A DNA stretch of 64,000 nucleotides from Petroclostridium xylanilyticum (GTDB lineage Bacteria; Bacillota; Clostridia; SK-Y3), in the NCBI RefSeq assembly GCF_002252565.1, contig NZ_NPML01000011.1:1-64000 (forward strand), given 5' to 3'. Both the position numbers and the translations under genes were made by a program. Below are positions 1-64,000 of the stretch, piece by piece (position 1 is the first letter of the stretch; each line of letters opens with the position of its first letter). A model generated the notes under the pieces. That model was given only the letters and a program-made list of their open reading frames with translations, did no database searches and was not told the DNA's origin.

Positions 1-86
<86 letters not shown>

Positions 87-87
87 T

Positions 88-293
88 GTTCACGGTTCAC
101 AGGTCACGGTTCACTGTTCACTGAACCTCTTCTGTCAACCCAATCTGTTCCCCGTTATATATTAATCGTTCAATTTAGCTCATAAACTATTACTAACTTA
201 CTTTATTAAGTACGCTAGGTTTACTCATTTTTTGTTCACACTTTCACTCTCACCGCTCACTTCTGTGAACTGTGAACCGTGAACTGTGAACTA
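88..293. repeat. Inverted heptamer-repeat element in the 16S leader
   Basis: The left arm (88-126) is five 7-bp units of GTTCACG/GTTCACA/GTTCACT type. The right arm (263-293) is four units of CTGTGAA/CCGTGAA type, their reverse complement. The arms bracket about 136 bp of the transcribed 16S leader and the left arm touches the mature 16S 5' end, so the pre-rRNA could fold into a long stem there. It belongs to the dispersed heptamer-arm class seen about ten more times in the window. Confidence 0.8.
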
Positions 294-323
294 TAATCAA
301 CGAGAACCTCTTACGCTGTTTAC

Positions 324-336
324 TTTTCAAAGACCA
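324..336 (-). promoter_or_regulatory. boxA-like rRNA antitermination site
   Basis: On the minus strand the sequence is TTGGTCTTTGAAAA, close to the boxA of rRNA leaders (TGNTCTTTGAAAA type) that recruits NusB/NusE. It lies about 35 bp downstream of the promoter -10 and upstream of 16S, the expected position. The call is by motif only. Confidence 0.65.
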
Positions 337-369
337 ATTCCTTTACCGCTCTCTCAAGCGACGAAATTT

Positions 370-398
370 ATGATAACATTTTATGTCGTCTTTGTCAA
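370..398 (-). promoter_or_regulatory. rRNA operon promoter (sigma A)
   Basis: The minus strand reads TTGACA (393-398), a 17-bp spacer, then TATCAT (370-375). It is the only strong promoter upstream of the 16S start and implies a leader of about 280 nt. Confidence 0.75.
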
Positions 399-591
399 TA
401 CTTTTTTTACTGGTATTTTATGGTTGATTATTGCATCCTTTTTCACTATATCTATTGATACTTATCATGGTTGTAATTATTTTATACCGGTTCAATTATC
501 AAATCTAATTTTAATGACGTTTACATTATGATTATAAAGGCTGGTTAAACTATAAATCAAAAAGAACTTTAGTAAGGAGATGAGTAAGGAG

Positions 592-693
592 ATGGTTAAC
601 ACGAAAAGATTGACTGTTGATTCAGACAAAATAAAAAGTGCAGGTTATGACATTGCTACAAGAACTTTAGAAATATATAGTTCACAGCAGTAA
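592..693 (+). pseudogene. Truncated KTSC-domain-like small protein
   Basis: A 33-residue reading frame starts at ATG after AAGGAG and reads VDSDKIKSAGYDIATRTLEI before ending YSSQQ-stop. The SxxIxxxGYDxxxxTLEI pattern resembles the N-terminal half of the KTSC domain, a small domain normally about 60 residues long. The frame stops exactly where a repeat element with GTTCACA arms begins (680), so the 3' half was probably lost or displaced when the element arrived. The family match is from motif memory and moderate; a functional short peptide is possible but unlikely. Confidence 0.45.
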
Positions 694-779
694 ACGATTT
701 AATAGTTTTTACTGTGAACTGTGAACCGTGAACTTATTGACTTTATCTGCCATGTAAAATCATTATCAGTAAATATATA
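680..779 (+). repeat. Heptamer-arm repeat with conserved tail, copy 1
   Basis: The order is a GTTCACA unit, a core AGTAAACGATTTAATAG, CTGTGAA/CCGTGAA units (712-734), then a conserved 45-bp tail containing GACTTTATCTGCCATGTAAA and ATTATCAGTAAATATATA. The same core and tail occur at 43358-43457 (plus) and 33363-33499 (minus), so this is a true dispersed family and not a chance palindrome. Confidence 0.85.
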
Positions 780-1035
780 ATGCCAAAGATGATTACTTTA
801 ACTCCATTTTTCAAGAAGGTCCCTACCTTCGAAAAATCATAAAATGAATCTAACAGCATAATAAGGTCTAGGTAATAATAGAAAAAATGAAATGCATGTA
901 AAAAAAGCAGGATTTTTTAGAATGGTGTCGAATAATTAAAAATTAGGACTACAGAATCAACTAATCTTAACTTATAATACTGAGATCCTATAAATCAAAC
1001 CATGCAAATTAAAACTTTAAAAAGTTAATATAATA

Positions 1036-1130
1036 TGTCGATAATAGCACACTTATCGAAAGATAGGGCCGCAAAGCTATGGGTCTAAAGAAAAATCTTT
1101 CTATGATTGCCAGGCTGCCGAAACATAGAT
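1036..1130 (+). promoter_or_regulatory. Cyclic di-GMP-I (GEMM-I) riboswitch
   Basis: The stretch contains the GEMM-I hallmarks in order: a GNRA-capped P2 stem (CTTATCGAAAGATAGG), CCGCAAAGCTATGGGTCTAA, a second hairpin, and GATTGCCAGGCTGCCGA closing the aptamer. A TATAAT hexamer at 1029-1034 is just upstream, with no clear -35. A strong hairpin follows at 1151-1178. The downstream gene makes and breaks c-di-GMP, so this looks like product-feedback control; whether ligand turns the gene on or off cannot be read from the sequence. Confidence 0.88.
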
Positions 1131-1150
1131 CATCGTATTATTTAATACAT

Positions 1151-1184
1151 GAAGGCACCTGTACCCACAGGTGCCTTCATTATA
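1151..1184 (+). terminator. Expression-platform hairpin of the c-di-GMP riboswitch
   Basis: A perfect 12-bp stem (GAAGGCACCTGT/ACAGGTGCCTTC) with an ACCC loop lies 20 nt after the aptamer. The following ATTATATTG is a weak U-tract. It is the natural candidate for the ligand-controlled terminator. Confidence 0.7.
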
Positions 1185-1344
1185 TTGCTTAATATTACTT
1201 ACATTTAATATAACTAGGACTATAAAAATATAACAGTAAATTTGAGCCAGCTATGAAGAGAGTTTACAGAAGATTTCTGTTGGTATAAGAAGCATTGACA
1301 AAAGGAAAAAGAGATAGTAGAAGACAATAAGAGGTGCGAGACTA

Positions 1345-3231
1345 ATGGAAATATACGAAAAGATTAAGTCGAATCCAGTAGTGAAATATTTATTAATTTA
1401 CATATCGAATTATTTACTTGATACCGGTATTTTAGTAATAACATTTAACCTTATATATAAAAATTCTAATCATTTAGGACTGATCAGCGGCATATTATTC
1501 GGCGCATTGTTAATTGCAGCACATCACTACCGCCGTCATTCACCTGTAAAATATGCTCTAGCAGCAATGGCTTTTATTTCTTTTATTTTATCAATATTGT
1601 TATCGAATTTTGCTGTTGAACAGCTCACAACGTTTATTTATTATATACCTATCTTGTATGCTTTCTTATTAAATGATATGCTTTCTGCCAGCATAGTTGG
1701 AATAACAATAAGTTGCATACTTGTACGGCATCCTCATGAATTGATACCATACAGGCTGCAAATTGATATGGCTCTGGAGATGGTTTTTATCTCAATTGCA
1801 ACAAGCATTATTATTTATTTGATACGTAACTTAATTAAAGAACGTAATAATTACATAAAGATTAATGCTGAACTTGAAGAGGCAAATGAGAAGTTACAGC
1901 ATAGTGTTTTTCATGATTCTCTCACAGGGCTGCCCAATAGGACTTTCTTTATTAATAGATTGGAGGATACTATTGCAGTTCAAAAAGCACATAATAATTA
2001 TTTGTTTGCGGTCGCTTTTGTTGAGCTTGACCGTTTTAAGATTATCAATGATACTTTAGGACATAACAATGGAGATGAGTTATTATTTGAAATAGCACGA
2101 AGACTGAAAAAATGCTTGAGGAGTACAGATACTGTTGCCCGCCTGGGGGGTGATGAATTTGTAATACTGCTAGATGATATTAAAGATGTACGCGATGTTA
2201 CTCATATGGTCGGTCGAATCATGAAAGAATTGGAGAATCCTTTTGATCTTTGCAGCCATAAAGTAATTATTACTGCTAGCATCGGTATTGTTTTGAGCAA
2301 CAACGACTATAACCGGCCGGAAGAATACCTTCGTGATGCTGATATCGCTATGTACCATGCCAAAGCCCTTGGCAGAAACCGGTATGAAATCTTTGATTTG
2401 ACCATGAGTCAGAATGTTCAAAGGTATTTAAAGATAGAGAATGAGCTTAGATGCGCGATTGAGCACCATGAGCTTCAAATTTATTATCAACCCATTATCT
2501 CCCTGCAAACAGAGAAAATTACCGGTTTTGAAGCATTGTTGCGTTGGCAACATCCTGAAATCGGAATGATTTCTCCAGCAGAATTTATCCCAGTGGCAGA
2601 AGAAACTGGATTAATCGTTTCTATTGGCAAATGGGTGCTTTATGAAGCTTGCCGTCAGATTAAAGAATGGCAAAAGCAAATATCTATGGATCCACCATTA
2701 ACAATCAGTGTTAATTTTTCTGCTATACAATTAATGCAACCAGACCTTATCGAGCAAATAAAAAAAGTTTTACAAGATACAAATCTTGACCCTGGTAGTC
2801 TGAATTTAGAAATTACAGAAAGCGTAATCATAAATGACATTAATACTGCACAATCAGTCCTTAATCAGATAAGGAATTTGGGTGTTGGGATACATATAGA
2901 CGACTTTGGCACAGGATATTCATCATTAAGTTATCTATATCAATTGCCTTTTGATGCGGTAAAGGTTGACAGATCCTTCATCAACCAATTTAATGATAAC
3001 AACAAAAAAAGAGAATTGGTAAAGAGCATTATAAGTATGACTCATGGGTTAGGCATGAAAGTAATTGCAGAAGGAATAGAATCAATAGAACAAGCAGCAC
3101 AACTTAGAGAACTTGAATGCGACGTCGGACAAGGATACTATTTCTATAAGCCTATGGATAGTAAGGCGGCTGAAAATTTACTTCGAGAATACTTAGATAT
3201 TGCTACGCAATTTCAAACAAATCCGCAATGA
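1345..3231 (+). CDS. Membrane GGDEF-EAL protein (c-di-GMP cyclase/phosphodiesterase)
   Basis: A 628-residue protein with several membrane segments in the first 165 residues, a short coiled linker, a GGDEF domain and a C-terminal EAL domain. The active-site GGDEF is intact at 268-272, with an RxxD inhibitory site five residues before it (RSTD). The EAL domain keeps EALLR (about 396), NFSAIQL, ITES, DDFGTGYSS, KVDRSFI and AEGIE, so both synthesis and hydrolysis of c-di-GMP look possible. There is no extra sensor domain apart from the membrane part. The start follows GAGGTG by 8 nt. It is a single gene preceded by a c-di-GMP-I riboswitch, which argues for feedback on its own transcription. The dominant activity cannot be inferred. 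Confidence 0.93.
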   Translation: MEIYEKIKSNPVVKYLLIYISNYLLDTGILVITFNLIYKNSNHLGLISGILFGALLIAAHHYRRHSPVKYALAAMAFISFILSILLSNFAVEQLTTFIYYIPILYAFLLNDMLSASIVGITISCILVRHPHELIPYRLQIDMALEMVFISIATSIIIYLIRNLIKERNNYIKINAELEEANEKLQHSVFHDSLTGLPNRTFFINRLEDTIAVQKAHNNYLFAVAFVELDRFKIINDTLGHNNGDELLFEIARRLKKCLRSTDTVARLGGDEFVILLDDIKDVRDVTHMVGRIMKELENPFDLCSHKVIITASIGIVLSNNDYNRPEEYLRDADIAMYHAKALGRNRYEIFDLTMSQNVQRYLKIENELRCAIEHHELQIYYQPIISLQTEKITGFEALLRWQHPEIGMISPAEFIPVAEETGLIVSIGKWVLYEACRQIKEWQKQISMDPPLTISVNFSAIQLMQPDLIEQIKKVLQDTNLDPGSLNLEITESVIINDINTAQSVLNQIRNLGVGIHIDDFGTGYSSLSYLYQLPFDAVKVDRSFINQFNDNNKKRELVKSIISMTHGLGMKVIAEGIESIEQAAQLRELECDVGQGYYFYKPMDSKAAENLLREYLDIATQFQTNPQ

Positions 3232-3277
3232 TCAAAATAGCCGTCTGCATTTCATATAGTCTGTCAGCAAACAGGGA

Positions 3278-3315
3278 AAATAAAAAAGTATCAAGGGATT
3301 ACAGCCCTTGATACT
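3278..3315 (-). terminator. Terminator of tRNA-Arg
   Basis: An 11-bp inverted repeat (AGTATCAAGGG/CCCTTGATACT, 3287-3315) is followed on the minus strand by TTTTTTATTTT. It begins 2 nt after the tRNA CCA end and also sits downstream of the plus-strand GGDEF-EAL gene. Confidence 0.8.
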
Positions 3316-3317
3316 AC

Positions 3318-3394
3318 TGGCGCGCCCTGAGGGACTCGAACCCCCGACCAACTGATTCGAAGTCAGCGACTCTATCCGACTGAGCTAAAGGCGC
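3318..3394 (-). tRNA. tRNA-Arg (anticodon TCG)
   Basis: A full cloverleaf on the minus strand: acceptor GCGCCTT/AGGGCGC, D arm TAGCTCAGTCGG, anticodon stem GCTGA/TCAGT with loop CTTCGAA giving TCG, T arm with GGTTCGAGTCC, and an encoded CCA. Confidence 0.95.
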
Positions 3395-3422
3395 ATGAAG
3401 CTATCCATCAGATAGCTTATAT

Positions 3423-3451
3423 ATTTTAACAAATTTTTTGTCATTTGTAAA
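3423..3451 (-). promoter_or_regulatory. tRNA-Arg promoter (sigma A)
   Basis: The minus strand reads TTTACA (3446-3451), 17 bp, TAAAAT (3423-3428), about 22 nt upstream of the tRNA. The -10 hexamer is also the first six bases of the long target duplication of the neighbouring insertion sequence. Confidence 0.75.
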
Positions 3452-3565
3452 GTATTATTTTTTTCCAATGCGTGTATTTTCTTAATTATTTTTTACAATT
3501 GTGCCTGCAATAAAACCTTCTTTTCTCTCCTTCAATTGAACTTTCATAATCTGACCTTCTATGTC
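3423..3565. repeat. Target-site duplication, left copy, of IS copy 1 (143 bp)
   Basis: Identical to 5550-5692. It starts at the -10 hexamer of the tRNA-Arg promoter and ends inside the duplicated 3' end of mtaB. The extra shared C at 3566/5693 is probably the first base of the element, because copy 2 has this C without a match in its target. Confidence 0.95.
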
Positions 3566-5549
3566 CGGGTCTTTGACAGTTGAATAAAGAAAAAATTCCT
3601 GAAAGCCTTGAAATAGGCTTATTTTTTTGTCAATTTTTTTATTTTTGTATATCGCACTTTCTCGCACTGTGTTATAATATAAGTATAGGAGGCGATATTA
3701 TAAATGAGACTTAAGGTTACAAAATCTAAAAATTCTGCTTCGCTTTATGTTATTAAATCTATTTATAACAGCAAAACTCAATCAAATTCCTCCAAGATTG
3801 TAGAAAAGCTTGGTACAGAAGCTGAACTAAGAGAAAAACTCAATGGCGCAGATCCGTATGAATGGGCTAAAGAATATATTAGAAAATTAAATGAAAAGGA
3901 AAAAAAACAAACCCGAAAAATACTTGTTCCTTTTCAGCAGTCTAAAATTATTCCAAAAGAAGAGCAACGCTCTTTTAACGGTGGTTATCTATTTCTTCAA
4001 AAAATATATCACGAACTTGGACTTCACAAGATTTGCAAGGAGATTTCACGAAAGTATAAATTTGATTTTGACTTGGATTCAATACTTTCCAGGTTAATCT
4101 ACGGTAGAGTGATCTTTCCATCCTCTAAACTTGCTACATATGAGCTTTCTAAAAAATTTATCGAGCAGCCGAATTTTGATTTGCATCAAATATACAGAGC
4201 TCTTGAATTCCTTGCTAAGGAGACAGATTTTATCCAGTCCTCCTTGTATGAAAACAGCCTGAAGGTTTCCAAAAGAAATACCGGTATTCTTTACTATGAT
4301 TGCACCAATTACTTTTTTGAAATTGAACAGGAGGATGGCAACAAGCAATATGGTCCTTCTAAAGATCACAAACCCAATCCGATCATTCAAATGGGACTGT
4401 TTATGGACGGAGATGGAATCCCTCTGGCTTTCAGCATTAACAAAGGGAATATGAATGAACAACTGACTTTAAAGCCATTAGAAAAGAAAATTATTTCTGA
4501 CTTTGAACTTTCTAAGTTTATTGTTTGCACAGATGCAGGCCTTGCTTCTGAAGATAATCGAAAGTTTAACGACAAGGATGGCCGGGCATTTATTACAACA
4601 CAGTCTATCAAAAAATTAAAGGAACATTTAAAAAAATGGGCTCTTGCTCCAAATGGCTGGAAACTCCCGGGCAGCGATAAAACCTATGACATTTCCAAAC
4701 TTGATGAAATGATAGATAAAGCTGCTCCTGAAGATAAAACGAAAATAAGGGCAAAAGTATTTTATAAGGAGCGCTGGATTAAAGAAAAAGATTTTGAACA
4801 AAGGCTGATTATAACGTATTCTATCAAATACAGGGATTATCAGCGTAAAATCCGCAACTCTCAAATAGAAAGAGCTCAAAAGGCAATAGAAAACAACCCG
4901 ACAAAAATCAAGAAATGCAATGCTAACGATTACAAAAGGTTTATTACCAAAACAAGCTGTACTGCTGATGGAGAAGTTGCAGAAAACGAGATATACAGCA
5001 TTGATTCTGCTCTAATCCAGAAGGAAGAAGCTTTTGATGGTTTTTATGGGGTTTGCACAAACCTTGAGGATGATGTATCTGAAATAATCAAGGTTAATCA
5101 CAGAAGATGGGAGATTGAAGAATGCTTTAGAATTATGAAAAGCGAATTCAAAGCAAGACCTGTGTATTTAAGCAATGATGACAGGATTGAAGCACATTTT
5201 ATTACTTGCTTTATATCTCTGATTATTTACAGGTTGCTTGAAAAGCGTCTGCATGAGGAGTTTACTTGTCATGAGATTATCTCCGGACTTCGAAATATAG
5301 AATTCTATAATACTCAATGTGAAGGCTATATTCCAACCTATACAAGAACTGATTTTACTGATGCTTTACATGATGCTTTTGGTTTTCGTACAGATTATCA
5401 AATTATTAGTACAAGTATGATGAAAAAAATTTTAAAAGAAACAAAAAAATAAAAAAAGTACGCACTTTTTGAACACGTGAAGAAAGCTTGAAACTTAGTT
5501 TTTTCAACCAGTTACAAGCTTTTTTTGTTTTCCAACTGTCAAACTTGGG
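3566..5549 (+). mobile_element. IS1634-type insertion sequence, copy 1 (1984 bp)
   Basis: The ends are imperfect inverted repeats sharing the core TTTGACAGTTG (left end CGGGTC before it, right end CTTGGG after its complement). One transposase gene fills the element. A hairpin with T-run just inside the left end (3603-3627) and another just after the transposase (5484-5528) should insulate it from outside transcription. The element is flanked by a 143-bp direct repeat. Long, variable duplications are known for IS1634 and IS1549 relatives, so this is family-typical although unusual for insertion sequences in general. Confidence 0.95.
3704..5452 (+). CDS. IS1634-family transposase, copy 1
   Basis: A 582-residue DDE transposase. 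The first catalytic Asp is D199 in YDCTNYFFE, the second D277 in VCTDAGLAS, and the Glu E472 lies in HRRWEIEECFRIMKSEF, which also fits the R(3)E(6)K signature of IS4/IS1634-group enzymes. The length is normal for the family and the frame is intact, so the element should be able to move. The start ATG follows AGGAGG by 11 nt, and a TATAAT (3673-3678) lies upstream inside the element. The protein is identical in all three copies, which points to recent transposition. Confidence 0.95.
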   Translation: MRLKVTKSKNSASLYVIKSIYNSKTQSNSSKIVEKLGTEAELREKLNGADPYEWAKEYIRKLNEKEKKQTRKILVPFQQSKIIPKEEQRSFNGGYLFLQKIYHELGLHKICKEISRKYKFDFDLDSILSRLIYGRVIFPSSKLATYELSKKFIEQPNFDLHQIYRALEFLAKETDFIQSSLYENSLKVSKRNTGILYYDCTNYFFEIEQEDGNKQYGPSKDHKPNPIIQMGLFMDGDGIPLAFSINKGNMNEQLTLKPLEKKIISDFELSKFIVCTDAGLASEDNRKFNDKDGRAFITTQSIKKLKEHLKKWALAPNGWKLPGSDKTYDISKLDEMIDKAAPEDKTKIRAKVFYKERWIKEKDFEQRLIITYSIKYRDYQRKIRNSQIERAQKAIENNPTKIKKCNANDYKRFITKTSCTADGEVAENEIYSIDSALIQKEEAFDGFYGVCTNLEDDVSEIIKVNHRRWEIEECFRIMKSEFKARPVYLSNDDRIEAHFITCFISLIIYRLLEKRLHEEFTCHEIISGLRNIEFYNTQCEGYIPTYTRTDFTDALHDAFGFRTDYQIISTSMMKKILKETKK

Positions 5550-5692
5550 ATTTTAACAAATTTTTTGTCATTTGTAAAGTATTATTTTTTTCCAATGCGT
5601 GTATTTTCTTAATTATTTTTTACAATTGTGCCTGCAATAAAACCTTCTTTTCTCTCCTTCAATTGAACTTTCATAATCTGACCTTCTATGTC
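5550..5692. repeat. Target-site duplication, right copy, of IS copy 1
   Basis: Identical to 3423-3565. This copy holds the true 3' end of mtaB including its stop codon, so mtaB is not damaged. It also carries a second copy of the tRNA-Arg promoter that points into the right end of the element. Confidence 0.95.
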
Positions 5693-6919
5693 CTCGTCAG
5701 AGTGAGCCACTACTCTAATATAGTTTGGAGTCAACCCTTCATAGTACCCGTCTTGCTCTTTTACCTGCTGCTCAAATAAGACTTCCATCTCTCTGCCGAT
5801 AAATTTATCACAAAACCGCTTCTCACTATTTGCCGACAGTTCGATCATAATCTTGCTTCTTCTCTCCTTTTCTTCAGGAGATACCTGGTTCGGGAAAGTT
5901 ACTGAAGGAGTTCCCTTACGCGGCGAATATTTAAACACATGAACCTGCGCAAAGCTTATCTCATCAACGAATCGCTTAGATTCCTCAAATTCTTGTTCTG
6001 TCTCTCCCGGGAACCCAACCATCACATCGGTTGTAATAGCAACATCCGGGAAATTTGCCCTTAATCTATTAACAACCTCTCTATATTCTGCTGTTGTATA
6101 TTTTCTGTTCATTCTCTTTAGCGTCGCATCACATCCGCTTTGGAGTGATATATGATAATGAGGGCATAATTTGGGTAATCGTGCAGCATTCTCCACAAAT
6201 TCTTCTGTGAGGATCATCGGTTCAATAGAGCTTAGCCGCAGCCGTTCTATTCCCTCTATATCGTGCACCCGTTTAATAATGTCCAGCAAATTTGTATTCT
6301 TTAAATCTTTTCCATAAGAAGCAACATGTATTCCTGCAAATACAATTTCTTTAAACCCATTTTGTGCTAATTGCTGGACTTCTTCTACTATATCTTCGGG
6401 TTTTCTACTTCTCACCGGGCCTCTGGCATAAGGTATAATACAGTAAGAACAGAACTGGTTACACCCTTCTTGAATTTTTAAAAATGCCCGGGTTCTTTCT
6501 TTATATGCTGTTACTTTCATATCTTCAAATTCTCTGGTAGTCATGATATCCTGTACAACATTGATTTGTTCTTCCTGCTCTTTTATCTGGTTAATCAATT
6601 CAACAATCCTTGACCTGTCTTTTGTGCCAATAATAAGGTTAACTCCTTTAATCTTGCTTATTTCCTCCGCTGCCGTTTGCGCATAGCATCCTACAACGGC
6701 AACAATAGAATGCTTATTAAGTTTCTTTGCCCTTCTAATCATTTGCCGAGACTTTCTATCCCCAAGGTTGGTAACCGTACACGTGTTAATTACATACACG
6801 TCTGCATACTGGTCAAAGTCTGTTATCTCATAGCCTTCTTTCTCAAAAAGCTCAGTCATGGCTTCAGTTTCATATTGATTAACTTTACACCCAAGGGTAT
6901 AAAATGCAACTTTTTTCAT
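5609..6919 (-). CDS. mtaB: tRNA N6-threonylcarbamoyladenosine methylthiotransferase MtaB
   Basis: A radical-SAM methylthiotransferase that adds the 2-methylthio group to t6A37 of ANN-decoding tRNAs. It shows the N-terminal UPF0004 domain with conserved Cys (YTLGCKVNQYETE, INTCTV, VVGCYAQ), the radical-SAM motif CNQFCSYC, and a C-terminal TRAM-like region (about 375-437). The VNQYE(T/S)E motif and architecture fit MtaB rather than MiaB or RimO. The start is the second of two adjacent ATGs, 6 nt after AGAGGT. In many Clostridia mtaB follows rsmE in the dnaK region; here the two are about 17 kb apart. Confidence 0.93.
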   Translation of the reverse strand: MKKVAFYTLGCKVNQYETEAMTELFEKEGYEITDFDQYADVYVINTCTVTNLGDRKSRQMIRRAKKLNKHSIVAVVGCYAQTAAEEISKIKGVNLIIGTKDRSRIVELINQIKEQEEQINVVQDIMTTREFEDMKVTAYKERTRAFLKIQEGCNQFCSYCIIPYARGPVRSRKPEDIVEEVQQLAQNGFKEIVFAGIHVASYGKDLKNTNLLDIIKRVHDIEGIERLRLSSIEPMILTEEFVENAARLPKLCPHYHISLQSGCDATLKRMNRKYTTAEYREVVNRLRANFPDVAITTDVMVGFPGETEQEFEESKRFVDEISFAQVHVFKYSPRKGTPSVTFPNQVSPEEKERRSKIMIELSANSEKRFCDKFIGREMEVLFEQQVKEQDGYYEGLTPNYIRVVAHSDEDIEGQIMKVQLKERKEGFIAGTIVKNN

Positions 6920-6959
6920 CATAGTACCTCTCATTTTTTGTAATAATATTGTTGCTATC

Positions 6960-7008
6960 ATCGTAACGGTATAGAATTAACATTTTACATCTATCATGCC
7001 GTTACGAT
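6960..7008 (-). promoter_or_regulatory. Inverted repeat upstream of mtaB
   Basis: A perfect 10-bp inverted repeat ATCGTAACGG/CCGTTACGAT (6960-6969 and 6999-7008) with a 29-bp spacer starts 40 bp upstream of the mtaB start. It could be an operator or an mRNA leader hairpin. No family was recognised. Confidence 0.45.
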
Positions 7009-7215
7009 TTTATACTTTTCTACCTCCAAAAAATAATTTTTAATTAGTGAAAAGTATATATTTAGTATAATTAAATATCTTAATTATATTAAATTTTCAT
7101 AAAGTTAACAATACACGATTGACTAATGTTTCAGAAAAAGGTATTATTAAAATTAAGATAAGTTTCCAATACATAACAAAAACAACAAAAATAAAATATG
7201 AAGGGAGGGCTTGGG

Positions 7216-7443
7216 ATGAAAACTTTTAATATTATGTTACATTCCATTAATGATGTAAAAAATTTTGTAAATGTAGTAAACAAGTATGATTTTGATGTGG
7301 ACCTTACATCTGGCAGATATGTTGTTGATGCTAAGTCAATTATGGGTATATTTAGCTTGGATTTAAGCAAGCCTATCAAAGTAGAAGTGCATAGTGATAA
7401 CTGTGATGCATTTATAGAAGAAATTAAATCTTTTATCATCTGA
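7216..7443 (+). CDS. HPr-like protein lacking the phosphorylatable histidine
   Basis: A 75-residue protein with the HPr fold signature KSIMGIFSLD (about 41-50), which includes the serine equivalent to HPr Ser46, and an HPr-like C-terminal strand/helix (IKVEVHSDNCDAFIEEI). The GLHARPA active-site loop is absent: the equivalent segment reads HSINDVKNF, so it cannot be the PTS phosphocarrier. Like Crh of Bacillus it might act only in regulation. It has a good GGGAGGG ribosome binding site, is divergent from mtaB and has its own terminator. The role is unknown. Confidence 0.8.
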   Translation: MKTFNIMLHSINDVKNFVNVVNKYDFDVDLTSGRYVVDAKSIMGIFSLDLSKPIKVEVHSDNCDAFIEEIKSFII

Positions 7444-7456
7444 CTACAAAACAGCA

Positions 7457-7490
7457 AAAAGCTCGAACTAATTCGAGCTTTTATTTATTT
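7457..7490 (+). terminator. Terminator of the HPr-like gene
   Basis: An 11-bp stem AAAAGCTCGAA/TTCGAGCTTTT is followed by ATTTATTTT, 13 nt after the stop codon. Its A-rich left flank may also serve the converging deacetylase gene. Confidence 0.85.
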
Positions 7491-7494
7491 TATC

Positions 7495-8616
7495 CTAATA
7501 AGTTATTACTTTTTTATTGCCTATCCGTTCAGGATTTAAATTGTTTTTTAATTTCTCAGGAAAGGATATCGTATTTTTATCTCCATCACTAATATATCTT
7601 TTATCCGGATTCTTATCAAAATAATCTAAATAATAATACATATCGTATTCCGAACCTTCACCAGCCCTCACTCTTAACATTTTCAACGGGTTGAAATCCT
7701 TATGTACCGGCGAAGGTGATGGCTTCCATCCAACCAACAGTATAGCATCATTTTTATATTCCACACCTTCATATTGCCCTTTTACAATATAATTGAAAGT
7801 GGAGTTAGCGTATGCACCAAAGGGCAAAGCAAGTGTATTTTGCGGATAGTTAGGAAAATACTCTTTCATTTTTTTAACATGTTTTCCTATCATTTTTTGA
7901 ATGGTTGCAGGGTCTGCCTTACCTAAATTTGTATGCCCAAAAGTGTGATTACCTATATCCATTCCCAAATTCAGGAGATACTGCAACCGTTCTTTTTCGG
8001 TTCCCTTGCTTCCTGCAAAAGCAACATCATTAATATAAAATGTCCCTTCAAGACCAAAGTCAGGATACTGTTTATAAAACTCCTGCATAATCCCCACTGC
8101 TGAATTAGGATTTACAACCAGCTTTCCGTCTTGCTCTATCAAATTAAATTCACTGGCAGGCCCATCATCAAAAGTGAAAACAATAGGTGTAGTCCCGGCC
8201 GGGACATTAATATTATTTGTAATAAAATCATTCAGACTGATTAGACGGTATCCTTTTTCATATAGAACCTTTAGGTCTTTTCTAAAATTATCAAAAGTTC
8301 TGGTAAACTCTTGCTCCTTGTCCCCAAAATAATGATACATAATGACCATAATTTCGCCCAGTTCATTAGGAGGCTTTACTTTTTCATTGTCAACTTTTTG
8401 TGTTTCTTCAGGTTGTTCTACGACTTCCTTCTTTTCCTGAGCTTGGCTTTCTGTGGCACCCCTATTGCTATCTATATTCGTATCATTCTTTTCTGGTTCC
8501 TCCACTTTTGGGTTAGGAGTGACAGCCGGAAGAGATTGTGTTGTCTTACATGCTGATAAAGAAAATATTATAATTATAGCTGCTAATAAAATTTCAAATT
8601 TTTTCATATATAACAT
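7495..8616 (-). CDS. Polysaccharide deacetylase lipoprotein
   Basis: A carbohydrate esterase family 4 (NodB) protein of about 373 residues. It has a lipoprotein signal ending SLSAC, a Lys/Glu-rich linker (about 30-85), then the NodB domain with FTFDDGPAS (catalytic Asp, metal Asp), DIGNHTFGHTNL (metal HxxxH) and LALPFGAY. Such enzymes remove N- or O-acetyl groups from peptidoglycan or other cell-surface polysaccharides outside the membrane. The start chosen (MLYMKKFE) lies 8 nt after AGGAG. It is probably cotranscribed with the upstream membrane protein, which ends 6 nt before this start. Confidence 0.87.
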   Translation of the reverse strand: MLYMKKFEILLAAIIIIFSLSACKTTQSLPAVTPNPKVEEPEKNDTNIDSNRGATESQAQEKKEVVEQPEETQKVDNEKVKPPNELGEIMVIMYHYFGDKEQEFTRTFDNFRKDLKVLYEKGYRLISLNDFITNNINVPAGTTPIVFTFDDGPASEFNLIEQDGKLVVNPNSAVGIMQEFYKQYPDFGLEGTFYINDVAFAGSKGTEKERLQYLLNLGMDIGNHTFGHTNLGKADPATIQKMIGKHVKKMKEYFPNYPQNTLALPFGAYANSTFNYIVKGQYEGVEYKNDAILLVGWKPSPSPVHKDFNPLKMLRVRAGEGSEYDMYYYLDYFDKNPDKRYISDGDKNTISFPEKLKNNLNPERIGNKKVITY

Positions 8617-8621
8617 TCCGG

Positions 8622-9272
8622 TCACTCCTGAACATTCGTACTTTTTTTATTATTTGTAGGAATAACTTGAACTTTATCAATTGACCCATCTCTCATGCTG
8701 TAAATCCTAAGTGTTACTCCATCCAGGGCGACCGATGCCCTTTCAGATAGCTTTTTCCCTAATTTTTTCAATTCATTCGCCATAACTCCCGCAATAGTAT
8801 TACCTAATTCATCGGGAATATTAACCGATGCAATTAAATTTACCTGTCTTACCGGAGTCGCTCCGCTGATTACATAACCTTCTTCATGGGTAAAACTTGA
8901 AGTATACAGAAATTTCTTTATACCAAAAAGAATAGCAATTGCAATGATACCTAATAATAGATCAAAACTGGTAGAATGGTCTACAATAAGTTTTCTTGCT
9001 ATTGCAAATAATAAAACCTCTATCGCGCTGCCAGGTGTGTGCTTTGCGAGCATCTTGACAAACTCAATACCAATGATCAGCTGTAAAGCATATCCCAGGA
9101 AATCTTCATAACGAAATTCTACAGTTTCATTAAATATGCTTCCTGAAAGAATAACCAGATCTCTTACTAAACTGATAGAGGATATTACTATTCCTGCTAA
9201 TATTAATACCGAAATATATATTTCGATAAAGCTGGAACAGGTAGAAACCCTGCTTCTCAGGTATTGCTTCAT
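8622..9272 (-). CDS. PsiE-like membrane protein
   Basis: A protein of about 216 residues with four hydrophobic helices in the first 130 residues, then a soluble C-terminal domain rich in beta segments. The membrane half resembles the phosphate-starvation-inducible PsiE family; the assignment is from general pattern and not certain. The C-terminal part (about 140-217) is not recognised. Of two adjacent ATGs the second is better spaced from GAGGAGGA. The candidate promoter at 9331-9360 was duplicated by IS copy 2, leaving an intact one for this gene. Confidence 0.6.
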   Translation of the reverse strand: MKQYLRSRVSTCSSFIEIYISVLILAGIVISSISLVRDLVILSGSIFNETVEFRYEDFLGYALQLIIGIEFVKMLAKHTPGSAIEVLLFAIARKLIVDHSTSFDLLLGIIAIAILFGIKKFLYTSSFTHEEGYVISGATPVRQVNLIASVNIPDELGNTIAGVMANELKKLGKKLSERASVALDGVTLRIYSMRDGSIDKVQVIPTNNKKSTNVQE

Positions 9273-9330
9273 CATTCCTCCTCAACCTCCTTAATACAAT
9301 TATGTTAACTTTAGCATTTATGTTATTTTT

Positions 9331-9360
9331 ATTATATATAATGAAACTTTTAATTGTCCA
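9331..9360 (-). promoter_or_regulatory. Candidate promoter of the PsiE-like gene
   Basis: The minus strand reads TGGACA (9355-9360), 18 bp, TATAAT (9331-9336), about 60 nt upstream of the start codon. The -10 is the first six bases of the target duplication of IS copy 2. Confidence 0.5.
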
Positions 9361-9451
9361 GTACTAAAATTCAAATTTTAAGAGAAAATAATAATGTGGC
9401 AAAAATAATATTTATGGAGTGATTTAAAATGGCTGATGATATCTTTAGAAA
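9331..9451. repeat. Target-site duplication, left copy, of IS copy 2 (121 bp)
   Basis: Identical to 11436-11556. It keeps the promoter region of the PsiE-like gene and ends eight codons into a duplicated copy of the small gene that is intact on the other side. Confidence 0.95.
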
Positions 9452-9473
9452 CGGGTCTTTGACAGTTGAATAA
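9429..9473 (+). pseudogene. Duplicated 5' fragment of the small gene at 11534
   Basis: The target duplication copied the ribosome binding site, start codon and first seven codons (MADDIFR) of the small gene. Reading then runs into the left end of the insertion sequence and stops after 14 codons. It is a by-product of transposition. Confidence 0.9.
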
Positions 9474-11435
9474 AGAAAAAATTCCTGAAAGCCTTGAAAT
9501 AGGCTTATTTTTTTGTCAATTTTTTTATTTTTGTATATCGCACTTTCTCGCACTGTGTTATAATATAAGTATAGGAGGCGATATTATAAATGAGACTTAA
9601 GGTTACAAAATCTAAAAATTCTGCTTCGCTTTATGTTATTAAATCTATTTATAACAGCAAAACTCAATCAAATTCCTCCAAGATTGTAGAAAAGCTTGGT
9701 ACAGAAGCTGAACTAAGAGAAAAACTCAATGGCGCAGATCCGTATGAATGGGCTAAAGAATATATTAGAAAATTAAATGAAAAGGAAAAAAAACAAACCC
9801 GAAAAATACTTGTTCCTTTTCAGCAGTCTAAAATTATTCCAAAAGAAGAGCAACGCTCTTTTAACGGTGGTTATCTATTTCTTCAAAAAATATATCACGA
9901 ACTTGGACTTCACAAGATTTGCAAGGAGATTTCACGAAAGTATAAATTTGATTTTGACTTGGATTCAATACTTTCCAGGTTAATCTACGGTAGAGTGATC
10001 TTTCCATCCTCTAAACTTGCTACATATGAGCTTTCTAAAAAATTTATCGAGCAGCCGAATTTTGATTTGCATCAAATATACAGAGCTCTTGAATTCCTTG
10101 CTAAGGAGACAGATTTTATCCAGTCCTCCTTGTATGAAAACAGCCTGAAGGTTTCCAAAAGAAATACCGGTATTCTTTACTATGATTGCACCAATTACTT
10201 TTTTGAAATTGAACAGGAGGATGGCAACAAGCAATATGGTCCTTCTAAAGATCACAAACCCAATCCGATCATTCAAATGGGACTGTTTATGGACGGAGAT
10301 GGAATCCCTCTGGCTTTCAGCATTAACAAAGGGAATATGAATGAACAACTGACTTTAAAGCCATTAGAAAAGAAAATTATTTCTGACTTTGAACTTTCTA
10401 AGTTTATTGTTTGCACAGATGCAGGCCTTGCTTCTGAAGATAATCGAAAGTTTAACGACAAGGATGGCCGGGCATTTATTACAACACAGTCTATCAAAAA
10501 ATTAAAGGAACATTTAAAAAAATGGGCTCTTGCTCCAAATGGCTGGAAACTCCCGGGCAGCGATAAAACCTATGACATTTCCAAACTTGATGAAATGATA
10601 GATAAAGCTGCTCCTGAAGATAAAACGAAAATAAGGGCAAAAGTATTTTATAAGGAGCGCTGGATTAAAGAAAAAGATTTTGAACAAAGGCTGATTATAA
10701 CGTATTCTATCAAATACAGGGATTATCAGCGTAAAATCCGCAACTCTCAAATAGAAAGAGCTCAAAAGGCAATAGAAAACAACCCGACAAAAATCAAGAA
10801 ATGCAATGCTAACGATTACAAAAGGTTTATTACCAAAACAAGCTGTACTGCTGATGGAGAAGTTGCAGAAAACGAGATATACAGCATTGATTCTGCTCTA
10901 ATCCAGAAGGAAGAAGCTTTTGATGGTTTTTATGGGGTTTGCACAAACCTTGAGGATGATGTATCTGAAATAATCAAGGTTAATCACAGAAGATGGGAGA
11001 TTGAAGAATGCTTTAGAATTATGAAAAGCGAATTCAAAGCAAGACCTGTGTATTTAAGCAATGATGACAGGATTGAAGCACATTTTATTACTTGCTTTAT
11101 ATCTCTGATTATTTACAGGTTGCTTGAAAAGCGTCTGCATGAGGAGTTTACTTGTCATGAGATTATCTCCGGACTTCGAAATATAGAATTCTATAATACT
11201 CAATGTGAAGGCTATATTCCAACCTATACAAGAACTGATTTTACTGATGCTTTACATGATGCTTTTGGTTTTCGTACAGATTATCAAATTATTAGTACAA
11301 GTATGATGAAAAAAATTTTAAAAGAAACAAAAAAATAAAAAAAGTACGCACTTTTTGAACACGTGAAGAAAGCTTGAAACTTAGTTTTTTCAACCAGTTA
11401 CAAGCTTTTTTTGTTTTCCAACTGTCAAACTTGGG
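9452..11435 (+). mobile_element. IS1634-type insertion sequence, copy 2 (1984 bp)
   Basis: Same length, ends and transposase as copy 1. Its first base C has no partner in the target duplication, which fixes the left boundary of the whole family as CGGGTCTTTGACAG. The flanking direct repeat is 121 bp and unrelated in sequence to those of the other copies except for its first bases, ATTATA. Confidence 0.95.
9590..11338 (+). CDS. IS1634-family transposase, copy 2
   Basis: A 582-residue DDE transposase with the same protein sequence as the copy at 3704 (D199, D277, E472 intact). Confidence 0.95.
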   Translation: MRLKVTKSKNSASLYVIKSIYNSKTQSNSSKIVEKLGTEAELREKLNGADPYEWAKEYIRKLNEKEKKQTRKILVPFQQSKIIPKEEQRSFNGGYLFLQKIYHELGLHKICKEISRKYKFDFDLDSILSRLIYGRVIFPSSKLATYELSKKFIEQPNFDLHQIYRALEFLAKETDFIQSSLYENSLKVSKRNTGILYYDCTNYFFEIEQEDGNKQYGPSKDHKPNPIIQMGLFMDGDGIPLAFSINKGNMNEQLTLKPLEKKIISDFELSKFIVCTDAGLASEDNRKFNDKDGRAFITTQSIKKLKEHLKKWALAPNGWKLPGSDKTYDISKLDEMIDKAAPEDKTKIRAKVFYKERWIKEKDFEQRLIITYSIKYRDYQRKIRNSQIERAQKAIENNPTKIKKCNANDYKRFITKTSCTADGEVAENEIYSIDSALIQKEEAFDGFYGVCTNLEDDVSEIIKVNHRRWEIEECFRIMKSEFKARPVYLSNDDRIEAHFITCFISLIIYRLLEKRLHEEFTCHEIISGLRNIEFYNTQCEGYIPTYTRTDFTDALHDAFGFRTDYQIISTSMMKKILKETKK

Positions 11436-11556
11436 ATTATATATAATGAAACTTTTAATTGTCCAGTACTAAAATTCAAATTTTAAGAGAAAATAATAAT
11501 GTGGCAAAAATAATATTTATGGAGTGATTTAAAATGGCTGATGATATCTTTAGAAA
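11436..11556. repeat. Target-site duplication, right copy, of IS copy 2
   Basis: Identical to 9331-9451. It restores the 5' end and ribosome binding site of the small gene at 11534. Confidence 0.95.
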
Positions 11557-11785
11557 TAAAAAAGATTTTGCACGCGCAGAATTTACAACTGAAGTATCGC
11601 CTCCAATGAGACCTTATATTAGTCCTCGAGAAGCAAAATCACAGAAGGCTCAATATGAAAGCGGTGGTGGCCCTGGACTTAGGAAAGATGTTAAAATTCC
11701 TATAAAATATAAAACAACAAGTAAACGCGCTCATGGTCAATGTATGCATAATCATGAAAAACACAGGTCCGACAGATTTGAATAA
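11534..11785 (+). CDS. Small basic protein of unknown function
   Basis: An 83-residue hydrophilic protein, rich in Lys, Arg and His, with a central PPMRPYISPREAK segment, a GGGPG turn and a C-terminal HGQCMHNHEKH stretch that could bind metal. No family is recognised. GGAGTG stands 7 nt before ATG, and a hairpin terminator follows at 11798. It was split from its original upstream region by IS copy 2, but the long duplication re-created 98 bp of its own upstream sequence. Confidence 0.65.
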   Translation: MADDIFRNKKDFARAEFTTEVSPPMRPYISPREAKSQKAQYESGGGPGLRKDVKIPIKYKTTSKRAHGQCMHNHEKHRSDRFE

Positions 11786-11797
11786 TGTTTTTAAAAC

Positions 11798-11832
11798 TAT
11801 CCCCGAAAATTTAGGGGATATTCTTATTTTTT
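11798..11832 (+). terminator. Terminator of the small basic protein gene
   Basis: A 7-bp stem TATCCCC/GGGGATA is followed by TTCTTATTTTTTC. It overlaps the 3' end of the converging reductase gene. Confidence 0.7.
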
Positions 11833-12509
11833 CTTTTATCTCCTTTGGGACATACTTTAATACAGACTCCACACACCGAACCTCTCCCTATATGTTGAAA
11901 TTTTTCTTTCATATATTGGCTGCAGGCATGGGCATCTACGATATGTTCTCTTCCTTTTTCCAATTCCCACTCATTACCCCTGATTGCCATAGCCGGACAC
12001 GCCAAACTGCATAAGTTGCAATTTTTACAGCTATTATCCTTACTTACAGATGAAATTGGCAGCGGCATATCTGTTAATATAGTTCCCAATCGTATTCTTG
12101 GGCCATAATCATGAGTAACAAGTAATCCGCTCTTTCCTATCCATCCCAGCCCGGCTAAAACAGCAGCTGTCTTATGCGGAAAAATACCCGAATAGCTTTC
12201 GGCAGCATCTTTAACGGTTTGTGATGCAGGTACGGCAATATACTGATATCCCCAATCTTGAAGCAGCAGGCCCGTCCTTATTGTAATCTGGTCTATAAGA
12301 GCATTTACAGTCCTATAGTGATGAAAATAAGTATAGGTAGGCATATTATCAATTTCATCTATAATCCTGTCCGAAAGCCTTACAGCAATGGAAATAGCAT
12401 AAGGCAAATCTCTATATTTTTCATCGATACATTTGCTTATGTCCGCAAAACCTATTATTGAGGCACCCCAACTATGAATTTTATCCTTTAATACTTCTAT
12501 TCTATCCAT
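11811..12509 (-). CDS. QueG-like 4Fe-4S double-cluster protein
   Basis: About 232 residues. The C-terminal part has two ferredoxin-type Cys clusters (CKNCNLCSLACP and CGVCIKVCP), and the upstream GLGWIGKSGLLVT is the conserved motif of epoxyqueuosine reductase relatives. It is shorter than true QueG (about 310-380 residues) and has no HEAT-repeat tail, so it is a stand-alone family member, probably a reductase of unknown substrate. The start chosen follows GGAAGG by 7 nt. Confidence 0.75.
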   Translation of the reverse strand: MDRIEVLKDKIHSWGASIIGFADISKCIDEKYRDLPYAISIAVRLSDRIIDEIDNMPTYTYFHHYRTVNALIDQITIRTGLLLQDWGYQYIAVPASQTVKDAAESYSGIFPHKTAAVLAGLGWIGKSGLLVTHDYGPRIRLGTILTDMPLPISSVSKDNSCKNCNLCSLACPAMAIRGNEWELEKGREHIVDAHACSQYMKEKFQHIGRGSVCGVCIKVCPKGDKRKNKNIP

Positions 12510-12619
12510 GACAACACCTTCCAATCTAATATTATCCAAAATTAAGCTAATTATAGACAGCTTGTTCAAAATATATTATAACATAAAATATTTTACTGTT
12601 ATTACCAATCCATTTGTGT

Positions 12620-12625
12620 TATAAT
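12620..12625 (+). promoter_or_regulatory. Extended -10 promoter of the DUF4364 gene
   Basis: The sequence TGTTATAAT is an extended -10 element only about 18 bp before the start, so the mRNA leader would be very short. No clear -35 is visible. Confidence 0.45.
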
Positions 12626-12642
12626 ATTCTAGGGTGATGAAA

Positions 12643-13185
12643 TTGATAAAAAATGATGTACATGATATAACAGAAAATAAATTAATATTGCTATTTATTC
12701 TTGATAAAATTAATATACCCTTAACAAACAGTCAAATAACCGAACTTGTTATGAAAGATTCTCTTATGAATTACTTCATTTTGCAGCAATATCTTTCTGA
12801 ACTTATTAATGCAGCACAAATAATAACTTATGAAGAAAAAGATAAACAGTTTTATAAATTAACTCCCGGAGGGCGGATGACTTTAAGTTACTTCGAAAAC
12901 AGGATACCCTTCAGTATAAGGGAAAAAATCCTCCAAACGATTTCGGAAAAGAAAAAAGATTTTAAACAATCTGCTGAAATAATCAGCAATTATACCCCTC
13001 GAAATGAGAATGAGTATATTGTTGAGTGCAAGATTATTGAAAATAGAACTCCTTTGATAGAGTTAAAGCTTAATGTAGGTACAAAAAAACAAGCCAAGCA
13101 CATATGCGAGCACTGGAAAAAAAACTCTGAGCAAATTTACTCCCAGATTATTTCTGCCCTTACATTAGAACAAAATAAACAATAA
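12643..13185 (+). CDS. DUF4364 family protein
   Basis: About 180 residues with an N-terminal winged-helix-like region (ENKLILLFILDKINIPLTNS, then a YLSELINAAQI recognition-type helix) and a beta-rich C-terminal domain. This pattern is DUF4364, a clostridial family suspected to regulate transcription. The start is uncertain: TTG at 12643, 5 nt after AGGGTGA, is preferred, but ATG at 12637 or GTG at 12634 in the same frame are possible. It is divergent from the QueG-like gene. Confidence 0.75.
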   Translation: MIKNDVHDITENKLILLFILDKINIPLTNSQITELVMKDSLMNYFILQQYLSELINAAQIITYEEKDKQFYKLTPGGRMTLSYFENRIPFSIREKILQTISEKKKDFKQSAEIISNYTPRNENEYIVECKIIENRTPLIELKLNVGTKKQAKHICEHWKKNSEQIYSQIISALTLEQNKQ

Positions 13186-13190
13186 TTAGA

Positions 13191-13225
13191 AAGCCTGTGA
13201 ATCTATTTAGTCACAGGCTTCTTAA
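13191..13225. terminator. Bidirectional terminator
   Basis: A 10-bp stem AAGCCTGTGA/TCACAGGCTT lies between the converging DUF4364 gene and the 80-residue gene, overlapping the stop of the latter. Confidence 0.75.
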
Positions 13226-13464
13226 TTGAATAACAGTTTAGCTATGCACTTGTCTTCATCTGCAACCTTCAATCCTCTTGCCTTCACTTCCTTTAGAAGC
13301 TTTAGATATTCATGCTTTGCAAACTCAAACTTAAGTTTTGCAATTTTTATCTTGCCGTAGTCATCATTAACATCTTCCAGGTACATCTGAAACAATTTAC
13401 ATTCTTTTACTGACCTATCCAGCTTTGATAATAATTCTTCATCTGAAAGCAAACTGTCTTGCAT
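13222..13464 (-). CDS. Small helical protein of unknown function
   Basis: An 80-residue, charged, mostly helical protein (EELLSKLDRSVKECKLF..., KLKFEFAKHEYLKLLKEVKA) that could form a coiled coil. The ribosome binding site AAGGAGGGAAC is excellent, which supports translation. The family is not recognised. It lies downstream of ilvA on the same strand with a gap of about 56 nt. Confidence 0.7.
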   Translation of the reverse strand: MQDSLLSDEELLSKLDRSVKECKLFQMYLEDVNDDYGKIKIAKLKFEFAKHEYLKLLKEVKARGLKVADEDKCIAKLLFN

Positions 13465-13520
13465 ATTAGTTCCCTCCTTCCATTACACACTTATTCATTA
13501 TATGCAGCTAACCCTAAAAA

Positions 13521-14726
13521 TTATACAATTATTTTGTAACCTTTTTCCTTAAGAACGTTTTGTACTTTCATTGCATGCTCCCTATCCCTTGTTTCCAGGA
13601 TCATATCCACCTCTGCGTCCCCCAGTTCCAATCCTTCTTTTTCCCGGTTATGAACAATGGATACGATATTTACTTTCAGCTGCTCTAATATACTGATCAT
13701 TCCCCTTAACTGCCCTGGTTTATCTTGCAGTATTGTTTTAAGCTCAACCTTTCTACCACTCTTTACAAGACCTTTATCGATAATCATCGAAACAAGATTT
13801 GTATCGATGTTTCCCCCGGTAGCAATCACTACTATTTTTTTACCCTGCAAATTAATTTTTTTATGAATTACTGCAGCTAAAGACGCCGCCCCTGCACCTT
13901 CGACAATGTATTTGGCACGTTCCAGGTATAACAGTATTGCATGGGCAATTTCATCTTCAGTAACCACCTCAATATCATCTACATACTTACTAACAATATC
14001 AAAAGTAATACTTCCGGGTGTTTTCACTGCAATACCGTCAGCTATTGTACTGGCTGTGTCAGTTGTAATGATTTTTCCCGCTTCTATAGAGCGCCGCATT
14101 GAATCAAAGTTCTTTACTTCTACCCCGATAATTTTTACCTTAGGGTTAATATTCTTAGCTGCAATGGCAACCCCGGAAATTATTCCTCCCCCTCCTATTG
14201 GAACAACGATTGCATCTACATCGTGCATATCTTCAAATATTTCTAATCCTATGGTACCTTGCCCTGCAATGATATGGGGATCATTAAATGCATGGATAAA
14301 TGATAAACCTTCTTCCTGTTGCATTTGTTTAGCTCTTTCAAAAGCATCATCATAAGTAATGCCATGCAAAACAATTCGAGCACCATAATTTTTAGTCGCT
14401 GTAACCTTAGCTAGGGGGGTAGGTTCTGGCATAACAACCGTGGATGAAATTCCGAATTTACTTGCAGCTAGAGCTACACCTTGCGCATGATTCCCTGCAG
14501 ATGCTGCTATAACTCCATATTTTCTCTCTTGTTCCCCAAAACTTGAAATTTTATTATAAGCACCCCTGATTTTAAAAGAACCCGTCTTTTGCAGGTGTTC
14601 GGGTTTAATATAAATATCGTTACCGCTTATTTCACTAAAAGTTCTGCTGGAGACAAGATCGGTTCTATGTACAATTCCTTTCAGCTTTTCTTGAGCTTCT
14701 TTAATCATTTGAAATGTTACTTCCAT
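13521..14726 (-). CDS. ilvA: Threonine ammonia-lyase
   Basis: A 401-residue PLP enzyme converting L-threonine to 2-oxobutanoate and ammonia, the first step of isoleucine synthesis or of threonine catabolism. The PLP lysine is in GSFKIRGAYNK (about 50-60), the phosphate-binding loop is GGGGIISG, and a single ACT-like domain lies at 325-401 (LKTILQDKPGQLRGM). One short ACT domain, rather than the two of E. coli IlvA, is usual for this Gram-positive form. The start follows GGGGAGG closely. Confidence 0.93.
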   Translation of the reverse strand: MEVTFQMIKEAQEKLKGIVHRTDLVSSRTFSEISGNDIYIKPEHLQKTGSFKIRGAYNKISSFGEQERKYGVIAASAGNHAQGVALAASKFGISSTVVMPEPTPLAKVTATKNYGARIVLHGITYDDAFERAKQMQQEEGLSFIHAFNDPHIIAGQGTIGLEIFEDMHDVDAIVVPIGGGGIISGVAIAAKNINPKVKIIGVEVKNFDSMRRSIEAGKIITTDTASTIADGIAVKTPGSITFDIVSKYVDDIEVVTEDEIAHAILLYLERAKYIVEGAGAASLAAVIHKKINLQGKKIVVIATGGNIDTNLVSMIIDKGLVKSGRKVELKTILQDKPGQLRGMISILEQLKVNIVSIVHNREKEGLELGDAEVDMILETRDREHAMKVQNVLKEKGYKIIV

Positions 14727-14807
14727 ACTATCCTCCCCATGCCGGCCTAAATTTACTAACTATTTATCTATCAATATATGCAAAAATTCAAGGAATTAAA
14801 CCCAAAA

Positions 14808-14840
14808 CAAAAAAAACTCCGTTACCACTAACGAAGTTTA
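14808..14840 (-). terminator. Terminator of the Leu-Gly-Gly tRNA operon
   Basis: On the minus strand AACTTCGTTA/TAACGGAGTT forms a 10-bp stem followed by TTTTTTG, directly after the last tRNA. Confidence 0.85.
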
Positions 14841-14841
14841 A

Positions 14842-14915
14842 TGGAGCGGGTGATGGGAATCGAACCCACGCGATCAGCTTGGAAGGCTGAGATTCTACCA
14901 TTGAACTACACCCGC
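14842..14915 (-). tRNA. tRNA-Gly (anticodon TCC)
   Basis: A cloverleaf with acceptor GCGGGTG/CACCCGC, anticodon loop CTTCCAA, T arm GGTTCGATTCC and encoded CCA. It is identical to the tRNA at 45405-45478. Confidence 0.95.
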
Positions 14916-14924
14916 GTATTCAAT

Positions 14925-14999
14925 TGGAGCGGAAGACGGGATTCGAACCCGCGACGTTCACCTTGGCAAGGTGACGCTCTACCACTGAGCCACTCCCGC
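14925..14999 (-). tRNA. tRNA-Gly (anticodon GCC)
   Basis: A cloverleaf with anticodon stem TCACC/GGTGA, loop TTGCCAA, and encoded CCA. It is the middle gene of a three-tRNA operon. Confidence 0.95.
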
Positions 15000-15004
15000 T
15001 TATT

Positions 15005-15088
15005 TGGTGCGGGCGGAGGGACTTGAACCCCCACGCCGGTGGCACTAGATCCTAAGTCTAGCGCGTCTGCCAATTCCGCCACGCCCGC
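15005..15088 (-). tRNA. tRNA-Leu (anticodon TAG)
   Basis: An 84-nt class II tRNA with a long variable arm (TGCCACCGGCGT), anticodon loop CTTAGGA and encoded CCA. It is the first gene of the operon. Confidence 0.95.
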
Positions 15089-15133
15089 ATTACAGTATTG
15101 TTTTCATCGCTGTAATCTCTAGCGACAAAGATT

Positions 15134-15162
15134 ATTATACACGGATCCATATTAGTTGTCAA
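15134..15162 (-). promoter_or_regulatory. Promoter of the Leu-Gly-Gly tRNA operon
   Basis: A consensus sigma-A promoter on the minus strand: TTGACA (15157-15162), 17 bp, TATAAT (15134-15139), about 45 nt upstream of tRNA-Leu. The target duplication of IS copy 3 begins exactly at this -10. Confidence 0.9.
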
Positions 15163-15245
15163 TATTTTTTTTAATTTTTTTTTTAAGGAAAGGAAATTAT
15201 AAATTTTAAAGTGTTCAGGCAAACAAAGGGACAGCAAACAAAGCA
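15134..15245. repeat. Target-site duplication, left copy, of IS copy 3 (112 bp)
   Basis: Identical to 17230-17341. It contains the complete tRNA promoter and part of the CAAACAAAGGGACA repeat that borders the tyrosine-transposase element. Confidence 0.95.
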
Positions 15246-17229
15246 CGGGTCTTTGACAGTTGAATAAAGAAAAAATTCCTGAAAGCCTTGAAATAGGCTT
15301 ATTTTTTTGTCAATTTTTTTATTTTTGTATATCGCACTTTCTCGCACTGTGTTATAATATAAGTATAGGAGGCGATATTATAAATGAGACTTAAGGTTAC
15401 AAAATCTAAAAATTCTGCTTCGCTTTATGTTATTAAATCTATTTATAACAGCAAAACTCAATCAAATTCCTCCAAGATTGTAGAAAAGCTTGGTACAGAA
15501 GCTGAACTAAGAGAAAAACTCAATGGCGCAGATCCGTATGAATGGGCTAAAGAATATATTAGAAAATTAAATGAAAAGGAAAAAAAACAAACCCGAAAAA
15601 TACTTGTTCCTTTTCAGCAGTCTAAAATTATTCCAAAAGAAGAGCAACGCTCTTTTAACGGTGGTTATCTATTTCTTCAAAAAATATATCACGAACTTGG
15701 ACTTCACAAGATTTGCAAGGAGATTTCACGAAAGTATAAATTTGATTTTGACTTGGATTCAATACTTTCCAGGTTAATCTACGGTAGAGTGATCTTTCCA
15801 TCCTCTAAACTTGCTACATATGAGCTTTCTAAAAAATTTATCGAGCAGCCGAATTTTGATTTGCATCAAATATACAGAGCTCTTGAATTCCTTGCTAAGG
15901 AGACAGATTTTATCCAGTCCTCCTTGTATGAAAACAGCCTGAAGGTTTCCAAAAGAAATACCGGTATTCTTTACTATGATTGCACCAATTACTTTTTTGA
16001 AATTGAACAGGAGGATGGCAACAAGCAATATGGTCCTTCTAAAGATCACAAACCCAATCCGATCATTCAAATGGGACTGTTTATGGACGGAGATGGAATC
16101 CCTCTGGCTTTCAGCATTAACAAAGGGAATATGAATGAACAACTGACTTTAAAGCCATTAGAAAAGAAAATTATTTCTGACTTTGAACTTTCTAAGTTTA
16201 TTGTTTGCACAGATGCAGGCCTTGCTTCTGAAGATAATCGAAAGTTTAACGACAAGGATGGCCGGGCATTTATTACAACACAGTCTATCAAAAAATTAAA
16301 GGAACATTTAAAAAAATGGGCTCTTGCTCCAAATGGCTGGAAACTCCCGGGCAGCGATAAAACCTATGACATTTCCAAACTTGATGAAATGATAGATAAA
16401 GCTGCTCCTGAAGATAAAACGAAAATAAGGGCAAAAGTATTTTATAAGGAGCGCTGGATTAAAGAAAAAGATTTTGAACAAAGGCTGATTATAACGTATT
16501 CTATCAAATACAGGGATTATCAGCGTAAAATCCGCAACTCTCAAATAGAAAGAGCTCAAAAGGCAATAGAAAACAACCCGACAAAAATCAAGAAATGCAA
16601 TGCTAACGATTACAAAAGGTTTATTACCAAAACAAGCTGTACTGCTGATGGAGAAGTTGCAGAAAACGAGATATACAGCATTGATTCTGCTCTAATCCAG
16701 AAGGAAGAAGCTTTTGATGGTTTTTATGGGGTTTGCACAAACCTTGAGGATGATGTATCTGAAATAATCAAGGTTAATCACAGAAGATGGGAGATTGAAG
16801 AATGCTTTAGAATTATGAAAAGCGAATTCAAAGCAAGACCTGTGTATTTAAGCAATGATGACAGGATTGAAGCACATTTTATTACTTGCTTTATATCTCT
16901 GATTATTTACAGGTTGCTTGAAAAGCGTCTGCATGAGGAGTTTACTTGTCATGAGATTATCTCCGGACTTCGAAATATAGAATTCTATAATACTCAATGT
17001 GAAGGCTATATTCCAACCTATACAAGAACTGATTTTACTGATGCTTTACATGATGCTTTTGGTTTTCGTACAGATTATCAAATTATTAGTACAAGTATGA
17101 TGAAAAAAATTTTAAAAGAAACAAAAAAATAAAAAAAGTACGCACTTTTTGAACACGTGAAGAAAGCTTGAAACTTAGTTTTTTCAACCAGTTACAAGCT
17201 TTTTTTGTTTTCCAACTGTCAAACTTGGG
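15246..17229 (+). mobile_element. IS1634-type insertion sequence, copy 3 (1984 bp)
   Basis: Same length and ends as the other two. It is inserted between the tRNA promoter and the tyrosine-transposase element. The duplicated segment leaves the tRNA operon with its full promoter. Confidence 0.95.
15384..17132 (+). CDS. IS1634-family transposase, copy 3
   Basis: A 582-residue DDE transposase with the same protein sequence as the copies at 3704 and 9590; frame intact. Confidence 0.95.
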   Translation: MRLKVTKSKNSASLYVIKSIYNSKTQSNSSKIVEKLGTEAELREKLNGADPYEWAKEYIRKLNEKEKKQTRKILVPFQQSKIIPKEEQRSFNGGYLFLQKIYHELGLHKICKEISRKYKFDFDLDSILSRLIYGRVIFPSSKLATYELSKKFIEQPNFDLHQIYRALEFLAKETDFIQSSLYENSLKVSKRNTGILYYDCTNYFFEIEQEDGNKQYGPSKDHKPNPIIQMGLFMDGDGIPLAFSINKGNMNEQLTLKPLEKKIISDFELSKFIVCTDAGLASEDNRKFNDKDGRAFITTQSIKKLKEHLKKWALAPNGWKLPGSDKTYDISKLDEMIDKAAPEDKTKIRAKVFYKERWIKEKDFEQRLIITYSIKYRDYQRKIRNSQIERAQKAIENNPTKIKKCNANDYKRFITKTSCTADGEVAENEIYSIDSALIQKEEAFDGFYGVCTNLEDDVSEIIKVNHRRWEIEECFRIMKSEFKARPVYLSNDDRIEAHFITCFISLIIYRLLEKRLHEEFTCHEIISGLRNIEFYNTQCEGYIPTYTRTDFTDALHDAFGFRTDYQIISTSMMKKILKETKK

Positions 17230-17341
17230 ATTATACACGGATCCATATTAGTTGTCAATATTTTTTTTAATTTTTTTTTTAAGGAAAGGAAATTATAAAT
17301 TTTAAAGTGTTCAGGCAAACAAAGGGACAGCAAACAAAGCA
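17230..17341. repeat. Target-site duplication, right copy, of IS copy 3
   Basis: Identical to 15134-15245. Here the duplicated TTGACA-N17-TATAAT promoter points leftwards into the right end of the insertion sequence, antisense to the transposase. Confidence 0.95.
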
Positions 17342-17349
17342 CAAAAAAG

Positions 17350-18209
17350 CAAACAAAGGGACAGGTAACATGTTTGGTTTATGCTTTGAATATTTTATGA
17401 ACTGTCAAACCAGTAATTCTTGAGATTTGTCGCAAGCTTACGCCATCATGCTCTTTTAATTCCTTTAAAATCCGAAGTTGTGTTTGTTCGTTTTCGTTTT
17501 GTATTTGTATAGCATCAATCCCATATTTGTTTTTTACTATCGCCCTTAACTCTTCATCCGAAACTCTGCCAGGTTTCTCTTCCATTTCCATACAAACATC
17601 ATTATTTGTTTCGTTAGTGAACCTGATAAAAGATTCAATTTTATTATTATTTCCTGAAATAAGTTCTAATCCAAATTCAATGTCTACTATTCTACATTCC
17701 TTGGTATACTCATGATAACTGCTCCATTTGTATTCTTCAAGAGACTTTACAAGTCCCGCTTTCAAAGGATTTTGGTGTATATATCGTAATACTGTTAAAA
17801 AATAATTGTCATCTTCTACAGGCTCGCTTTTAAATCGTTCCTGAAATAAGTGCCCACATCTTTCATATTTCCAATTATACCAGTAAACATATGACGAACT
17901 AATTCTCTTCATAATTTGTGAAAGTGCTTCCTGCTTTTCTTTGAGCAAGATATGCACATGGTTACCCATCAAACAATACGCATATATTTCGTATCCGCAT
18001 TTTTTCTTATATTGTCCCATTACTTGAATAAACTTTTCCTTATCCTCATCATCTTCAAAAATGCTTTGACGATTTATGCCGCGTAAAATGATGTGATATA
18101 TTCCGCTCTCGCTTTTTAATCTTGCTGTTCGTGGCATATAAAATCACCCCGAATTTAACGTATCAGAAATCCAGGGATTTGTCAAACATATTACCTGTCC
18201 CTTTGTTTG
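17350..18209 (-). mobile_element. REP-associated tyrosine transposase element
   Basis: Two 27-bp terminal inverted repeats (17350-17376 and 18183-18209) differ at one position. Both start CAAACAAAGGGACAGGTAA and end ATGTTTG, so each is itself a small imperfect palindrome. They enclose one transposase gene. A further partial copy of the CAAACAAAGGGACA motif lies outside the left end. The arrangement is that of a RAYT gene bordered by its own REP-like hairpins. Confidence 0.85.
17379..18137 (-). CDS. REP-associated tyrosine transposase (Y1-type, IS200-like)
   Basis: A 252-residue single-strand transposase. The HUH metal site is NHVH (H60, H62) and the nucleophile is probably Y119 in LRYIHQNPLKAGL, as in TnpA-REP proteins. 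The C-terminal region (about 190-252) ends in a helix-turn-helix (VSLRQISRITGLTVHKIFKA), typical of the longer clostridial forms. The start follows GGGGTGA. The gene is intact. Such enzymes mobilise or process palindromic REP sequences, and a matching non-autonomous copy lies at 22711-22813. Confidence 0.93.
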   Translation of the reverse strand: MPRTARLKSESGIYHIILRGINRQSIFEDDEDKEKFIQVMGQYKKKCGYEIYAYCLMGNHVHILLKEKQEALSQIMKRISSSYVYWYNWKYERCGHLFQERFKSEPVEDDNYFLTVLRYIHQNPLKAGLVKSLEEYKWSSYHEYTKECRIVDIEFGLELISGNNNKIESFIRFTNETNNDVCMEMEEKPGRVSDEELRAIVKNKYGIDAIQIQNENEQTQLRILKELKEHDGVSLRQISRITGLTVHKIFKA

Positions 18210-18250
18210 CATTTCATGGATTTCTTTTTATCCATAAGCTTATTTCCCCT

Positions 18251-19333
18251 TTAATTACACTCATTTTGCTCGCTATTTACCAAAAAAATTCTATCTGCTG
18301 GTATATGTAACATGAGCTTTTTGCATTTACAGTTTGTTAAATGAGGACAATTATATTTTGATACTTCTACCTGAAAAATGTTGCCTCGACAATTCACGAT
18401 TATAGTTGTTGAGAAAATTCCCTCTATTTTCTCAATAACTTCACATTCAAAAGTATTCGGCTCATTTGTAAATTTCGAGGATATTCGTAAATCATGTGCA
18501 CGGACTCCGGCGACCATTTTAGGTTGAAGTTCTGTTGCCGTTTTTCTGGCTCGCAGCACAAGTTCCTTAGATTTTATAACCAGGTATCCATCTTCTTCCC
18601 CAAGCAAATCCACATTTAAAAAATTCTTACAGCCCGTTATTCTTGCAGCCGTTAAGCTCGATGGAGAACGGATAATTTCTTCCTTTTGTCCTATTTGAAG
18701 CGTTTTCCCTTTATCAATAATCAATATTCTATCGCAAAGCCGGTATGCTTCTTCGATATTATGCGTAACAAGCAGCACAATCCCGTGATAATTGTTACGA
18801 ATAATGCTTAATAATTCGTCTTCTAGTAAATATTTTGTATTACTGTCAATGGCTGAAAAAGGCTCGTCCAAAAGCAGCAATTCCGGCTCGGTTATTAATG
18901 TCCTGGCAAGGGCGACCCTTTGCTGCTGTCCTCCCGATAATTGCGAAGGATAATGGTTTTCAAGGCCGGAAAGCTGCATTTTACCAATCATTTCAACAAT
19001 CTTGTCATAACGTGTTTTTTTATCCAGGTGCTTAACACCATAAGCAATGTTTTTATATACCGTCAAGTGTGGGAATAGTGCATAATTTTGAAACACATAA
19101 CCGATATTCCTTTTTCGTGGAGGTATATTGACTTTTGCATCAGAATTAAACAACTCTTTTCCGTTAAGCTTAATCTGTCCTTTATCTGGACTATATAGTC
19201 CGGCAATGCACTTTAGGGTCAAACTTTTGCCACAACCGGACGAACCAAGTATCCCCAAGACTCCCCTATCGCTGGAAAAAGAAGATTGTAACGTAAAATT
19301 ACCCATCGTTTTATCAAAAGATACTTCAAGCAT
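18251..19333 (-). CDS. modC: Molybdate ABC transporter ATP-binding protein
   Basis: A 360-residue ATPase of the molybdate importer: Walker A GSSGCGKS (about 32-39), signature LSGGQQQRVALARTL, Walker B LLLLDEPFSAID, and a C-terminal MOP/TOBE-like regulatory domain (about 255-350; VAGVRAHDLRIS). The C-terminal domain and the modB/modA context favour molybdate (or tungstate) over other oxyanions. It is the last gene of the modABC operon, 6 nt after modB, with GGGGTGATG as ribosome binding site. Confidence 0.93.
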   Translation of the reverse strand: MLEVSFDKTMGNFTLQSSFSSDRGVLGILGSSGCGKSLTLKCIAGLYSPDKGQIKLNGKELFNSDAKVNIPPRKRNIGYVFQNYALFPHLTVYKNIAYGVKHLDKKTRYDKIVEMIGKMQLSGLENHYPSQLSGGQQQRVALARTLITEPELLLLDEPFSAIDSNTKYLLEDELLSIIRNNYHGIVLLVTHNIEEAYRLCDRILIIDKGKTLQIGQKEEIIRSPSSLTAARITGCKNFLNVDLLGEEDGYLVIKSKELVLRARKTATELQPKMVAGVRAHDLRISSKFTNEPNTFECEVIEKIEGIFSTTIIVNCRGNIFQVEVSKYNCPHLTNCKCKKLMLHIPADRIFLVNSEQNECN

Positions 19334-19339
19334 TTGCCA

Positions 19340-20011
19340 TCACCCCTTCTTCATTTTCTTTTCCAGTCGATTGACAATATATAAGACAACGATAGAAACA
19401 CTTGTCATAACGATTACTAGCAGATTTGCCATATCCTTGTTTCCTGCCTGTAATGCATCGTAAATAGCAATCGGCATTGTTAAGGTTTTATCGGGAATAC
19501 TTCCGGCTACCATCAGTGTTGTACCAAAATCCCCCAAAGCCCTGACAAAAGACATAGTAATTCCTGAAATAATCCCTCGCCAGGCAATCGGTATCATAAT
19601 GGTTAAAAATATGTTCAGTTCGTTTCTTCCCAATAGTCTTGCGGCATTCAAAAAGTCTTCGTTTATTTCCGACAAAGCGGTTTTGGAAGCTTTTATCAAA
19701 TACGGTATGGACACAACTGTAGATGCAATAATTGCCCCCGTAGGTGTAAACACTATCATAATATCAAACTGCTCTTCGAGAAATTTACCGACCCAGGACT
19801 GCCGACCAAGCAGCACCAGCAAATAATAGCCTAGTACCGTTGGTGGCAATACAACAGGTAAATTCGTCAATGTATCAAAAAAGTCCGATATTTTTCCTTG
19901 CTTACGGCTTAAAAAATATGCTATTGGCAAACCGAATAGGATGCTGATACAGGTTGCTGTAACCGCTACACGAAACGATAAAAACAACGGAAAGAGATTA
20001 ACATTACTCAT
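19340..20011 (-). CDS. modB: Molybdate ABC transporter permease
   Basis: A 223-residue membrane permease with about five or six helices and the EAA loop NAARLLGRNELNIFLTIMIP (about 142-161) that docks with ModC, followed by FVRALGDFGTT, typical of ModB. The start lies directly after the modA stop, and the ribosome binding site is inside the end of modA, so the two are translationally coupled. Confidence 0.94.
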   Translation of the reverse strand: MSNVNLFPLFLSFRVAVTATCISILFGLPIAYFLSRKQGKISDFFDTLTNLPVVLPPTVLGYYLLVLLGRQSWVGKFLEEQFDIMIVFTPTGAIIASTVVSIPYLIKASKTALSEINEDFLNAARLLGRNELNIFLTIMIPIAWRGIISGITMSFVRALGDFGTTLMVAGSIPDKTLTMPIAIYDALQAGNKDMANLLVIVMTSVSIVVLYIVNRLEKKMKKG

Positions 20012-20878
20012 CTACTTTATCTCTCCAGGTAGAACAAAACCATATTTTTTCATGATTTCCCTTCCCTGCTCTCCATTAACAAATTTAATAAAATTCCGGG
20101 CTTCTTTCTCCAGTTTCGTTCCTTTTACAACAGCCATAGCCTGTTTTAGCGGTTGATGCATCTTATCGTCAATAAGTAGAAAATTTACTTCATCTTTATT
20201 GACAACCGATAATGAAATAAATCCAGCCTCAACGTTACCTGATTTTATCAATGTTAATGTATCCTGAATATCCTTGCCATAGACCATTTTATCCTTTAAC
20301 TTTTCCCATAAGCCCAATGATTCCAGAGCCTGTTTTGCAGCCAAACCGTAAGGTGCATGTTCTGGATTCGCCATTGCAATTTTTTTAAAATCCGTCTTTA
20401 ACAAATCACTAACTTCTTTGACTTGTAGAGGGCTTCCAACCTTTGTCGCTACACCAACACGGCCGATCGCGTATAATTCTTTAGTATCAGCAATTATTTT
20501 ATCTTTCTCTATTAAATCGTCCACGAACTTAATGTTTGCAGAAGCATATACGTCATAAGGTGCACCGTTTTCAATCTGTTCTCTCGCAGTCCCAGACGAT
20601 GAAAATATCAACTTTAATTTATCGCCTGTATTTTTTTCATAAAGGTCTCCAATTTCTTTAAATGCGATTACTAAATCGGCAGCAGCAGCAATCGTGAGTT
20701 CTGTTTTGTTATCTTGTGTTGTGTTGTTTGTACTTTTTTCAGGCTGCATCGTACTTGTTTGATTTTTCGTTGAGTCAGTATTTTTTGTAGAGGTAGTCGC
20801 TGACGAACCACACCCACTAAATAATACAGATAAAGAAAACAAGCAAGCAAAAATTGAAACAATAGACTTTCTTAACAT
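20012..20878 (-). CDS. modA: Molybdate-binding lipoprotein ModA
   Basis: A 288-residue periplasmic-type binding protein anchored as a lipoprotein (LFSGC, Cys23) with a Ser/Thr-rich linker. The mature part starts LTIAAAADLVIAFKEIG and continues FSSSGTAREQIENGAPYDVYASAN, the oxyanion-binding motif of ModA. It is the first gene of modABC. The leader of about 300 bp upstream holds a terminator-like hairpin and a 16-codon reading frame, so expression may be attenuated. Confidence 0.94.
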   Translation of the reverse strand: MLRKSIVSIFACLFSLSVLFSGCGSSATTSTKNTDSTKNQTSTMQPEKSTNNTTQDNKTELTIAAAADLVIAFKEIGDLYEKNTGDKLKLIFSSSGTAREQIENGAPYDVYASANIKFVDDLIEKDKIIADTKELYAIGRVGVATKVGSPLQVKEVSDLLKTDFKKIAMANPEHAPYGLAAKQALESLGLWEKLKDKMVYGKDIQDTLTLIKSGNVEAGFISLSVVNKDEVNFLLIDDKMHQPLKQAMAVVKGTKLEKEARNFIKFVNGEQGREIMKKYGFVLPGEIK

Positions 20879-20955
20879 AATTGACCACTCCTTATAATTT
20901 ATTATCGTGTCGCTATATTACAAAATACACGACATTGAAAGTATGGGTATTTACT

Positions 20956-21006
20956 TTATAAGGCAATTACGAAAGTTAATAGTAAAATCTTTTTTACGTT
21001 TCTCAT
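20956..21006 (-). CDS. Possible 16-residue leader peptide upstream of modA
   Basis: ATG preceded by GGGAGGG at 6-nt spacing opens a 16-codon frame (MRNVKKILLLTFVIAL) that ends 77 nt before modA. It looks like a signal-peptide beginning. It may be a real leader peptide, or the remnant of a lost lipoprotein gene. The ribosome binding site is stronger than that of many real genes here. Expression is not proven. Confidence 0.4.
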   Translation of the reverse strand: MRNVKKILLLTFVIAL

Positions 21007-21044
21007 TGTAAGCCCTCCCGAAAATTTAAAATTCTAAAATTTCA

Positions 21045-21102
21045 TATAAAAAAATGATGAAATCATGACACCCATTACAAGGAATGCTATAATCTCATCA
21101 TT
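21045..21102 (-). terminator. Terminator-like hairpin in the modA leader
   Basis: On the minus strand AATGATGA pairs with TCATCATT across about 34 nt and is followed by TTTTTTTATAT. Because it lies between the likely promoter region and modA, it is a candidate attenuator. Confidence 0.55.
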
Positions 21103-21138
21103 GAGGTTTCTTTATGCATACTGTCCAGACTTCATCTG

Positions 21139-21204
21139 AACATAACAAAGTTTTACATGACATTTTTTATTAAGTTGTAACGTTTTGTTCTGTTTTGTTA
21201 TGTT
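21139..21204. promoter_or_regulatory. Candidate operator of the mod regulator
   Basis: A perfect 11-bp inverted repeat AACATAACAAA (21139-21149) / TTTGTTATGTT (21194-21204) with a related CGTTTTGTTCTG half-site between. It lies in the divergent region between modABC and the regulator gene, where a molybdate-responsive repressor would be expected to bind. Confidence 0.45.
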
Positions 21205-21533
21205 TTATTATATACAATTTAAAGTGGAAAGTCAATAGAATATGAATAAAAAAAATCAAAAACTTTCATAATTTTTAATTAATAAACTTTCAACATTGGC
21301 ATACCTTTGCTTTTTTGGTTAACTTGCGTTTTAGTTATCATCTTTAAATATTAAATCGGCACGAATATACATTGTTACTTGCATATATAATTCCCTCTTC
21401 ATTAAATTATTTGCTTTTATCATTCTTAAAGTATATAATATATGTACGAACACCACGTAATATATTGTAATACAATTTTATATAATATTGTATCTATTTA
21501 TATCAGTTTATGTATAACGAGAGGAGAATGATT

Positions 21534-22490
21534 ATGAATGATAGTTCAGCATTAACACCTCAAGAAGTAGCAGATAGATTGAAAATTGCAAAAAATACGG
21601 TTTATGAACTCATTAAACGAGGCGAATTGAATGCATACAAAGTTGGCAAAAAGCTAAGAATAGACGCAAAAGATGTTGATGAATATAAAAATAAAACAAA
21701 AAGCATTAAAAGCAATCGTTCATCGGACACGACTCACGATAAGCCAAGGGTAAACTTCTTATTCTGTGAAGAGCCGACTCGAACCAGCGGTTTTGTAATA
21801 TGCGGTCAGGATATCATGCTGGATATTTTATCTCGATATCTCCAGTTTCATCCTAACGGTGTACAGGCATTACGATCCTATATAGGAAGCTATAATGGCC
21901 TTTATGCGTTATACCATGGCAATGTTCAAATAGCTGCTGTCCATTTATGGGATGGAGACACGGGACAATACAATGTTCCTTTTGTCAGAAGAATGCTTCC
22001 GGGAGTTCCTGCAGTAATCATCCATCTCGCTTGCCGACTGCAAGGTTTTTATGTTGCCAAGGGTAATCCCAAAGGAATAAAAGGTTGGGAAGATCTGCAA
22101 AGAAAGGATATAACCATTATTAACCGTGAAAAAGGAAGTGGAACAAGAATCTTGTTAGACGAGCACTTGAGAAAGCTTGGAATTCCATCCAATAATATCA
22201 AAGGGTATGAACGCCAAAGTACATCTCATCTTGCTATTGCCAGCATCGTTGCCCGAGGAGGTGCAGATATCGGGATTGGAAACGAGAAGTCGGCATTGCA
22301 AGTAAAAGATATTGATTTTATTCCTCTTCAAACCGAAAGATATGAGCTGGTAATAAAAAAGGAGGACATGGGAACCCCCCCTTTTGATGCTGTCGTCGAA
22401 ATACTCCGTTCCCAAGAGTTCAAGATGGAACTGGAAGGAATAGGTGGGTATGACCTAACAGAAATCGGTAAAATCGTTGCAGAAACATAG
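21534..22490 (+). CDS. Excisionase-type HTH regulator with molybdate-binding-like domain
   Basis: About 318 residues. An N-terminal helix-turn-helix of the MerR/excisionase type (LTPQEVADRLKIAKNTVYEL, about 7-55) is followed by a periplasmic-binding-protein-like domain (about 70-315; NGLYALYHGNVQIAAVHLWD, then GTRILLDEHL, IASIVARGGADIGIG). This fusion is common beside molybdate or tungstate transporters, where it senses the oxyanion. It is divergent from modABC. The start at 21534 is 7 nt after GAGGAG; upstream ATGs are too close to or precede that site. It is probably the local mod repressor. Confidence 0.85.
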   Translation: MNDSSALTPQEVADRLKIAKNTVYELIKRGELNAYKVGKKLRIDAKDVDEYKNKTKSIKSNRSSDTTHDKPRVNFLFCEEPTRTSGFVICGQDIMLDILSRYLQFHPNGVQALRSYIGSYNGLYALYHGNVQIAAVHLWDGDTGQYNVPFVRRMLPGVPAVIIHLACRLQGFYVAKGNPKGIKGWEDLQRKDITIINREKGSGTRILLDEHLRKLGIPSNNIKGYERQSTSHLAIASIVARGGADIGIGNEKSALQVKDIDFIPLQTERYELVIKKEDMGTPPFDAVVEILRSQEFKMELEGIGGYDLTEIGKIVAET

Positions 22491-22594
22491 TCAGAATTAT
22501 ATACTAAAACATTGTTTGCCTTTGTAGCCATAGTGGTTCTTGTAAAATTTCGCAACAGTAATGCCAATAAAAAGCCAAAGTGCAATCGGTTTAA

Positions 22595-22630
22595 AAAAAG
22601 AGCCTAGAATGCGTATCAGGCTCTTTTCCT
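22595..22630 (+). terminator. Terminator of the mod regulator gene
   Basis: A 10-bp stem AAAAGAGCCT/AGGCTCTTTT with a 12-nt loop lies about 105 nt after the stop. Confidence 0.75.
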
Positions 22631-22710
22631 CATGGAATAATATATTAACGTTATATTCAGCTTAACTACAATCCATGCAACCAGTACATCTAACAAACAA
22701 AGGGACATAA

Positions 22711-22813
22711 CAAACAAAGGGACAGGTAACGCGTTTGATTTAAAATCACCCGGATTTAATCTATCATATAAATCTTAAAGTGTTGTCAAACACATCACCT
22801 GTCCCTTTGTTTG
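22711..22813. mobile_element. Non-autonomous (MITE-like) relative of the RAYT element, 103 bp
   Basis: The ends start CAAACAAAGGGACAGGT like those of the element at 17350-18209. The inside keeps an AAAATCACCCGGATTTAA segment that matches the region upstream of the transposase start there, so it is an internally deleted derivative. A partial repeat unit precedes it (22693-22709). It abuts the 3' end of tRNA-Ala (6 bp). Confidence 0.85.
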
Positions 22814-22819
22814 GCTGCA

Positions 22820-22895
22820 TGGTGGAGATAAGGGGATTCGAACCCCTGACCCCAACACTGCCAGTGTTGTGCGCTCCCAACTGCGCTATATCCCC
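22820..22895 (-). tRNA. tRNA-Ala (anticodon GGC)
   Basis: A cloverleaf with acceptor GGGGATA/TATCTCC, anticodon stem CAACA/TGTTG, loop CTGGCAG and encoded CCA. A single-gene unit with its own promoter. Confidence 0.95.
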
Positions 22896-22908
22896 AAACA
22901 CAATAAAT

Positions 22909-22937
22909 ATATTACCATAAAACAAACTTTTTTTCAA
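22909..22937 (-). promoter_or_regulatory. tRNA-Ala promoter
   Basis: The minus strand reads TTGAAA (22932-22937), 17 bp, TAATAT (22909-22914), 14 nt upstream of the tRNA. Confidence 0.7.
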
Positions 22938-22982
22938 TACCCCGTTAATTTTTTTAGTACACAGAATAAAAAATATAAAAAA

Positions 22983-23360
22983 TTATTTTGCATTTATCTT
23001 ATAAAGGTTGTATGCAAAAGTTACAACTAAATATGCCGCGATAAGTATCCATAAAACATATATTGCATAAATTACATAAAAATAAATGGCAATACTACTT
23101 AAAGAGACTATTAAGGAAAATATAATATAGGGTAAAAGATTATTAAGTAAACTTCTATTGGTATAAATCTTCCAGCCAAGCACAGCAGTCACAACAACAC
23201 CAATAATACAAATTGCTATCATGATCTTGGGCATTGCTAATATATAGCTGGTATGCATATATCCGTTAAAAATGAACCATAATACGATAGATGCTAGAAT
23301 TGAAAATGCAGTCACAAACAATAGCCTATTAATAATTGCATCTTTTTCTCTTTTTTTCAC
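22983..23360 (-). CDS. Four-helix membrane protein of unknown function
   Basis: A 125-residue protein with four predicted membrane helices and short loops; the last hydrophobic stretch contains IYAIYVLWILIAAYLVV. No family recognised. GTG start, 6 nt after GGAGAGG. It follows the CheY-like gene by 30 nt and is probably in the same transcript. Confidence 0.7.
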   Translation of the reverse strand: MKKREKDAIINRLLFVTAFSILASIVLWFIFNGYMHTSYILAMPKIMIAICIIGVVVTAVLGWKIYTNRSLLNNLLPYIIFSLIVSLSSIAIYFYVIYAIYVLWILIAAYLVVTFAYNLYKINAK

Positions 23361-23390
23361 TGAAACCTCTCCTTTATCTGTCTCATGAAT

Positions 23391-23762
23391 CTAAAGGGAC
23401 AATACATTTTTTATTGCTTGTAATACTCTAGACTTTTCAAATGGCTTTACAATAAAGTCCCTGGCACCACTCTTTATAGCATCAATAACTATGGATTGCT
23501 GTCCCATTGCTGATACCATGATAATCTTTACACCGGGACAAACTGCAAGTATTTCTTTAACGGCTGTTATCCCATCCATATCCGGCATAGTAATATCCAT
23601 CGTTATAATATCAGGGTTATGTTTTTTAGCTTGTTGAATTGCTTCATAGCCGTTTCTAGCTTCGCCTACCACTTTATAATTCTCTTCTTCCTCTATCATT
23701 CTTTTAAGAAGTGTTCTCATAAAAATTGCATCATCAACGATTACAAACCTTACCTCATTCAA
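23391..23762 (-). CDS. CheY-like single-domain response regulator
   Basis: About 123 residues, a lone receiver domain: acidic pair DD in FVIVDDAIF, phosphoacceptor Asp in IITMDITMPDMDG, conserved MVSAMGQ (Thr/Ser position) and KPF lysine. The sequence is closest to stand-alone CheY of Clostridia that bind FliM, but a sporulation or other role is possible because no chemotaxis genes adjoin. The start is TTG, 8 nt after GGAGG, just beyond the rsmE stop, so the genes are coupled. Confidence 0.85.
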   Translation of the reverse strand: MNEVRFVIVDDAIFMRTLLKRMIEEEENYKVVGEARNGYEAIQQAKKHNPDIITMDITMPDMDGITAVKEILAVCPGVKIIMVSAMGQQSIVIDAIKSGARDFIVKPFEKSRVLQAIKNVLSL

Positions 23763-23763
23763 G

Positions 23764-24504
23764 TCACATGCCTCCCAGTTCATACATCAATATTGCCAAG
23801 ACAGCTGCCCCAGCAGTCTCGGTTCGCAATATTCTTGGTCCTAAACTTACTATGTTTAAATTTGCCTCTTGAGATTTTCTAACTTCATCATCATCAAATC
23901 CACCTTCAGGACCAATAAAAATTCCAATATTTTGTCCCTCGGTACAAACTTTTAATATATTTTTTAAAGAATTAGAATATTCTTTTTCATAAGGCATTAA
24001 TTTTATATCCATGGTTGACATCTGTTTGATAGCTTCTTCAAAATTAATTGGATAAGCAATGTGAGGAACTTTCCCTCTATTACTTTGCTTTGCAGCTTCA
24101 TAGGCTATTTTTTGCCATCGTTCAACTTTATTCTGTTCACTCTTTTTATCTTCAATTTTAACAACCGTCCTCCGAGTAATAACAGGTACAATTTTACCAA
24201 TCCCTAGCTCGGTCGTTTTTTGAATGATGTATTCCATTTTGCCCGCTTTAGGAATCCCCTGATATAGCGTAACATAAACAGGCGGTTCACTAATAGAATC
24301 AGAACTATCCAGAATTTTTGTTTTAATTTCCTTTTTGCCTACTTCTTCAATGCGTGCTGTATAATCTTTTCCATTTCCATCACAAATAATTATAATATCA
24401 TTTTGGTCCAATCTCAATACTTTTGTTATATGATTTACATCTTCGCCATGAATAAAAATATTATTACCTTTAATCTTTTCAGGTTCAACAAAAAATTTAG
24501 GCAT
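23764..24504 (-). CDS. rsmE: 16S rRNA (uracil(1498)-N3)-methyltransferase
   Basis: A 247-residue SPOUT methyltransferase: N-terminal PUA-like domain (VLRLDQNDIIIICDGNGKDY) and a C-terminal knot with IGIFIGPEGGFDDDEV and LGPRILRTETA, both diagnostic for RsmE. It methylates U1498 of 16S rRNA. The start follows AGTGGTGATT. It lies in the usual clostridial order prmA-rsmE. Confidence 0.93.
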   Translation of the reverse strand: MPKFFVEPEKIKGNNIFIHGEDVNHITKVLRLDQNDIIIICDGNGKDYTARIEEVGKKEIKTKILDSSDSISEPPVYVTLYQGIPKAGKMEYIIQKTTELGIGKIVPVITRRTVVKIEDKKSEQNKVERWQKIAYEAAKQSNRGKVPHIAYPINFEEAIKQMSTMDIKLMPYEKEYSNSLKNILKVCTEGQNIGIFIGPEGGFDDDEVRKSQEANLNIVSLGPRILRTETAGAAVLAILMYELGGM

Positions 24505-24575
24505 ACAATCACCACTCTTAATTCTGCATAACAAGCCTTTAATTCAAATAATAACCCTAAGAACAGGCTATTGTA

Positions 24576-25517
24576 CTATTTGTCATACGTTACTGCTACG
24601 GCTGTCCATTCACCCATAGATAATTCTTGGTTTAGGACAAAACCATTATTCAATAAACTGCTCTTTACTTCTTCATATCTATCTCTGATAATACCGGAAG
24701 CAATAAATACTCCACCCTCTTTTAAGTACGGAATAACAATATCAGATAGTGATATAATTGCATCAGCTATAATATTTGCAACAATAATATCAAACTTTCC
24801 TGATACAACATCTAATAGATTTCCATTCTTTACTACTATTTTTTCACTTACTCCATTGAGTTTTGCATTTTCTTTCGTAACTTTTATTGCATTCTCATCA
24901 ATGTCCACAGCGGTACATGACTTCGCTCCCAATTTTAAAGCCGTAATTCCCAGGATCCCACTTCCACAGCCGACATCCAATATGTCCATATCTATATTAA
25001 CATATTTTTCTAGTATTTGTATACACATTTTCGTAGTTTCATGTGTTCCCGTTCCAAAAGCCATTCCGGGATTCATTTCAATGATAATATCCTTCACATC
25101 TTGCTGTTTATATTCTTCCCAGGTAGGCTTGATTACCACTTTATTACCGATTTTTACAGGTTTATAATACTTTTTCCAGTTATTGGCCCAGTCTTTTTCA
25201 AAAACTTCGGAGAGTTCTATTGTACCCTTTCCAACATCAAAATACCTAGCAGTATTTTTTAACTTTTCACTTAATAATGCCAATTTCTCATGATAGTTAG
25301 TTTCTTCTGATAAATATGCCCTAATAGTCACTTGATTTGGATCAACATTTTTTAACGTTTCATCCATATAATCCCAATCAGTTGGCTGCCTGTTGTTTTC
25401 CATTAGATCTCTAGGGTCTTCAATATACAGACCTCCTACACCCATGTCATACATCAACCCTGCTACTGCTTCACTTGCTTCGGGTGTAGTTGTAACTTTT
25501 ACTTCTATCCACTTCAA
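24576..25517 (-). CDS. prmA: Ribosomal protein L11 methyltransferase
   Basis: A 313-residue SAM-dependent enzyme that methylates ribosomal protein L11. It has an N-terminal L11-recognition domain (about 1-100), a linker with NPGMAFGTGTHETT, motif I ILDVGCGSGILGI and the NIIAD catalytic-loop motif. TTG start after GGGGGCG. It normally follows dnaJ directly; here an insertion sequence and a repeat element separate the two, so prmA-rsmE-cheY must have another promoter or depend on read-through. Confidence 0.94.
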   Translation of the reverse strand: MKWIEVKVTTTPEASEAVAGLMYDMGVGGLYIEDPRDLMENNRQPTDWDYMDETLKNVDPNQVTIRAYLSEETNYHEKLALLSEKLKNTARYFDVGKGTIELSEVFEKDWANNWKKYYKPVKIGNKVVIKPTWEEYKQQDVKDIIIEMNPGMAFGTGTHETTKMCIQILEKYVNIDMDILDVGCGSGILGITALKLGAKSCTAVDIDENAIKVTKENAKLNGVSEKIVVKNGNLLDVVSGKFDIIVANIIADAIISLSDIVIPYLKEGGVFIASGIIRDRYEEVKSSLLNNGFVLNQELSMGEWTAVAVTYDK

Positions 25518-25540
25518 GTCATAACGCCCCCATTTAAATG

Positions 25541-25670
25541 AATTAACAATTGATAATTGAGAATTGACAATTACGTTTCTCGAATTCTAACATCTCAAAC
25601 ACAACATACTTTATACTGTTTCTAATTGCCAACAAAATATACAATTCTAATTCTCAATTCTCAATTCTTA
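25541..25670. repeat. Inverted heptamer-repeat element next to prmA
   Basis: The left arm (25541-25573) is AATTGAT/AATTGAG/AATTGAC units. The right arm (25641-25670) is AATTCTC-type units, the reverse complement of AATTGAG. The IS4-type element is inserted in the last unit of the right arm. Confidence 0.8.
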
Positions 25671-25671
25671 T

Positions 25672-27137
25672 CAGTATTGTTGCATAAAATTTTTTAGCAA
25701 AAATCAACGGTAATAAATACCTGTTGGTAAAATGAAAACTCCTTGTTAATATTAGTGGTAGTACCCAACCAACCACATTCTATTAACGAAGGAGTTAACA
25801 AACATGAATGATTGTACTACAGTTTTTGAAACTTTAAAAGGCTTTTTACCAATGAACTTACTGGAAAAAGCCGTTGACGAAACCGATGCAGACCACGGAA
25901 CCAAGAAATTTACTGTTCTTCGGCAACTGAATACTATGATGTATGCACACTTGGTCCAGAAAGACAGCCTTAGGGATATTGTTACAGGTATTATGGCTGA
26001 CCAGAAACTCCAGAAATATACTGGCACAATAAGTTTTTCACAGCTATCCCGCAAAAACAGCGACCGTGATCCGGATGTTTTTAGAAGGATATTTGAAGCT
26101 GTTCTTGCTAAACTTAAAAAGCATCACGGTATACGTATCATACCTGGTAGCTGGGGCACGCTAAAGATACTGGACGCTACTATAATAAGGCTTTGTATCT
26201 CTCTCTTTCCCTGGGCTGACTATCGGGAAACTAAAGCTGCAGTCAAGGTGCATACCCTGTACGATGTTCTTTTAGGTTACCCGGATCAGATTATAGTGAC
26301 AGAGGGTATTATACATGACAAAGAGAAGATGGATTCCCTTATTACCAAACCCAACATCACATATATATTTGACCGCGGCTATTTAGACTACAAAGAGTTT
26401 GACAGGTACTGCAAGGAGGATATATTCTTTATCACAAGGCTTAAAAAGAATGCTGTAATGGAGTTAGTTAGTATAAACTCAATATCCCAGGGAGGCCCTG
26501 TACTATCTGATAAAGAAGTAATTCTCGGTGGCTTTTATACAAAGATGCAGCACTCCTTGAGAGTTGTGGAAGTAATCGACTCTTCTACAGGTGAGCCCTT
26601 TTATATAGCCACAAACCGCTTTGACCTTACAGGTGAGGAAATAGCTGAAATCTACCGTCTAAGATGGCAGATAGAGCTATTCTTTAAGTGGATAAAGCAG
26701 CATCTTAAAATCAAGAAGTTTTATGGTACCAGTTTTAATGCAGTCTTAAACCAGATTTACACGGCATTGATTCTGTTTTGCTTGTTAAAACTCATGCATA
26801 TTCTGGTGGGTACCAATCATAACTTCTTGGAGATGGTAAGACTCATTGCAGGCGGACTGTGGAATACCATTGCCTACCTTAAAAAGTCTCTATCCACTGT
26901 AAAACCTCCAGGTCGCAAACGAAAGCGGTTTAATTGGAAGAGAGAGTACGTTGATTTCTACATCCAGTGTATGTTTGGTAAGGTTTCGTCATATTAAGTT
27001 TTTAAATTTAATATTGTTAGGCTTAGGTGGTCACTCCCCTTTTCTCTAACGTTAACCATAATTTTCTTATGGGTGCAGGTTATACCTGTAAATTATTACT
27101 ATTGATTTTTGCTAAACTTTTATTTGCAACAATACTG
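25672..27137 (+). mobile_element. IS4-family insertion sequence (1466 bp)
   Basis: Terminal inverted repeats begin CAGTATTGTTGCA and share AGCAAAAATCAA further in. It is flanked by a 9-bp target duplication AATTCTTAT (25663-25671 and 27138-27146). It lies between prmA and dnaJ, 2 bp before the end of dnaJ once the duplication is counted, and leaves both genes intact. Confidence 0.93.
25804..26997 (+). CDS. IS4-family transposase (DUF4372 N-terminus)
   Basis: A 397-residue DDE transposase: D124 in LKILDATII, D190 in YIFDRGYLDY, E291 in YRLRWQIELFFKWIKQHL (YREK signature). The N-terminal 80 residues match the DUF4372 region found in this group. Frame intact. It is not related in sequence to the IS1634-type copies. 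Confidence 0.93.
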   Translation: MNDCTTVFETLKGFLPMNLLEKAVDETDADHGTKKFTVLRQLNTMMYAHLVQKDSLRDIVTGIMADQKLQKYTGTISFSQLSRKNSDRDPDVFRRIFEAVLAKLKKHHGIRIIPGSWGTLKILDATIIRLCISLFPWADYRETKAAVKVHTLYDVLLGYPDQIIVTEGIIHDKEKMDSLITKPNITYIFDRGYLDYKEFDRYCKEDIFFITRLKKNAVMELVSINSISQGGPVLSDKEVILGGFYTKMQHSLRVVEVIDSSTGEPFYIATNRFDLTGEEIAEIYRLRWQIELFFKWIKQHLKIKKFYGTSFNAVLNQIYTALILFCLLKLMHILVGTNHNFLEMVRLIAGGLWNTIAYLKKSLSTVKPPGRKRKRFNWKREYVDFYIQCMFGKVSSY

Positions 27138-27148
27138 AATTCTTATAA

Positions 27149-28285
27149 TTATATTCCCAACACGCCCTTCATCTTCTCAAAAAAGCCTTTTCTTTGTTCA
27201 TGGGTGTCTTCGCTTTCGAGTTCAGCAAATTGTCTTAGAAGTTCTTTTTGTTTTTCACTGAGATTTTTTGGTACTTCTACAAGCACTTTCACGTACTGGT
27301 CTCCCCGTCCATAACCTCTGATGTGAGGAATTCCTTTGCCCTTTAATCTAAATATCGTACCTGATTGGGTAGCTTCAGGAATAGAATATTTTACTTTTCC
27401 GTCTAAGGTTGGTACTTCTAATTCCGCCCCCAGAGCGGCTTGAACAAAAGTGATAGGAATCTCACATATTACATCCGTACCCTGACGTTGGAATAGAGGA
27501 TGTGGCCTTACCTTTATGGAAATATACAAATCTCCTGAAGGGCCGCCTTTTACTCCTGGGTCTCCCTCTCCCCTTAAAGAAATAGTCTGTCCGTCATCTA
27601 TCCCCGCAGGAATATTCACCTTTATTTTTCTTGATTTACGAATTGCACCTTTCCCATGGCACACGGTACATGGGTTTGAAATAATTTTCCCCTCGCCATT
27701 ACAGTGATCACAAGTTCTTACATTTACAAACTGTCCAAAAGGTGTCCGCTGTTTATATTGTACCTGACCGGTCCCCTTGCATACGGAACAAGTTATTGGA
27801 CTTGTTCCCGGCTTGGCTCCGGTTCCATGGCACACGTCGCAATTTTCCATCCTGAATATATTAATTTCTTTCTCCACGCCAAAAGCTGCTTCCTCAAAAG
27901 ATATTTCCAGGCTGCTCTTTATGTCTCTACCCTTCTGGGGGCCATTTCTTCTGGCAGAAGTTCCAAACCCGGTCCCGCCAAAAAAGCTTTCAAAAATATC
28001 GCCCAAATCAAAATCGCCAAAGCCTCCACCGAATCCGCCACCTCCAAAACCATTTGGATCGGTTCCCGCATGGCCGAACTGGTCATATCTAGCCCTCTTT
28101 TGCGAATCACTTAAAACTTCATAAGCTTCATTGACTTCTTTAAATTTTGCTTCTGCTTCCTTATTTCCAGGATTTACATCGGGATGGTATTTTTTTGCCA
28201 GTTTTCTATATGCTTTTTTTATCTCATCGTCAGATGCACCTCTACTTACACCCAAAACCTCATAATAATCCCTTTTTTCAGCCAT
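27149..28285 (-). CDS. dnaJ: Chaperone protein DnaJ
   Basis: A 378-residue type I Hsp40: J domain with HPD (KKYHPDVN, about 32-39), Gly/Phe region, four CxxCxGxG zinc repeats ([32 protein letters not shown]) and the C-terminal substrate-binding domains. It delivers unfolded proteins to DnaK and stimulates its ATPase. The start ([12 protein letters not shown]) follows AGGTGG. It is the last gene of the hrcA operon, separated from dnaK by a terminator-like hairpin. Confidence 0.97.
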
Positions 28286-28374
28286 TTTTACCACCTTTCA
28301 AAAAATCACTATAAAACAACAACTATCACCCATTATCAGCTCTACGTTATTATACCATAATGTTATCTAGGCAA

Positions 28375-28409
28375 TCAAAAGGACTAAAGCCAATGAATGG
28401 CTTCAGCCC
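28375..28409 (-). terminator. Hairpin between dnaK and dnaJ
   Basis: A 12-nt imperfect stem GGGCTGAAGCCA/TGGCTTTAGTCC is followed by TTTTGATT. As dnaJ lacks an obvious promoter of its own, this is probably a partial terminator that lowers dnaJ relative to dnaK. Confidence 0.65.
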
Positions 28410-28449
28410 TGCATAATTTAACAAGCAAAGAATTTAAGTAGCTGTTTTA

Positions 28450-30297
28450 TTATTTATCGTCATCCACAACTTTATAATCTGCATCGTAAACATTTTCGCC
28501 ATTAGGTCCCTGGTGAGCTTGGCCTTGAGCTCCCGGATTAAAGCCTGCCCCCTGCTGAGGTCCGCCATGCTGTTGGTATAGCTTTGCAGAAATTTCGTAG
28601 AATTTTTGAGTTAAGGCTTCGGTTGCTTTCTTTATTTTCTCAGTGTCCGTTCCTTTTAATGCTTCTTTTACTTTATCAACTTCAGCCTGTATTTGAGATT
28701 TTTCTGCCTCGCCTATCTTGTCCCCTAAATCCTTTAAAGTCTTTTCAGTTTGATATACGATAGAATCGGCATTATTTCTAATATCAACCTCTTCTTTTCT
28801 CTTCTTATCTTCTGCAGCATATTTTTCTGCTTCTTTTACCGCTTTTTCAATTTCTTCATCACTCAGGTTAGTACTTGCGGTAATGGTAATCTTCTGTTCA
28901 TTACCGGTCCCTAAATCCTTAGCTGATACATGAACAATACCATTCGCATCAATATCAAAAGTAACTTCGATTTGAGGTACTCCTCTTGGTGCCGGCGGAA
29001 TTCCGGTAAGGTGGAATCTACCTAACGTTTTATTATACGCCGCCATTTCTCTTTCTCCCTGTAGAACGTGGATTTCTACACTTGTCTGACCATCGGCAGC
29101 AGTGGAGAAGATCTGGCTCTTCTTAGTAGGAATAGTTGTATTTCTTTCAATTAATTTTGTAAATACTCCTCCAAGCGTTTCAATACCTAATGAAAGCGGA
29201 GTTACATCCAGCAGCAATAGGTCTTTAACTTCCCCGCCCAGTACACCTGCCTGGATAGCTGCACCTATTGCAACACATTCATCAGGATTAATTCCTTTAT
29301 GTGGTTCTTTATTGATCAATCTTTTAACCGCATCCTGTACAGCAGGAATTCTTGTAGAACCTCCTACCAATAACACTTTGTCAATTTTATCAGGAGACAA
29401 GCCTGCATCTTGAAGTGCTCTTCTTGTAGGTTCCATCGTTTTCTCTACAAGGTCAGCAGTCAGTTCATTAAATTTCGCCCTTGTTAAGGTAATATCCAGG
29501 TGTTTTGGTCCGCTGGCATCTGCAGTGATAAACGGCAGGTTGATGTTGGAAGTTGTAACACCGGAAAGCTCAATTTTAGCTTTTTCTGCCGCTTCCTTCA
29601 ATCTTTGAAGGGCCATTTTGTCATTTCTTAAATCTATACCATGTTCTTTTTTAAACTCTTCAGCAAGATAATCTATTATTCTTTGGTCGAAATCGTCTCC
29701 TCCCAGACGGTTGTTACCGCTGGTTGCCAGAACTTCAAAAACGCCATCTCCTATTTCCAGTATAGATACGTCAAAAGTACCTCCACCAAGGTCATAAACC
29801 ATTATCTTCTGGTCATGGTCCTTATCTAATCCGTAAGCCAACGCCGCTGCAGTAGGCTCGTTGATAATTCTTAATACTTCCAGACCCGCAATTTTACCAG
29901 CATCTTTTGTTGCCTGCCTTTGAGAGTCACTAAAATAAGCAGGAACGGTAATAACAGCCTGGGTTACAGGCTCACCTAAGTAGCTTTCCGCATCTGCTTT
30001 TAACTTCTGCAAAATCATTGCAGAAATTTCCTGAGGCGTATATTTTTTATCATCAATTTGTACTCTTCTATCGGTACCCATATCCCTTTTAATTGATATA
30101 ATAGTTCTATCAGGGTTTGTAATTGCCTGTCTCTTTGCTACCTGACCTACCAATCTTTCTCCAGATTTTGTAAATGCTACAACAGAGGGAGTTGTTCTTG
30201 CACCTTCGGCATTTGGAATAACTACAGGTTCTCCACCTTCCATAACTGCAACACAAGAGTTGGTTGTTCCTAAGTCAATACCTATTATTTTTCCCAT
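28450..30297 (-). CDS. dnaK: Chaperone protein DnaK (Hsp70)
   Basis: A 615-residue Hsp70: nucleotide-binding domain with [26 protein letters not shown] and [11 protein letters not shown]; linker [13 protein letters not shown]; substrate domain; helical lid; and a [17 protein letters not shown] tail ending [11 protein letters not shown]. The N-terminal domain is of the short Gram-positive type. It works with DnaJ and GrpE. AGGAGG precedes the start. Confidence 0.98.
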
Positions 30298-30358
30298 GTC
30301 TATTTACCTCCTAAAGTAAAATTATTAGAATCAAAAATATTCTTTAATGTTTATTTAG

Positions 30359-30423
30359 CGTTCGCGGTTCACAGAAGCCCAAAAGCAACCACCTGCGAAC
30401 CATGAACCGTGAACTGTGAACTG
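30359..30423. repeat. Heptamer-repeat element between grpE and dnaK
   Basis: The left arm is GTTCGCG/GTTCACA units (30359-30374); the right arm is CTGCGAA/CCATGAA/CCGTGAA/CTGTGAA units (30393-30423). It starts 3 bp after the grpE stop on the transcript side and would form a hairpin within the operon mRNA. Confidence 0.8.
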
Positions 30424-30425
30424 TT

Positions 30426-31019
30426 TTAATTTGCCACCTTGACCATACTATGGCGAATAACCTTATCTTTTATCTTGTAGCCCTTTTGAAACTCCTCGAC
30501 AATGATATTTTCACCAACTGACTCATCCTCTATATGCATAACCGCATTATGAAGTTCAGGGTTAAAAATTTCGCCTTTTGCCTTAATTTCTTCTACCCCT
30601 AGCTTCGAAAGGGAGTCATTAAACTGCTTTAATACCATTTCTACCCCTTCTAGAAGCTTGGCAGAATCCACACCTTCTTTACAAGAATTAACAGCCCTTT
30701 CCAGGTTGTCTAAAACAGGAAGCAGTTGAGAAATCGTATCACCTACAGCATCACTATAGATGTTTTCTTTTTCCTTTACCGTTCTTTTCTTATAGTTATC
30801 GAACTCAGCCATAGTGCGCTGCAATATACCAAAATACTCTTCACTTTTTTTTGTCTGATCTTCAAGTTGAGCTTTTAATGCCTCGATGTCTTCATTTTCT
30901 TGAGAGGCTGTCTTTTCACATGTTTCAGTATTTTCAGCTTTATCCACCTCTTCTTCATTCATATTTTCCTCTGTGCTCTCTAAGTTTTGATTTTCAACAT
31001 CTGCTGTCTTTTTATTCAT
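30426..31019 (-). CDS. grpE: Nucleotide exchange factor GrpE
   Basis: A 197-residue protein: acidic disordered N-terminus (about 1-50), long coiled coil (about 50-110), and a beta domain with the GrpE signature (VEEIKAKGEIFNPELHNAVM). It releases ADP from DnaK. The start is MNKKTADVE, preceded by GGATGGGGA; an upstream ATG in frame would overlap hrcA and lacks a ribosome binding site. Confidence 0.95.
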   Translation of the reverse strand: MNKKTADVENQNLESTEENMNEEEVDKAENTETCEKTASQENEDIEALKAQLEDQTKKSEEYFGILQRTMAEFDNYKKRTVKEKENIYSDAVGDTISQLLPVLDNLERAVNSCKEGVDSAKLLEGVEMVLKQFNDSLSKLGVEEIKAKGEIFNPELHNAVMHIEDESVGENIIVEEFQKGYKIKDKVIRHSMVKVAN

Positions 31020-31041
31020 TATTCCCCATCCTTTGCTATTT

Positions 31042-32091
31042 TTAGTCAGACTTGCCTTCATAGAATAATTTCATTAGGATACGATTAAAATTCTCAGTTA
31101 AATATTCTAATGAAGAAATTGTTTTGGCATATTCCATCCTGGTAGGACCTATAATGCCAATCACGCCCACAACCTTGTCACCTATGGAATAAGTAGATGT
31201 GACCAGGCTGCATTCCTTCATTTCCGAAAATTCATTTTCCCTGCCTATCATGATATTTATTTTATTGCCGTTATAAGTGCTGCTAAGAAGTTTATGCAGA
31301 TTTTTCTTTTGCTCAATAAAACTGAAGAATTCCTTTGCTTTTTCAATATCATTATATTCTGGGAAATTAAAAATATTGGTAGTGCCTCCCAGATATATAT
31401 CAGAACGATCTATAGCTGCAATGGTATCAGAAATATGATCCAGAATGGGCATGAGCATCTCTTCATTAGAACGCATCTCTTTTCTAATTTCCTGAATTTT
31501 TTGCAAATTAATTTGCTCTATCGTTAAACCTGCTAATTTATCATTTAAAATAGCAGTAAGCTTATTTAAAAAATCAACACCAACCCCATTTGAAATCTTA
31601 ATAGTCTGATTCTTAACAACTCCGGTATTCGTAATGATAACCAGCAATGCACTAAAAGAATCTATTGGTATAAGCTGTAAATGCTTAATTGAACTTCTTT
31701 TCATCTGAGGTGTTGAGACAACAGTGGTATACTGAGTAAGCTTGGAAATTACATAAGATGCCTGCTGAATAACCTGGTTCAGTTCCTGGATCTTTAATTC
31801 CATAGCATGTTGAATTTTTTGAATTTCAGACACTGTAAGTTGATATTTTTTCATAAGCTGGTCTACATATAATCTATATCCTAAATCAGAAGGTACTCTA
31901 CCTGCTGAGGTATGCGGTTGCTCAAGATATCCCATCTCCTCAAGGTCTGCCATCTCATTGCGGATTGTAGCAGAACTAAGACCTAACTCATGCTTTTTTG
32001 CAATAGTACGAGATCCAACCGGTTCAGCAGTACTAATGTAGTCATCGATAATTGCTTGAAGTATTTTTCTTTTTCTTTCTCCTAATTCCAC
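31042..32091 (-). CDS. hrcA: Heat-inducible transcription repressor HrcA
   Basis: A repressor of about 349 residues that binds CIRCE and is kept active by GroEL. It has an N-terminal winged helix (RKRKILQAIIDDYISTAEPV, GSRTIAKKHELGLSSATIRN) and a GAF-like dimerisation domain. The GTG at 32091 is the best start, 6 nt after GAGGTG, and a CIRCE element stands 20 bp upstream, so the operon is self-regulated. Confidence 0.95.
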   Translation of the reverse strand: MELGERKRKILQAIIDDYISTAEPVGSRTIAKKHELGLSSATIRNEMADLEEMGYLEQPHTSAGRVPSDLGYRLYVDQLMKKYQLTVSEIQKIQHAMELKIQELNQVIQQASYVISKLTQYTTVVSTPQMKRSSIKHLQLIPIDSFSALLVIITNTGVVKNQTIKISNGVGVDFLNKLTAILNDKLAGLTIEQINLQKIQEIRKEMRSNEEMLMPILDHISDTIAAIDRSDIYLGGTTNIFNFPEYNDIEKAKEFFSFIEQKKNLHKLLSSTYNGNKINIMIGRENEFSEMKECSLVTSTYSIGDKVVGVIGIIGPTRMEYAKTISSLEYLTENFNRILMKLFYEGKSD

Positions 32092-32110
32092 TATAATCAC
32101 CTCAACTTTG

Positions 32111-32137
32111 TTAGCACTCTAATGCAATGAGTGCTAA
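32111..32137. promoter_or_regulatory. CIRCE operator
   Basis: A perfect TTAGCACTC-N9-GAGTGCTAA, the HrcA binding site, placed between the -10 hexamer and the hrcA start. Confidence 0.98.
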
Positions 32138-32148
32138 AATCTATTTTT

Positions 32149-32177
32149 AAAATATCACTTGTGTTTTCCTTTGTCAA
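32149..32177 (-). promoter_or_regulatory. hrcA-grpE-dnaK-dnaJ promoter
   Basis: The minus strand reads TTGACA (32172-32177), 17 bp, TATTTT (32149-32154), with CIRCE 11 bp downstream of the -10, so HrcA would block transcription initiation. Confidence 0.85.
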
Positions 32178-32197
32178 GAGTATTTTTTATTTTCATC

Positions 32198-33331
32198 CTA
32201 AATAAATTCTACAAAAATTTGATTGGACACATCTAATCCCCGCCTGGTCAACCTGTATTTGTCGCCTTGCTGTTCCACTAAGCCTAATCGGACAAATTTA
32301 TTTAACTGGTTTCCAAATACAGAATTCAAGTCTATATTGAACCGTTCCAAAAATTCTTGTGCACTAATCCCCTCTAATAATCGAAGACCAAGAAACATGT
32401 ATTCAGACATCTTATCTTCAATGTTTAATTGTATTTTTTCCGCTATAGGAAAATTATTTTGTCCTGTCTGTTTAATATATTCCTGCGGAGAATTTATGTT
32501 AGAATATCGCTCTCCATTGAGGTAAGAGTGTGCACCGGCACCTATGCCTATATATTCTTTAGCTTTCCAGTATATCAAGTTATGCCTGCATTCGAAACCC
32601 TTTTTTGCAAAGTTTGATATTTCATAATGATTATAGCTGTGATGAGTTAACATCTGTACTGCTTTATCATACATACTCCGGTCTGTTTCTTCATCGGGTA
32701 GGTGAAGCCTGTTATTGTGATAATCATCATAAAATTTTGTACCCTCTTCTATTTTAAGCGCATAACAGGAAACATGCTCCGGGCCTAATTGTATTACATT
32801 ATTCAGGGTAACTTGCCATTGCTCCAGGTCCTGTCCAGGCAAGGAAAACATTAAATCGATATTAATGTTATGAAATCCCTCCTGCCTGGCAGTATAATAA
32901 TTCTCTAAAAACTGATTTTTGGAATGTATCCGCCCAAGTGCTTTTAATTGCATATCATCCCACGACTGCAAACCTATACTTAAACGGTTTACACCGCACT
33001 GTTTCAATACCCTTAACTTTTTCCTGGAAAGGGTTCCGGGGTTGGACTCTATAGACACTTCACAATTAGCATTAATTTTAAACGTATCAAAGCAATTCCT
33101 TAATATATTTTCCAATTGTGTTTCTTCCAGGCATGTAGGAGTACCTCCGCCTATATAAACGGTATCTACTATAATATTATCCAGCTTATCTTTATAAAGA
33201 TACATTTCTTTGATAAGACAATCTACATAATCGCCTTTTACATATTCAAGTCCTGAATAGGAATTAAAATCACAATAATAACATTTTTGAATACAAAAAG
33301 GGATATGAATATATAATCCTAATCTTTTCAT
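32198..33331 (-). CDS. hemW: Heme chaperone / radical SAM protein HemW
   Basis: A radical-SAM protein of about 377 residues. The cluster motif CIQKCYYCDF (CX3CX2CXF) and the following VYIGGGTPTCL fit HemW, the HemN-like heme chaperone, rather than the coproporphyrinogen oxidase itself. The C-terminal winged-helix domain (GLVEQQGDKYRLTRRGLDVS) is present. The start at MKRLGLYIH is preferred, with a weak GTGGGA site. It is common between lepA and hrcA in Clostridia. Confidence 0.92.
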   Translation of the reverse strand: MKRLGLYIHIPFCIQKCYYCDFNSYSGLEYVKGDYVDCLIKEMYLYKDKLDNIIVDTVYIGGGTPTCLEETQLENILRNCFDTFKINANCEVSIESNPGTLSRKKLRVLKQCGVNRLSIGLQSWDDMQLKALGRIHSKNQFLENYYTARQEGFHNINIDLMFSLPGQDLEQWQVTLNNVIQLGPEHVSCYALKIEEGTKFYDDYHNNRLHLPDEETDRSMYDKAVQMLTHHSYNHYEISNFAKKGFECRHNLIYWKAKEYIGIGAGAHSYLNGERYSNINSPQEYIKQTGQNNFPIAEKIQLNIEDKMSEYMFLGLRLLEGISAQEFLERFNIDLNSVFGNQLNKFVRLGLVEQQGDKYRLTRRGLDVSNQIFVEFI

Positions 33332-33362
33332 AATTTTTCCCACGACATTAGTCAAATTCTAT

Positions 33363-33499
33363 ATCTATATATTTACTGATAATGATTTTACATGGCAGAT
33401 AAAGTCAATAAGTTCACAGTTCACGGTTCACAGCAAAAGCTATTAAATCGTTTATTACTGTTAACTGTTAACTGTTAACTGTTAACTGTGAACTGTGAA
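33363..33499 (-). repeat. Heptamer-arm repeat with conserved tail, copy 2
   Basis: Inverted relative to the copies at 680 and 43358. On the minus strand the first arm has expanded to six tandem heptamers (CTGTGAA complements and CTGTTAA variants), then comes the core AAACGATTTAATAGCTTTT, the second arm and the conserved GACTTTATCTGCCATGTAAA tail. It fills most of the lepA-hemW gap. Confidence 0.88.
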
Positions 33500-33513
33500 C
33501 CATATATAATATC

Positions 33514-35322
33514 TTAGTCTAACTTTAATACTGACATAAATGCTTCCTGAGGGACTTCAACCGTACCTACCTGCCTCATTCTCTTCTTTCCTTCCTTTTG
33601 CTTTTCCAGCAGTTTCTTCTTCCTGGTGATATCCCCGCCATAACATTTTGCCAGCACATCTTTACGCAATGCTTTTACCGTTTCCCGTGCAATTACTTTA
33701 TTGCCTATAGCAGCCTGTATAGGTATTTCGAAAAGCTGCCTTGGGATGGATTCCTTTAGTTTTTCCGCAATTCTTCTGCCCCTGGTGTATGCTTTTTCAC
33801 TGTGCACAATAAAAGATAATGCGTCTACTACCTCACCATTTAACAGTATATCCAATTTTACAAGGTCAGATTTTTTATATCCCAGCAATTCATAATCAAA
33901 AGAAGCATAACCTTTTGTCCTGGATTTTAAAGCATCAAAAAAGTCATAGATAATCTCATTTAACGGAAGCTCATAGGTTAGTACGGCCCTGCCCTCGTCA
34001 ATATAACTCATATCTTTATAAATTCCCCGGCGTTCCTGGCATAATTCCATAATATTACCTACATATTCAGTAGGTACCATAATAGAGGCTTTTACTATGG
34101 GCTCTTCCATATAATCAATTTCAGTTGGAGGAGGAAGGTTGGTAGGATTATCTACATTAATTATTTCTCCATTTTTCTTAATTACTTTATAGATTACACT
34201 GGGCGCCGTAGTGACAAGGTCGAGGTTGTACTCCCTCTCTAACCGTTCCTGGATAATCTCCATATGCAAAAGTCCCAGGAACCCACACCGGAAACCAAAT
34301 CCCAACGCTATAGATGTCTCAGCTTCAAAAGTGAGGGAAGCATCGTTTAATTGGAGTTTTTCAAGGGCATCCCGCAAATCATCATACCTTGCTCCATCTG
34401 CCGGATAAATTCCGCAAAACACCATGGAATTAACCTTTTTATATCCAGGCAAAGGTTCAGCGGCAGGATTTTGTACTGTGGTTATGGTATCTCCCACTCT
34501 TGTATCTTTTACGTTTTTAATACTGGCTGCAATAAATCCTACCTCTCCTGCTAAAAGCTCGTTAGAATTATGCAATCCATTTGGCTTAAGATAACCTACC
34601 TCCGTCACCTCAAACTCTTTACCGGTAGCCATCATCCTTATCTTTGTTCCCGGGGATATACGGCCTTCTTTTATCCTTACATATGCGATGACCCCTTTAT
34701 AGCTGTCATAATAGGAATCAAAGATTAGTGCCCTTAAAGGCGCGTCTTCCGCTCCCCGCGGTGCCGGGATTTTTTTTACGATTTGTTCCAGAACATCATC
34801 GATTCCTATACCTTGCTTGGCTGAAATCAAAGGAGCATCCTCTGCAACAATCCCTATGATATCCTCTATCTCCTTTTTTACAAAGTCAGGACGGGCACTG
34901 GGCAAATCAATCTTATTGATTACAGGGACAATTTCCAGGTCATGGTCCAATGCCAGATAAGTATTGGCCAGCGTCTGGGCTTCTATTCCCTGCGCGGCAT
35001 CTACTACTAAAATTGCTCCTTCACAGGCGGCCAAACTTCTTGAAACCTCATAATTAAAATCCACATGCCCCGGTGTATCAATCAGATTGAGTATATACTC
35101 TTCTCCATCCTGAGCTTTGTATACTAATCTAACTGCACGAGCCTTGATAGTGATTCCTCTTTCCCTTTCCAGTTCCATGTTGTCCAGTACCTGTTCTTCC
35201 ATTTCTCTTTCAGTAAGAACCCCGGTCCTCTCAAGCAATCTATCCGCTAAAGTTGATTTACCATGATCTATATGAGCTATAATTGAAAAATTTCTGATTT
35301 TATCTTGTCTATTATCAGCCAT
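33514..35322 (-). CDS. lepA: Elongation factor 4 (LepA), back-translocating GTPase
   Basis: A 602-residue translational GTPase, full length. G1 AHIDHGKS, G2 ERGITIKA, G3 DTPGH, G4 NKID, then EF-G-like domains and the LepA-specific C-terminal domain ending [20 protein letters not shown]. The start follows AAAGGAGG. Confidence 0.97.
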
Positions 35323-35484
35323 GAGTAGAAAATTCCTCCTTTAAACGATAACAAAAATCTCAATTTAGTCCAGTATATCCGAAAATATATTTCAATGCAA
35401 TATTATAGCATATCAGCATTATTTTTGTCAGTAACAACCTTAATTACCACAGCTTTAAAAATTAAATTAAAAAGCTGTTAAACA

Positions 35485-35509
35485 ACAAAAAAGGTGCATT
35501 ATAGCACCT
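35485..35509 (-). terminator. Terminator upstream of lepA
   Basis: On the minus strand AGGTGC/GCACCT forms a short stem followed by TTTTTTGTTG, overlapping the stop of the 114-residue gene. It separates that gene from lepA. Confidence 0.75.
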
Positions 35510-35852
35510 ATTGAGTGTTTGTGACTGCCTTTGTACAATCATTTAATCCTGACACGAATTTTTCAACTCTTTTGTAAGAATTATCAACCCATATGGATAA
35601 ACTTTTAAAATCTTTTTTTAAATAGCTAAGATTAACCTCCATTGGATAATTCATAAAATTTAATATATATATTGAATCAGCTGTTTTTACCAAACTGACG
35701 ATTTTTAATTCATCCTCTACTCCCAACATTGAATTAACAGCATGGTCAACTGTTACTAATCCAACAACTAATATTGCAAGGCTAGCAAGAATTGCAAGAA
35801 ACAACAAGCGTTTATTCCGTCTTCTCCGCCTGTACAATTCCAGCCTGTTCAT
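35508..35852 (-). CDS. Small single-pass membrane protein
   Basis: A 114-residue protein: very basic N-terminus (YRRRRRNKR), one membrane helix (LLFLAILASLAILVVGLVTV, about 15-34) and an extracytoplasmic domain of about 75 residues. No family recognised. It lies between spoIIP and lepA. A sporulation role would fit the neighbours but is only a guess. GGAGGTG precedes ATG. Confidence 0.7.
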   Translation of the reverse strand: MNRLELYRRRRRNKRLLFLAILASLAILVVGLVTVDHAVNSMLGVEDELKIVSLVKTADSIYILNFMNYPMEVNLSYLKKDFKSLSIWVDNSYKRVEKFVSGLNDCTKAVTNTQ

Positions 35853-35956
35853 ATGTGCACCTCCAAAAATTTGTCCTTGGTCATATTTTTCCCTTTATGG
35901 CATATGTAATACAATAGTAGTTATGGTAACACAGGAATTTATTACCCAAAATTAAG

Positions 35957-37267
35957 TCACTTGATTTCTCTAATCACTTCAGCAACAGTTTTAGCTATAT
36001 ATTTGCTGCTGGCAAGTGCCTCCTCTAAAGTATTACCATTGCTTCCGACTTCTATAATGATAGAACCTGTTGTTGTATGCTGGTTATACCTGTATGGTGC
36101 TAAGTTAATCGGCCTTGCTAATCCAGGATATAGTTTTTGAAATTTGTCCTGTAATCTTAATGCAAACTTAAGATTTTCTTTCCAATTAGGATGTTTTAAT
36201 CCTCCCTGGTCTGTCCCTACTACCAACATCACCTGCGCAACTTTTTGTTTCTCAACCTCAGCCGTTACTTTCAGTTTTTTACCATCCGGGAAAATTAATG
36301 CATCTCTATGAATATCCAACACAATCTTTATTGAAGGATTTTTCTTCAGTTGAGACTCTATCGTTTCCAGTGCCTTTCTATAAGAACCGTTATAGGAAGG
36401 ATAATCATGGACCGTTTTATCATGAATTACCGATATACCGGCAGCTTTAAGATTTTTAGCTATTTCTTCGCCCACCCTTACAATATTATACCTGGAATTC
36501 TCTGTCCGGTCAGGATCGCTTGGAGTATAGTTATTTTGTTTTGTTGGAGTAAATGCTTCTGAGGTGTGTGTATGTATAATCAGTACATGCGGACCCTTGC
36601 CCGATATTTTCATTTTTAAATCTTCTTTCAACAATTCCGAAATATCAATTTTTTGATTTGCTTCATTCTTTACATATATACCATCTGAAAATTCATATCC
36701 CTTTTTATCAGGAGAACTGATATTTACATCAGTAATATTCCTTCCTTCTTCTTCTCCCTTGTCCTCACTGTCAGAAGTATCTGCCGTGGATGGAATGTCA
36801 TCATTCTTTTCTTTAGGATTAGGTGCTTGCGCCGGTTCAAGTACTTCTTTTTTCGATGGCAAATTAAAAAAAGAGCTCTCATTACTGGTAAATGCCGCAG
36901 CAATAATCTGGGGTTCATGTTTCTTCATCATTAAAATTTGACCACTGATAATGGTTATAGGATTTTTAATGTCAAAGCCTGTAACAAACTCTGTAAACCA
37001 TCTTATATCTCTATCATCAGTAATAATGCTTTTTTCTTTGTCACAGGTTACTTTAATAATAGGCAATACGTTATTAATATGCGATTTCAGAAAGTCTCCC
37101 TCTACTAACTTTGAGGATTTTATTTCTTTTAGAACCAACTGCTTATTTATATAAAAATTAATTTTATTGGTGATGATCAATGCGTTTGAAAACAAATAGA
37201 ATGCAATTATCGTTAATATTATAGTAACTGTCAATCTTGTTTTATTTACTGTTCTTATCCTTATCAT
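35957..37267 (-). CDS. spoIIP: Stage II sporulation protein P
   Basis: About 436 residues. An N-terminal membrane anchor (LTVTIILTIIAFYLFSN) is followed by a low-complexity Glu/Asp/Pro linker (about 150-205) and the SpoIIP amidase domain (VLIIHTHTSEAF, VLDIHRDA, IEVGSNGNTLEEA near the end). With SpoIID and SpoIIM it degrades septal peptidoglycan during engulfment. The start is MIRIRTVNKTR after GCGGGGG. It follows gpr, an order common in spore formers. Confidence 0.94.
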   Translation of the reverse strand: MIRIRTVNKTRLTVTIILTIIAFYLFSNALIITNKINFYINKQLVLKEIKSSKLVEGDFLKSHINNVLPIIKVTCDKEKSIITDDRDIRWFTEFVTGFDIKNPITIISGQILMMKKHEPQIIAAAFTSNESSFFNLPSKKEVLEPAQAPNPKEKNDDIPSTADTSDSEDKGEEEGRNITDVNISSPDKKGYEFSDGIYVKNEANQKIDISELLKEDLKMKISGKGPHVLIIHTHTSEAFTPTKQNNYTPSDPDRTENSRYNIVRVGEEIAKNLKAAGISVIHDKTVHDYPSYNGSYRKALETIESQLKKNPSIKIVLDIHRDALIFPDGKKLKVTAEVEKQKVAQVMLVVGTDQGGLKHPNWKENLKFALRLQDKFQKLYPGLARPINLAPYRYNQHTTTGSIIIEVGSNGNTLEEALASSKYIAKTVAEVIREIK

Positions 37268-37336
37268 ATTTTTCCCCCGCTTTTGTACACCCATTCAATT
37301 AATGATATTCAAAAACAGGGGGGTTTATGAATAAAT

Positions 37337-38317
37337 TTAATGTACGTATCTGTTCACATCTTCAAGTCCTATTCCCTCATGAAGTGCAATGTTTATGCCA
37401 TTGGCAATTACTTTGGACACATCTTCAATGATTGTATCTACTTCTTTTGGTGTTACCATTAAATTTCCGATATAAGGTGAAAGGATCTCTTGAATAAGGG
37501 TGAATTTTTCATTCTTATCCATATTTTTTAGCATCTCATAAAAAGCTGATCCTTGTTCTACCTGCTTTAACATGGAGTCAATCATAAGGTCAATCGTATC
37601 ATTCGCCATAGTTGCAGCATCTACTACTGTAGGAACACCTATCGCTATAACCGGTACTCCCAGCGTCTGTATTGTTAATCCCATTCTCTTATTTCCTACC
37701 CCTGAACCCGGGTTAATTCCGGTATCAGCAATCTGAATGGTAGTACTAATTCTATCCATTCTCCGGGAAGCAAGAGCGTCAATGGCAATCACCAAATCCG
37801 GCTTTACTCTATCTACGATACCTCTAATGATTTCTCCTGTTTCTATTCCTGTAAGACCTAATACCCCGGGTGCAATCGCACAGACCGGGCGCACCCCCTC
37901 ATCTACCTGCTCCGGGATATACTCAAGCAGGTGCCGGGTAACCATTAAACTTGAAACAACTTTCGGGCCCAAAGCGTCAGGAGTAACATTCCAGTTCCCC
38001 AACCCTACTACCAGTACCGTAGCTTTTTTATCAATTTTTACTATGTTAAATAACTCTTTTGCAAATACCTTACATACTTCTTCATGTAAATCAGGATCAT
38101 TTTCTCTTAATCTCGGTACCTCAATGGTAATGTAGTTGCCCATTGGTTTGCCCATGGCTTCCACACCGTCTAAAGATGTAATCTTCACTCTTGTTACCGA
38201 AATATCTTTGCTGCCTTCAGTTACTACCTCTACACCAGGAACCTCTGACTCCTGTTGAGCATTTTGCTTATACATCTCCCTAGCTTCCAAAGCAAGATCT
38301 GTTCGAATACTATACAT
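37337..38317 (-). CDS. gpr: Germination protease (spore endopeptidase GPR)
   Basis: A 326-residue aspartic-type protease that degrades small acid-soluble proteins at germination. It begins MYSIRTDLALEA, the site region where the zymogen removes its own N-terminus, and contains GLGNWNVTPDALGP and IDALASRR typical of GPR. ATG is 7 nt after GGAGG; a TTG five codons upstream lies within that site and is rejected. It is divergent from rpsT. Confidence 0.96.
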   Translation of the reverse strand: MYSIRTDLALEAREMYKQNAQQESEVPGVEVVTEGSKDISVTRVKITSLDGVEAMGKPMGNYITIEVPRLRENDPDLHEEVCKVFAKELFNIVKIDKKATVLVVGLGNWNVTPDALGPKVVSSLMVTRHLLEYIPEQVDEGVRPVCAIAPGVLGLTGIETGEIIRGIVDRVKPDLVIAIDALASRRMDRISTTIQIADTGINPGSGVGNKRMGLTIQTLGVPVIAIGVPTVVDAATMANDTIDLMIDSMLKQVEQGSAFYEMLKNMDKNEKFTLIQEILSPYIGNLMVTPKEVDTIIEDVSKVIANGINIALHEGIGLEDVNRYVH

Positions 38318-38395
38318 GTCAACTGCCTCCAATATTCATATAATAAATCATTATTAAATTTTGCTAATGATTCATTTTTTATACTTAAATAGTCC

Positions 38396-38424
38396 TTGCT
38401 TTTTTTATACTTTCATGTTAAAAT
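38396..38424 (+). promoter_or_regulatory. rpsT promoter
   Basis: TTGCTT (38396-38401), 17 bp, TAAAAT (38419-38424), 36 bp upstream of the start. Confidence 0.75.
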
Positions 38425-38460
38425 AAGCTTTGTGAATTTAGAGTACTGGAGGTGAGTATA

Positions 38461-38727
38461 TTGCCTAATATTAAATCAGCTATGAAAAGAGTTAAGGTTA
38501 TTAAAGTGAAAACTTTAAGAAACCAAATGATTAAATCTGCTTTAAAGACTTATATCAAGAAATTTGAGAATTCAGTTGTTGAAGGAGATATAGAAAAGGC
38601 AAATGCAGCTTTTAAAATGGCTGTTAAAAAAATAGACCAGGCTGTTGCAAAGGGTACTCTACATAAGAATACCGCAGCCAGAAAAAAATCTCAACTTTCA
38701 CGTAAACTTAAATCATTGAGCGCATAA
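38461..38727 (+). CDS. rpsT: 30S ribosomal protein S20
   Basis: An 88-residue basic, helical ribosomal protein with the expected start PNIKSAMKRVK. TTG at 38461, 6 nt after GGAGGTG, gives the canonical N-terminus; the GTG three codons earlier lies inside the ribosome binding site. It is the only plus-strand gene in this part of the window. Confidence 0.96.
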   Translation: MPNIKSAMKRVKVIKVKTLRNQMIKSALKTYIKKFENSVVEGDIEKANAAFKMAVKKIDQAVAKGTLHKNTAARKKSQLSRKLKSLSA

Positions 38728-38757
38728 AAAAACGTACTTTCGTAAGTACGTTTTTTT
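38726..38757. terminator. Bidirectional rpsT/holA terminator
   Basis: A 9-bp stem AACGTACTT/AAGTACGTT is flanked by A-run and T-run, between the converging rpsT and holA genes. Confidence 0.9.
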
Positions 38758-39769
38758 ATACCATTTTTCTGTTAGATCCGCATTTTACCATAAACATATG
38801 GAGAGCTACCCATTCATTCATCTTACTGCTTTTTATATCACTATCCGCTTTCAAACATTCTTGTATCATGCTGTGGAGATATTGGACAGAAAAATTCTGA
38901 GCATGTTTAATGTATTTCTTTACTGCAAAATGCGGAATGTGAACCCTATTTGCAATACTTTCAGCGGTTGCACCTTCTTTTAATAAAAGCTTTACTTTTA
39001 ATATGTCATAAAAATGCTTTGATAATAAGGATATTATTTTTACGGCCGGTTCTTTCAAGGTTATCATATCATTTAAAAGTTCAAAGGCAAGTTGAGTGTT
39101 ATTATCCATAATTGCATCAATCATATTAAAAACTTTGCTCTCTACCGACTTAGTACACACTGCCTCAATATCCTGCCTGCGTATCGTCTCCCTGTTGCCA
39201 CAATAATGCACCAGCTTATCTATCTCGTTTTTAATGCTTGTCATTCCGACATCGCAGTGCTCCAGCAAATAATAGATATCTTCTTTTTCAATTTTCTTTT
39301 TATATGAAGTAATTACCCGGTTTACCCAGTTAACCAGGTCCACAGTCTTTTGATATTTAAAATCCAAAATCAATCCTTGCTTTTTTACCAGGTTAAACAG
39401 CTTACTTCTCTGGTCTATTTCTTTTTCATAGAACACAAGGCAAATATAGGATGGCATATCTTTCAGATAGGTTTCCCAAAATTCTTTTTCCTGGGCTTTC
39501 GGAGATTTAAAAATTCCACTATCTTTTATGACCACCATTTTATATTCTGACATTACCGGTAGGGATTCAATCCCGTCCTGCACCTGCTGTAAATCAATAT
39601 TTTTCCCTTCATAAAAACAAAAATTAAAGTCCTCAAAAGATTTATCCACGATTTTACTTTTCAACTGGTTGTAATAATACTCCTTTAAGAAGTCTTCTTC
39701 ACCAAAAAACAGATATATATTTGAAAATACTCCATCTTTCAATTGTTTTTTTAATATATCTACACTCAA
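38756..39769 (-). CDS. holA: DNA polymerase III subunit delta
   Basis: A 337-residue clamp-loader delta subunit: YLFFGEEDFLKEYY near the N-terminus, an AAA+-like fold without Walker motifs, and a C-terminal helical collar domain. It opens the beta clamp. TTG start after GAAGGTG, 3 nt after the comEC stop, so probably coupled; comEC-holA is a usual order in Bacillota. Confidence 0.93.
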   Translation of the reverse strand: MSVDILKKQLKDGVFSNIYLFFGEEDFLKEYYYNQLKSKIVDKSFEDFNFCFYEGKNIDLQQVQDGIESLPVMSEYKMVVIKDSGIFKSPKAQEKEFWETYLKDMPSYICLVFYEKEIDQRSKLFNLVKKQGLILDFKYQKTVDLVNWVNRVITSYKKKIEKEDIYYLLEHCDVGMTSIKNEIDKLVHYCGNRETIRRQDIEAVCTKSVESKVFNMIDAIMDNNTQLAFELLNDMITLKEPAVKIISLLSKHFYDILKVKLLLKEGATAESIANRVHIPHFAVKKYIKHAQNFSVQYLHSMIQECLKADSDIKSSKMNEWVALHMFMVKCGSNRKMV

Positions 39770-39772
39770 TAT

Positions 39773-42139
39773 TTATTCACCTTCTTTAAAGACCTTTATA
39801 TTCTTTATTACTTTACCATCTGTTATAAACGTAACAGTGCCATTTATATCTGTCCGGTATATACTTATCTTGTTATTTTCCAGGCGCTCCAATACTTGCC
39901 TGGATGGATGCCCAAAATTATTTCTTCCTACAGATATGACAGCATATTCAGGAGAAACCTGTCTTAAAAATTTTTCCGTTGAAGAAGTATCCGAACCATG
40001 ATGCGGCACTTTTAGCACATTCGCAGTAAGCAATCCACCACATTCTGCAATATACCCTTCTGCCTCTTTTTCAATATCTCCTGTCAAAAGGAAAGAAACA
40101 CTGCCATATTGTAATTTCAAAATAAGGGATTTATTATTTTCATTTAATAGCGGATTCTTTACCTGATTCATCCCAGGTCCTAATACCTCCACAACCACCT
40201 TGTTATCTATCTTGAGCTTATCACCTTTGGATAAATAGTATATTGGAACCAGCCGATGATTAGCATTTTCAACCAAATTCTTTTTTAATTGATTTTCTTC
40301 TTCGCGTAAAGGCAGCATCAAAGTTTTTATTAACATATTTTCAAGCATGGTGAGTATTCCTTCCGCATGGTCATCGTGATAATGGGAAACAACAGCCACA
40401 TCTATACTCATGACTCCTCTTTTTAATAAATACGGAATAACGATGTTTTCCCCTACATTATAATCATTTCTACCTTCGCTGCCTCCACCATCAACCAGTA
40501 TCGTCTTACCACCCGGACATCTTAAAAAGATACAATCTCCCTGCCCCACATTGACAAAGGTAACTTCCAGGTTATTCTTTTGCCAAAACTGAACTACTAC
40601 CGAGGAAATAAATACAACTATCAATAGAAAAAATACAGATCTAAATTGAAATATATTTTTTGTTCCTTGTAATAAATTATACAGCATAAATAAAATAAGT
40701 AAATAAGCAATAACAAAGAAAAGATCCGGACTGGGGACTGCAAGCGTGGCAAAGGGTAGATTTGCAAACAAGCTTGAACTAAACAAGATGAACTTTAATA
40801 GGACGTAACTGAATCCTGCAATAATATAGCCAGCAACTGCATTTATACTACCTAAAACATATAATATTACCCCTGATATGAGTACAATGGACGTAAAGGG
40901 TACTACGATAAGATTGCTGACAATGGAAATAAGTGAAACACCGTTAAAATGATATGCAACAATAATTACTGTACCTATCTGGGCGGCTATTGATGCAGCT
41001 GCAACTTCTCTTATCCACTTAGGAAGTACACCCAATTTCGAATAGATAGGTTTGTAAAATAGAAACAGTGATAATGTAGCACAAAAGGATAACTGAAAAC
41101 CAATATCAAATAAAATGATGGGGTTATATAATAAAATCGCCAGTGCCGAAAAGAACAATGAAGTATATGCATCAGCTTCCCTATTCACCAAATACGATAA
41201 TAAAAAAATAATAGCCATAATACTTGCTCTTAATACCGAAGGTGTGCACCCTGTTATGAAAATAAACAGTATTATAAAAATTATACTGATTACTTTGCTC
41301 AAATATTTATTAATATTAAACAAGCCCAGTAAATATGTAATTCCTGTTAAAAGGATAGCTACATGCATTCCTGAAACTGCTACAAGATGAGAAAGCCCGC
41401 TTCTTGAAAAGTTTTCTGTCATCTTTTCTGAAAAACCGGTACGATCACCTATTATAATACCTTTAAGTAAAGCCGCTTCGTTTTCAGGCAAAAATTTATT
41501 GACCGTTCGAGTAATAGATTGCCGTGAACGGTAAACAAATTCTTCTATAATATTAGTCCTCATAAGAACACCTATTTTTTTAATCTGATATGGTGCGGCA
41601 TAAGAAACAGCATGTATCCCTTTTGCATTTAGATAATAATTATAATTAAAGCCTCCTTCATTAAAAGGTTGGGGAGGAATATGCAATTCATTTCTTACCT
41701 GTAGAATATCTCCATATTGGTAGATTGGCGTTTTATTATTACCAAGACAAATCAGCTTAACTTTTGTATGAATGGAATACCAATTGTTATTAAAATGTAC
41801 CCTGCTAATTCTGACTGTATATTCAATTCTTTCTTTTTTTACAACGGGCTGTTCAATGACCTGACATGTAAAAGTTACTGGTTTATCGACAAACTGCGCG
41901 ATAGGCTTTAAATTGGTGTTGCTGGCTATTTTAAATTGTATTGTTCCAACAGCCAACATACAAACAAACAGCATTGCAGGAAAAAGATTTACCGTATTTC
42001 TGCTAATTATAATTTTAACAATACAGATAAGTAACGCAATAAAAACTAATACTATTGACTGTTCAATACTGATATACTGTGCTGAAAAAACGCCTGTAAT
42101 ATACGAAGCTGCAGCCCAACAAAGAAGTCTTTTCAACAT
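39773..42139 (-). CDS. comEC: DNA internalization protein ComEC/Rec2
   Basis: A competence channel protein of about 788 residues. It has an N-terminal DUF4131-like region, a multi-helix ComEC competence domain (LLKGIIIGDRTGFSE, AVSGMHVAILLTG) and a C-terminal metallo-beta-lactamase domain with VSHYHDDHAEG and LKVPHHGSDTSS. It carries single-stranded DNA through the membrane. The start MLKRLLCW is 3 nt after GAGGGGA. The gene is intact although no other competence gene is in view. Confidence 0.95.
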   Translation of the reverse strand: MLKRLLCWAAASYITGVFSAQYISIEQSIVLVFIALLICIVKIIISRNTVNLFPAMLFVCMLAVGTIQFKIASNTNLKPIAQFVDKPVTFTCQVIEQPVVKKERIEYTVRISRVHFNNNWYSIHTKVKLICLGNNKTPIYQYGDILQVRNELHIPPQPFNEGGFNYNYYLNAKGIHAVSYAAPYQIKKIGVLMRTNIIEEFVYRSRQSITRTVNKFLPENEAALLKGIIIGDRTGFSEKMTENFSRSGLSHLVAVSGMHVAILLTGITYLLGLFNINKYLSKVISIIFIILFIFITGCTPSVLRASIMAIIFLLSYLVNREADAYTSLFFSALAILLYNPIILFDIGFQLSFCATLSLFLFYKPIYSKLGVLPKWIREVAAASIAAQIGTVIIVAYHFNGVSLISIVSNLIVVPFTSIVLISGVILYVLGSINAVAGYIIAGFSYVLLKFILFSSSLFANLPFATLAVPSPDLFFVIAYLLILFMLYNLLQGTKNIFQFRSVFFLLIVVFISSVVVQFWQKNNLEVTFVNVGQGDCIFLRCPGGKTILVDGGGSEGRNDYNVGENIVIPYLLKRGVMSIDVAVVSHYHDDHAEGILTMLENMLIKTLMLPLREEENQLKKNLVENANHRLVPIYYLSKGDKLKIDNKVVVEVLGPGMNQVKNPLLNENNKSLILKLQYGSVSFLLTGDIEKEAEGYIAECGGLLTANVLKVPHHGSDTSSTEKFLRQVSPEYAVISVGRNNFGHPSRQVLERLENNKISIYRTDINGTVTFITDGKVIKNIKVFKEGE

Positions 42140-42199
42140 AAATCCCCTCAAAAAGAACAAAGGCACATCGTTTCATCCGCACAGTTTCGAGGTAAAAAA

Positions 42200-42262
42200 C
42201 TTCCAAGGCTTGTGTCAGGCAGGCGCAAACTCGCTTCGCTCAAACAGTGCGCCTGCTTCTCC
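42200..42262. repeat. Palindromic repeat with GAGCGAAGCGAG core
   Basis: On the minus strand GCAGGCGCA pairs with TGCGCCTGC, and the loop contains TTTGAGCGAAGCGAGTTT, itself a palindrome. A similar TTGAGCGATTAGCGAGTTT with a nearby GGAGAAGC occurs inside 44040-44267. It lies in the 290-bp gap between nlpC and comEC, which otherwise holds only the nlpC terminator. Confidence 0.6.
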
Positions 42263-42363
42263 GACAATACGCCCAGAAGTTCTAATACCTCTCCACAATA
42301 CGGGTCTCACAATTGCGCACCTTTGTCCGCAGTTTTTTTGCACAAGCTATATTCTAATAGACA

Positions 42364-42390
42364 AAAAGACGTTTCTAAACGTCTTTTATC
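42364..42390 (-). terminator. Terminator of the NlpC/P60 gene
   Basis: An 11-bp stem AAAAGACGTTT/AAACGTCTTTT with a CT loop, followed on the minus strand by TTGTC; about 45 nt after the stop. Confidence 0.8.
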
Positions 42391-42432
42391 CAACCTATAG
42401 GTACACAAAAAATTTAGTTTTAATTTAAGTTA

Positions 42433-43137
42433 TTACTCCGGGATAATTCTTCTAGCCGTTATGTACTTTCTCTGATAGTAGCCTTCATTTAAGCTATCAT
42501 ACTTAACATCAGAACCGGGAGAAGATGCATGTATGAATTGATTATCCCCTACATATATGCCTACATGATCAATATATCCGGTCTTAACATTCCCAAAGAA
42601 TACCAAATCTCCAGGAGCCAAATCTTTTTTATCAACTTTTTTACCGTGTTCTGACTGGTCATGAGCAACCCTATTGATATTAATTCCAAAATGTTTAAAC
42701 ACATATTGTGTAAATCCCGAACAGTCAAACCCCTTTGGAGAAGTTCCACCGTACTTATAGGGAACTCCTAAGAATTTTTTGCTGAAGCCAATAATATCGG
42801 CCGCAAGAGAACCGCTGGTACCTCTATCGACTTGTCCACCTGAACGTGAAACTTCCGGATTTCTTATGGAAATGTACGCTCCATGCATCCATCCTTCTAC
42901 ATTATCATTATAGCTTATTTTTATCCATTCATCAGATCGTCCGAGTACCTTAACTTTTTCACCACGGTAAAGTTGTCCCAAAACTTTGCAGGAAGTATTT
43001 GGCTGTTCCCTGATGTTAACACAGCTGCCAGTAACCACTCCATAAGCAACTTCCTCAGCAAAGGCTGAAATCGTAATGAAAACAGAAAATACAACCAGCA
43101 TTACAACAAACATCATCATTCGCTTTAATAAATTCAT
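42433..43137 (-). CDS. Secreted SH3b-NlpC/P60 cell-wall hydrolase
   Basis: About 234 residues. A signal peptide (ending SAFA), one bacterial SH3 domain (about 30-90; VNIREQPNTSCKVLGQLYRG), and an NlpC/P60 peptidase domain with catalytic Cys in FDCSGFTQYV and His in DHVGIYVGDN. It probably cleaves the gamma-D-Glu-diamino acid bond of peptidoglycan stem peptides. The start is the second ATG, 7 nt after GCGGGGG. A strong promoter lies about 150 bp upstream, leaving a structured leader. Confidence 0.92.
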   Translation of the reverse strand: MNLLKRMMMFVVMLVVFSVFITISAFAEEVAYGVVTGSCVNIREQPNTSCKVLGQLYRGEKVKVLGRSDEWIKISYNDNVEGWMHGAYISIRNPEVSRSGGQVDRGTSGSLAADIIGFSKKFLGVPYKYGGTSPKGFDCSGFTQYVFKHFGININRVAHDQSEHGKKVDKKDLAPGDLVFFGNVKTGYIDHVGIYVGDNQFIHASSPGSDVKYDSLNEGYYQRKYITARRIIPE

Positions 43138-43197
43138 CGCCATACCCCCGCATCTTTTGTGACAAAATCTTATAACTAAAAGAATTACAATATTGGG

Positions 43198-43252
43198 TTA
43201 ATATATTCCAAAACTACATTTTGCAACAAAATATAGTTTTCTAATATATTAA
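43198..43252 (-). promoter_or_regulatory. Long hairpin in the NlpC/P60 mRNA leader
   Basis: AATATATTAGAAAACTATAT pairs over more than 20 nt with the GTAGTTTTGGAATATATT side around a short loop. It lies between the promoter and the coding region with no T-run, so it is a leader structure rather than a terminator. It does not match the ydaO (c-di-AMP) riboswitch that often precedes such hydrolases. Confidence 0.5.
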
Positions 43253-43281
43253 AAAAGTTATTACAAAACTGTTACAAAATT

Positions 43282-43310
43282 ATTATATACTTCTTTCAAC
43301 ATACTGTCAA
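43282..43310 (-). promoter_or_regulatory. NlpC/P60 gene promoter
   Basis: A consensus promoter: TTGACA (43305-43310), 17 bp, TATAAT (43282-43287) on the minus strand. Confidence 0.88.
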
Positions 43311-43357
43311 ACTATTTTTAATATTTTCCATAAAAATTTTTTATTTCTATGATAATA

Positions 43358-43457
43358 GTTCACAGTTCACAGTAGTAAACGATTTAATAGCTTTTACTGT
43401 GAACTGTGAACTTATTTGACTTTATCTGCCATGTAAATCATTATCAGTAAATATATA
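43358..43457 (+). repeat. Heptamer-arm repeat with conserved tail, copy 3
   Basis: GTTCACA units, core AGTAAACGATTTAATAG, CTGTGAA units, then the tail with GACTTTATCTGCCATGTAAA. Nearly the same as copy 1 at 680-779. It lies between the acetyltransferase stop and the NlpC promoter. Confidence 0.88.
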
Positions 43458-43477
43458 CATAAATAAATATATTACAT

Positions 43478-44002
43478 TCATATCTCTTTCTTCATTAAGA
43501 TGACGTCCTGTTCCTTCCCATTTAATACAATGTGATTATGCATCTTTCTTAAAGGCTCAAATTTATTATTACACCAAAATCGAATTCCTTCACTATTTTC
43601 CATAATTACAGAAATATAAATAGTGTTAATGCTATGATAAAGTTTAAAGTAATTAGCAACGATATTCAGGCTTTTCTTCCCATATCCACAGCCCTGATAA
43701 TCACAATCTATTAAAAAAGAACTAATCCATACAGCATTAGCCTCTTTCTTCTTTAATCTTCCTTTCATTAGACCTATCAAACAATTATTGCGTTTTAGAT
43801 AGATTCCCGCGAAAAATTCACTCTCACAATAAAGAACTTCCAGATACTTTTCTACAAGGTTTTGCAGGGATATAGGCTTATCAATACCTGTTGCATATTT
43901 ATATTTCTCTGTCATATTATACCATTTAAGTATCGCGGGTAAATCACTTCTTTTTATGTCTTTTAAGATAATATCCTCACAATCTATATTAAGTGAAAGC
44001 AT
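43478..44002 (-). CDS. GNAT-family N-acetyltransferase
   Basis: A 174-residue GNAT fold protein: N-terminal strand and DLPAILKWYN, central FLIDCDYQGCGYGKKSLNIV (the acetyl-CoA pyrophosphate loop, Q/RxxGxG/A) and a C-terminal NSEGIRFWCNNKFEP. The substrate is unknown. AAGGTGATAAG precedes the start. A lone gene. Confidence 0.8.
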   Translation of the reverse strand: MLSLNIDCEDIILKDIKRSDLPAILKWYNMTEKYKYATGIDKPISLQNLVEKYLEVLYCESEFFAGIYLKRNNCLIGLMKGRLKKKEANAVWISSFLIDCDYQGCGYGKKSLNIVANYFKLYHSINTIYISVIMENSEGIRFWCNNKFEPLRKMHNHIVLNGKEQDVILMKKEI

Positions 44003-44039
44003 CTTATCACCTTATCATTTAGAAGTATCTATTTAATCT

Positions 44040-44267
44040 GTTGTGCTAGTTCACCTATACGGAAAGAATATAGTGGAAAGGCTTAGAGCCTGTTAATGCA
44101 GCGGAGGAGAAGCCGCATCACCTGCTTGAGCGATTAGCGAGTTTGATGTCTCTATTGGGGACATTCCTCGACGAAGGAGAGGTGTGTCCCCTGACCTTAG
44201 CCGCAAATTTACAGGCTCTTAGCCTTGGAACTTCTTAATTCTTAAAGTGTAGGTGAATTAGCACAAC
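44040..44267. repeat. 228-bp inverted-repeat element with GGCTTAG core
   Basis: The outer ends are a 21-bp imperfect inverted repeat (starts GTTGTGCTAGTTCACCTA; the other end TAGGTGAATTAGCACAAC). A second nested pair AGAGCCTGT/ACAGGCTCT encloses GC-richer palindromes including CTTGAGCGATTAGCGAG. The left part contains GGAAAGAATATAGTGGAAAGGCTTAGAGCC in two blocks, related to the repeats at 48377 and 62126. It fills most of the gap between the 102-residue gene and the acetyltransferase. No coding potential is seen. Confidence 0.75.
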
Positions 44268-44331
44268 GCATTAATTATGTATGATATCTATCGTTTTTAG
44301 TAAAACAATGGAATAGTCAGTAATATTTTAA

Positions 44332-44358
44332 AAAAACTCTGTTCACAATGAACAGAGT
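44332..44358 (-). terminator. Terminator of the 102-residue gene
   Basis: AACTCTGTTCA/TGAACAGAGTT around a short loop with T-run, 4 nt after the stop codon. Confidence 0.85.
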
Positions 44359-44361
44359 TTT

Positions 44362-44670
44362 TTATGAACTCAAGGCATCTTCCAACCAAATTGATCCAAT
44401 CTCCAAAGCTCTATACAGACCTTCTCTTTCCGCCTTCTTCACGACCTTTTCTTTTCCTCTCAGCGCGGGATTATTAATTTGTAGTTCTATTGAAACCTTT
44501 GTTGCCACCTTTAAATTTTTTATCACTTTAGATTCCTGCACCTTCATGGTAATTATGTATTTATCATCATGGTTTCCATAGTATAGCATATCTCCTTTAC
44601 GAGTCAAAGGCTTACCTTTGTACATTAATCCCTGAACTTTTTTTGTATTTTTATTCTCTTTTGCTTCCAT
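44362..44670 (-). CDS. Conserved-looking protein of unknown function
   Basis: A 102-residue soluble protein: basic N-terminus, then LMYKGKPLTRKGDMLYYGNHDDKYII, a beta-rich middle and an amphipathic helix at the end. Domain not recognised; I recall similar short proteins in clostridia without a known role. It has its own terminator, so it is probably a single-gene unit. Confidence 0.7.
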   Translation of the reverse strand: MEAKENKNTKKVQGLMYKGKPLTRKGDMLYYGNHDDKYIITMKVQESKVIKNLKVATKVSIELQINNPALRGKEKVVKKAEREGLYRALEIGSIWLEDALSS

Positions 44671-44870
44671 TCCATCATCCCCTACTGTTTATTTAAATTA
44701 CTTCTACTAACAACATATATCTAGTTGACAAAAAACTGACTTAAGAAATACCAAGCCAGTTTACGATACCATCTATCGAAATTATGTACAAATTACACCA
44801 ACTTTATCCATTAACAACAATATACCATAATCTTTCCATGGAGTAAAGGGAAAAAATAACATAATCAACA

Positions 44871-44903
44871 AAAAAACTTCACCGCAACATTTAGCAGTGA
44901 AGT
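44871..44903 (-). terminator. Terminator of the five-tRNA operon
   Basis: On the minus strand ACTTCACTGC/GCGGTGAAGT forms a 10-bp stem followed by TTTTTTTG, directly after tRNA-Lys. The rest of 44671-44870 shows no feature. Confidence 0.88.
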
Positions 44904-44906
44904 CTT

Positions 44907-44982
44907 TGGTGAGCCATCGGCGATTCGAACGCCGGACACCTTGATTAAAAGTCAAGTGCTCTGCCTGCTGAGCTAATGGCCC
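44907..44982 (-). tRNA. tRNA-Lys (anticodon TTT)
   Basis: A cloverleaf with anticodon stem CTTGA/TCAAG, loop CTTTTAA and encoded CCA. Last gene of the operon. Confidence 0.95.
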
Positions 44983-44987
44983 GTAGA

Positions 44988-45064
44988 TGGCTGGGATGGC
45001 AGGACTCGAACCTACGAAATGCCAGAGTCAAAGTCTGGTGCCTTACCGACTTGGCTACATCCCA
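44988..45064 (-). tRNA. tRNA-Gln (anticodon TTG)
   Basis: A cloverleaf with acceptor TGGGATG/CATCCCA, anticodon loop CTTTGAC and encoded CCA. Confidence 0.95.
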
Positions 45065-45070
45065 ATATTT

Positions 45071-45235
45071 TAATTAATAATTAACAATGAATAATGAATC
45101 AAAAACATACATTTCTAAACTTAACATAGTACACATAATAGCAAAAATTATTTATATAGTACTTTTATTTCTACTATTTTTCATATCAGTTATATAAATT
45201 AAAACTATTAATTATTAATTATTCATTATTAATTA
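45071..45235. repeat. Inverted heptamer-repeat element inside the tRNA operon
   Basis: The left arm (45071-45100) is AATTAAT/AATTAAC/AATGAAT/AATGAAT. The right arm (45206-45235) is ATTAATT/ATTAATT/ATTCATT/ATTAATT, its reverse complement including the variant unit. About 105 bp of AT-rich spacer lies between. It separates tRNA-His from tRNA-Gln. Confidence 0.82.
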
Positions 45236-45240
45236 GTTTA

Positions 45241-45318
45241 TGGGGTGGATAATCGGATTCGAACCGATGACCTCCAGAGCCACAATCTGGCGCTCTAACC
45301 AACTGAGCTATACCCACC
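45241..45318 (-). tRNA. tRNA-His (anticodon GTG)
   Basis: Anticodon loop TTGTGGC. The extra 5' G(-1) pairs with C73, as required for HisRS; CCA is encoded. Confidence 0.95.
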
Positions 45319-45323
45319 ATACA

Positions 45324-45400
45324 TGGCGCGCCTGAAGAGATTCGAACTCCTGGCCCACTGCTTAGAAGGCAGTTGCTCTATCCTGCTGAGCTACAGGCGC
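45324..45400 (-). tRNA. tRNA-Arg (anticodon TCT)
   Basis: A cloverleaf with acceptor GCGCCTG/CAGGCGC, anticodon loop CTTCTAA and encoded CCA. Confidence 0.95.
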
Positions 45401-45404
45401 TTAT

Positions 45405-45478
45405 TGGAGCGGGTGATGGGAATCGAACCCACGCGATCAGCTTGGAAGGCTGAGATTCTACCATTGAACTACACCCGC
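45405..45478 (-). tRNA. tRNA-Gly (anticodon TCC), second copy
   Basis: Identical to 14842-14915. First gene of the Gly-Arg-His-Gln-Lys operon. Confidence 0.95.
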
Positions 45479-45514
45479 AAAATTTAAAACACTTTTTTCG
45501 ACTGACAATTTCAG

Positions 45515-45543
45515 ATTATAACACTTTAGATGTTGTTTGTCAA
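45515..45543 (-). promoter_or_regulatory. Promoter of the five-tRNA operon
   Basis: TTGACA (45538-45543), 17 bp, TATAAT (45515-45520) on the minus strand, 36 nt upstream of the first tRNA. Confidence 0.92.
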
Positions 45544-45914
45544 CACTTTTTTCATCTTTTTTTATAACTAGCCAACTTTAAAGCTAAATATTATAATTTT
45601 AAAGTTGATTAATTTCATCGATAACTACATTAATCATTTTTAATTTTAATATTTGTTATCAATATAATTATCATTTAGCTAAGTTATAATTACTTAACTA
45701 AGCTCTGAAACAACCAGCGAAGACTAGTATAGCCTAAACAATCTACAAAGTCAACCCTAAAAATAACTTTTATATTAAATTACGTCGCTCTTTCTTGCTA
45801 ATAATCAATTTAGTTCAGCATATCTACATTATATGCATATTTTATTACAAGTTCACGCTTCACAGTTAATAGGAAGCATCAGTTCCGTATCGTCCCTGTG
45901 CTTCCCTCTTTTAG
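45544..45914. other. AT-rich gap between the tRNA operon and the Clp ATPase gene
   Basis: No gene is visible. A short one-armed GTTCACG/CTTCACA/GTTAATA heptamer run lies at 45851-45870. A weak stem (GGAAGCATCAG/CTGTGCTTCC, 45872-45905) may end the Clp ATPase transcript. Confidence 0.5.
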
Positions 45915-48203
45915 TCAGTTAATTAGAAATTTCAACTCATTATCTATAGCATCAATTAGCACACTGTTTCCAGCTTTACACTCACCTTTTATTAACAAAT
46001 CAGCTAATCGATCTTCAATCATTCGTTGAATAGTTCTTCTTAAAGGCCGGGCGCCATATTTTGCATCATACCCTTTTTGTAGAATACACAATTTAGCTTT
46101 CTCCGAAATTTCTACTTTTATACCTTTCTCTTTTATCTCTTCAATAAGTTCGTCTACCATAAGTTCTACAATTTGAATCAATTCTGATTCGGATAATTGA
46201 TTAAATATAATTATTTCATCAATCCTATTTAGGAACTCCGGTCTGAATATTTCTTTTAAAATGCTTCTGGCTTTACTGTCAAAATCCTTTTGGCTGCCAG
46301 TTAAAAATCCATAATTTCCGGATTTAACGTCAGAACCTGCATTAGATGTCATAATGATGATGGTGTTTTCAAAACTAACGACTTTACCATGGCTGTCTGT
46401 AATTCTTCCGTCTTCTAGTATTTGAAGCAGGATATTAAACACATCATGATGCGCTTTTTCAATTTCATCCAATAAAAGCACAGAATAAGGTTTGCGCCTT
46501 ACCTTTTCGGTTAATTGCCCTGCCTCGTCATACCCTACATATCCGGGAGGTGCGCCAATTATTTTTGAAACAGAATGCTTTTCCATATATTCCGACATAT
46601 CAAGTCTGATCAATGCTTCTTCACTATCAAATAACTCTTGAGCTAGTGCTTTAACCAGTTCGGTTTTTCCTACACCTGTAGGTCCAACAAATATAAAGGA
46701 AACCGGTTTTCTCTTTTTCCTTAACCCTGCTCTATTCCTTCTAATAGCTCTGGCGACGGCACTGACAGCGTCATTTTGCCCAATAATTCTTTTGTGTAAC
46801 CGCTGTTCCAGGTTAAGCAGTTTTTCAGATTCCAATTCAGTAATTTTTTGTACCGGAATTTTTGTCCATGCTTCTATGACATAGGCAATATCATCGACAG
46901 TTAAATATACCTCTTCATTATTTTTTTCAAGCTCTCCAATCTTAGAAATCAATATACATTCCTTTGTTTTTAAGTCAGCAGCTTTCTGATAGTCTTCTAT
47001 TGAATCCGCAGAAACAGCTGTTTCCTTCTCTTCTTGAACCTTTCTTAACTCCTCTTTTAATGCTGCCAGCTCCACCAGACCCGTATTCTTCAAATTAGCC
47101 CGCGAACCTGCTTCATCAATAACATCAATAGCTTTGTCAGGCAAGAACCGGTCTGTAATATACCTTTCCGATAATATAACTGCATGCTTTATAACTTCAT
47201 CAGAGATTTTTACCTTATGATAATTTTCATAATAGTCTTTTATTCCTTTTAAAATCTCTATTGATTCATCTATACTTGGTTCATCAACCAATATAGGCTG
47301 GAATCTTCTTTCCAATGCGGAATCCTTTTCAATATGTTTGCGATATTCCGTAAGGGTAGTTGCACCAATTACCTGTATCTCTCCCCGTGCCAATGCAGGC
47401 TTGAGAATATTAGCAGCACTCATTGCTCCTTCCGCTTCCCCGGCACCAACGATATTGTGCAGCTCATCAATCACAAGTATAATATTTCCTGCATCCTTTA
47501 CCTCTTCGATAATGCTTTTCAGCCTTGCCTCAAACTGTCCTCTGAATTGTGTACCGGCAACGATTGAGGTAAAATCCAGCAGATATATTTCACAGTTATA
47601 GAGTTTTGCAGGAACTTGTTTTTCAACCACTCTTAGAGCTAATCCCTCTGCAATAGCTGTTTTTCCTACACCAGGCTCTCCTAATAATACAGGGTTATTT
47701 TTCGTTCTCCTATTCAAAATCTGTATAACCCTGTCAATCTCTCTATGCCTGCCCACTACCCTATCAACCAAACCATTTCTGGCTCTCTCAGTTAAATTTA
47801 CTCCAAAGCTGTCCAGAAATTTTTTCTTCTTATTATTTCTCTTTTCACTCACCTTTGTTTTTGTAGACTTTTCTTCTTTAGATGGCGTATTATTAGAATT
47901 CTGATTGTTTTCTACTCCATCTTGTTTATTAAACAATTTATTAATAAATGAAAAGGGACTGTTGACATCATTAAATTGACCCGTGATATCTAGCTGGCCA
48001 TTCATTAGATATTCGGTCATCTGGTTATTAAGGTTGTCTATTTCCTCTTCACTTATACCCATTTGGTCCATAAACTGGTTTAGAGGCTTGATTCCAAGCT
48101 GTTTTGCACAAGACAGGCAAAGACCCTCATTCTTCTGTTTATCCCCTTCCAGCTTAGTAACAAATACTACTGCTATATTTTTATTACATCTTGAACATAA
48201 CAT
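45915..48203 (-). CDS. ClpE-like AAA+ Clp ATPase
   Basis: A 762-residue unfoldase with two AAA+ modules. The N-terminus has a CxxC...CxxC zinc finger (MLCSRCNKN; LCLSCAKQ), as in ClpE, instead of the ClpC repeat domain. Then a Lys/Asn-rich linker, module 1 (GEPGVGKTA, LVIDELHN), a middle coiled region with UVR-like sequence (EDYQKAADLKTKECILISKI), and module 2 (GPTGVGKTE, LLDEIEKAH). A YGF loop in GNYGFLTG may bind ClpP. ClpE, ClpC and a McsA-linked form are alternatives; ClpE fits best. Confidence 0.85.
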   Translation of the reverse strand: MLCSRCNKNIAVVFVTKLEGDKQKNEGLCLSCAKQLGIKPLNQFMDQMGISEEEIDNLNNQMTEYLMNGQLDITGQFNDVNSPFSFINKLFNKQDGVENNQNSNNTPSKEEKSTKTKVSEKRNNKKKKFLDSFGVNLTERARNGLVDRVVGRHREIDRVIQILNRRTKNNPVLLGEPGVGKTAIAEGLALRVVEKQVPAKLYNCEIYLLDFTSIVAGTQFRGQFEARLKSIIEEVKDAGNIILVIDELHNIVGAGEAEGAMSAANILKPALARGEIQVIGATTLTEYRKHIEKDSALERRFQPILVDEPSIDESIEILKGIKDYYENYHKVKISDEVIKHAVILSERYITDRFLPDKAIDVIDEAGSRANLKNTGLVELAALKEELRKVQEEKETAVSADSIEDYQKAADLKTKECILISKIGELEKNNEEVYLTVDDIAYVIEAWTKIPVQKITELESEKLLNLEQRLHKRIIGQNDAVSAVARAIRRNRAGLRKKRKPVSFIFVGPTGVGKTELVKALAQELFDSEEALIRLDMSEYMEKHSVSKIIGAPPGYVGYDEAGQLTEKVRRKPYSVLLLDEIEKAHHDVFNILLQILEDGRITDSHGKVVSFENTIIIMTSNAGSDVKSGNYGFLTGSQKDFDSKARSILKEIFRPEFLNRIDEIIIFNQLSESELIQIVELMVDELIEEIKEKGIKVEISEKAKLCILQKGYDAKYGARPLRRTIQRMIEDRLADLLIKGECKAGNSVLIDAIDNELKFLIN

Positions 48204-48376
48204 ATATTCTACTCCCCTATAATTCCTCTCTAATATAAAATTCTAACTGCATTTCCAATTAACGCCCATACCGCAAATGCAGTACAAAAAGTGATGAAAA
48301 TGTGCTTAATCATAAGCTCAATCTTTACTTACAAGATATTATATCATATATATGCAACATAATTCAAATATGTCCA

Positions 48377-48487
48377 AAATTTAGGGCGCATTTAATATTT
48401 TTGAAGAATATTATGGAAAGAACGTTGCGGAAAGGCTTAGAACCTGGAATAATATTCTTCAAAAATAAAGTATACGCCCCAAAATTT
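48377..48487. repeat. Palindromic repeat with GGCTTAG core, copy A
   Basis: An imperfect inverted repeat of about 37 bp (AGGGCGCATTTAATATTTTT side and its partner) flanks the core TATGGAAAGAACGTTGCGGA followed by AAGGCTTAGAACCTGGAAT. Copy B at 62126-62222 has the same design and core. An AAAATTT direct repeat borders it and could be a target duplication. Confidence 0.82.
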
Positions 48488-48513
48488 AAACCAGTTGGAA
48501 TTCCAACTGGTTT
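48488..48513 (-). terminator. Palindromic hairpin after spoVAEA
   Basis: A perfect 26-bp palindrome, AAACCAGTTGGAA and its complement, 40 nt after the spoVAEA stop. Probably a terminator, although the T-run is weak. Confidence 0.55.
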
Positions 48514-48553
48514 TATACAAAAATATTGACTTTTTATCGTTTATAATTGCTGT

Positions 48554-49117
48554 CTACTGCCTGTATCCATTAGCTTTTAGTATTTCTTGCAGTGCAGCAG
48601 TAGTGATGGGTGCTCCAATATTTATATCATCCTTTCCATCCATCTTGCCAGGATCTCCTATACCTACGATAATGGGTACTTTTACTTCCCTTAGAACACT
48701 TAAAGTATCTCCATTTAATCCTGCAGCAAACAAATTATTTCCATATTTATCTACAGCCTGGTAAGTTTTTTTACCATCCTTGGTAAAGGAACAATCTACT
48801 TTGACATTGCTTCCTTCTTTCCCATTTGAAGCTACAGCTACAATTCCCAGCACTTCTATATACGGACTCTTGATGATTTCTGCCATGGCAGTCTCACCCC
48901 GGCCTTCCCCCTCATCCCCACAATCATCTACCATCACTACCACGGGGTCATGGGCTGCTTGCTTAATTTGCTCTATAATTTCCGTGCCGGAAAGAAGTGT
49001 AGGATTTCCGGCAGAACGTGATATACATCTCCCACCGATATTTCGTGCTGCAGTTTCTACGGCCCTTTGTGCTACCGTATCTCCATCAGTAACCAAAATA
49101 ACTTTTCTTTTATTCAA
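48554..49117 (-). CDS. spoVAEA: Stage V sporulation protein AEA
   Basis: A 187-residue soluble SpoVA protein: KVILVTDGDTVAQRAVE at the start, GGRCISRSAGNPTLLSG, and VVMVDDCGDEGEGRGE, the conserved blocks of SpoVAEa. It belongs to the dipicolinic-acid channel system of the forespore. TTG start 7 nt after GGAGG. It lies downstream of the spoVAE membrane gene after a repeat-filled gap of about 90 bp. Confidence 0.9.
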   Translation of the reverse strand: MNKRKVILVTDGDTVAQRAVETAARNIGGRCISRSAGNPTLLSGTEIIEQIKQAAHDPVVVMVDDCGDEGEGRGETAMAEIIKSPYIEVLGIVAVASNGKEGSNVKVDCSFTKDGKKTYQAVDKYGNNLFAAGLNGDTLSVLREVKVPIIVGIGDPGKMDGKDDINIGAPITTAALQEILKANGYRQ

Positions 49118-49142
49118 ATGTGCGCCTCCTTATAATACCAAT

Positions 49143-49190
49143 GAGTGGGAAATGAGGTTCCGCATTCCCATTTTCCCCACTTCCCACTCT
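49143..49190. repeat. Small heptamer-like inverted repeat between spoVAE and spoVAEA
   Basis: GAGTGGGAA on the left and TTCCCACTC on the right enclose CCCATTTTCCCCACTTCCCA, with about 7-bp periodicity. It resembles the other heptamer-arm elements in design, with a TTCCCAC-type unit. Confidence 0.55.
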
Positions 49191-49206
49191 TTGCCCTCAC
49201 TATTCA

Positions 49207-49560
49207 TTATTTTTCTTTTGGACTAAATATTAGAGCAATAATATAGCCGAAGAAAATTGCTCCAGCTATTCCTCCAGCAGTTCCGGTAATTCCCCCGGTA
49301 AAAGCTCCGAGTAAACCGATTTCTTTTACTGCTTTCATCGTTCCTTTCGCCAGCGAATAACCAAATCCCAATATTGGAACAGTTGCTCCTGCCCCTCCAA
49401 ACTTTACTAAAGGCTCATATATGCCTATAGCTGTTAAAACAACTCCTAACGTTACAAATAAAACTAATATCCTTGCAGGTGTGATTTTGGTTTTATCAAT
49501 AAGAATCTGTCCGACAGCACATATAGAACCACCAACAATAAAAGCTCTAAAAAACTCCAT
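49207..49560 (-). CDS. spoVAE: Stage V sporulation protein AE (AEB, membrane)
   Basis: A 117-residue protein with three or four membrane helices and the family motif VKFGGAGATVPILGFGYSLA. It forms part of the SpoVA channel that moves Ca-dipicolinate into the developing spore and out at germination. GGGGTGAT precedes the start, 6 nt after spoVAD. Confidence 0.94.
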   Translation of the reverse strand: MEFFRAFIVGGSICAVGQILIDKTKITPARILVLFVTLGVVLTAIGIYEPLVKFGGAGATVPILGFGYSLAKGTMKAVKEIGLLGAFTGGITGTAGGIAGAIFFGYIIALIFSPKEK

Positions 49561-49566
49561 ATTTTA

Positions 49567-50589
49567 TCACCCCAATGTATTTTGAATAGTAACAGCATGT
49601 GCAATTCCAGGAATGGACTCACCCTGTTGTGAACTGGTAGGGCTCATCAATGCCCCCGTTGCAATAAATAATATCTTGTTAAGGCTACCTTTTGTTAATT
49701 CATGATACAAGTAGCCGGCTAAAACTGCTGCAGAACAACCACAGCCGCTTCCTCCGGCATGGGTATCCTGCCGTTTGTTATCAAATATTTTCAATCCACA
49801 GTCGGTAAATTGCCTGCTAATGTTACAACCTTTTTTTTGTAAAATATCTTCGGTAATTTCTTTACCAATCTGGGCCAAGTCTCCAGTAATGATTAAGTCG
49901 TAATCATCCGGAATAAACCCTGTATCTTCAAAATGGGTAAAAATAGTATCTGCAGCTGCAGGTGCCATCGCTGCTCCCATATTATTAGCATCTTTAATAC
50001 CTAAGTCTACAATTTTACCAGTTGTAATATGTGTTACATAAGGGCCATTCCCCTGATTTGACAAAACTACAGCACCAGCACCTGTTACGGTCCATTGAGA
50101 AGTTGGAGACCGCTGTCCTCCATATTCAAGTGGAAATCGGAATTGTCGTTCTGCCGAACAAAAATGGCTGGAAGTGGCTGCTACTGCATAATCCGCAAAT
50201 CCACCATCTATAATCATTGCTGCCAGGCTAAGAGACTCGGCCATGGTTGAACATGCTCCATACAATCCAAAAAAAGGAATTTCCAATTCTCTAATACCAA
50301 AGCTTGACCCTATACATTGATTGAGCAGATCTCCGGCAAAAATGTAATTCATATCCCCTAGAGACATATTAGCTTTTGTAACTGCTTTGATCACCGTTTC
50401 TCTAAGAATCTTGCTTTCTGCCTTTTCCCATGTTTTTTCTCCCCAATAACCGTCATCTAGTATTTGATCAAAATAATCTTTTAATGGTCCTTCCCCTTCC
50501 TTTTTGCCTACAATAGAGGCTGTAGAAATAATAGAAGGAGGATATTGAAGTTTCACAGTCTGCTTTCCCAATCTTTTAGTTGTTGTCAT
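49567..50589 (-). CDS. spoVAD: Stage V sporulation protein AD
   Basis: A 340-residue thiolase-fold protein of the SpoVA complex that binds dipicolinic acid. It shows GYWGEKTWEKAESK, FFGLYGACSTMAESL and HAGGSGCGCSA as conserved segments. ATG lies just after GGGGAGG. Confidence 0.95.
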   Translation of the reverse strand: MTTTKRLGKQTVKLQYPPSIISTASIVGKKEGEGPLKDYFDQILDDGYWGEKTWEKAESKILRETVIKAVTKANMSLGDMNYIFAGDLLNQCIGSSFGIRELEIPFFGLYGACSTMAESLSLAAMIIDGGFADYAVAATSSHFCSAERQFRFPLEYGGQRSPTSQWTVTGAGAVVLSNQGNGPYVTHITTGKIVDLGIKDANNMGAAMAPAAADTIFTHFEDTGFIPDDYDLIITGDLAQIGKEITEDILQKKGCNISRQFTDCGLKIFDNKRQDTHAGGSGCGCSAAVLAGYLYHELTKGSLNKILFIATGALMSPTSSQQGESIPGIAHAVTIQNTLG

Positions 50590-50605
50590 TGGTCCTCCCC
50601 TCCTA

Positions 50606-51055
50606 TTATCTTAAACCTACAAGAAAATATATGATGCCTGCTACAATAGAAGCTGTTATCCCATAAACCAAAACCGGCCCGGCAATAACAAACATTTTGG
50701 AAGCTACACCCAGAATATATCCCTCACTCTTGAACTCTATAGCCGGTGAAACAATGGCATTGGCAAATCCAGTGATAGGCACAATGGTCCCAGCTCCAGC
50801 GTATTTGGCAAGACTATCATAAAGGTCTAACCCTGTAAACAAAGCTCCCAACAATACCATTAAAATTGCCGTAGCACCAGCCGTCTGTTCTATATTAAGA
50901 CCCCGGGATTTAAAATAATTGCTAATGATTTGCCCTACAATACATATTAAGCCACCTACTACAAATGCCATAATTGTATTTTTTACAATAGGAGAGTTAG
51001 GCGACTTTTTTTGAACATATTTTTCATATTCTTTTTTTGTGAATAGTTGCTCCAT
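50606..51055 (-). CDS. spoVAC: Stage V sporulation protein AC
   Basis: A 149-residue membrane protein with four helices; it shares the AGAGTIVPITGFANAIVSPA motif with SpoVAE. SpoVAC acts as a mechanosensitive channel for dipicolinic acid. AAGGAGA precedes ATG. Confidence 0.95.
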   Translation of the reverse strand: MEQLFTKKEYEKYVQKKSPNSPIVKNTIMAFVVGGLICIVGQIISNYFKSRGLNIEQTAGATAILMVLLGALFTGLDLYDSLAKYAGAGTIVPITGFANAIVSPAIEFKSEGYILGVASKMFVIAGPVLVYGITASIVAGIIYFLVGLR

Positions 51056-51115
51056 AAAAATTCTCCTTTACTATTATCATAAAGTTATTTATATTATCGA
51101 AAATATGATTTTTGT

Positions 51116-51271
51116 TTAAGCAGTGTAAAACTCTTTTGAATATACAAATACTCCTCTTGATGGAATTTTGTCATTCATTTTTTTTACACTCAATACCCAG
51201 AAGGCCACTCCTATTAAAATAGTTAGAATAATGATTGGATACACTGCTTTTTTAAGTGTAACTCTGTACAT
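51116..51271 (-). CDS. 51-residue single-pass membrane protein between sigF and spoVAC
   Basis: A short frame (MYRVTLKKAVYPIIILTILI at the start, GVAFWVLSVKKMNDK next, ending EFYTA) with a perfect GAGGTG ribosome binding site 6 nt before ATG. It has one membrane helix (about 10-28) followed by a basic extracytoplasmic tail. It sits exactly between sigF and spoVAC, so a forespore role is likely, but no named family is recognised. Confidence 0.7.
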   Translation of the reverse strand: MYRVTLKKAVYPIIILTILIGVAFWVLSVKKMNDKIPSRGVFVYSKEFYTA

Positions 51272-51395
51272 TTTTTTCACCTCAATAAAAATTATTTTAC
51301 TTTTGAGATTTCTTTAACCCTCCAGTTTTAACAAATTTTTTTATTTCTATTATATTATTTGAAAAGTCAGTTATTAATATTCAAAAAAAAGTCCG

Positions 51396-51480
51396 CCAGT
51401 TAATAGTTAATATCCCATAAATTTGAATATTTAAAATTTCTAATGGTCTAATAACTATAAACTACGAACCAGTACTAACC
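51396..51480. repeat. Heptamer-repeat element after sigF
   Basis: The left arm is AGTTAAT/AGTTAAT (51396-51415). The right arm (51446-51480) is AACTATA/AACTACG/AACCAGT/ACTAACC and runs into the sigF stop codon. Confidence 0.6.
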
Positions 51481-52221
51481 AGCACTAATTTTTTTTCTCA
51501 TTTCATTTAATATCTTTTTCTCTATCCGAGAAACCTGGACCTGTGATATTCCTAATATGCTTGCAATCTGAGTCTGTGTTTTTTCCTTGAAATATCTTAA
51601 AATAATAATTTGTTTTTCCCGTGGCTTGAGAGTGTCCAACACCTGTCTAAGCGCAATTCTATTAATTACCTTACCTTCATCATCACTACCTTCATCGATC
51701 CTGTCAATTAATAAAATTGGTGAACTGTCTCCTTCGTGCAAGGTAGCATATAATGATTCGGGTGTGCTCCCGGCATCCATCGCCAATACTAAATCTTCCG
51801 CTTCAATATTCAGCTTATCAGCAATTTCATGTACAGTTGGTTCTCTACCCAGGCTTTTTGTCAGCATTTCTTTTACTACCCTGGCTTTATTTGCAGTTTC
51901 TTTAAGAGACCGGCTTACTTTTATGATACCATCATCTCTTATAAACCTTTTAATTTCTCCAATAATCATAGGAACTGCATAAGTAGAGAATTTTACGTCA
52001 AAAGCATTATCAAATTTCTTGATCGCTTTTATCAAACCAATACATCCAATTTGAAATAAATCATCCGGCTCATATCCTCTATTTTGAAATTTTTTTACTA
52101 TACTCCAAACCAACCCTATATTGCTTTCAATTAATATTTCCTGTGCATCCTTATCCCCAGCTTTAGCCCTATTAATAAGTTCCAGAGTATCATGGTCTAT
52201 TCCCTGATTCAATACAATCAC
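51475..52221 (-). CDS. sigF: RNA polymerase sigma-F factor
   Basis: A 248-residue forespore sigma factor: region 2 (NIGLVWSIVKKFQNRGYEPD, DLFQIGCIGLIKAIKKFD, FSTYAVPMIIGEIKRFIRDD), region 3, and region 4 (LKPREKQIIILRYF, TQIASILGISQVQVSRIEKK). Operon order spoIIAA-spoIIAB-sigF identifies it as SigF rather than SigG. It is held inactive by SpoIIAB until septation. Confidence 0.96.
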   Translation of the reverse strand: MIVLNQGIDHDTLELINRAKAGDKDAQEILIESNIGLVWSIVKKFQNRGYEPDDLFQIGCIGLIKAIKKFDNAFDVKFSTYAVPMIIGEIKRFIRDDGIIKVSRSLKETANKARVVKEMLTKSLGREPTVHEIADKLNIEAEDLVLAMDAGSTPESLYATLHEGDSSPILLIDRIDEGSDDEGKVINRIALRQVLDTLKPREKQIIILRYFKEKTQTQIASILGISQVQVSRIEKKILNEMRKKISAG

Positions 52222-52248
52222 CCCTATTCATTTCTAGGTCAAACCTAT

Positions 52249-52680
52249 TTACCTGGAACTGTTAATCTTTTTTATCATTTTTACTCTGGTTCCTTTATTA
52301 AGTTCCGATTCAATCTCGACCTTATCCATAAATGTCTCCATAACTGTAAAACCCATACCTGAACGTTCCATTTCGGGATGGGTAGTAAAAAGGGGTTGAC
52401 GGGCCAGTTCAACATTTTCGATCCCTTTGCCGTCATCCTCAACAATAATTTCAACAAAATCATCAATAATTTTACATCCTACTCTTACATATCCTACTGA
52501 ATTTTCATAACCATGTATAATAGAATTCGTAACTGCCTCAGAAACAGCTGTTTTTATATCTGCTAATTCTTCAATGGTAGGGTCCATTTGTGAGACAAAA
52601 GCCGCAACTACAACCCTTGCGAAACTTTCATTACTGGACTTACTTAAAAACTCTACCTTCATCTCATTTGTTATTTGCAT
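52249..52680 (-). CDS. spoIIAB: Anti-sigma-F factor SpoIIAB
   Basis: A 143-residue GHKL kinase: N box [14 protein letters not shown]1 [12 protein letters not shown]2 [15 protein letters not shown]. It binds and inhibits SigF and phosphorylates SpoIIAA. The start MQITNEMK at 52680 follows GAGGGGG by 9 nt; the ATG six codons earlier is part of that site region. Confidence 0.96.
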
Positions 52681-52694
52681 TACTTTTATCCCCC

Positions 52695-53030
52695 TCATAT
52701 TTCTTTTAATGCATCCTGCACATTATTAAAAACAGGTACTATCTTATGTAATCCCGAAATAGTTATTACCCTTTCAACTTGAGGAACCAAATTTGCTATA
52801 TATACTTTCCCGTTTAACTTTTGTATATATTTATACCTTCCAATAATTACGCCAATACCTGAACTATCCATAAAATTCAGTTTTTCAAAATCAAAGATCA
52901 AGTTTTTTATCTGGTTTTTATTTATTTCCCTGTCAATTTTTTCTCTGATTTCTACGGAAGTGTGATGGTCCAATTCACCTTCAATTCTTGCTATTAGCGT
53001 CCTGTTAATAGTTTGAAAACTTACCTGCAA
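52695..53030 (-). CDS. spoIIAA: Anti-anti-sigma-F factor SpoIIAA
   Basis: A 111-residue STAS-domain protein with the phosphorylated serine in [16 protein letters not shown]. Unphosphorylated SpoIIAA frees SigF from SpoIIAB. TTG start 6 nt after GGAGGG. First gene of the operon, with a sigma-H-like promoter upstream. Confidence 0.96.
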
Positions 53031-53071
53031 GTATAACCCTCCTTATCTTTTGTGTGCTGTGCAAAGTATAT

Positions 53072-53097
53072 ATTCTACATATAATTGGAATCTCCTT
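53072..53097 (-). promoter_or_regulatory. Candidate sigma-H promoter of the spoIIA operon
   Basis: The minus strand reads AAGGAGATT, then about 10 bp, then GTAGAAT, matching the sigma-H consensus (RnAGGAwWW and RnnGAAT). The spoIIA operon is SigH-dependent in Bacillus and Clostridia. The site lies 42 bp upstream of the start. Confidence 0.65.
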
Positions 53098-53146
53098 CCA
53101 TGAAAAAAGTCTTGTTTTGTAGAATGCAAAATTTTTTTAACGACAA

Positions 53147-53175
53147 AAAACGACAGATGCAATCTGCCGTTTTTT
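53147..53175 (-). terminator. Terminator of the chemoreceptor gene
   Basis: AAAACGGCAGA/TCTGTCGTTTT stem with a short loop followed by TTGTCG; directly after the stop. Confidence 0.85.
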
Positions 53176-53179
53176 AGAT

Positions 53180-55327
53180 TCAGATTTTAAATTTATCCAT
53201 CGACTGCCCCAACTGCTCTACAACCTGGGCAAGCTGCTTAGCTAGCTCGGCCAATTGCTCTGAAGATGATGTTTGCTCCTCACTTGTTGCCATTACTTCT
53301 TCCGTAGACGCAGCTGCCTGCTGGGCAACCGATGCTATACTGCTGATAGCAAGTGTAGCTTTGTCTTTATATTCATTAATATCGCCTATAGCAATGTTAA
53401 TATTTTCAATCTGTTCAATAATTGATTCCATCGCTTTGGCAATATCTTTAAAAGCATTATCTGTTTGTATAACTGATGCTTCCTGCTCTTTGAATATTTC
53501 ATCTGCTTTATTAACTGCATCAACAGTAATTTGTGTTTCTTTTTGAATATTTACAATAATTTCGCTGATCATTCTTGTAGCATCCTTAGACTGTTCCGCA
53601 AGCTTTCTTACTTGATCTGCAACAACAGCAAATCCTCTGCCTGCTTCTCCTGCTCTTGCAGCTTCAATAGCTGCATTAAGCGAAAGAAGGTTGGTCTGTT
53701 CACTTATATTCTCAATCACTTTAACAATCTTTATTATTTCTTTAGCTCTACCGCTTAAACGGTTAATGTTACTCTTTATTGTATTAGACATATGTACAGA
53801 TTCTCTTGTCTTTTGATTCAATGCAGTCACTGTATCAACTGCAGCACTACCCACTGCTTTTGTATTATTGGTAACATCCATTACCACTCTTATGTTATCT
53901 GTTACTTTATTAATTTTATCAGCCAGCTGGCTGATCACCAGCGTACTGCTTTCTGCCTCTTTTGCCTGTTCATTAGTGCCTTTCGCTATTTCTTCAACAG
54001 CAGTAGAAACCTGTTCTGCTGCCAGCGCTGTTTGGGCTGCTACTTCCTTAATAACTTCAGTATCGTTTATAACTGTTTGGACTACCTGCCGGGTATCGGT
54101 AATTAGCTGTCTAATATTCCCAATCATAATATTGAAACTTTTGGAAAGCCTGCCCATCTCGGTTTGTCCGTCCAGTTCCGAAACTACGGTTAAATCCCCC
54201 TGCTCAGCCTTTTTCATGAGTCCAACAATGCTGTGTATAGGATTGGATATGCTTAATGAAATCATTATTCCTATAAAAACCGCAAATAATGCGCACACTA
54301 CGCTTACAAGCACCGTTGACCATCCAACAGCATACATTTCTTCCATTAATGAATTCATGGGTACTTTAGTGATAATTTTCCACCCATTTGTACAGGTATT
54401 AAAAGCAATCAGCTCATTATTTTTCACAAAAATGCCCGATTCATTTTCCCCAAAGATATTGTCTATATAATTTTCCTGAAAATTTTTTCCTATATTTTCC
54501 TTTAAGTGATGTGAAATAATGGAATGGTCAGTCCCCAGCATCATAATTGTTCCGTTTTTTCCCAATTCCACACCGTCGTAAATAGTACTTATCACAGATT
54601 CCGGAATTGCAACGATTAAAGTTCCTGCATCTTCTGCCTTTACGACATTAGTAAGCTTTCTCATTACGAAAATTTGTGAATAATCCCCGTTTAAACCGGT
54701 AACCCATACCGCTTTTCCACCTGCTTCACGCACTGCTTTGTAAGTTTCACTCTTTTTGAATTCATCACTCAAAAAATATTTATCAAGACCGGGTATAAAT
54801 TCATTTGAAATTTTTTCTCCATTTGACTTTATCACCATGATGGATTTAATGTCTGGAGATGAAAATATAATGGAAGAAAGTACATTTTCTATCTTTCTGG
54901 AATCTTCTATTTTTTGATACATATTATCATTAGAATATGTTGTTGAAATAATTTTCATAACTTCATAATTCCCTAATATCATCATGGTTGCTTTTTCAAC
55001 CTCAAGTATTTTTGAATCAATATTATTCTTAACCTGCTTTAAAAGCTGCTCTGAGAATACACCTACTTTTTTTTCAACAGTCTTTCTTGCACCGGAAAAA
55101 GAAAAAGCTCCTACAATTGTTAATGGCATTATACTTAATAGAAGGAAAAATATGATAAGTTTGGTTCTAATCTTTAACTTTGACTTCAATCCTATATTAA
55201 TTCCCATATGACTTACTGCTTTTAAATTGAACGGCGAGAAAGGCTTAAAATTTAATTTACTAAACAACTTTAACTGCCTGAATTTCGCAATCAGGTTATT
55301 AACCTGAGAAACTATACTTTTTTTCAT
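53180..55327 (-). CDS. Methyl-accepting chemotaxis protein with Cache sensor
   Basis: A 715-residue receptor. A first membrane helix (about 55-78) follows an unusually long cytoplasmic N-terminus. Then an extracellular Cache-type sensor (about 80-330), second helix (about 335-360), HAMP domain, and a long helical signalling domain with the hairpin tip [26 protein letters not shown] in two blocks. The ligand is unknown. GAGGAGTGG precedes ATG. No other chemotaxis gene is adjacent apart from the distant CheY-like gene. Confidence 0.93.
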
Positions 55328-55499
55328 AGCTTGCCACTCCTCATCTGTTATTCAGTTAGGAATCAAGAGCTAAAAGGCTGGAGTTAGAAGAAATTCACTG
55401 CCCAGCCGCTCTTAATTCGAAACTTTTTTAGAATTTTTATACTAAAAATAATATTCGACACAAATGATGATTATCCTTCAATTTTTTCCACAAAATGTG

Positions 55500-56588
55500 T
55501 TAATTTTTTTGCAATTCATTCAGCCTGTTTGCTGCATATTTGGCGTACTTACTGGCAGGAAAGTAATTTATTAATTGGTTATAATAACTTGCAGCATTGA
55601 TATTATCCCCTTGAAACTGGTAACATTTAGCTATAAGATAAAGGGCATACTGGTATTGGTCATTTTTTATATTATAACCCAGCACCTTATTAAAAATATC
55701 TATCGCTTCTCCATACTTTCCTGCTTTATATAAGTTATAGCCTTTATAATATAATTCAGCAGCAAGCTGAGGGATTATTTTTTCATATAATGCCTGGTAT
55801 TTTTGTTGTTCTACATCATTAAATTTAAAATCCTTTAGTGACAATATCCCCTCTGCAGCTTTTTCTTTATCACCATTATTGATAAGTTGTTCAATTTCCA
55901 ACAATTTTTTAACGTTACTTAGATATTTGAATTCATTATCTTTTTCCTCTAGCTGCTGCTTCAGTAATTCAATATTTTTTTGAGCTGTAGAAAATTCCGA
56001 CTTATATAGGTCAATCTTTTCTTGATAATCACTTTTAATGCTGTTTGAGCGGGAAACCTGAGCATCGCTATGCTGTCTGAGATTAGCCAAAGAACTATAA
56101 AAGAAAATGTACGACACAAGAACACCTGCAAAAAAGATAACACTGATTTTCAAAAAACTTTTTTGAAATCTACTTAAATCTATTTTTGGCTTAAAGAGAC
56201 TTTGAGAGATTAATTTATTCTTATTCTTTCCCCCTTTTTGCTTCAGTTCATTGATATACTGTAAGTATTGATGCGCTCTTGCAATATAATCATCACTGTT
56301 AATTATACTTTTTAGCAGTTCCTCAGCTTGTTCCACCTGCTGTCTCAATATGTAACACAAACTTAGCAAAACTTTGGCTTCCATAAATTCCGGATAGATG
56401 GAAATAGCTTTTTTAAGTTCAATTGCGGCTATATCGTCACTTTCTGACCGTATGCTTTCAATAGCCTGGTTATAAAGCTCTATTGCTTTTCTTAAACCAT
56501 CAGAATCTATACTGTGGTTTGTAACATCAAGCACATCCAGTTCCCTAATAAACGAGAATCTGCTTAATTCTTTTTCTACGTCCAACAT
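55500..56588 (-). CDS. TPR membrane protein
   Basis: A 362-residue protein in four parts: cytoplasmic TPR repeats (about 30-110, ALELYNQAI-type and AAIELKKAISIYPEF), one membrane helix (about 145-168, ISVIFFAGVLVSYIFFYSSL), a coiled coil (about 170-225), and C-terminal TPR repeats (about 275-360, ELYYKGYNLYKAGKYGEAID). The C-terminal repeats would face outside. It is probably a scaffold in the envelope; no specific function. The start follows GGGTGAGG. Confidence 0.8.
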   Translation of the reverse strand: MLDVEKELSRFSFIRELDVLDVTNHSIDSDGLRKAIELYNQAIESIRSESDDIAAIELKKAISIYPEFMEAKVLLSLCYILRQQVEQAEELLKSIINSDDYIARAHQYLQYINELKQKGGKNKNKLISQSLFKPKIDLSRFQKSFLKISVIFFAGVLVSYIFFYSSLANLRQHSDAQVSRSNSIKSDYQEKIDLYKSEFSTAQKNIELLKQQLEEKDNEFKYLSNVKKLLEIEQLINNGDKEKAAEGILSLKDFKFNDVEQQKYQALYEKIIPQLAAELYYKGYNLYKAGKYGEAIDIFNKVLGYNIKNDQYQYALYLIAKCYQFQGDNINAASYYNQLINYFPASKYAKYAANRLNELQKN

Positions 56589-56658
56589 AGCACCTCACCC
56601 TCTCACTGCAATATTCGTTTTACTATAAGTATTCAACAACGAGAGGGATATTCCTTCT

Positions 56659-57951
56659 TTATTTGTAAGATTCTTTTAAAAATTTTCGCACAATTCCTAT
56701 TAAATATAGAGACCCGCAACAACATATAACTCCATCTTCTTCAGTCCTATCCATAGCTAATTGTATTGCCTTTTTTATATCTGCTTCTACAATTACTTTA
56801 TCACAGTATCTCCTGCTAATCTCTCCTAATTCCTCGGCAGCTAATGCCCTTTCACTTTGAGGGCATGTTGCAATAAGTAATTCTGCCCTTGAAGCTATTT
56901 CAGGTATGCATTTTCCATATTCCTTATCACGCAGCATTCCTACAATAAACGTTATCCTTTTGTTTGTTAAATATTTATGTATGGCTCTTTTAAGAGCACT
57001 AACTCCTGAAATATTATGAGCACCATCAATGATAAATAAAGGATTGGTCCCTATGATTTCAAACCTGCCCGGCCACCGTACATTTTCCATACCTGCTCTT
57101 ATATCTTCATCTGAAATAGTAATACCATAGCGGCTTTTTAATATCTCTATTACTGTTATGGCAGTACCTGCATTAAGAACCTGGTGCTCTCCCAAAAGAT
57201 ACATTCTTAGTCCTGTATAATTGCTAAAACTAAATTCCGTTCCCTGCAGAGTATCTGAAATAATTTTTACTGATGTTTGATCTGCTTTAAGCACCTCGGC
57301 TTTTTTTTCTTTAGCAACTTTCTCTATAACTTCTATCACACCCGGCTCCTGTTCAGGATAAACAACCACCAGACCATTTTCTTTGATAATTCCACTTTTC
57401 TCAAAAGCAATCTTTTCAATGGTATCTCCCAGCTTGTCCATATGGTCCATGCTTATGGAAGTAATCACCGAAACTAAAGAAGTCTCTATAACGTTTGTAG
57501 CATCAAAACGTCCACCCATCCCTACTTCCAGGACAACAAAATCACACTTTTGTTCATAATAGTATTGAAATGCGATTGCAGTTACGATTTCAAATTCTGT
57601 TGGGTGGTTGTACCCTTGGTCCACCATTTCTTTAACAAGCTCTTTTATCCTGGAAGTTATATCAGCTAAATGCTGCTTATCAATATTTTGGCCGTTTATT
57701 TGTATTCTCTCAGTAAATTCTTCAAGATATGGGGAAGTATACATTCCTGTTTTGTAGCCCGCTTGTGTTAAAATACTGGCTATCATGGCAGTTGTAGAGC
57801 CCTTTCCATTTGTCCCGGCTATATGTATGTATTTTAATTTTTTATGAGGATCTCCCATTCGGCGCAGTAAATTTGCAATGTTATCCAGACCCAATTTTGA
57901 TCCAAATTTTAAAGTACCGTGTATATATGCCAGCGCTTCTTCGTAGTTCAT
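56659..57951 (-). CDS. folC: Bifunctional folylpolyglutamate synthase/dihydrofolate synthase
   Basis: A 430-residue Mur-ligase-type enzyme that adds glutamate to folates. P-loop HIAGTNGKGSTTAMIASIL, VVLEVGMGGRFDATNVI, SISMDHMDKLGDTIEKIA, and C-terminal domain with FIIDGAHNISGV. The start MNYEEALAYIHG is right after GCGAGGGA. A frame extending 26 codons upstream runs through a palindromic repeat and is rejected. It follows valS on the same strand. Confidence 0.95.
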   Translation of the reverse strand: MNYEEALAYIHGTLKFGSKLGLDNIANLLRRMGDPHKKLKYIHIAGTNGKGSTTAMIASILTQAGYKTGMYTSPYLEEFTERIQINGQNIDKQHLADITSRIKELVKEMVDQGYNHPTEFEIVTAIAFQYYYEQKCDFVVLEVGMGGRFDATNVIETSLVSVITSISMDHMDKLGDTIEKIAFEKSGIIKENGLVVVYPEQEPGVIEVIEKVAKEKKAEVLKADQTSVKIISDTLQGTEFSFSNYTGLRMYLLGEHQVLNAGTAITVIEILKSRYGITISDEDIRAGMENVRWPGRFEIIGTNPLFIIDGAHNISGVSALKRAIHKYLTNKRITFIVGMLRDKEYGKCIPEIASRAELLIATCPQSERALAAEELGEISRRYCDKVIVEADIKKAIQLAMDRTEEDGVICCCGSLYLIGIVRKFLKESYK

Positions 57952-57976
57952 ATAATTCCCTCGCTTATTGTATAAA

Positions 57977-58043
57977 ATAAGTTCACAGTAATTGTAAGGG
58001 CAGACCCGTTGTCCGCCCTTACAATCCATGAACTGTGAACTAT
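57977..58043. repeat. Nested palindromic repeat between valS and folC
   Basis: An outer AGTTCACAG/CTGTGAACT pair of the heptamer type encloses ATTGTAAGGGCAGAC/GTCCGCCCTTACAAT, a second and stronger hairpin. It lies in the mRNA between the two coding regions. Confidence 0.75.
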
Positions 58044-58050
58044 AAATATA

Positions 58051-60687
58051 TTACTTCAAACTCTTTAACCTTTCAACAACCTTTGCAAGCATGTCAGCAT
58101 ACTTCTGACCCTTTTGCCGTTCTTCTTCCACAACATGTGCCGGTGCCTTTGATACAAAACCGTGATTGTTAAGTTTGCTGTTTACCCTTTGCACTTCTTT
58201 TTCAAGGTTCTGTTTTTCCTTTTCCAGCCTCTCTATTTCTTTTTCCCTATCTACCAGATCATCCAGAGGAATAAACATTTCCGCCCCTTCTACCACTACA
58301 GATACAGCATCCTCAGGAATATCTTCCTTCTGAGCTGATAGTATCACTTCAGATGCCCCCGCCAACCTTTCAAAAAAGACTTTACCTTTTTGGAAGGTTT
58401 CTACATTAGCCGTTACTACATACAATTTCGCTTTCCGGGAAGGAGCAACATTCATTTCAGCCCTGATATTTCTTATACTTTTAATTGCAGCCATAATAAC
58501 ACTCATTTGTTTTTCTTCTTCAACAAAATTATACTGCTCATGATATTTAGGCCACGCCGAAATCATGATGCTTTCACCTTCATGAGGTAAATGCTTCCAT
58601 ATTTCTTCGGTAATAAATGGCATAAAGGGATGCAATAATTTTAATGTATTTGAAAGCACATAAGTCAATACATATTGTGCTTCAAGCCTGCTGGTTGACT
58701 GCTTGTCATATAAGCGCGGCTTAACCAGCTCAATATACCAGTCGCAGAATTCATCCCAGATAAAATCGTACAGCTTTTGTACTGCAATACCCAATTCAAA
58801 TTTATCAAGATTATCTGTTACCTCTTTTACAAGGTTGTTATAACGGCTGAGAATCCATTTGTCTTCCAGCGTCAATTTTTCCAGCTCAGGAAGTTTGTTT
58901 TCATTGATCTCCAGATTCATTAATACAAATCTTGAAGCATTCCATATCTTGTTGGCAAAGTTCCTGCTTGCTTCTACCCTCTCCCAGTAAAATCTCATAT
59001 CATTTCCCGGGGAATTTCCTGTAGCAAGGGTAAATCTTAGCGCATCGGCACCGTATTTTTCTATTACTTCAAGAGGATCTATACCGTTTCCTAAAGATTT
59101 ACTCATTTTTCGTCCCTCGGAATCACGGACAATTCCATGGATAAATACATATTTAAAAGGCTCTTTTTTCATATGTTCCATTCCAGAGAAAATCATTCTT
59201 GCTACCCAGAAAAAGATAATATCATATCCGGTTACAAGAACACTGGTTGGATAGAAATAGTTCAAGTCATCCGTTTCTTCAGGCCAGCCAAGAGTAGAAA
59301 ACGGCCATAGGGCTGAACTAAACCAGGTATCTAATACATCGGGGTCTTGAATAACCTTCCCCCCACATTTTGTACAACCGGTGATATCCTCTTTAGAAAC
59401 AATCGTTTCTCCACAATCTTCACAATAATAAGCAGGTATCCGGTGTCCCCACCACAACTGTCTTGATATACACCAATCATGTACATTTTCCATCCAGTTC
59501 AAATAAATTTTACTGAACCGGTCCGGAACAAATTGAATGGTGCCATCCTTAACAACCTTAATAGCAGCTTCTGCTAATGGTTTCATCTTGACAAACCACT
59601 GTTTGGATGTGATAGGTTCTACAGTAGTACCGCATCTATAACATTGTCCCACGTTATGGACATGGTCTTTTGTTTGCAGTAACAAGCCTGCCCCTGTTAG
59701 GTCTTCTATAATGGCTTTCCTTGCTTCATACCTGTCCATTCCTTCATATTTGCCACCATGATGATTAATGGTTGCATCATCGTTCATGACTTTAATCTGA
59801 GGAAGGTTGTGCCTCATACCAACTTCAAAGTCATTAGGGTCATGGGCAGGGGTAATTTTTACCGCTCCGGTACCAAACTCTTTATCAACATATTCATCGG
59901 CAATAACCGGAATTTCTCTATTTACCAGCGGCAGTATCAGTGTTTTTCCAATAAGGTGCTTGTATCTTTCATCTTCGGGATGTACGGCAACTGCTGTATC
60001 CCCCAGCATTGTTTCCGGACGGGTAGTCGCAATGGTAATAAATTCATCGCTATCTTTTACGTAATACTTGATATACCAGAAGTGTCCTGCCTTTTCCTCA
60101 TATTCTACCTCTGCATCAGAAAGGGCTGTAACACAGTTCGGACACCAGTTAATAATCCTGTTACCCTGGTAAATAAGCCCTTTCTCATATAAATTAACAA
60201 ATACTTCCCTTACCGCTTTGGAACAACCCTCATCCATTGTAAAGCGTTCCCTTGACCAATCACAGGAACTTCCTAATTTTTTTAGCTGGTTGATGATCCT
60301 GTTACCGTAAGTATGCTTCCATTCCCATACCCTTTCTAAAAATTTCTCTCTACCTAAATCATAACGGCTTAATCCTTCTTCTTTTCTCAACATCTCTTCA
60401 ACTTTTATCTGAGTTGCAATTCCGGCATGGTCAGTGCCAGGTAACCACAAGGTGCTATACCCCTGCATCCTCTTCCATCGAATCAGAATATCTTGTAAGG
60501 TTTCATCCAGTGCATGGCCCATATGGAGCTGACCGGTAACATTTGGAGGAGGAATAACAATGGTAAAGGGTTCCTTGTCAGGGTCTACTTCTGCCCTAAA
60601 ATATCCTTTTTCCATCCACTCATTATATAATCTCTCCTCTACCTGCTGAGGATCATAGGTTTTTGCAATGTTCTTAGCTTCTTCCAT
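58051..60687 (-). CDS. valS: Valyl-tRNA synthetase
   Basis: An 878-residue class I synthetase: HIGH-type [14 protein letters not shown], editing domain (about 190-350), KMSKS in [14 protein letters not shown], anticodon-binding domain and the C-terminal coiled coil characteristic of ValRS. The start follows GTAGGAGG. Upstream are a 60-codon membrane-protein gene and a T-box leader. Confidence 0.97.
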
Positions 60688-60699
60688 AAATCGTGCCTC

Positions 60700-60882
60700 C
60701 TACTTTCTATAAAAAATTAATATCATACCAATAACTACTATGAGTAAACCCGCAATTTTCAAAACAATCAACTGTTTTTCATCCGGATTACTGCCTTTTA
60801 TAATTTTATACAAAAAGTCGGCTTTGTAACCAATCAATGCACCTGCTGCCAGTAACAAAAACGCCAATATGTCTATAATCAT
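60700..60882 (-). CDS. 60-residue membrane protein between T-box and valS
   Basis: A short protein with two hydrophobic helices (IIDILAFLLLAAGALIGY and LIVLKIAGLLIVVIGMILI) separated by a charged loop. ATG at 60882 follows GGAGGAG by 4 nt and lies just after the T-box terminator, so it is the first gene under T-box control. A longer frame upstream would run through the terminator and is rejected. No family recognised. Confidence 0.65.
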   Translation of the reverse strand: MIIDILAFLLLAAGALIGYKADFLYKIIKGSNPDEKQLIVLKIAGLLIVVIGMILIFYRK

Positions 60883-60902
60883 CCAACTCCTCCATATATA
60901 AT

Positions 60903-61200
60903 TAAAACCCCCGTCCTTCACTTGAAGGACGGGGGTATATTCCCGCGGTACCACCTTTATTCTCATGCCAATTCCACTACTCTAAATCATGAGCTCTCTA
61001 TAGATGTGTGCTTCTAAAAAGTCACACATTCACACAGCATTAACGGAACCACCGTCACAACCTACTATTCACTTCAGTCGTGAAACTCCAGAGCTACCTT
61101 CAGCACCCTTTTTCTAGAAAACCTTCCAGCCTGCGGGTTTTCCTCTCTTAAGAACAGCCAGTGCATACTCTTCTCTTTCATCGTTGATATGGTTTTTGCT
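60903..61200 (-). promoter_or_regulatory. T-box leader (probably valine)
   Basis: The minus strand contains the 14-nt T-box core AAGGTGGTACCGCGG (60943-60957), then a terminator of 14 bp (CCCCCGTCCTTCA / TGAAGGACGGGGG, 60906-60935) with TTTTAATT. Upstream AGAGAGGAAAACCCGCAGGC and GAAGGTTTTCT are stem-I-like. Uncharged tRNA is expected to prevent termination. Specificity for valine is inferred from valS; the specifier codon was not fixed with confidence. Confidence 0.9.
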
Positions 61201-61274
61201 TTAAATTTCCATTTCTCTGCAACTGCTTATTTTTTTGTTTTTACAAGAACCTTTGTAATACGTTTCTAAAAGAT

Positions 61275-61352
61275 TGGTCGGAGTGGTGGGACTCGAACCC
61301 ACGGCCTCTTGGTCCCGAACCAAGCACTCATACCAAACTGAGCTACACCCCG
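61275..61352 (-). tRNA. tRNA-Pro (anticodon CGG)
   Basis: A cloverleaf with acceptor CGGGGTG/CACTCCG, anticodon stem CTTGG/CCAAG, loop TTCGGGA and encoded CCA. Confidence 0.95.
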
Positions 61353-61420
61353 ACGAACATATACTTGAAATTATTTTTTTTAATAGCTTAAATAGATTGA
61401 TTACCTATCACTATTTTTAC

Positions 61421-61449
61421 ATTATAAAGTATTCTAAAGAATTTTTCAA
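61421..61449 (-). promoter_or_regulatory. tRNA-Pro promoter
   Basis: TTGAAA (61444-61449), 17 bp, TATAAT (61421-61426) on the minus strand, about 68 nt upstream of the tRNA. Confidence 0.75.
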
Positions 61450-61466
61450 GATTTACTTTTAAAATC

Positions 61467-62033
61467 TTATTTGTTTTTTTCACTTCTATTTGCCATGTTA
61501 AAATTATGCTTATGAGAAAACTTTATCTGTTTAAAATTTAGGCTATATCTTACAAAAGCAAAAACTCCACTGCCTACTGCAATCCCTATCAAAAATGTAC
61601 TCTGCATATCAGATGTATCCAGGAGTATAATAGCCAGAATCGCTAAGTAAAATAAAACAGTTGCAGCTTTACCATACCATGTAGCACTAACAACAATCTC
61701 ATCTCTATAGAGTAATATACTTCCAAGCACCATAAGTATTTCTTTTGTCAGAATAATATAAATTGCCCACAAAGGCACAAGCCCCCTATACGTCAGACAA
61801 AATATTACGGTAAGCTGCATAAGCTTGTCTGCTAAGGGATCTAATAATTTTCCCCATTTTGTAATCATGTTGCATTTTCTTGCAATATATCCATCTAAAA
61901 CATCAGTCACACCGGCAAATATAAATATAATTGCAGAGATAAAGTAACTATTTTCCAAATCAGAAAAGAAAAAATATACAAAAACCGGAACAAGCAAAAA
62001 TCTAATAGTTGTCAATATATTTGGAATATTCAA
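61467..62033 (-). CDS. pgsA: CDP-diacylglycerol-glycerol-3-phosphate 3-phosphatidyltransferase
   Basis: A 188-residue membrane enzyme that makes phosphatidylglycerol phosphate. The CDP-alcohol phosphotransferase motif D-x2-DG-x2-AR-x8-G-x3-D-x3-D is seen as VLDGYIARKC, then GKLLDPLADK. About five membrane helices. TTG start after GAGGTG. The basic C-terminal tail is longer than in some homologues. Confidence 0.9.
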   Translation of the reverse strand: MNIPNILTTIRFLLVPVFVYFFFSDLENSYFISAIIFIFAGVTDVLDGYIARKCNMITKWGKLLDPLADKLMQLTVIFCLTYRGLVPLWAIYIILTKEILMVLGSILLYRDEIVVSATWYGKAATVLFYLAILAIILLDTSDMQSTFLIGIAVGSGVFAFVRYSLNFKQIKFSHKHNFNMANRSEKNK

Positions 62034-62125
62034 CGAATCACCTCAAAAATAAAATTATAGCATAAACTTTATAATTTCATTTTACATTATATATTATACT
62101 CATATATAAAGTAAAGATAGATATA

Positions 62126-62222
62126 GGGTGGATATTTTTTAGTTGATGAATATTATTCCAATCTCTAAGCCTTTTCACAACGTTCTTTCCATAAATATTC
62201 ATCAACTAAATTAAATACACCC
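62126..62222. repeat. Palindromic repeat with GGCTTAG core, copy B
   Basis: On the minus strand: GGGTGTATTTAATTTAGTTG, then ATGGAAAGAACGTTGTGAAA, then AGGCTTAGAGATTGG and the inverted partner arm. The core agrees with copy A at 48377. ATA is repeated on both sides. It fills most of the gap between pgsA and the thioesterase gene. Confidence 0.82.
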
Positions 62223-62298
62223 ATAGAGATAAAAAATAAGATAAAATAAGATTAAGTATCTATAACATAATACAGTATTTATAATAAACGTTTAATCT

Positions 62299-62724
62299 TT
62301 ATTCTTCAGTTGCAATCAATACCTTTAGTTTCTCCCACAAATCTTTATTTATCTTTTTTAAATTGATTGGTTTAAATTCCCTGTTCACAAATGCATGTAC
62401 CGTTTTCCCTGCAGCTAACAGCTTATGGTCTCTATCTCTAATAACTTCATAACAGAAGGTAACCCGGACATTCCCCAACTCCTGTATCCACGTCCTTATA
62501 GTCAACTCATCCTGGTATTTCGCTCCTTCTTTGTATATACAGCCGCTCTCTATAAGTGGAAAAAGAATACCTTGACACTCTATATCCCCATAGGACATCC
62601 CTGTTTGCTCAAAAAATTCCGTCCTCCCCACCTCAAACCAGGAGTAGTAGTTAGAATGATGTACGATTCCCATCTGGTCAGTTTCGACATATCTTACCTT
62701 GATTTTCGTCTCGTTAATATACAT
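62299..62724 (-). CDS. Acyl-CoA thioesterase (YbgC/4HBT hot-dog family)
   Basis: A 142-residue hot-dog protein. RYVETDQMGIVHHSNYYSWF carries the catalytic Asp of the 4-hydroxybenzoyl-CoA/YbgC class. The start MYINETKIKVRY follows GGAGG by 7 nt; a frame upstream runs into a repeat and is rejected. It acts in the cytoplasm on an acyl-CoA or acyl-ACP not identifiable from sequence. Confidence 0.88.
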   Translation of the reverse strand: MYINETKIKVRYVETDQMGIVHHSNYYSWFEVGRTEFFEQTGMSYGDIECQGILFPLIESGCIYKEGAKYQDELTIRTWIQELGNVRVTFCYEVIRDRDHKLLAAGKTVHAFVNREFKPINLKKINKDLWEKLKVLIATEE

Positions 62725-62740
62725 AGTTAAACCTCCAGTA

Positions 62741-62815
62741 TATAGTTCGGAGTTCGGGATTCGGATCCCAGAAATTCTCATTTATGTAGTTTTTAACTCC
62801 GAACCCCGAACTATA
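62741..62815. repeat. Inverted heptamer-repeat element between pyk and the thioesterase
   Basis: The left arm is AGTTCGG/AGTTCGG/GATTCGG (62741-62769). The right arm is AACTCCG/AACCCCG/AACTATA (62795-62815). The unit (AGTTCGG) differs from the GTTCACA, AATTGAG and AATTAAT units of other elements, yet the two arms match each other. Confidence 0.8.
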
Positions 62816-62817
62816 AA

Positions 62818-64000
62818 TTATAGCACTTTCGTTACTCCACTATATACTAGGCCCCTTGAACTGTCAATAGTAACGGTAGTACCACTCTTTAGTATTTCTG
62901 TTGCCTCTTTTGCTCCCGTAATCACAGGGATATCAAGAGTCATGCCTACAATTGCAGCATGGGAGGTGATTCCTTCTTCTTCTGTGATAATTCCGCTCGC
63001 TTTCTTGAGAATGGGCAGGAGTTCATTGGAAGTTGAACTAATAACCAGTATATCTCCTTCATTAAATTCTCTTAGTGCCTGTTCAGCGCTCTTTGCAACA
63101 CACACATTTCCACTTACCGACAAATTATTTACACCGCTTCCTTCTACTAACACATGACCAACCAAATGGACTTTTAAAATATTGGTAGTACCGCTTATGC
63201 CTACCGGCATACCTGCTGTAATCACTACAAGGTCACCATTTTTTACAATCCCTGATTGTACAGCTTTTTCAACGGCATGCTCAAATAAATCATCAGTTGT
63301 TACCTTTAATTCCGATAAAAAAGGATAAACACCCCATGAAAGCGCCAGTTGCCTATAGACCTTTTCAGAAACTGTAGTTGCTATAATTGGGCATGCCGGT
63401 CTGAACTTTGAAACCATTCTTGCCGTATGCCCCGATTTGGTTACAGATATGATTGCTGCAGCACCCAGGTCATGGGCAGTGGTACAGGTGGCATGGCTTA
63501 TAGCATTCGTAACATTAGGTAATAAATTAAATTGTGTGATTGCAAATCTTTTTTTGTAGTCAATTGAATCTTCGGTCCTTCTAGCTATTCTTGCCATTGT
63601 TACCAGACTTTCAACAGGATACTTACCGACTGAAGTTTCCCCCGAAAGCATAATAGCACTGGTTCCGTCATAAATCGCATTTGCAATGTCCGTAGTCTCT
63701 GCACGGGTAGGTCTCGGATTTCTAATCATCGAGTCCAACATCTGAGTTGCGGTAATTACCGGTTTACCTGCCTGGTAACACTTCTCAATTAGCATTTTTT
63801 GAATGACAGGAAGCTCTTCCAGAGGAATCTCAACACCCATATCACCTCTGGCAACCATAATACCATCGCTGACTCTTAAAATATCATCTATGTTTGTGAC
63901 GCCCTCACCATTTTCAATTTTGGCAATAATCTGAATTCCTTTCCCGCCATTTTGCTCAAGTATTTTCCTTACCTCCAACACATCTTGGGCTGTTCGAACA
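62818..64000 (-). CDS. pyk: Pyruvate kinase, C-terminal two thirds (partial)
   Basis: Open at the window edge: the frame reads in with VRTAQDVLEVRKILEQNGGK, so the 5' end lies beyond base 64000. It carries MVARGDMGVEIPLEELPVIQ and PVITATQMLDSMI, the C-terminal allosteric domain, and the extra PEP-synthase-like phosphohistidine domain (ITEEEGITSHAAIVGMTLDI) found in the longer pyruvate kinases of Bacillus and Clostridia. It converts phosphoenolpyruvate and ADP to pyruvate and ATP. Confidence 0.96.
   Translation of the reverse strand, partial: VRTAQDVLEVRKILEQNGGKGIQIIAKIENGEGVTNIDDILRVSDGIMVARGDMGVEIPLEELPVIQKMLIEKCYQAGKPVITATQMLDSMIRNPRPTRAETTDIANAIYDGTSAIMLSGETSVGKYPVESLVTMARIARRTEDSIDYKKRFAITQFNLLPNVTNAISHATCTTAHDLGAAAIISVTKSGHTARMVSKFRPACPIIATTVSEKVYRQLALSWGVYPFLSELKVTTDDLFEHAVEKAVQSGIVKNGDLVVITAGMPVGISGTTNILKVHLVGHVLVEGSGVNNLSVSGNVCVAKSAEQALREFNEGDILVISSTSNELLPILKKASGIITEEEGITSHAAIVGMTLDIPVITGAKEATEILKSGTTVTIDSSRGLVYSGVTKVL

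Follow-up and report, generated by a model that had tools for sequence, protein, structure and literature searches.

A non-coding repeat, here called F1, is dispersed through the genome of Petroclostridium xylanilyticum in about 50-60 copies, three of which lie in the window, the 64,000-nucleotide stretch analysed here (contig NZ_NPML01000011.1, positions 1 to 64,000). Its dispersal goes with duplication of a target TA and with a preference for certain bases around it, and its copies vary in two heptamer arms by whole units. F1 is very probably a MITE that is cut at its TATA ends by an IS630/Tc1-mariner transposase, most likely of the ISBs2 group, and inserted at TA, with arms that slip by 7-bp units. 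The enzyme, its action on F1 in trans and slippage as the molecular cause are what we infer from these observations.

Anatomy of F1 and its copies in the window

The initial annotation described three copies in the window and proposed a count of core and tail in the whole genome. A pattern of the core plus the first right-arm unit matches 58 sites genome-wide, and a 33-bp tail pattern with up to 3 mismatches matches 46 sites in the 3.86-Mb genome; the reversed control gave 0 in each case. At least 51 copies are complete with core and tail, and the 51 having both were extracted and parsed for the arm, flank and target statistics. The consensus consists of TATA, a left heptamer arm (GTTCACA GTTAACA GTTCTCA GTTCACA followed by GTAGT), a 22-bp core (AAACGATTTAATAGCTTTTACT), a complementary right arm (GTGAACC GTGAACT GTGAAC) and a tail of ~45 bp (TTATTGACTTTATCTGCCATGTAAAATCATTATCAGTAAATATA) that ends in TATA, and it is flanked by TA on both sides. 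The length is ~100-153 bp, or 105-157 bp including the TA pairs, with roughly 120 bp typical. The right boundary is abrupt, the information content falling from 1.7 to 0.2 bits within one position, and in a terminal inverted repeat test the two termini have only TATA and a few bases in common. In a fold of the element as single-stranded RNA, the two arms pair with each other (-29.9 kcal/mol, z = -3.45). Orientation is mixed (28 and 30 of the 58 cores per strand), and 50 of the 51 parsed copies are intergenic by crude ORF calls. An Rfam search of the elements gave no match.

Copy A lies on the plus strand at 674-779 (TA 674-675, element 676-777, TA 778-779) and comprises a one-unit left arm (680-691), the core (692-713), a three-unit right arm (714-733) and the tail (734-777). 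Copy B, on the minus strand at 33366-33506 (TA 33505-33506, element 33368-33504, TA 33366-33367), fills most of the gap between lepA and hemW; its parts are a six-unit left arm (33454-33500), the core (33432-33453), a three-unit right arm (33412-33431) and the tail (33368-33411), and its RNA fold has z = -3.59. Copy C, on the plus strand at 43353-43457 including the TA duplications, has two-unit left and right arms (43358-43376 and 43399-43411) around the core (43377-43398), followed by the tail (43412-43455), and its left terminal TATA is eroded to ATA. Pairwise identity among the three is 88-93% over 101-116 bp.

The initial annotation located all three copies correctly, and the blocks AAACGATTTAATAG and GACTTTATCTGCCATGTAAA that it named are exact in each of them. 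Its extents were too short, as the element reaches a few bases beyond them, and the ends that it proposed to define are TATA on both sides with TA outside each. What it called a 45-bp tail is the part 3' of the second arm, about 45 bp long with a sharp end after AAATATATA. The expansion of the first arm to six units in the minus-strand copy is borne out, with GTTCACA twice and the variant unit GTTAACA four times running.

Other repeats occur in the window as well. An IS1634-family insertion sequence is present in three identical copies (3566-5552, 9451-11441 and 15245-17235), each encoding a 582-aa transposase (NCBIfam NF033559) and surrounded by unusually long direct repeats of about 144, 121 and 113 bp. 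A 74-bp repeat occurs at 48390-48462 and 62143-62216 in opposite orientation, the two copies being 85% identical.

Insertion sites of F1

The 400-bp flanks of the 51 copies are unrelated, save for short dispersed repeats, chiefly a repeat called F3. The initial annotation had named a larger segmental duplication including flanking genes as the finding that would speak against its reading; since the flanks share nothing beyond these short repeats, segmental duplication is ruled out, and we give practically no weight to the idea that the window copies are parts of such duplications.

A third family of dispersed repeats, F3 measures about 100 bp, has hairpins of its own and gave 36 pattern matches in the genome; it was seen at L115-L144 and, in the window, at 45559-45667 on the minus strand. 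F1 and a sister family, F2, have landed in it repeatedly, F2 with TA at each side (L101/L141). F3 also resembles the ends of an IS630 element in another genome (G004, L152), scoring 28 where shuffled sequence reached at most 23. Because several F3 copies hold F1 or F2, the remaining copies can be used as empty sites that expose the F1 insertion site. Such sites had been suggested for relatives; they were found within the genome itself instead, as unoccupied F3 copies. Four F1 copies are nested in F3, and in each case the flanks minus one TA align across the junction to an empty F3 copy: L022 to L132 (98/100, ungapped), L073 to L132 (91/92, ungapped), L025 to L109 (about 96% over 98 bp, one gap) and L070 to L117 (94% over 85 bp, one gap). 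At these four nested sites, which are other than the window copies, F1 is inserted at TA and the TA is duplicated; in the ungapped joins the duplication is exactly 2 bp. The unique flanks, the insertion into F3 and the TA duplication together support the earlier claim that the copies were copied as units.

F1 prefers C-TA-G as a target, as reported for IS630. C precedes the TA in 28 of 51 copies versus 12.7% at background TA (p = 7e-13), and G follows it in 21 of 51 versus 11.8% (p = 1e-7); C and G occur together in only 9 of 51. IS630 is said to transpose preferentially to the TA in CTAG, going by the title of a 1991 paper of Tenzen and Ohtsubo that PMC2170065 cites. Duplication of TA is a mark of IS630/Tc1-mariner elements. 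For ISY100, a member of the IS630 family, it has been demonstrated in vitro (PMC2170065).

Heptamer arms and related repeats

Arm length modulo 7 is constant in 49 of 51 copies for each arm. Left arms in well-parsed copies have 1-6 units, counts of 7 and 8 being parsing errors at L034 and L021, and right arms also have 1-6 units. Left and right unit numbers are uncorrelated (Spearman 0.18, p = 0.20), so the hairpin is not kept to one fixed length. Among six copies that do not differ in core or tail, the arms have 4+2, 4+3, 4+3, 2+3, 4+1 and 4+4 units. The arms thus change by 7-bp steps around a fixed core and tail, which agrees with the initial annotation in tying heptamer slippage to dispersal of the whole element. 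Replication slippage would be the simplest cause of the unit changes; unequal recombination may also lie behind them.

F2, with 17 pattern matches, also has a heptamer hairpin, but its loop is another one, and clear inverted repeats enclose the hairpin. Two kinds of chimera connect F2 with F1, namely an F2 left half with an F1 tail (L084/L099) and an F1 left half with an F2 end (L281); in each, the parts join at the right heptamer arm. A further copy, L283, has no tail and ends GTGAAC-TATATA, mirroring its own left end.

Heptamer arrays also occur outside F1. In the window, an array at 87-121 (minus strand), just upstream of the 16S rRNA 5' end, has neither F1 core nor tail; another at 263-292 (plus strand), farther upstream in the 16S leader, forms a hairpin with a degenerate second arm and is not F1; and a stand-alone hairpin at 30365-30425 (plus strand), in an intergenic gap, has its own loop and is not F1 either. 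More generally, heptamer arrays adjoin the 16S rRNA 5' end on its upstream side and occur close to an apparent 5S rRNA, places at which stems for rRNA processing would be expected (window 1-292; L083, L084, L096, L097). Both arms are present at 22 of 30 heptamer sites examined, some F1 and F2 copies included. Arrays of other units, such as AATTGAG/AATTGAC and AATAATT/AATAATG, occur in the same and in unrelated genomes (L081, L124, L152 and several public loci), and a period of 7 recurs with many sequences.

Three-unit arrays were found in only 3 of 196 genomes of the class, all three from the family of the window's genome, with none for the reversed control; the counts are 97 in the genome itself, 68 in Petroclostridium sp. 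X23 (NZ_CP124862) and 5 in a third genome, G001. The heptamer CTGTGAACYGTGAACYGTGAACT is found in many phyla, yet scrambled heptamers match IMG/VR about equally (5 matches vs 7 and 4 for two scrambled versions); matches in other phyla are therefore no sign of sharing, and horizontal sharing of the heptamer was rejected. No F1 was found in plasmids, phages, IMG/VR or other GTDB species by blastn or the exact tail pattern. Within the family a single F1 core was found, in G001, on a segment that is also present in the genome studied here. This segment is at least 7.3 kb long (L285, G001:C93, against L286, C13:236000-255500); it is 98.5% identical across genera, after which identity falls to about 74% and the sequences stay collinear. 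It contains galT and a tail-truncated F1 copy, and reflects either recent recombination or a chimeric contig.

It is conceivable, if doubtful, that the heptamer hairpin is a module of its own. In this family of Clostridia it would then have made its way into two or more IS630-type MITE families (F1 and F2) as well as into rRNA leaders and further places between genes. Its arms would act as exchange tracts where MITEs trade ends and so give rise to new families, as in the chimeras L084/L099 and L281.

Candidate transposase and comparison with known systems

A search with the DDE_3 family model found no intact IS630 transposase in the genome. The same model picked up decayed IS630 pieces, as sub-threshold fragments at C29:263640 and C29:265531. 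One remnant keeps the transposase C-terminus, 58% identical to the ISBs2 transposase over 43 residues, and its end reads CGA-ATG-TAA-AATCTTTATTGTAATATA-TA. Several ISBs2-group elements (Geobacillus, Enterococcus, IMG/VR contigs) have the stop codon about 15 bp inside the TATA terminus, as in the remnant; in more distant ones (L302-L307) this layout is not exact. Read inward, the right end of F1 is TATA-N15-TTTACAT, a layout common to both F2 ends and the remnant; in such an IS terminus, TTTACAT contains the transposase stop codon, reversed. The remnant is also among the two best non-F1 places for the F1 tail in 483 kb of this genome.

Ends were compared over 26 bases anchored at TATA, with 8,477 TATA sites as background. 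The right ends of F1 and F2 match the right terminus of the remnant at 20/26 and 21/26 (3 and 1 of 8,477 background sites as good), and the F2 left end matches an E. faecium IS630 at 20/26 (2 of 8,477), fractions that are optimistic because the similarity was noticed before testing and the remnant allows more than one TATA register. For the F1 left end the match to an IS end is weak (16/26, with 208 of the 8,477 background sites doing as well), so that the inverted repeats of F1 amount to little more than TATA. Given this weak match, the heptamer hairpin may have taken the place of an earlier left part. An autonomous F2-type element was sought by the 20-bp end of F2, which returned only F2 copies, ends and fragments and a few scattered weak matches without a partner end. 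A weak tail match in G004 (L043) was considered as an autonomous relative and set aside, as no transposase was seen beside it.

F1 most likely spread with the help of an IS630-type transposase. An IS630/Tc1-mariner enzyme, probably of the ISBs2 group, would cut F1 at its TATA ends, and F1 would go into TA, preferably C-TA-G, with the TA becoming duplicated. The tail would be the right terminus of an ISBs2-type IS (TATA, 15 bp, TTTACAT), and the left part a hairpin with tandem heptamer arms, GTTCACA on one side and GTGAACY on the other. Both during dispersal and afterwards, each arm would gain or lose entire 7-bp units on its own, with replication slippage as the simplest route.

F1 could instead have been moved by a different enzyme that duplicates TA or YTAR, for example one of the IS5 family, the IS630-like tail then being due to chance. 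The F1 flanks fit YTAR loosely, and the DDE_3 search left the genome without an intact IS630 gene; the exactly 2-bp duplication in the ungapped joins, together with the match of the F1 right end and both F2 ends to IS630 right termini at the same spacing, makes this an unlikely explanation. High copy number, intergenic location and a strong hairpin (fold z = -3.45) would also suit a hairpin of the REP/BIME kind, mobilised by a single-strand Y1 transposase (RAYT, IS200/IS605 type). The F1 insertion sites, however, carry a duplicated TA, which is unexpected for IS200/IS605-type insertion, and such an origin is very improbable.

Equally improbable is that F1 is a conserved regulatory or structured RNA, such as a 5' UTR switch or an RNase III site, and not a mobile element. 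Copy B sits between the co-directional genes lepA and hemW, at 7-10 bp from them, and heptamer arms also adjoin rRNA genes, as such an RNA might. Against it stand the empty Rfam search, the unrelated neighbours, the presence of both orientations (28 and 30), the insertion into other repeats and the free drift of arm lengths; by crude gene calls, no common function or fixed position relative to genes was seen across copies. F1 may still have a secondary effect on mRNA.

Several known systems come close to F1. ISBs2-group IS630 elements of Geobacillus and of Enterococcus plasmids share TATA termini in a C-TA...TA-G context, and their right end lies ~15-16 bp past the transposase stop codon, as in the F1 tail and both F2 ends; unlike F1, they are about 1.1 kb long, encode a transposase and have no heptamers. 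In behaviour, the system that appears closest by analogy is RUP of Streptococcus pneumoniae, which IS630-Spn1 is believed to mobilise (PMC3049150). RUP is a ~107-bp AT-rich, foldable element of ~110 copies with IS630-related ends and a target duplication (PMC3049150). By description, F1 differs in its strong hairpin with varying unit number and in having no long terminal inverted repeats, whereas RUP has no described heptamer array. BOX elements of S. pneumoniae are likewise mobile repeats with a module, boxB, in varying number; their modules (boxA, boxB, boxC) are not 7-bp units, and the proposed partner is ISSpn2 (PMC3049150).

Heptamer repeats are known from Calothrix, as GGGAATC in Xanthomonas and as GGGGAYT in Nostoc (PMC4692102), and as TAACTGA in Beggiatoaceae (PMC4679880). 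Like the F1 arms, they are mostly intergenic 7-bp tandem arrays of varying unit number, some of them inverted, and polymerase slippage has been proposed for them (PMC4692102, PMC4679880). We found no relevant paper on the heptamer sequence in the PMC library, and none in the open-access literature that describes transposon spread and slipping heptamers together in bacteria, with ends swapped between element families. The processes in F1 are each known; the mechanism is ordinary and the combination mildly unusual. That 7-bp repeats are over-represented in bacteria is a known observation with little explanation (PMC4692102). F1 offers the same array in more than 50 separate insertions whose constant core and tail serve as internal controls; for each arm one can thus measure by what step, and at what relative rate, units are gained and lost. 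The chimeras suggest that heptamer arrays help to build new element families by end exchange. Known heptamer repeats are described as arrays in themselves, whereas the F1 array rides within a transposon family with a fixed core and tail, and riding on a transposon is a plain route by which such arrays can spread.
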